Shown here: one piece after another, positions 1-20,718 of the stretch
How positions within the stretch are numbered: the stretch's first letter is position 1
How the letters are laid out: every line of letters starts with the position of its first letter
Assembly (NCBI GenBank): GCA_000310025.1
Contig: FN649749.1
Coordinates: forward strand, 317,169-337,886
Source of the DNA: Ectocarpus siliculosus
Lineage: Eukaryota > Sar > Phaeophyceae > Ectocarpales > Ectocarpaceae
Reading direction: 5' to 3'
DNA: 20,718 nt
Notes under the pieces: model-generated
What the model saw: only the letters and a program-made list of their open reading frames with translations
Told to the model about the DNA's origin: nothing
Database searches by the model: none
Position numbers and translations under genes: made by a program

Positions 1-191
1 CACGCGTCCTCGAGAGGACGGAGCATTGTCCGCACACGACGACCGATCACCGATGGCCAATCGTTCCTTCCTACTTTGCCAAAAGGTGGCTTAATAATAG
101 CGTCTTCCCTAGTCTATCTATCCTAACGATATCACTTCCTCCCGCCATTTCAAACCACTTCCAGTTTCCCAGCACAGCTACCGTCTTCTAA
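1..191 (+). repeat. Copy of the dispersed repeat also present at 19630 and 20535
   Basis: The window opens inside a repeat starting CACGCGTCCTCGAGAGGACG. Shared landmarks with the other copies include CAATCGTTCCTTCCTAC, TATC.TATCCTA, ATCACTTCC and CAGCTACCGTCTTCT. It contains a short hairpin (CGTCCT / AGGACG with a 4-base loop). Similarity ends near 191. Confidence 0.8.
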
Positions 192-1459
192 CGGGCGGGG
201 GGGGCATGATACTAGGGGGTATGTAGTACTGGATATGTCACAATATGATTGGTGTTTTCTAGGGGACTGCTGGTGTACAGAGGCTTGAGGTTGGATGTCA
301 ATGGTAGAGTACCATTCGGGGTCTCGCTGTACAGAGAGACACTGCTGAGCTGCGGCATTATGTTAGGGAAGGAAACTTGGATTCTGGATGAGAGAGGGAA
401 GCGACCCCGGTCGGTGTCGCCCCCTCGTTATTTGCCAGTGAGTTCCAGACTTGGTGCAAAACAATAATAAAATGTCACGTCGGAAAAATACAATTATCGA
501 CCCGGTTTTTTGTCTGTAGACCACCCCAATTTGTCGACCACCTCAAGTAACTGTTAAGGAGCGTGACTGTTGGCATGAAAAGGGTGTACCTTTTCGAATA
601 TAGGATGTGGGATGGTCAGGACGTAAACCTCCTTGGTACCCATACCACATCACAATTGTCTACTCTGCGTGATGCCCCCTGAGATTAAGTTGGATCCCCT
701 TTTCATCCATTAATAATAATAATAGACCTTCTCTCAGCAACAAGCAACTTTCCCCTCCTTCACGATCGATCGTGGGAGCGTCAAGCGACATTTACCTTTC
801 TTTTCCTCTCCCTACGACCAAGCTACCATCTACGGCTTGTGCGCCTTCATATAACCCAGTGACTGACTTAGAGGTGCTGGCTACCGCCCCCCCAGCTGGA
901 CCAGGGGGTTCGGTAGCTGAGATAGACCGGGAGAGTCAACGGTGCGCGCGGAAATACCTCACCCCGTAAGTGGCTTCGACAAGTAAGAAAGGAAGGATGC
1001 CGAGACACACAAACACTTTCTTGTCGGTTCCCTATGAAACATACAATGGCAAACATACAACCGGCAGCGGGAAGGCCCACAAAGGCTGCGTAGATACGCA
1101 TGTATGCCCCCCACTGCTCCCCTATAATACGCCGTGAATAAGGCCTTCTCACTCTGGCGCTGCCGTTGAGTATTACACCCAATGGTTGTCCTGTTTATAG
1201 CCTGTCTCCAGCACACACACGCACATAAGCTCCGGCCAGGAACGGTGTTTTGTCAATCCGCTAAGGTGCACACACGAACGTTCCTGACCAGAAAACAACG
1301 CCTGCTCTGGTAACCACTTGTGCAACCATTTGTGCACAATAACATCCATCAGGTTCGCGTTATACTTCCGACACCATGCGGGAATCCTCTTCGGAAACGT
1401 CTTTCTGTTATAATACTTCTGGGAAAGAGAGCAGAAAATGCAGGGTCGGTCGTAAATCT
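192..1459. other. Region without a supported gene, downstream of the ART stop
   Basis: Probably includes the 3' UTR of the ART gene next to 1460. It has homopolymer G and C runs and a TAA/TAAT repeat near 710-725. A minus-strand open frame (1182-868) encodes one hydrophobic segment, MRIYAAFVGLPAAGCMFAIV, from an internal ATG. It lacks homologous motifs and clear splice partners, so it is not called as a gene. Confidence 0.5.
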
Positions 1460-3996
1460 TCAGTCCTCGAAACTGTAGGATATCAGGTGTGTCGGCCTGG
1501 CGGCGGCATCGTCGTACACCACGACCTCGTCAAAGTTCAGCGACCCCCCCTGCTCTTTGGTCTGGATAGACAAAATGTAGAGGGAAATGGAGGGGCGGGG
1601 GAACCGTAGCATGCAGTTGCATGTATTTGCAGTCAGTGTGCACGTATGTCCACGACCAATATCGCAACTAAAGCAAAATTTATCATCGGCGTTTCAGCAA
1701 TTCGAGGAGACCCTTTACCCTACCGTGCTTTATTCCTACCGAAATTGCTACGGGGGGAAGAAAGCCAAATTTTCGGCACGAGCACGTAAAGGATACATGC
1801 ACATCGTGTCCGGACTCTTCGCGCCTTCAATCCCATGACAATGAACAGGCATCATCCATGTATTTGTGCACATCCGTACGACTTGTGCCGTGTCTCGCGG
1901 CGTACACTGTAGCTGGCCGCCTGAGTGCTCGTCTTGCTAAATGCCCGTGAGCTGGTTGCTGCTAAAAACAAGATACGTGGACGATTCGTCGTTCTTGGGC
2001 GATTCTCTCACCAGCCCTTCCGTAGAGTCATACCCAGGCACTGGGCAGGATTGCTCGTGAAGATTGTGGGTCTTGGCCTGGAATGCTCTTCCTAAGGAGA
2101 CTTTACACACCAGCATCACGTGGTGACGTTGTAGCCCCAAGTTTACCTGCCCACGGGCAAAACGGGTGCACGATAGCCAATCGTACGGTCAGATGTCGGC
2201 AGAAAACTCAAGTGGCAGCTGCAGGTCTCTTTTTGCGAAAAACTCAAGTTGTGTAGGTCCACTGGTGGTGACGGTAGGCGAGAAAATTGTTTCAAGTGGT
2301 GAGCAGAACAAGTGTTGGACGACATTGATCGCGACGGCAGACCCATGTAGACTAGAAAATGTGTCCGAGTTGCGGGATGGGTCCTCTCGAAAACTAAACG
2401 GTGGCTGGTTCAAACCTGTAGTACTATTTCTCCCGTGCACCTGATATTAGATGTACGAACGAAGTGGACCATTTTCGAGCATTAGGAACCAAGCCATCCG
2501 ACATTCAACTGGCTCAACCGCGCACCCAAGCTCTACTCCTAGCAACTCCGTCACACACACAAGCACACGCACACAAAAGCACACACCCTGGTTCTGGAGT
2601 AGTCGTTCGCCTTGCCCGAAGTCTTCGAGAAATATAGTCCGTTGCCATATCTCAACTGAAAACTGGAGGAGCGCGCGGTTCTCCCCACTTTCTCCATCGT
2701 GAAGCCTTTCATGCAAATAGTGCAGACGCTGCACGTCCGACGGCCGCACGGCCCTACCTGCGGCGGTGCAGGGAATGTTTTTGGCGCTCACACCATCGCC
2801 CCTCTCACAAGAATGGAAGACATTGCTGAAATTTTTGTAGGATCCACAGTTCCAAACATGAGAAACCGAGCCTCGAAACGAATTGTAGTTTCCTGTAAGG
2901 GGACCGGTGCTGTATCAGCCAGTGAGGTGGGCGGTACTGTACTGACCATGTTTTAGTTGGATTTACTTTGTACGGCTCTAGCGACAAAATAATATCACAA
3001 GGGGAGGTACTGAACACCGGCGAGCAAGGTACAATGGATGGCAAAGAAGGCAAGCGCTAAAAGAGATCGAACTTTGAAGGGATGCATGTATTCAGAGACA
3101 CAGAGATTTCAAAGACCCGTTGATGCCACTGCAAGGATCAAGCGTGTACACCATCTTGAATTCCCAACAAGTCAACATCCAAACTTGTCACTAGCCAATA
3201 TCACATGGTACCCCGACGGCAGAACGAGTGATCGCACCTGTTCCTTAACGAAAAAATCACATGCTGAGTGACAACGCGTGCCGTGGTACGCGACGCAGAC
3301 TTCTCCCTTGGAGGTGTGGTAGGCCTCAATCTTCCTTGCAAGATCATCGTTTAACTGGTTCGTTCGGTGTTGGGCGAGGGAAATGGTTAGCGTATGTTTA
3401 CATCAAAATCCACATAGATTATGACCAGCGATCAATAAAGCATACAAGTACCGGACTTCTCCCTGCCATGGAATTCTGCGGGTCACCGGTAGTGCGCCTC
3501 TCTAACCGAAACAGAGAGGTGGGGTAATTTTAACTTCCACAGGGAGAGACAATGACGAAACTCTTCGCGTGTAAGACCACGGCGAAAAACCATGGGTGTT
3601 CGTGTATGAACAGACGCCATTTGGCAAGGACCCGCACCCCCAGCAAGAACGCGAAGCCAATGCTGTTACCTGGATCTCGTAGATTCTCGCAACGTCGGGT
3701 GCTGGGCCTTTCTTCCAGCACTCCCGGAACTGGTTGGCGAGAACTTCGAAGTCCGGGTGGTCAGAAGCAAGCCTCAATAGAGTGAACTCCGTCATGGCCT
3801 TGGGGTGCCATACTCTGAACCCTGCGATGACATGATCCTGATCGCCGTCCGATGCCTTTGTCTCCTGCCCCATCTCTATCGCTGCCCAGTACGGCGCATG
3901 GTTGGTGTACGCATGTACTCCTCGGGAACGTACCGTGAAGCCCACGACACCTCCGTTGCGCGTGCCAGCACAATAGGATAGTAAAACCACGCAGCC
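1460..3996 (-). other. PARP-type ADP-ribosyltransferase catalytic domain (exons 14-18)
   Basis: Residues about 685-967. Exon 14 (3996-3670) carries the lead-in, with FEVLANQFRECWKK and ARIYEIQ at its end. Exon 15 (3354-3238) has the NAD-binding HGT in VCVAYHGTRC (H817). Exon 16 (2757-2587) has a Cys-rich stretch CGRRTCSVCTIC followed by YGNGLYFSKTSGKANDYS (Y874). Exon 17 (2146-2012) has HHVMLVCKVSLG and GYDSTEGL. Exon 18 (1561-1460) has SLNFDEVVVY (E946), then RPTHLISY and the stop. The order H...Y...E with conserved flanks is the hallmark of PARP/diphtheria-toxin-like ARTs. All three residues are present, so the domain is predicted active; whether it makes mono- or poly-ADP-ribose cannot be read here. 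The Cys cluster between H and Y resembles what I recall of fungal and oomycete PARP-like proteins. Confidence 0.85.
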
Positions 3997-6900
3997 CTGC
4001 AAAAATGAGACGTTTACACGTGCAGGTAAAAGAGCAACTTGCTGTAGAGGGCTGGGCTTACAAAATAAAAATGTTGTAATCTTCTCCCATTTGTGCGCGT
4101 CCATCACACGGCGGTGCGTGTGTGTGATCGTGCGGTACATACGTACGGATAGCCATGGGTGTCCTCCAATTGTCTGCATGTGGATGCATGTTGCAGGACC
4201 ACAAACGGAAAAGCGACATACTGTACACACGCTGGGCAAGTTCCTTGGTTTCAGGACGGAGATCCACGGGTTGAAGTGCCTTGTCAAACACCATGACCCG
4301 CTGAATCGCACCGCGTAAACTTTGTACTCGGAGTATGAATTGTTTCTAAATAGACTATTTTATTTAAAAGGCAGTGGTACCGCCTCTATCCTTGACCTAT
4401 AACGGTACGAACAAGTTAACGGTGGACACACAATGTGATTTTCTCGCATATTTACATAGTGATAGTCCACCTCCCTGTGGTTAACAGTCTCAACAAGGAT
4501 TGGGAAAATTATAATGCTGTGCTTCATGCGCACTGGTGTGATATGCATTCGAGCAAAAGGTGACGCGGCCCAATCGCAGTAGCGTTGCGAGATGTTGCCA
4601 CGAAACGTAAGGCACGACCACCACCTCCCCTCCAGCTCTACCGCTTGGCGGTTCGTCACCTGAACAGCTGCCATGAGTGAGGTGAAGAGCGCAAAACCGA
4701 GCGTGGGTCCGTATGGAATCGCGTGGAAGTCTTTGGGGCGTAGCGAGCGGCGAACATGACCATCCCCGACGAGCAGCACCGAACAGAAGGACGACGGCGT
4801 GAACAATGAATGAGCTCGTAAAATATGAGATCCCTCTGCGGTCGGGTACACGAACGAGTTAACTACATTCGTTTTTGGTAATCAAAATTCACAAACGGAA
4901 CGGGCTTATCGAATGCCTTACCAACCTCGCTCTTGGTCACAAAGGAACCCACCCCGTATCTACATCCGGTTCCCAGGCGGCGTTTTCTGGCAATGTCAGG
5001 TACCTTTCGATGTTTGAAGACTGCTTACGTACGCTTTCACGTTTACGGAGATCAGGAAAACTTCTGCCGGGGTGCCAACAGCGCACGGGCGGGCAAAAAA
5101 AGCCACAACCGTCGGGGAGAAAATGCATCTGCTCACATCGATTCCGAATCCCTGACATTATGCAGAGAACGACGAGCTGCGTCAAGGCGTACAGCACGAG
5201 CAACCACCCTCCCAACCAGCCCAGGTTGGTCGACGTTTTCGTTGGAGCAACGGCAGACCCCACGAGCATCGCGAAAGCGAGAGAACAGCAACAGGTAGCG
5301 AAGATCTGCAAGTCGACGGCAGATTTGTCTGACAAAAAGGCGTTCACGCCAGAAGGAGAACGCGGTGCGTGACGGATAGGTAGGTGCTGAGTTACGACGC
5401 GCGGAGTTCCGAGCGTGCAAGCATATCTCGGAGAAAGGCTCTCTTGCGTGGATGCGGTGTTCGTTTCCGTGTGACGCAAGCGTGTTGTGGCGCAGATTAG
5501 CTCCTCAACTTATAATGTTTGTGTTGTTAGCGCGTAATGGGCGCATCATGCGACGGGGGAATGTATACCACTCACATGTTTCGCAATGCTCCTCGTCGCT
5601 GTTCGTGCAGGAGTCTAACTTGCCTCTGTCACGAAGCCAACCATCGTCGGCAGCAATGATCACGGAAAATAAGAACGTAATCATCGAGCTGGCTGCTGTC
5701 GTCCAATAGTGAACCGATTGGAACCCGTTCTGCTGAGGCCCGAAACGAGCCTGCAAGAACCATTCGGCGAGGGAGGAGGGGTCGCGGGAGTGGGACGGAC
5801 CGAGTTTGGTAGAACATTCTTGGCTCCAGCAACTGCATGTACGTGATCGCGAGATCCCTTGTGAACAGTGAAAGCTTCCCTACAAAACTATGATCCTGGC
5901 CTTTGTTTCCACTCACAAAGATCGGGCCATGGATGCGGCACTGTGGGTGCCACCAGAAGATGCCGAACGCCTGTGCAGCAGCAACGAAGACGCTCGTCAC
6001 GGCAACGGCGAAGGTGTCGCCGTAGGGGTCGTCCTTTAAGTCTGGCAACGTGTTGGACGGACAGAGAAAAAACAACGCAAGTGCTGGAAACGAGACGACA
6101 CACTGCATATTATCTCAACCGTGCAACGATTCACCTCGGCGCGCACGCGATCGCGACGCTAGACGCGGCCTGCGGTGCTTTTGTTCTCTCGGGCGAGCCT
6201 CACGGTCAGAACGCTGTCGACGTGGCGCCTTGCGACGCCCGTTTCCGAAAATATATCATATATCACAAGATTAATCAATCAATACTACGGCCGTCCGGTG
6301 ATACAGGTATTTCGTGTTCGGTCAGGTGGGTGGGGCTGTGCCGCATGCTCATGCCTCCAAAAGCGAAAACATATCTACAGTACGTGTCAACGACGACCTC
6401 GAAACGTTTGGAAACGACACCCAAATGAACCAAAAGCGGTAAAAGCATCCTAGCCAAGCGGACTCGCCTCTAACGCTTGATGGAGGTCTCTTCTTTCGCA
6501 CCAAGCGGTCACACCCCGCGATTGTCGTCAACACGTTCGAAAATGGGATCGGTGCACCTCATGTACACCGAAATACCGGGAAAGTTTTACCACAGAAGGA
6601 GCACCTTGCATCGCGGAATGCACACGATCGGTATTGCCTTCGTCTGTGGTCTTCTTGGTCGTGTCGTTTGTAACATTTTTGAACAAGTATCAGGGCAGTT
6701 GTGGCGGAGGGACACTACTGTGGGCCTTTTAAAACGCGGGGCCAGAAACTCTTTCCAACGTCACATTCTCACATTCCTCCTTGATACCCGCCACGACGGC
6801 GAACGCCAGCAACTGCGTAGCGGCGTAACACAGGAGCCCCCAGGCTCCGGTCTTCACGAGCTCTTGGCGTTGAAGGGCATCAGGCACGAGAGGTCCGGCA

Positions 6901-9900
6901 GGCCGTTCGATTATGGTAGCCAGCGCCAGTGCTACCACCGCACATGAACAAACCACGGTGGCCAGATACTGGATCAAGGTGGCGATATAGTCTGGTGGCA
7001 GGGGTTCCAATGATGCCGAACGACGGCAGGGCGGGGAAAACGATGAGATGGCGTGGAAATGAGATGTTTGTGATCTCCTCGTGCAGAGGGGAGGAGAGAG
7101 TGAACGGCCAATGCCTTGGGTTAGGTCGAGCGTGCAAGCCGAGGGAATATATAGCTGTCGATCGTACCATACCCCCTACGACACGACAAATATGTGTGGT
7201 GCAACGGGTTCGTAAAAGGGGACACATTGCCATCATCTTATTCTTGCCTTACGTGAGCGATACCGCAGAGAGACCAATGTCATTTTGTGAGGTTTAGCCT
7301 TCAGCTTTGTCGCGGTTTGAGTTGGTCTTGTTAGGCAGCAATTTGTACTGTCATGTGCTCCAGCTTGTGTTGCATGTGAACACCTCCTCTACAAAACCCT
7401 AGAGCGATGTACCATACGTCAATATCATCTCAGGACCCACGCCAACGACCGCAACAGAGAAAAAAGTGCTACTGCATACAATAATCTCAAAACCACGTTC
7501 AATTTGAGCCAGTCGTACATCCAGGGCAGAAGTCGTCGCTCGAGTAGTCTCCGCAAGTCCCGCCCAATGCGAGGTCCACCGAAGATCCGACCCATTGGTT
7601 GCCAGCTGCCCCCTCAATCGCAAACGGCCACGTGATGAGCAACGCGCTGGCGATTACGGCGTGATACGCGTTGTATACAGTGCAGTATCGCCCCTGTTGC
7701 AGACCGAAAGGGGGGGGGGTTCTTGTCAAACAAACGGGAGCATCATACGTAAGCGGGTCACGGTCCCTGGGCCGTGCGTACACTTTTTCCCATGATACAG
7801 CTCTGCACGGCTCAAAAATCGTGTGGGAGGCACCCGTTCCAGAGGAGTGCAGCGCCTTGGCAAAATAAAAAATGCAGTACGTACCACGGGGCATACGGCG
7901 ACACTCACAAAATCATGGGCAGTATTCTCGTTGTGGAAGATGCCGCCGTTGAATGTGCCGTGGTCGCGAAGTAGCGACAAGGCGATCGCCTGCAACATCA
8001 CGAACACGGTGGCCGTGATGGCACAGTTGTACGCGTCGCCACGGCTTACTGCCGGTAAATCTGCAAGTTTCCACGATTCGTTTGAACGTGCTGGGATGTT
8101 AAAGTGCACCCCTTCAGTGTGTTTATGCTCCGAATTGTTTTGGGCACGGGCTAAAACTCGACGTCCACACAGTCCGCGGCGTCGTCACCACTGGCAGCCA
8201 TACGCCAGCGATAGACAAGCGATCAGAACGTCTACATACTTGTCAATCGCACTTGGAAGCGGTGGGGGTGTTGCTACGGCAAGATGTTGTTAGAGTGGTT
8301 CCTCGCCGCAGCGAAGTCTTCGAGACAAGTTTCTGCAAGCCAGCCGTCCAAAGGCTACTTTCTTCGCGCAGACGTTCAGCAGTAATCGAGAAACTCACCG
8401 CGATTCCTTAGGTCCGTCATCACGATGAACACAAGAAACTCCGCCACGGTGAACACCAGCAACCCCCACACGCCGGCCCTGCCGAGCTCACGCGACGAGA
8501 TCAGGCTGCTTCGCCAAGGTGGCGGTTGCCCCGCACCCCTCGCCCCTTCGACCGGGGAGTGGCTTTCGCCCCCGTAGCCTTTTGCGAAGGCTGAAAGAGC
8601 GAGGAGCAAAACCGCCACCGAGCACGCCAGCGTTGCGATGTATTGGAATGCGGTTGCAGTCGCGTCTGCGATGTGACGGGAGACAAACGGCAAGTTTTTA
8701 GGTTCGGTTTGCTCTTGGCAATGTGAACTATTCGATGAGAGCTGCACTGAACAAATATTATTCCCGCAATGGCCTTAATTTCTGGCGGTCGACACGTCGA
8801 GCCAGACGTTGCGTCAGCTCTTCGAAATATTCCATGCCTTTCACACCCTTTCGTCAACCGCAAGTGTAGCATAGAAGCCGCAGAGCGATCGTCCCTTTCA
8901 CATGTATGGTACCGTTTCTATGCCCCCCGTCACCATTTTAAAGAATTCGCACCACTTTTCGTCGAAGCTACAGTAGTAAACAACGAGGGAGCCGAACACC
9001 CTCATTCATAACCCAAAGCATCGCAATGTCGGGCATTTTGTCCCAGAATGGAAGTAGGCCGTTTTCTGTCGTCGACACTTGTGTTCAATTTTCCACATTT
9101 GTTGGGTCGTTTCGAATTGCACACGCAGCTAATGCATAGTTGTTGGCCCCGCACTGGGGAGCGGCGTGACTCCTCGTTTCCTCGTTTCAACAATACGAAC
9201 TGATGCAGGTTGGTCGGGCTGTTTTGCGTGAGCGGCACTCACACCGGGCGCAGAAGCCGCCGCCGCCGTAGCACTCGTCCCCAAGACTGAAGTTGCCCCC
9301 TTGAAACCATGTGTCCGCAGCCGCCGCCACGACGGCAAGTATCCAGGTTAACACAGTGCTAAGCACCACCCACCAATACACCTAATATCGCGAGTTGCGT
9401 GATGAGGTTCGAAGGACAAAATGCACAGGGTAGCAGGCGATGCCGAGGGCCGGATGACGCGTTGTGTTTCGCGCTGGTATCCGCTTTCTGCATCACTCTT
9501 GTATTGTCCATGGCCGAGAGGCACACACAGGTGTTCCAGGAGACCGTAACGATATGAGCTACATACCAACGGTAGCGTACATGCGACTCACTAACGAGCA
9601 CCCAACGCCGTCAGTGGTTGTTGCCGACATGTGTTTTAAGGTCTAATTTCCCTCAGACTCTACTTTATCGACACCTTCTGTTTGGACGGTGTGATGGTAA
9701 AGGCGGCGGCTGCTACTACTGACAAGAAGTGCCGTTCATGCCCCACAGGGGCCACTCTTGGAAAAGGTGCGCCACAGCAGCATCCAGGAACCATTGTCGA
9801 AGCTACACAGTAGCTCGCCACCACGAGGCAGTGTATTACGGCGAAGGGCATGATCAAGTTTTCCTGGGTGAGGTGAATCACTTACTTCCGATCGTATGAT

Positions 9901-10157
9901 ATTCGGGGGACAAGGAAGATAGGCCTCAAATTTGAGTCGCTTCTACTCAGGGCGCCGTTGTCCGATATGAAACGGCGCAATTACAACAACAACACCAACA
10001 ACACCTGCAACGAGAGCTAGGTTGCAGCCTAACCAGGTGAAAATCCTGCTAGCTGTGTACGTACATGTCGACTCTACCTATGAATGTGGCGTGCACCGTG
10101 TGGTGTGTGTCTTGTGCATACCTGGTCCTTCCAAGGGTCGTAGTCGTCTACCCGCAT
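1460..10157 (-). CDS. Polytopic membrane protein with tandem 4-TM modules and a C-terminal PARP-type ADP-ribosyltransferase domain (18 exons, ~967 aa)
   Basis: Proposed exons, 5' to 3' on the minus strand: 10157-10122, 9863-9664, 9590-9497, 9381-9243, 8665-8399, 8090-7909, 7693-7519, 6991-6773, 6083-5917, 5729-5576, 5328-5137, 4814-4660, 4300-4229, 3996-3670, 3354-3238, 2757-2587, 2146-2012, 1561-1460. Every proposed intron is GT-AG and the sum is 2,904 nt, a whole number of codons ending in TGA. The start ATG at 10157 is the first in-frame ATG after an upstream stop and has G at -3. Residues 13-660 are hydrophobic, with about 14-15 membrane segments in four related modules; 685-967 carry the ART fold with H817, Y874 and E946. 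By family knowledge, such domains transfer ADP-ribose from NAD+ to targets; the substrate is unknown. The module family was not recognised. The weakest joins are exons 2/3, the acceptor of exon 12 and the exon 13/14 junction. Several separate genes remain possible but fit less well. Confidence 0.68.
4229..4300 (-). other. Linker exon between the membrane part and the ART domain
   Basis: Exon 13 begins after GCGATTCAG in phase 0, matching the phase-0 end of exon 12, so the membrane segment runs straight into RVMVFDKALQPVDLRPETKE. The stretch is polar and helix-prone and is not recognised. The 3' end is ambiguous: CGT|GTGTAC at 4229 keeps phase 0 into the well-supported acceptor at 3996, whereas the better-looking donor GTATGT (exon end 4222, phase 1) would need another acceptor upstream of the ART exon. 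Confidence 0.45.
4660..5328 (-). other. Membrane module 4 (exons 11-12), lacking the third exon of the triplet
   Basis: Residues about 545-660. Exon 11 (5328-5137) follows a TTTTTGTCAG acceptor, contains IFATCCCSLAFAML and GGWLLVLYALTQLVVLCIM, and ends GIRNR plus one base before GTGAGC, matching the ends of exons 5 and 8. Exon 12 ends at 4660 with PYGPTLGFALFTSLMAAVQ before GTGACG, phase 0 as in exons 6 and 9. Its acceptor is uncertain: 4814 keeps the frame, while an acceptor closer to PYG at CCCAAAG|AC would make a shorter exon. The acceptor just upstream of AGGGATCTC would create a TAG stop at the join, so it was not used. No third exon was found before the linker, leaving three membrane segments. 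Confidence 0.58.
5576..6991 (-). other. Membrane module 3 (exons 8-10)
   Basis: Residues about 365-544. Exon 8 (6991-6773) aligns with exon 5: IQYLATVVCSCAVVALALA, then GAWGLLCYAATQLLAFAVV and a basic/acidic end (GIKEE) before GTGAGA. Exon 9 (6083-5917) follows a TTTCCAG acceptor, contains DDPYGDTFAVAVTSVFVAAA and ends HGPIF before GTGAGT. Exon 10 (5729-5576) contains VHYWTTAASSMITFLFSVII and ends EEHCET plus T before GTGAGT. Lengths of 219, 167 and 154 nt fit the same phase pattern as module 2. In-frame stops lie just past the donors, as expected for intron sequence. Four membrane segments are predicted. Confidence 0.68.
7519..8665 (-). other. Membrane module 2 (exons 5-7)
   Basis: Residues about 157-364, the cleanest copy. 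Exon 5 (8665-8399) starts after a strong acceptor (pyrimidine-rich, ATCGCAG) with AC at phase 1. It has two membrane segments, around IATLACSVAVLLLALSAF and GVWGLLVFTVAEFLVFIVM, and ends LRNR before GTGAGT. Between them is a longer Gly/Pro/Ser-rich loop than in the other modules. Exon 6 (8090-7909) has one segment (AITATVFVMLQAIALSLL) followed by a polar stretch ending AHDF before GTGAGT. Exon 7 (7693-7519) has YHAVIASALLITW and ends DDFCPG plus one base, before GTACGA. Exon lengths of 267, 182 and 175 nt exactly suit phases 1-1, 1-0 and 0-1. Confidence 0.68.
9243..9863 (-). other. Membrane module 1 (exons 2-4), most divergent copy
   Basis: Residues about 13-156. Exon 2 (9863-9664) has a hydrophobic stretch around LIMPFAVIHCLVVASYCVAS and a weaker one ending VVAAAAFTIT. 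Exon 3 (9590-9497) has a segment around WYVAHIVTV. Exon 4 (9381-9243) begins VYWWVVLSTVLTW and ends in a Cys- and Gly-rich stretch (ECYGGGGFCAR). Exon 4 matches the third exon of modules 2 and 3 in position, phase 0-to-1 and the terminal T before a GTGAGT donor. Exons 2 and 3 are less like their counterparts. The 2/3 join here uses a phase-2 donor at 9663 and an acceptor just upstream of 9590 (a 73-nt intron); the ending AAG|GTGTCG at 9675 is an alternative. Confidence is high for exon 4 and moderate for exons 2 and 3. Confidence 0.5.
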
Positions 10158-10732
10158 CGCCCTCTGCGCCCGTACAAAACAATCTCGGCCGATCTCAAGT
10201 GCAGCGAGTGCCGATGTACAACGTGAAACGAGGGGAATCCACCTCCTATTCGACGACGAAGGAGCTGAAACAGTTTCCTACGTGAGAAATAATCCCAACC
10301 CTGTAACACAGCGAAAGGGGACGCGGCACGTGCAAGCGCATCGGGGTAGGGGGTTGAGAAGGGCGGGTCAGCGGGGGGCGGATACATCATCTCTCAGGGT
10401 CAAGAGTAAGAATTGCAAACGGTGGCGGAAACCTGTTGCAGTAGAAGCATGACAAAACCTAAGACCCGCAACGAGCACGTCTTGTGTAAAAAAATGAAAT
10501 AATTACATAGGGCCGCGGCTTCGCTGGGGAGCCTTGACAAGTGTACCGTCGAGAGAGCTAACCCATTCAGGTGCCAGGCCGAGTAAGCGAACCACGGAAA
10601 TTGGTGCTGGCTGCCGACGCCATCGCGTCCTATTTACTTCCTCCGCACGTTGTTAGACTATGTTGATTTGTGGTATTACTGTCCTTACATACGCACAATA
10701 TCACCACTTTTTTTTAGTTCGCCACCGACAAC

Positions 10733-10734
<2 letters not shown>

Positions 10735-10796
<62 letters not shown>
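10735..10796. repeat. (AG)31 microsatellite
   Basis: An uninterrupted AG dinucleotide tract of 62 bp, about 0.6 kb upstream of the proposed ART start. GA tracts can be binding sites for GAGA-type factors or simply polymorphic repeats; nothing here decides. Confidence 0.97.
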
Positions 10797-10798
<2 letters not shown>

Positions 10799-11063
10799 GT
10801 TTTAGAGTCACAACGATCACAATCATACTAGATAAATAAAACCACAAAATAAAAACAAATCAATCAACACCCGGACACCCTAACCCTCAGATATATGGAT
10901 GACTATCACGCTCTTCCGAGGACCTGTACGTCTGTCTGCGGGTCATCGTATTTCATACATCGTGTCTGTCTGCGAATGAATCACGATGTTGGGGCGGTAC
11001 AGACTAGCCTAGATGAGTAGCTCGAGCTTGGAAACACAACAACCCTTCCCTTGGAAGCCGGTC

Positions 11064-11275
11064 GCCCCGGTGGTCCATCTAGTAGTAACGACCTCGAAAC
11101 CGCTTGCGGCAAAGTCGTGAGTTCGAATCCCTAGACTAGTCTATGGGGTGAAAAAATTATAAATTTGCGGGTGAAAGCGAAAAAGCTATAAGATCTTGAG
11201 TACCACCCTTCGACCTTAGCACCGTTGACGAGGGAAAGGGACGGCTGGACCTTCTCGCAATAACAAAATAAATTC
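11064..11275 (+). mobile_element. tRNA-derived SINE, copy 1
   Basis: The head starts GCCCCGGTGGTCC, with a degraded A box and a good B box (GTTCGAATCC at 11121-11130). A short body follows, then a tail block GTTGACGAGGG ... GGCTGGACCTTCTCGC and an A-rich end. The same head and tail recur at 12941-13139 and, inverted, at 13432-13630, which defines the family. Boundaries are approximate. Confidence 0.7.
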
Positions 11276-11906
11276 AGCACGCACCGCAGGAGGATACACG
11301 AAGGGAATGTACATGTACAGATGTAACAGCTGTCAGTCGCCTATTTTCGGTACCTACGGTGGCGGGCTATCAAGCCGCCACATCACGGTATATCTGCCTT
11401 TTGCCTTTGAGAAACTGTATGTACAAGTGTGTAGTCTGCATGTGTGTACTATGGTAGAAGTACATGATACTTGTTGTTGAACTTGGTTGAACCCGCAGTT
11501 TCTACGCTATTTTACATTTGCATACAATTGTACTAAACAGTGTACTGTAAATGAGTACTGTAGACTACTACAGTATGCATATATATGTGCACGAGATCTT
11601 CAGTAGGAACGTAGGAACCTCATGGCCGACCATGGCGACAAAAGCACCCATGGGTGATGGGAATGGACTGTAATAGGCGATAGAAGGATGTACACCTTGC
11701 TTACTTGCTGCGATGCTGCACCCAAGCTGTGTTTTTGTGTTTTTCAGTTCAGGACTGGGGGCTGCACACGGATGATACGGTTGTTGTTGTTGTCTTCGTC
11801 TTCAAATAAAACCTGCTGTGACACATCACTGCACCAACAAAAATCCGCACGACCGCGTGCACTCTCTCCTTTTTCTGTCAAGATCAAGTCGTACATATGT
11901 AGAGTT

Positions 11907-12095
11907 GGCTCACCCCTCTCTCGCTCTCCCTCCCTCCCCCCCGTCTCTCTCACTCTCTCTCTCTCTCCCTCTCTGCACCTGCAACTTCCACAGCAGTTTG
12001 TATGCATAACAAGCGCGTCGGCTCACCTTTCTCTCCCTCTCTCTCCCCACCAACCCGCCTCCGCGTCTCTCTCTCTTCCTCTGCACCTGCAACTT
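11907..12095 (+). repeat. Imperfect tandem duplication of a CT-rich block
   Basis: Two blocks, 11907-11987 and 12020-12095, each begin GGCTCACC, run through a CT-rich tract and end CTGCACCTGCAACTT. The spacing between starts is 113 bp. They lie 340-520 bp upstream of the NADAR start. Pyrimidine-rich open frames across this block are artefacts of the repeat. Confidence 0.7.
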
Positions 12096-12429
12096 GTAAC
12101 AGTTATCCGTGCACCGTTAGTGACATCGTCAGATGGTCAATCAGGCAACCAGGACACACATCCCGGTCGGGGCACATCACTACAACAACAGCAGCTTTGT
12201 AGAACGAAAGATTTATAATCCTTCCCCAGAATTTTCTGTGGGCTGAAACAAGACTTCGAACACCGGTTCCGGAAGGTTCCCGGGTCCGTTCCAAAAATGT
12301 GCCGGGGGGTCTGTTCCTTGCACATCAAAAGGAGGAACTACGCAACTACGCAGTACAGGAACCGACCCTGGGAAGAACGGACCTCCCGAGGAACCGTGGC
12401 ATTATCGCATACAGCAGTTGACTTGGACC

Positions 12430-15400
12430 ATGTGGAGTTCACGTCGCCCTGTGTGCGCGCTGTCGGCATGCAACGAGGCCGTGTACCAGGACCCCGTAAC
12501 CGGCCAGGAACACGACTTCTGCGGAAGGACTCACGCCACTTTGTTCAAACAGCAGCAGCAGCAGCTCCAGCACCAGAAGGCGGCGACCTTCAGGCCGGAC
12601 CGATATAAGCTGGTACCCACGGCCGTCCTTCGATCGGGCGCCGTGAGGAACAAGCACAAAAGCAACCCCAGGCCAAGCGGATCGCACACCTCTGCTGGGT
12701 ATAACCATGGTCACCCGACCGCTGCTGCTGCCAATGGAGTAGTAGTAGTAGCGTTGCCACCTTCTGCGCAACAGACGCTTCCCATCACCCACCACACCCC
12801 GAAAGTGCCGCAAGCATTGAGGGTAACGGATACGATGGTGTTGTTCTGGAACCCGCCGTGTGTGTTCACGCAGTGGGAACCGGCCCTCTTTGAAGTTGAT
12901 GGGGTGAGTTCAGACGCAGAGTATCGACACAAGCTAAATGAGCCCAGCTTCAATGTGTAACATTTCTTGTGCCAGGTCATGGGTTCGAGTCCCGCCGAAC
13001 TGAGTTTTTTCTCACGTTCGTTGCTGGTACCTGGTACAGCAGTACATTGAAAAAAAACTCGTGAGGAACTAAATATACTTCGACTTCACTGTTGACGAGG
13101 GTGGGGAGGGCTGAACCTTGCTCGCGATAAAAATATCATGATGGGGTGTCCCACCTGCCCCCTCCTGTCGTCTAGCTAGTAGGTGAAGAGGAGGAGGCAG
13201 GAGACGAAAAAACACTCAAGTTCCATGAGGTACTCGGGACAAAAAAAAGAGCACCACCCGCTAGTTGAAGTGCTTACTGCAGGCGGCCGGAACAAAAATC
13301 TGTTTGTCTGTGTGTGTTTCATGCCATCTATTCTTTCGTTCGTGGGCGAACCAGCCGGGGTGACACAGGAGTGAGGTACATAATTTAGAGAGGATTTTTT
13401 TTCTTAGCCTTCCTTCTGCGGCGTTTGCCCTATTTTTTTATCGCGAGAAAGGTCCGGCCGTACTTACCTCGTTGACCGTGAAGTCAAACGTTGGGTGCCC
13501 ACGACGAAATAATTATCGCCCTCCTCCTGCTGGGCATGATGATGTGAGAAAAAGTCCCAGTTCGTCACTTCATCAACACTCGAACTCTCAAAGATTTTCG
13601 AGGTTACCAACTGAACTGAGCCACCGGGGGCAACGGTATTTATCTGTAGAGGTTAACAATATTATTATTGTCGATGGAAAATCTACTTTAAACTCCCCCC
13701 TGCTAATGTACAATACTGCCTAGGCTACGGCTGCTGTTTGTAGAAATCATAATTCACCCAATTGCCGAAAAGCTTTCGTCTAAATTCCGCTTTAATTTCT
13801 GCTGTGTCTTCGAAAGGCATCCTCTCTCTGGTTAGCGTACAACTGTGGTAAACGCGACAGGAACCAATCGTCCATCCGGTAACCAATTTTCAGTGTATTA
13901 GAGAGAAATATTACCTTCCTCGTCCTCTTTTCCATCGTGCTGAGTCAGCTCACGTAACCCCCCCCTTCCGACAGGTCAAATACTGCAGCGCGGAGCAATA
14001 CATGATGGCATGCAAGGCCAACGTTTTCGGCGATACCGACATTTGGAACAAAATCATGAGCACGAGCGACCCTGCACAACAGAAACGGCTGGGGAAAGAG
14101 GTCGCCAATTATGATCACGGCATTTGGAACCTGTGCAAGGTTCAGTTTGTGCTCACGGGAAACTACAGCAAGTTCACACAGAATCCCGGCATGTGCGACC
14201 AACTTCTTGCAACGGGAGACAAGGTGAGGAGATGGGTTGGTAATGCAGTCCGTGGTGTATATCTTCCGTTCTTGCTTGTTTTGTGCTTTCCACGCTGGTA
14301 CATCGCGACGGTGCACGTTCAGGAGGGATGAGCTCACAGGCATTTGTAGGCCACTGAAAAATACAAAGAGTTTCTCCGTGTCCACTCCGAGGGAATCAAT
14401 CACCCCATCGGTTCATCGGGTGCGTGCAAGGCGATGCTCACCGTCTTCTTGCGATATAAGTACAACCAGGAGAGCACTCGTCGCCAGAAAAAACTCAAAC
14501 TCGTCTGGCAATGATGCTGGGGTGACATCAGAGATGAAAAGCGATTGGATTGAATGACAAACACGCATATGCAAATAACCTCGCATACGACGTGCCGCGT
14601 CTCCTCATCATATGGCTGCCCCACCCACTGGTTTGCAACCGACAAAACGAATGCCATCAACCGAAGTAGCTGCAGCAGCAAGTAACTTCAGTAGCCGCAT
14701 ACAAGAGTCATACTCCTCTCCAATTGAGAGGGAATTAAACTAAGAATCGCCTCGTCGGCCTTAGGGGCGCCACCTCTCATCCGGGGCAGCACGTTTGACA
14801 ACATCCACCTGGTTTGGTGCGAAACCTTCGGACCGAGCTTCATTATTTATGAAAAATAGTCATGAAAAGGAAGGAATCCCCCCCCCCCGCACGGTTCAGC
14901 ATCAGCATGCATGCTCAGCTCTTTGCCGGGCATTTTTGCTGTTTTTCCTGCGTCGTAAACCCTTGCATTCCTTTGCAGTTGTCCACGCTTGGGTATGGAG
15001 CAAGAGCTGCAATGCATCTTTAGCGTTCGGATAGCTCAGCCAGTTACGCCACCTGCACAGTTTTTCGAGTAGTAGGGTGGACTCGCGCCCGTAGTGACCC
15101 AGGGAAACGCCCAAACACGGTGAATTGATGCAAAGTTCGTCGTTGCCTACGTTGGCCTATCCTATTCAGCTTGTCCAGTTGAAGCGGTGCCAACCCATCA
15201 ATGCCGTAATAACTAGCCTAGATCTGCACGCTGTTTGTATCTCTGCCACCCTGTCCCTTGCCTTCATCTACATCCGGGAGATGCTAGCGGAAGCTAGTCA
15301 GCATGACAAGGTATGGGGGATCGGCATGGACGCATTTGATCCCAACGTGGAACGTCACGAGTGCTGGCGTGGCCAAAACCTGCTGGGGAAGATTCTCATG

Positions 15401-15733
15401 TATGTGCGCAACAAGATCAGGTGGGAGCGCCCTGACCTCGCCAGCCGGCGCCAGGTGCAGGAGGCTGCTGCCGCTATGGAAGCGGAACATCGCCTTATCC
15501 CTTCAAACGGCCGTTTCGTATCGGCGGCTGGACCGGCCATGACAGCGGATTCCCTGGGTGCATTAAACATGACGGCGTTACAGACCCAGCTGCACTGTCC
15601 CGACATGGGATTGCGTGCGCCTGTGACCGCACCCCCCACTCTCGGAGAACCCGCACCCGAGGTATTCATCGCTGTTGCAGCGGTACAGCAAAACAAAGCC
15701 GACACGGACGCGAAGACGCCGAGCAAGAATTGA
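12430..15733 (+). CDS. NADAR (YbiA/DUF1768) domain protein with N-terminal Cys/His motif (3 exons, ~391 aa)
   Basis: Exons 12430-12903, 13975-14223 and 15281-15733 (stop TGA); introns of 1,071 and 1,057 nt, both phase 0, with donors GTGAGT and GTGAGG. The start ATG sits in ACCATG. The frame is open upstream to 12247 without another ATG, so a further 5' exon is possible. Residues 9-36 hold C9, C14, H28, C31 and H35 around YQDPVTG and HDFCGRTHA, a putative zinc-binding motif. Residues 37-130 are low complexity, with a Gln run. NADAR spans about 134-290: MVLFWNPPCVFTQWEP, then YCSAEQYMMACKA and GNYSKFTQNPGMC, then HDKVWGIGMDAFDP and CWRGQNLLGKILMYVRNKI, with family-typical residues E165, K172, W253 and N in the last motif. 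Known NADAR enzymes cleave N-glycosidic bonds in riboflavin intermediates or remove ADP-ribose from guanine. The C-terminal ~100 residues are Ala/Pro-rich and unrecognised. Confidence 0.85.
12454..12537 (+). other. Putative zinc-binding Cys/His motif at the N terminus of the NADAR protein
   Basis: The encoded pattern is C-x4-C, then YQDPVTG, then HDFCGRTHA. The spaced cysteines and histidines suggest a small metal-binding fold. I recall similar motifs in stramenopile and fungal proteins that also carry ART or WWE-type domains, but could not check this. It may direct the NADAR domain to a partner or nucleic acid. Confidence 0.5.
12941..13139 (+). mobile_element. tRNA-derived SINE, copy 2 (in NADAR intron 1)
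   Basis: B box GGGTTCGAGTCC at 12981-12992, then GAGTTTTTTCTCAC, then the family tail TTCACTGTTGACGAGGG ... GGCTGAACCTTGCTCGCGAT with an A-rich end. The head is more decayed than in copy 3. It lies inside the intron starting at 12904, in the same direction as the gene. Confidence 0.68.
13303..13372 (+). repeat. Fragment related to the sequence following direct repeat B
   Basis: TGTGTGTTT..CCATCTATTCT and, further on, CCAGC.GGGGT.ACACA match the stretch at about 17741-17845. This suggests another copy of the same dispersed repeat inside NADAR intron 1, next to the inverted SINE. Confidence 0.45.
13432..13630 (-). mobile_element. tRNA-derived SINE, copy 3 (inverted, in NADAR intron 1)
   Basis: Read on the minus strand, it starts CCCCCGGTGGCTCAGTTCAG with a good A box (TGGCTCAGTTCAGTTGG), then GAGTTCGAG as a B-box remnant, GACTTTTTCTCAC in the body, and the tail CACGGTCAACGAGG ... 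GGCCGGACCTTTCTCGCGAT followed by an A run. It faces copy 2 in the same intron, so the pair could fold back in the pre-mRNA. Confidence 0.68.
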
Positions 15734-16238
15734 CACGCCCTTGAGGCATCACGCGATCTCATGCCCAAAGGCATTTGGACAGACACCGCCTGGTTAATGG
15801 TTGAGTCATTTGTCGTAATAGGACGGCAAGCGAGCACGCCTGCCTGTTGTCATACGTGCAATCGGTAGAGCTTCCATTTGAAAAAGGTAAAAATTGTAGC
15901 TACGTAGGCAGAGCAGGCTTGGATTTATCTGCACGAATACGTGAATGTAATCAGGACCTGCACAGCTTCATTGGTACTTGGTAATTGACAGGAAGGGGTG
16001 ACGGCTCTGGAGGTACAACCAAAGAGGCTGTGCGGTGTACACCAATGAGATATTTCTTTGGGTTAAGGAAACCATCAATCACCGGGCATTCGCAGCGCCG
16101 TCTCCTCGGATTCTAAGAATTTTGAGACCTGTGCGCAAGCGTTGCTTATCCGCGGCATAAAACTTTCCAAAGCCAAGAGTCCAGATACTTGATGATGCGG
16201 GAACTCGATGTATGTCCGGAAAAAAATGTACTAGCTGG
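15734..16238. other. Intergenic stretch after the NADAR gene
   Basis: No coding signal, RNA gene or repeat recognised. The first part should contain the NADAR 3' UTR and polyadenylation site, which I cannot place. Confidence 0.5.
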
Positions 16239-16440
16239 GGGTAGCCCTTTTCAAGCTGTTGCACATTTTACGATATAGAAGTCAGTATACATTGTTGGAT
16301 AATAATATAGACTGTCAGGGGTTGGTTCAAACGTGACACTCCTGACGGCGTCCTGAGCGTAGTACTTAGATAAGTCGCCGGAACTCAGGAAGCGGATGTG
16401 TGTGTGGATATCGAAATGCAACGTCAAAGAAGGGCTACCC
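16239..16440. mobile_element. Possible MITE with imperfect terminal inverted repeats
   Basis: The ends are GGGTAGCCCTT at 16239-16249 and its exact inverse at 16430-16440. With gaps, similarity continues inward for about 35 bp (GTTGCA and CGATAT on both arms). At 202 bp, with no coding capacity, it suits a miniature inverted-repeat element. No clear target-site duplication is adjacent, so the call is tentative. Confidence 0.5.
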
Positions 16441-16752
16441 AACTAAGACCGGCGGTGTGGGGCGCAACAGAACAACTCGCAGATATATATGCAGCGTAAA
16501 TAGCGCCAAGTTATTATGGTGATCGCCTTCGCCTTTATTTCCAGCACCGCGGTCTCAACTTGAGCCTGGACGGGACCGATTGTCTGCACGTAGCATGTAG
16601 TACCTCGTCGATTGCGGAGGCGTCTGGGCTGTGCGACGGCTTGCGGCGTAATAACTCGTTGACTACCGAGTTGCCTTGGTTGTGCGATGGTCTTGCAGCG
16701 CGGCCCTATGCTGTGGCAACGCAATATTCGTTGTGCTCCAGGTTCATGCCAA

Positions 16753-16996
16753 GTGTGTGTGTTTTTTTACTAGCATCGACCACGCTGCTAAACGGTGACC
16801 AATGAAAAGATGTACGTCTAAGTGTGGAAAACACAAAGTGCTTCTACAGGCCACGATTTGCGACTCTGTGACCGAGCATCACGGGGGAGTCTACACTACT
16901 CTTCGGATTAAAGAAAGATATCGTAGCAATAACTGAAGAAGACTGCACGTGCTCGACACGCGGCTGCTACTACTTTGGGTGCGTGCGTTTTGCATT
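16753..16996 (+). repeat. Direct repeat, copy A
   Basis: This copy resembles 17473-17746 through most of its length. Shared landmarks are a GT run, ATCGACC, TGACCAATGAAAAGA, GGAAAACACAAA, GGGGGAGTCTAC, TAAAGAAAGATA and CTGCACGTGCTCGACACG. The two copies are about 720 bp apart and differ by substitutions and small gaps. They could be decayed terminal repeats of an element or a local duplication. Confidence 0.75.
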
Positions 16997-17472
16997 GTTT
17001 TTCATCGTCGTCCCTGCTTTCACTACCGCCACTCTCGTTGCCAGTATTCCCACTACTTTTTGGCAGGTCCCCTCCAGTCCTGCGACATTTGTTGTGAAGA
17101 AGGTCATCTGGCTCAAACCCTTTGCTCTCTTCTACGCCATGTTTTCCTCCTCCATCATCGCCTTCATTCTCTTTTTTTCAAAGACATCTTCTGACGATGT
17201 TGAAAAAAGGGGAAAGGAAAGAAATCACTCTCAAAAGAATTACCCTCAAAACATCATCGTTATCGCTTTCACCAGAGCTACACTGAAATCCAACCTATTA
17301 TTGTCCGTGGTGGACATTGATTGGTCGATCAGTATAGTCCACGACGCATGACGTTTGAAAACATCACGAGTGAGTTCGTACAGACAGAAAACGAGCCAGC
17401 TCGAAGGTAAACCGTCTCCGAATTATGTTACGTATATATGGCAAGCCTTCCCGCGAAGCAATAAGAAGGCAG

Positions 17473-17746
17473 TGAGTGTGTGTGTGTGTCTATCATGTTT
17501 AATTAATTATCGACCGTAACCAGCTGACCAATGAAAAGACGTCAGTCTCAGTGCAGTGGAAAACACAAAATACTTGGGACCCTGTAACCGAGCGTCATGG
17601 GGGAGTCTACGCTACGCTACTCTCCGGAATAAAGAAAGATACCGTAGCAATAACAGGGGAAAACTGCACGTGCTCGACACGGCTGCTACTACTACTGCTG
17701 TAGACTTGTAGTCTAGTACTATTGGATGCGCGTGCGTGGTGCGTTT
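17473..17746 (+). repeat. Direct repeat, copy B
   Basis: Partner of the repeat at 16753-16996, with the same ordered landmarks. It has extra bases after the CTGCTACTACTACTGCTG stretch. The 476-bp spacer between the copies contains an open frame without an ATG and no recognisable element protein. Confidence 0.75.
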
Positions 17747-18145
17747 TGTGTGTGTTCGTCCCATCTATTCTGGCGCCAGTTTACAGGCCTGTCGGCGTAC
17801 AGTATTATTACCTGGCGTACCAGCTGGGGTCACACAAGAGGACGGTCACACCACTGGCTTGCTCAATTCTTTGGGAAATGCATGTATGTCTACAATACAC
17901 AGCAGTATACTTTTCCGTGTACCGCACAAACAAAAGGCGCAATTACTTTTTGAATCTCGTGATCCAAATTCGGGCACGCAGGAAACATGTTGGTTCTGCA
18001 CAGTCACCGTGGTGTATACGGCATCGGAAATTTTTCATTACCCGCTTTTCCGTCCGCAGAGAAAGCAGTGTGGCGTAGTGTGCGTTCGTGGCGGCTGGTG
18101 GCAGCATCAGCAACACAGCAGGATCCTTTTTTTTTGTTGCGTCAA

Positions 18146-18448
18146 ATGCAGGTTGTCTTCGAACTCGGGAACGATCCGAGGAACACCGCGCGCGTTGAAC
18201 GCCACCAAAGAAGTTGTACGGAAATTTCTCGGGGTGCGATATTGCTGCACCAGCCGACAGCAGATCAGATCAAAGAACAGATCAAAGAGGCGAAGAACGA
18301 GTCAACTTACGAAAGCCTCCGAGAGGCAATTTGCCAAACACGCAGCAGCGCCAGCAGCGCCAGCACACACAGAGCAAACAAGTGCAAAATACACCGCTAT
18401 ACGCACTACTTTGCGAGCTTCAAGCGGCATAGCTGCGGCCGAAGAGGT
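18146..18448 (+). CDS. Possible internal coding exon, frame uncertain
   Basis: The stretch is preceded by a T-rich tract and GCAG and followed by GTAAGT, good acceptor and donor signals. Two frames are open throughout. The frame with ADQIKEQIKEAKNESTYESL looks like an amphipathic helix; the other is basic and then Ala-rich. There is no recognisable domain and no start codon of its own, so it would be part of a larger, unseen transcript. Confidence 0.2.
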
Positions 18449-18456
18449 GTAAGTGC

Positions 18457-18806
18457 ATGGGTAGTGCGTGCTCGTCGCAGGACGCCAGCCAGGAACCAGG
18501 TGGATGGGCGACAACTTCTGGCTACATGATGGGGCAAACCCAATCAGGAAGTGCATCTGCGCGACGCCAAGGCCAGTTCAAGGTGTGTTCCTTTGTCTGT
18601 CCTTGTCCAGAAAGTAAGAGGGGGGGGTCGGGTACGCCTTATAGGCCAGTTCAACGTGTGTGCCTCTGTCTGTTTTTGTCCAGCAAGAGCGAGGGGGTCG
18701 GGGTGCTGCGGATGAAAGGGCTACTTCAAGTGACCCGCGACCGAGCGCCATGTACCTCCTCCTGAAGCTTTTCGCCTCTGAGAGGCTGGCAGTGATGAAC
18801 ATATGA
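18457..18806 (+). CDS. Candidate small protein with an N-terminal acylation signal (MGSACSS), 2 exons
   Basis: The ATG at 18457 opens MGSACSSQDAS: Gly2, Ser6 and Cys5 fit the pattern for N-myristoylation with nearby palmitoylation. A model with exons 18457-18582 (donor GTGTGT) and 18684-18806 (acceptor TTTTTGTCCAG, stop TGA) gives 82 residues, polar, Gly/Ser-rich and then a short helix-like C-terminal part (YLLLKLFASERL). No family is recognised. Against it, a perfect donor GTAAGT sits at 18449-18454, just before the ATG, so this stretch may instead be an intron of a gene whose exon lies at 18146-18448. Low confidence. Confidence 0.22.
18571..18716 (+). repeat. Tandem duplication of a 73-bp unit carrying splice-like signals
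   Basis: Units start at 18571 and 18644 with GGCCAGTTCAA(G/C)GTGTGT and continue CTCTGTCTG...TTGTCCAG then a G-rich run. Each unit contains a donor-like GTGTGT and an acceptor-like TTGTCCAG, so the duplication doubles both signals. Confidence 0.7.
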
Positions 18807-19571
18807 CATAAGCATGCACTTGGGCGTTGAAGCTGTTGTTTCTTCACTTTTGGAACCGAAAAGTTGCATGCACGCGGCCGAGATGAGAGGGAGAAAAAAA
18901 CGGCTTCTGCAATTTGCAGCAATCGAGAGTTATTTCTCTCACATTTTTAGAAAAAAAATAAACATTACCTCACAGAAAGACTATAGACTACCCGTTTCTC
19001 TGCTCTCACATTTCGTTCCTGCCAGTAGAAAAAGCGGCCAGTGCGTGTGTACACAGATCAGTGGGAAGGTGGCTGATACTCTCTTCTCACACTGGCCATT
19101 ATCAGCCACGCACCGCAGAAGGATGGGAGTGGGGGGCTCAGGGAGAGGAACCTTCTGTGTGACCGAGGTTCAGAGTTCAGGCAAAATGCCCCCGCATAGC
19201 AAGCGCCCCAACGAACTCTGGAAATGCTGTGTATGAGGAATTCGGCGCATCTCGAAGCACAGAACGCGCCATCACTTACGGTAAGAACCAGAGGGTACAG
19301 CAGTAGGCAGTAAGAACTTGAGCAAACAATCCAAAATCTAAGAAGTTGGCCACAAGAACAGGTGCCCAGTTCCGACGTGGCATTAACAACAAGAACCCGC
19401 CCTTATGGTGTACCAGTGCGAATACCGATCAGAACGGAGCCCTAAAACGCGGCGGCTGCAAGATAAGAACTCAGAAAGGTTGGCGGTGACCCGAACAGCA
19501 CTTTGTTTCAGATTCGAGGCGGGGGGGGGGAGAGGACCTCGTGATAAAATGCTTGTGCGCGCGGAGGGGGA
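18807..19571. other. Non-coding stretch with no recognised feature
   Basis: Open frames here lack motifs and splice support. A-rich runs occur near 18890-18960. Nothing else is supported before the tandem repeat begins. Confidence 0.45.
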
Positions 19572-20441
19572 GGGCGTACTCTCTCTCTCTCTCTCATGTT
19601 TCCCATGCCTTATCGGTCAGACCATGGGCCACACGTCCTCGAGAGGATGCATAATTGTTCCCACAGGACCGATCACATGGTCAATCGTTCCTTCCTACAT
19701 CGATTTATTTTGCCAAAGGTGGCTCAAAAATGTTTTACCTACGGTAGCCTATCTATCCTATCGATACCACTTCCCGCCTTTTCAACCCACTTCCTATGAT
19801 ATGCCCCAGTATAGCTACCGTCTTCTCCTGGCTATTGCATGCCTCAAACATCTCCCTGTACCTTTCCTTCTATTTGTCCAACCCAGTCATGTACATTTCT
19901 CTGTCCTTGTCACCCGACACGGACGTTTCGCTAAGACGTGAACCCGGTCTTCGCACTCGGAGCCGCATTCACATTTGAACTTGTCGCCTTCATCGCCTTC
20001 CTTCCTGAATCTTCGCCAACGTTCTCGAAGGCCGTTGTCCCAGTCCTAAATCTGACCTTGGCTTCATCCATTGGTCCATGTAGGTACCTAGTCCTTCCTT
20101 CAACATCCGTACACATCTAGACCCTCTTATCCTTGGATCCTTTTGCTAGATTGTTGTATTCTCTCTCGGCAAAAGCAACAGATATCTTGTTCTCGAACCC
20201 CTATAGACCTTCCGTTCGTTTGCAATGTATCAATCTCATCGATTTTGAACTCTTCGATACGCCATCTACAACCTTAAACCACTCCCGGGTTGTTACCTCT
20301 TCTTGTTTGTCCACTTCGCCTCCCAAGCTTCTCTCGGCAACCTCTCCTCTCGCATATCGTAATACATGCGGTACTTACTATTACCATTTTAAGTTCCATA
20401 CGCCTCTTCCCGATCGCAGGAGTTGAATCCGAAGGGGGGGC

Positions 20442-20497
<56 letters not shown>

Positions 20498-20718
20498 TCT
20501 CATGTTTTGATGCCTTAGCGCTCATACCATTGACCACGCGTCCTCGACAGGACGGAACATTGTTCCCACACGACCGATCACCGATGGCCAATCGTTCCTT
20601 CCTACTTTGCCGAAAAGGTGGATCAAAAATGCTGTCCCTAGCCTATCTACTATCCTATGGATATCACTTCCCGCCTTGTCCTATCTATGCCCCAGTACAG
20701 CTACCGTCTTCTCCTGGC
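19572..20718 (+). repeat. Tandem repeat with ~866-bp period, second copy cut by the window edge
   Basis: The anchor GGGCGTACTCTCTCT followed by a CT tract and CATGTTT occurs at 19572 and 20438. Both are followed by the hairpin-containing block (19630 and 20535) and CAGCTACCGTCTTCTCCTGGC. The CT tract is about 17 bp in the first copy and about 58 bp in the second (20443-20500, one interruption). The first unit includes the LINE-like remnant. Confidence 0.8.
19930..20425 (-). pseudogene. Decayed LINE-like reverse transcriptase tail
   Basis: On the minus strand, the reading RMYYDMREERLPREAWEAKW near 20300-20370 resembles the basic region after the reverse transcriptase in non-LTR retrotransposons (typically ..RM.. 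RLP..A.E..W). The frame is then broken by stops and shifts. It continues as short open pieces such as REWFKVVDGV and, at 20116-19931, a 61-codon stretch. No intact catalytic core is seen. The assignment rests on pattern memory only. Confidence 0.35.

Follow-up and report, generated by a model that had tools for sequence, protein, structure and literature searches.

A probable fusion of a twelve-segment membrane array to a PARP-type ADP-ribosyltransferase in Ectocarpus siliculosus

We analysed a 20,718-nt stretch of the Ectocarpus siliculosus genome (the window; GCA_000310025.1, FN649749.1:317,169-337,886, forward strand) and find that its minus strand probably encodes a single protein of 800 aa, in which three tandem tetraspan modules (12 helices) are followed by a C-terminal PARP-type ADP-ribosyltransferase (ART) domain with an intact H-Y-E triad. 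The initial annotation had proposed that a PARP-type ART is attached to a polytopic membrane part built of repeats. That core is the best-supported reading of the window, but its counts (four modules, 14-15 segments) and its statement that internal starts are absent did not hold, and its sensor or channel-like role found no support. The fusion model comprises 15 exons that join without a stop or frameshift, listed here by window position; the E-values for module exons come from profiles that contain the exon itself.

10122..10157, minus strand: proposed first exon (MRVDDYDPWKDQ), with the sole ATG of its own open frame; donor gtatgc, phase 0
9243..9381, minus strand: module 1 TM1 and Cys-pair loop (TM1 profile 8.9e-23; phase 0 in, 1 out)
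8399..8665, minus strand: module 1 TM2 and TM3 (TM2-3 profile 2.6e-31)
7909..8060, minus strand: module 1 TM4 (TM4 profile 3.3e-26)
7519..7693, minus strand: module 2 TM1 and Cys-pair loop (TM1 profile 5.2e-27)
6773..6991, minus strand: module 2 TM2 and TM3 (TM2-3 profile 3.3e-32)
5917..6041, minus strand: module 2 TM4 (TM4 profile 3.1e-27)
5576..5750, minus strand: module 3 TM1 and Cys-pair loop (TM1 profile 1e-24)
5137..5328, minus strand: module 3 TM2 and TM3 (TM2-3 profile 4.4e-33)
4660..4730, minus strand: first part of module 3 TM4; phase-0 donor gtgacg
3670..3996, minus strand: proposed bridging exon with the remaining module 3 TM4 (GCVVLLSYCAGTRNGG), a linker and the start of the ART, placed by TM4-profile ranking of acceptors and by coding score
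3238..3354, minus strand: ART exon with the catalytic His (YHGT, codon 3285-3283)
2587..2757, minus strand: ART exon with a Cys cluster and the catalytic Tyr (GNGLYF, codon 2634-2632), placed by Pfam PF00644 and profile alignment to tankyrase
2012..2146, minus strand: ART exon, HHVMLVCKVSLGRAF...GYDSTEG, placed by Pfam PF00644, solved-chain and paralog alignments
1460..1561, minus strand: last ART exon with the catalytic Glu (FDEVVVYD, codon 1528-1526) and the stop, placed by the same three alignments

The first exon, too short for testing, is the least certain of the model. A search of Rfam returned nothing at gathering scores.

Upstream of the ART lie three homologous four-helix modules, each with four of the 12 hydropathy segments. 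In comparisons of the three modules with each other and with a single-module relative, 6/6 pairs scored above all of 300 class-preserving shuffles each (z 15.6-28.0), which bears out the claim of repeated polytopic modules on the strand of the ART. The TM1-exon and TM2-3-exon profiles each find three places in the window at E <1e-20, with the next matches at 0.08 and 0.32, and a fourth module was therefore rejected; hydropathy likewise gives 12 membrane segments rather than 14-15. The Cys pair of loop 1 occupies two columns that are invariant in all five aligned modules. The exon triplet that encodes each module is phase-symmetric (0/1/1/0) and could therefore be duplicated in tandem. No known channel or receptor family in Pfam matched the fusion model or the modules over its cut-off, and nothing shows sensing or conduction.

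The ART (~3798-1460, minus strand), searched alone, matches PF00644 at 51.6 bits (1.1e-13; cut-off 26.7), confirming its PARP-type assignment. An earlier 809-aa model scored 39.3 bits against the same cut-off, and the fusion model holds no Pfam family besides PF00644. The triad falls at H650, Y707 and E779, and its spacings of 57 and 72 residues are the same as those of the H817, Y874 and E946 first reported; those numbers are 167 higher because the present model has 800 aa. His and Tyr are invariant in 7/7 aligned ARTs, and Glu in the 5/5 rows that extend that far.

Read from acceptor 3996, which has a clear pyrimidine tract, the bridging exon can finish helix 4 of module 3 and then continues stop-free in frame into the ART. 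Between 4359 and 3502 this ART exon has no stop in its frame, so a transcript that enters through any phase-0 acceptor of the frame is bound to read on into the ART. With a TM4 profile made without module 3, the preceding exon, 4660..4730, scores 7.1 bits (window E 0.18); alone this is not significant, yet it is the best new place. With a four-member TM4 profile, acceptor 3996 ranks first among the 36 open acceptors at 24.3 bits, compared to 17.6 for the TM4 exon alone and 15.4 for reading through. With a three-member profile it reaches 15.0 bits and ranks fifth of the 36 (best 17.2 at 4083; read-through 10.4). AG-started open peptides equalled the acceptor-3996 tail on the TM4 profile in 42 of 14118 cases, in a pool that includes the window.

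A distinctly less probable arrangement is that of two same-strand neighbours: a 12-helix protein whose stop codon is 4362-4360, plus a soluble ART that starts at Met 3873 (MGQETK...), at Met 3795 or upstream. The frame is indeed open from the module 3 TM4 exon to that stop, and in-frame Met codons at 3873 and 3795 within exon 3996-3670, with three more between 4359 and 3997, would permit a separate ART; the earlier statement that there are no internal starts was wrong. However, reading through finishes TM4 worse than the TM4 exon does alone, and the full read-through (4659-4363) has a coding score under all 492 coding windows, so that it looks non-coding. Its first 33 codons are not clearly intron-like (96/596 and 152/694 intron windows score as high; 0.003 in an earlier scoring), and local alignments of the tails slightly prefer the read-through (sum 57 vs 52 for the bridging exon), both of which fit two genes.

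The 41 codons that precede Met 3873 tend instead towards coding. Their score is reached by 8/406 and 23/420 held-out intron windows (2-5%), and in an earlier control by 0.2% of 826 intron windows, with the trained sequence inside the yardstick. This coding-like score disfavours an ART that starts at Met 3873. The 41 codons directly upstream of 3996 score intron-low, with 0/608 coding windows as low, which favours the fusion; the second half of the stretch (3933-3874) is weak (249/1061, 409/1341), which counts against it. Two genes would also have to fit a promoter and a 3' end into only ~0.5 kb. In an anchored comparison, the bridging-exon tail matched module 1 (15), and did not match module 2 (-9) or the C27 relative (0). 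As good a match to module 1 was found for 8/1202 window peptides and 31/12194 paralog-region peptides; on the sum, it was equalled by 47 window and 336 paralog-region peptides and outscored by three acceptors within the ART exon. A 27-nt exon at 4173-4147 was dropped for its low coding score (-0.333); compared to the direct splice, it changes the fit by +0.3-0.6 bit with the three-member TM4 profile and by -4.6 bits with the four-member one.

The genome holds two single-module genes, both on contig C27. As both stop after helix 4 (TM4), they support the fusion; they end at a stop within the TM4 exon, which also suits two genes. A genome-wide search for the module matched only this locus and C27 (16 scored candidates, E ≤0.01). 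At least 14 other loci carry an ART of the same family, and none of the 11 with flanks examined has a module nearby (200 kb, 8,035 bases N; three C15 loci fall outside this sample), a further point for two genes. The ART clusters on C26 and C483 have finger-like motifs nearby, without the membrane module, and one ART intron matches in place and phase in both C483 copies examined. Beyond the genome, 13 pattern matches in viral contigs included no ART relative, and 1 of 47 pattern matches in prokaryote genomes was a relative, on an apparently chimeric contig; the module was not detected in that prokaryote genome, a negative that carries no weight.

Collectively, the bridging-exon TM4 fit and the coding score give a single protein moderate sequence support beyond the compatible intron phases from which it was originally proposed, and we consider the fusion probable. 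It is also compatible with an unlikely variant in which one locus yields two products, the full fusion and a soluble ART made from an internal start; the Met codons at 3873 and 3795 offer such starts, and the family's other ARTs lack a membrane part. Very improbable is a decayed or misassembled locus, with the fusion a non-functional remnant. The fusion occurs once in the genome, and the window ART is 42-51% identical to six chosen paralogs, most of which share 51-78% with one another, as decay might leave it; but the 15 exons join cleanly, the triad is intact and the window contains no N.

If the fusion is real, the symmetric module triplet would have duplicated in tandem, and a phase-0 intron would then have linked the array to an ART whose family elsewhere in the genome shows no array. 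An even number of helices and the loop charges favour an ART in the cytosol, the compartment that contains NAD+, and paired-Cys loops that are outside or luminal. In the model, the inner loops and C linker have a net charge of +7 and the outer loops -12; at odds with this topology are the N end, with 2 K/R against 4 D/E, and a net +2 on outer loop o6. Like the join, the topology has moderate sequence support. A membrane-tethered ADP-ribosyltransferase is the best reading, and the ART would most likely modify targets beside its own membrane, in a logic comparable to that of membrane-anchored PARP16, whose catalytic domain lies on the cytosolic side. ADP-ribosylating activity, the kind of membrane, the substrates and any regulation by the modules are inferences only.

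A divergent neighbouring gene carries two features.

12463..12552, plus strand: finger-like motif (CNEAVYQDPVTGQEHDFCGRTHA), resembling motifs beside ART paralogs (E 3.9e-4 on C26, 5.4e-4 on C483)
13975..15412, plus strand: NADAR domain in pieces 13975-14223 and 15275-15412 (Pfam NADAR 7.9e-48, joined pieces; C24:331134-331391 in the genome-wide NADAR search)

The finger-like motif matches no Pfam family. It is a highly speculative idea that the tetraspan array regulates a cytosolic ART that acts as writer, with the finger-NADAR protein as eraser, in a eukaryotic ADP-ribosylation pair at a membrane that perhaps acts on nucleic acids, as NADARs remove ADP-ribose from guanine. NADAR matches in the genome number at least 150 (of 230 candidates, 150 were scored), a large share of them within long open frames, and Gypsy elements of Ectocarpus carry NADAR, according to part of one report (PMC12477816). 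For these reasons adjacency is weak evidence of pairing: given 150 copies, the chance of a NADAR within 10 kb of any of the seven ART clusters is ~10%.

PARPs are mostly soluble, and our search of open-licence literature found no polytopic-membrane PARP. If a catalytically complete PARP does carry a 12-segment array, a known enzyme family would gain a new architecture; the fusion would also point to membrane ADP-ribosylation in brown algae and provide an example of an enzyme gene capturing a phase-symmetric exon array.

Among tetraspan families, MARVEL and PMP22/claudin proteins share the four helices of the window modules, and the Pfam scores lie below both cut-offs. The first C27 relative comes closest (MARVEL, PF01284, E 1.5e-4, 22.3 vs cut-off 32.8 bits; PMP22/claudin, PF00822, E 1.9e-4, 21.8 vs 26.7 bits), window module 1 reaches MARVEL only at E 4.8, and modules 2 and 3 and the second C27 copy match neither family. 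Claudins have a Cys pair in their first loop, resembling the invariant pair of the window modules.

Among enzymes, the nearest solved chains to the window ART are PARP4 and the tankyrases. Like these, it exceeds the PF00644 cut-off and has the H-Y-E triad, for which a role in PARPs is described in the portion of PMC2964712 drawn on here; it aligns to tankyrase from the Tyr onward and to PARP4 from before the His. It differs from them by a Cys cluster that follows the catalytic His (PCGRRTCSVCTIC), common to its paralogs in this genome, and by the membrane array in front. The membrane forms of PARP described in the consulted part of PMC4245714 have one transmembrane region. PARP16 (ARTD15), a membrane-associated ADP-ribosyltransferase in the excerpts consulted (PMC4245714, PMC3372510), has one such region at its C-terminus (PMC4245714), and clade 6, to which it belongs, is without the triad Glu in the same portion of PMC2964712; the window protein has 12 N-terminal segments and the Glu. 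From residue 556 onward, its best 19-residue hydropathy is 0.68, which does not fit a single PARP16-like C-terminal anchor. A sponge PARP has its transmembrane domain at the N-terminus (PMC4245714, in part): there too the membrane part precedes the PARP domain, with one domain named in that text compared to the 12-segment repeat here.

We assembled the minus-strand gene at 10157-1460 from motifs and splice sites inspected by eye. The model, which had 16 exons in an earlier version, now encodes 800 amino acids from 15 exons, with GT-AG borders at 14/14 introns and a single, terminal stop; its 36-nt first exon is a guess. Three membrane modules precede the ART domain, each composed of TM1 with a Cys-pair loop, TM2-TM3 and TM4, and each carried on an exon triplet with phases 0/1/1/0. 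The initial annotation had counted four modules and 14-15 membrane segments. Hydropathy gives 12 segments, and the TM1 and TM2-3 profiles each find three significant places in the window; as these profiles contain the searched exons themselves, the informative point is the absence of a fourth.

Searching the whole host genome (189 Mb, 492 contigs) for modules returned 11 matches, nine of them in this gene and the others at only two places, both on contig C27. The EsV-1-7 repeat, which is expanded in brown algae, has at least 150 matches in this genome, consistent with a brown alga. The genes from the module search are:

C27:5001-12500, first single-module tetraspan gene (L049)
C27:19101-22100, second single-module tetraspan gene (L050)

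These genes lie about 14 kb apart. Each spreads one module over three exon pieces and stops shortly past TM4, leaving a short tail. The first resembles MARVEL (1.5e-4) and PMP22/claudin (1.9e-4), both under the Pfam cut-off, and the second showed neither similarity in Pfam. All six pairs among the three modules and one single-module relative outscored every one of their 300 class-preserving shuffles, with z between 15.6 and 28.0; module 3 in this test already contained the bridging tail.

The ART domain matches PF00644 at 1.1e-13, bearing out its earlier assignment as PARP-type. The catalytic set claimed for it is likewise complete: H650, Y707 and E779 keep the spacing first described (57 and 72). 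Among solved chains, a single-sequence search places PARP4 closest (2e-5) and a profile search tankyrase-1 (4.9e-12). The central ART block has 24 genome matches, five in this gene and the rest in at least 14 other places. Six paralogs, pieced together from exons, share 42-51% identity with the window ART. In the alignment all 7/7 rows have the catalytic H and Y, and the glutamate is present in the 5/5 rows reaching that position. The paralogs cluster at C483:239000-288000 (on both strands), C26:3.53-3.54 Mb, C96:50-66 kb and C15:5.47-5.48 Mb, and are a locally expanded ADP-ribosyltransferase family. Finger-like motifs occur near the clusters on C26 and C483, and no module lies near any of the 11 ART loci whose surroundings were examined. 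Pieces of ART exons, with 61% and 35% identity to the window ART, also occur in CALJOJ010000022.1 (4001-6585; L051), filed as a Rubritalea MAG; long bacterial-looking frames run up to about 3830 with the ART pieces after them, and the contig looks chimeric.

Whether modules and ART form one gene or two depends on the bridging exon, 3996-3670. The module-3 TM4 exon terminates at 4660, inside the helix. Splicing to 3996, an acceptor preceded by a clear pyrimidine tract, extends the helix (19-residue hydropathy 1.97); two separate genes would instead have this exon read through to a stop at 4362-4360. With a TM4 profile that combines the two C27 genes with modules 1 and 2, the 3996 join ranks first among 36 open phase-0 acceptors (24.3 bits; runner-up 3837, 22.1), against 15.4 for read-through and 17.6 for the TM4 exon alone. 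That score is equalled or beaten by 42 of 14118 AG-started open peptides, a pool containing the window itself. Support from the profile is nonetheless not firm, because without the second C27 gene 3996 falls to fifth of 36 (15.0; top 17.2 at 4083; read-through 10.4). Summed local alignments are larger for read-through (57 vs 52). In an anchored test the tail resembled module 1 only, a likeness matched by 8/1202 and 31/12194 control peptides. Several other high-ranking acceptors (4083, 3837 and 3798) share the frame of 3996, and splicing at any of them would also yield a fusion.

Coding signal was scored on both sides of acceptor 3996. A first codon score, trained on 2288 codons, none from the bridging exon, gave 0.035 for the 41 codons before Met 3873, matched by 0.2% of 826 intron windows, a yardstick that overlapped the training sequence. 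With a training set of 1598 codons drawn from other genes, and left-out introns as the test, 8/406 and 23/420 windows reached the score of these codons. The signal sits in the first 21 (reached by 16/1016 and 58/1282 windows); the following 20 carry none (249/1061 and 409/1341) and may be intron, because a candidate donor, gtacgt, lies at 3933. The 41 codons directly upstream of 3996 score at intron level, lower than all 608 coding windows. The entire read-through scores lower than all 492 coding windows, its first 33 codons being intermediate. The ART-exon frame is free of stops from 4359 to 3502, so any transcript entering it must continue into the ART.

Next to the ART gene lies a divergent neighbour:

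12463-15412, plus strand, finger-NADAR gene (finger-like motif and NADAR domain, 7.9e-48)

Its finger resembles the motifs that lie close to the C26 and C483 paralogs of the ART. NADARs, eukaryotic ones included, undo guanine ADP-ribosylation (available text of PMC11543638), and a functional pairing of the two genes is suggestive only. NADAR has at least 150 matches over many contigs of the host genome, many within long open frames, consistent with the Ectocarpus Gypsy elements that carry NADAR in the available text of PMC12477816.

The product of the fused gene would be a membrane-tethered ART. Loop charges, counted between borders placed by eye, favour a cytosolic ART (inner loops and C linker +7, outer loops -12), the N end, at net -2, and outer loop o6, at net +2, being misfits. 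We found no support for the sensor or channel-like role once proposed for the membrane part. For comparison we used PARP surveys (available portions of PMC4245714 and PMC2964712), and found no polytopic-membrane PARP in the open-licence PMC literature searched. The available portion of PMC4245714 places PARP homologues in Ectocarpus siliculosus and describes a C-terminal transmembrane region in PARP16 and an N-terminal transmembrane domain in one sponge PARP.
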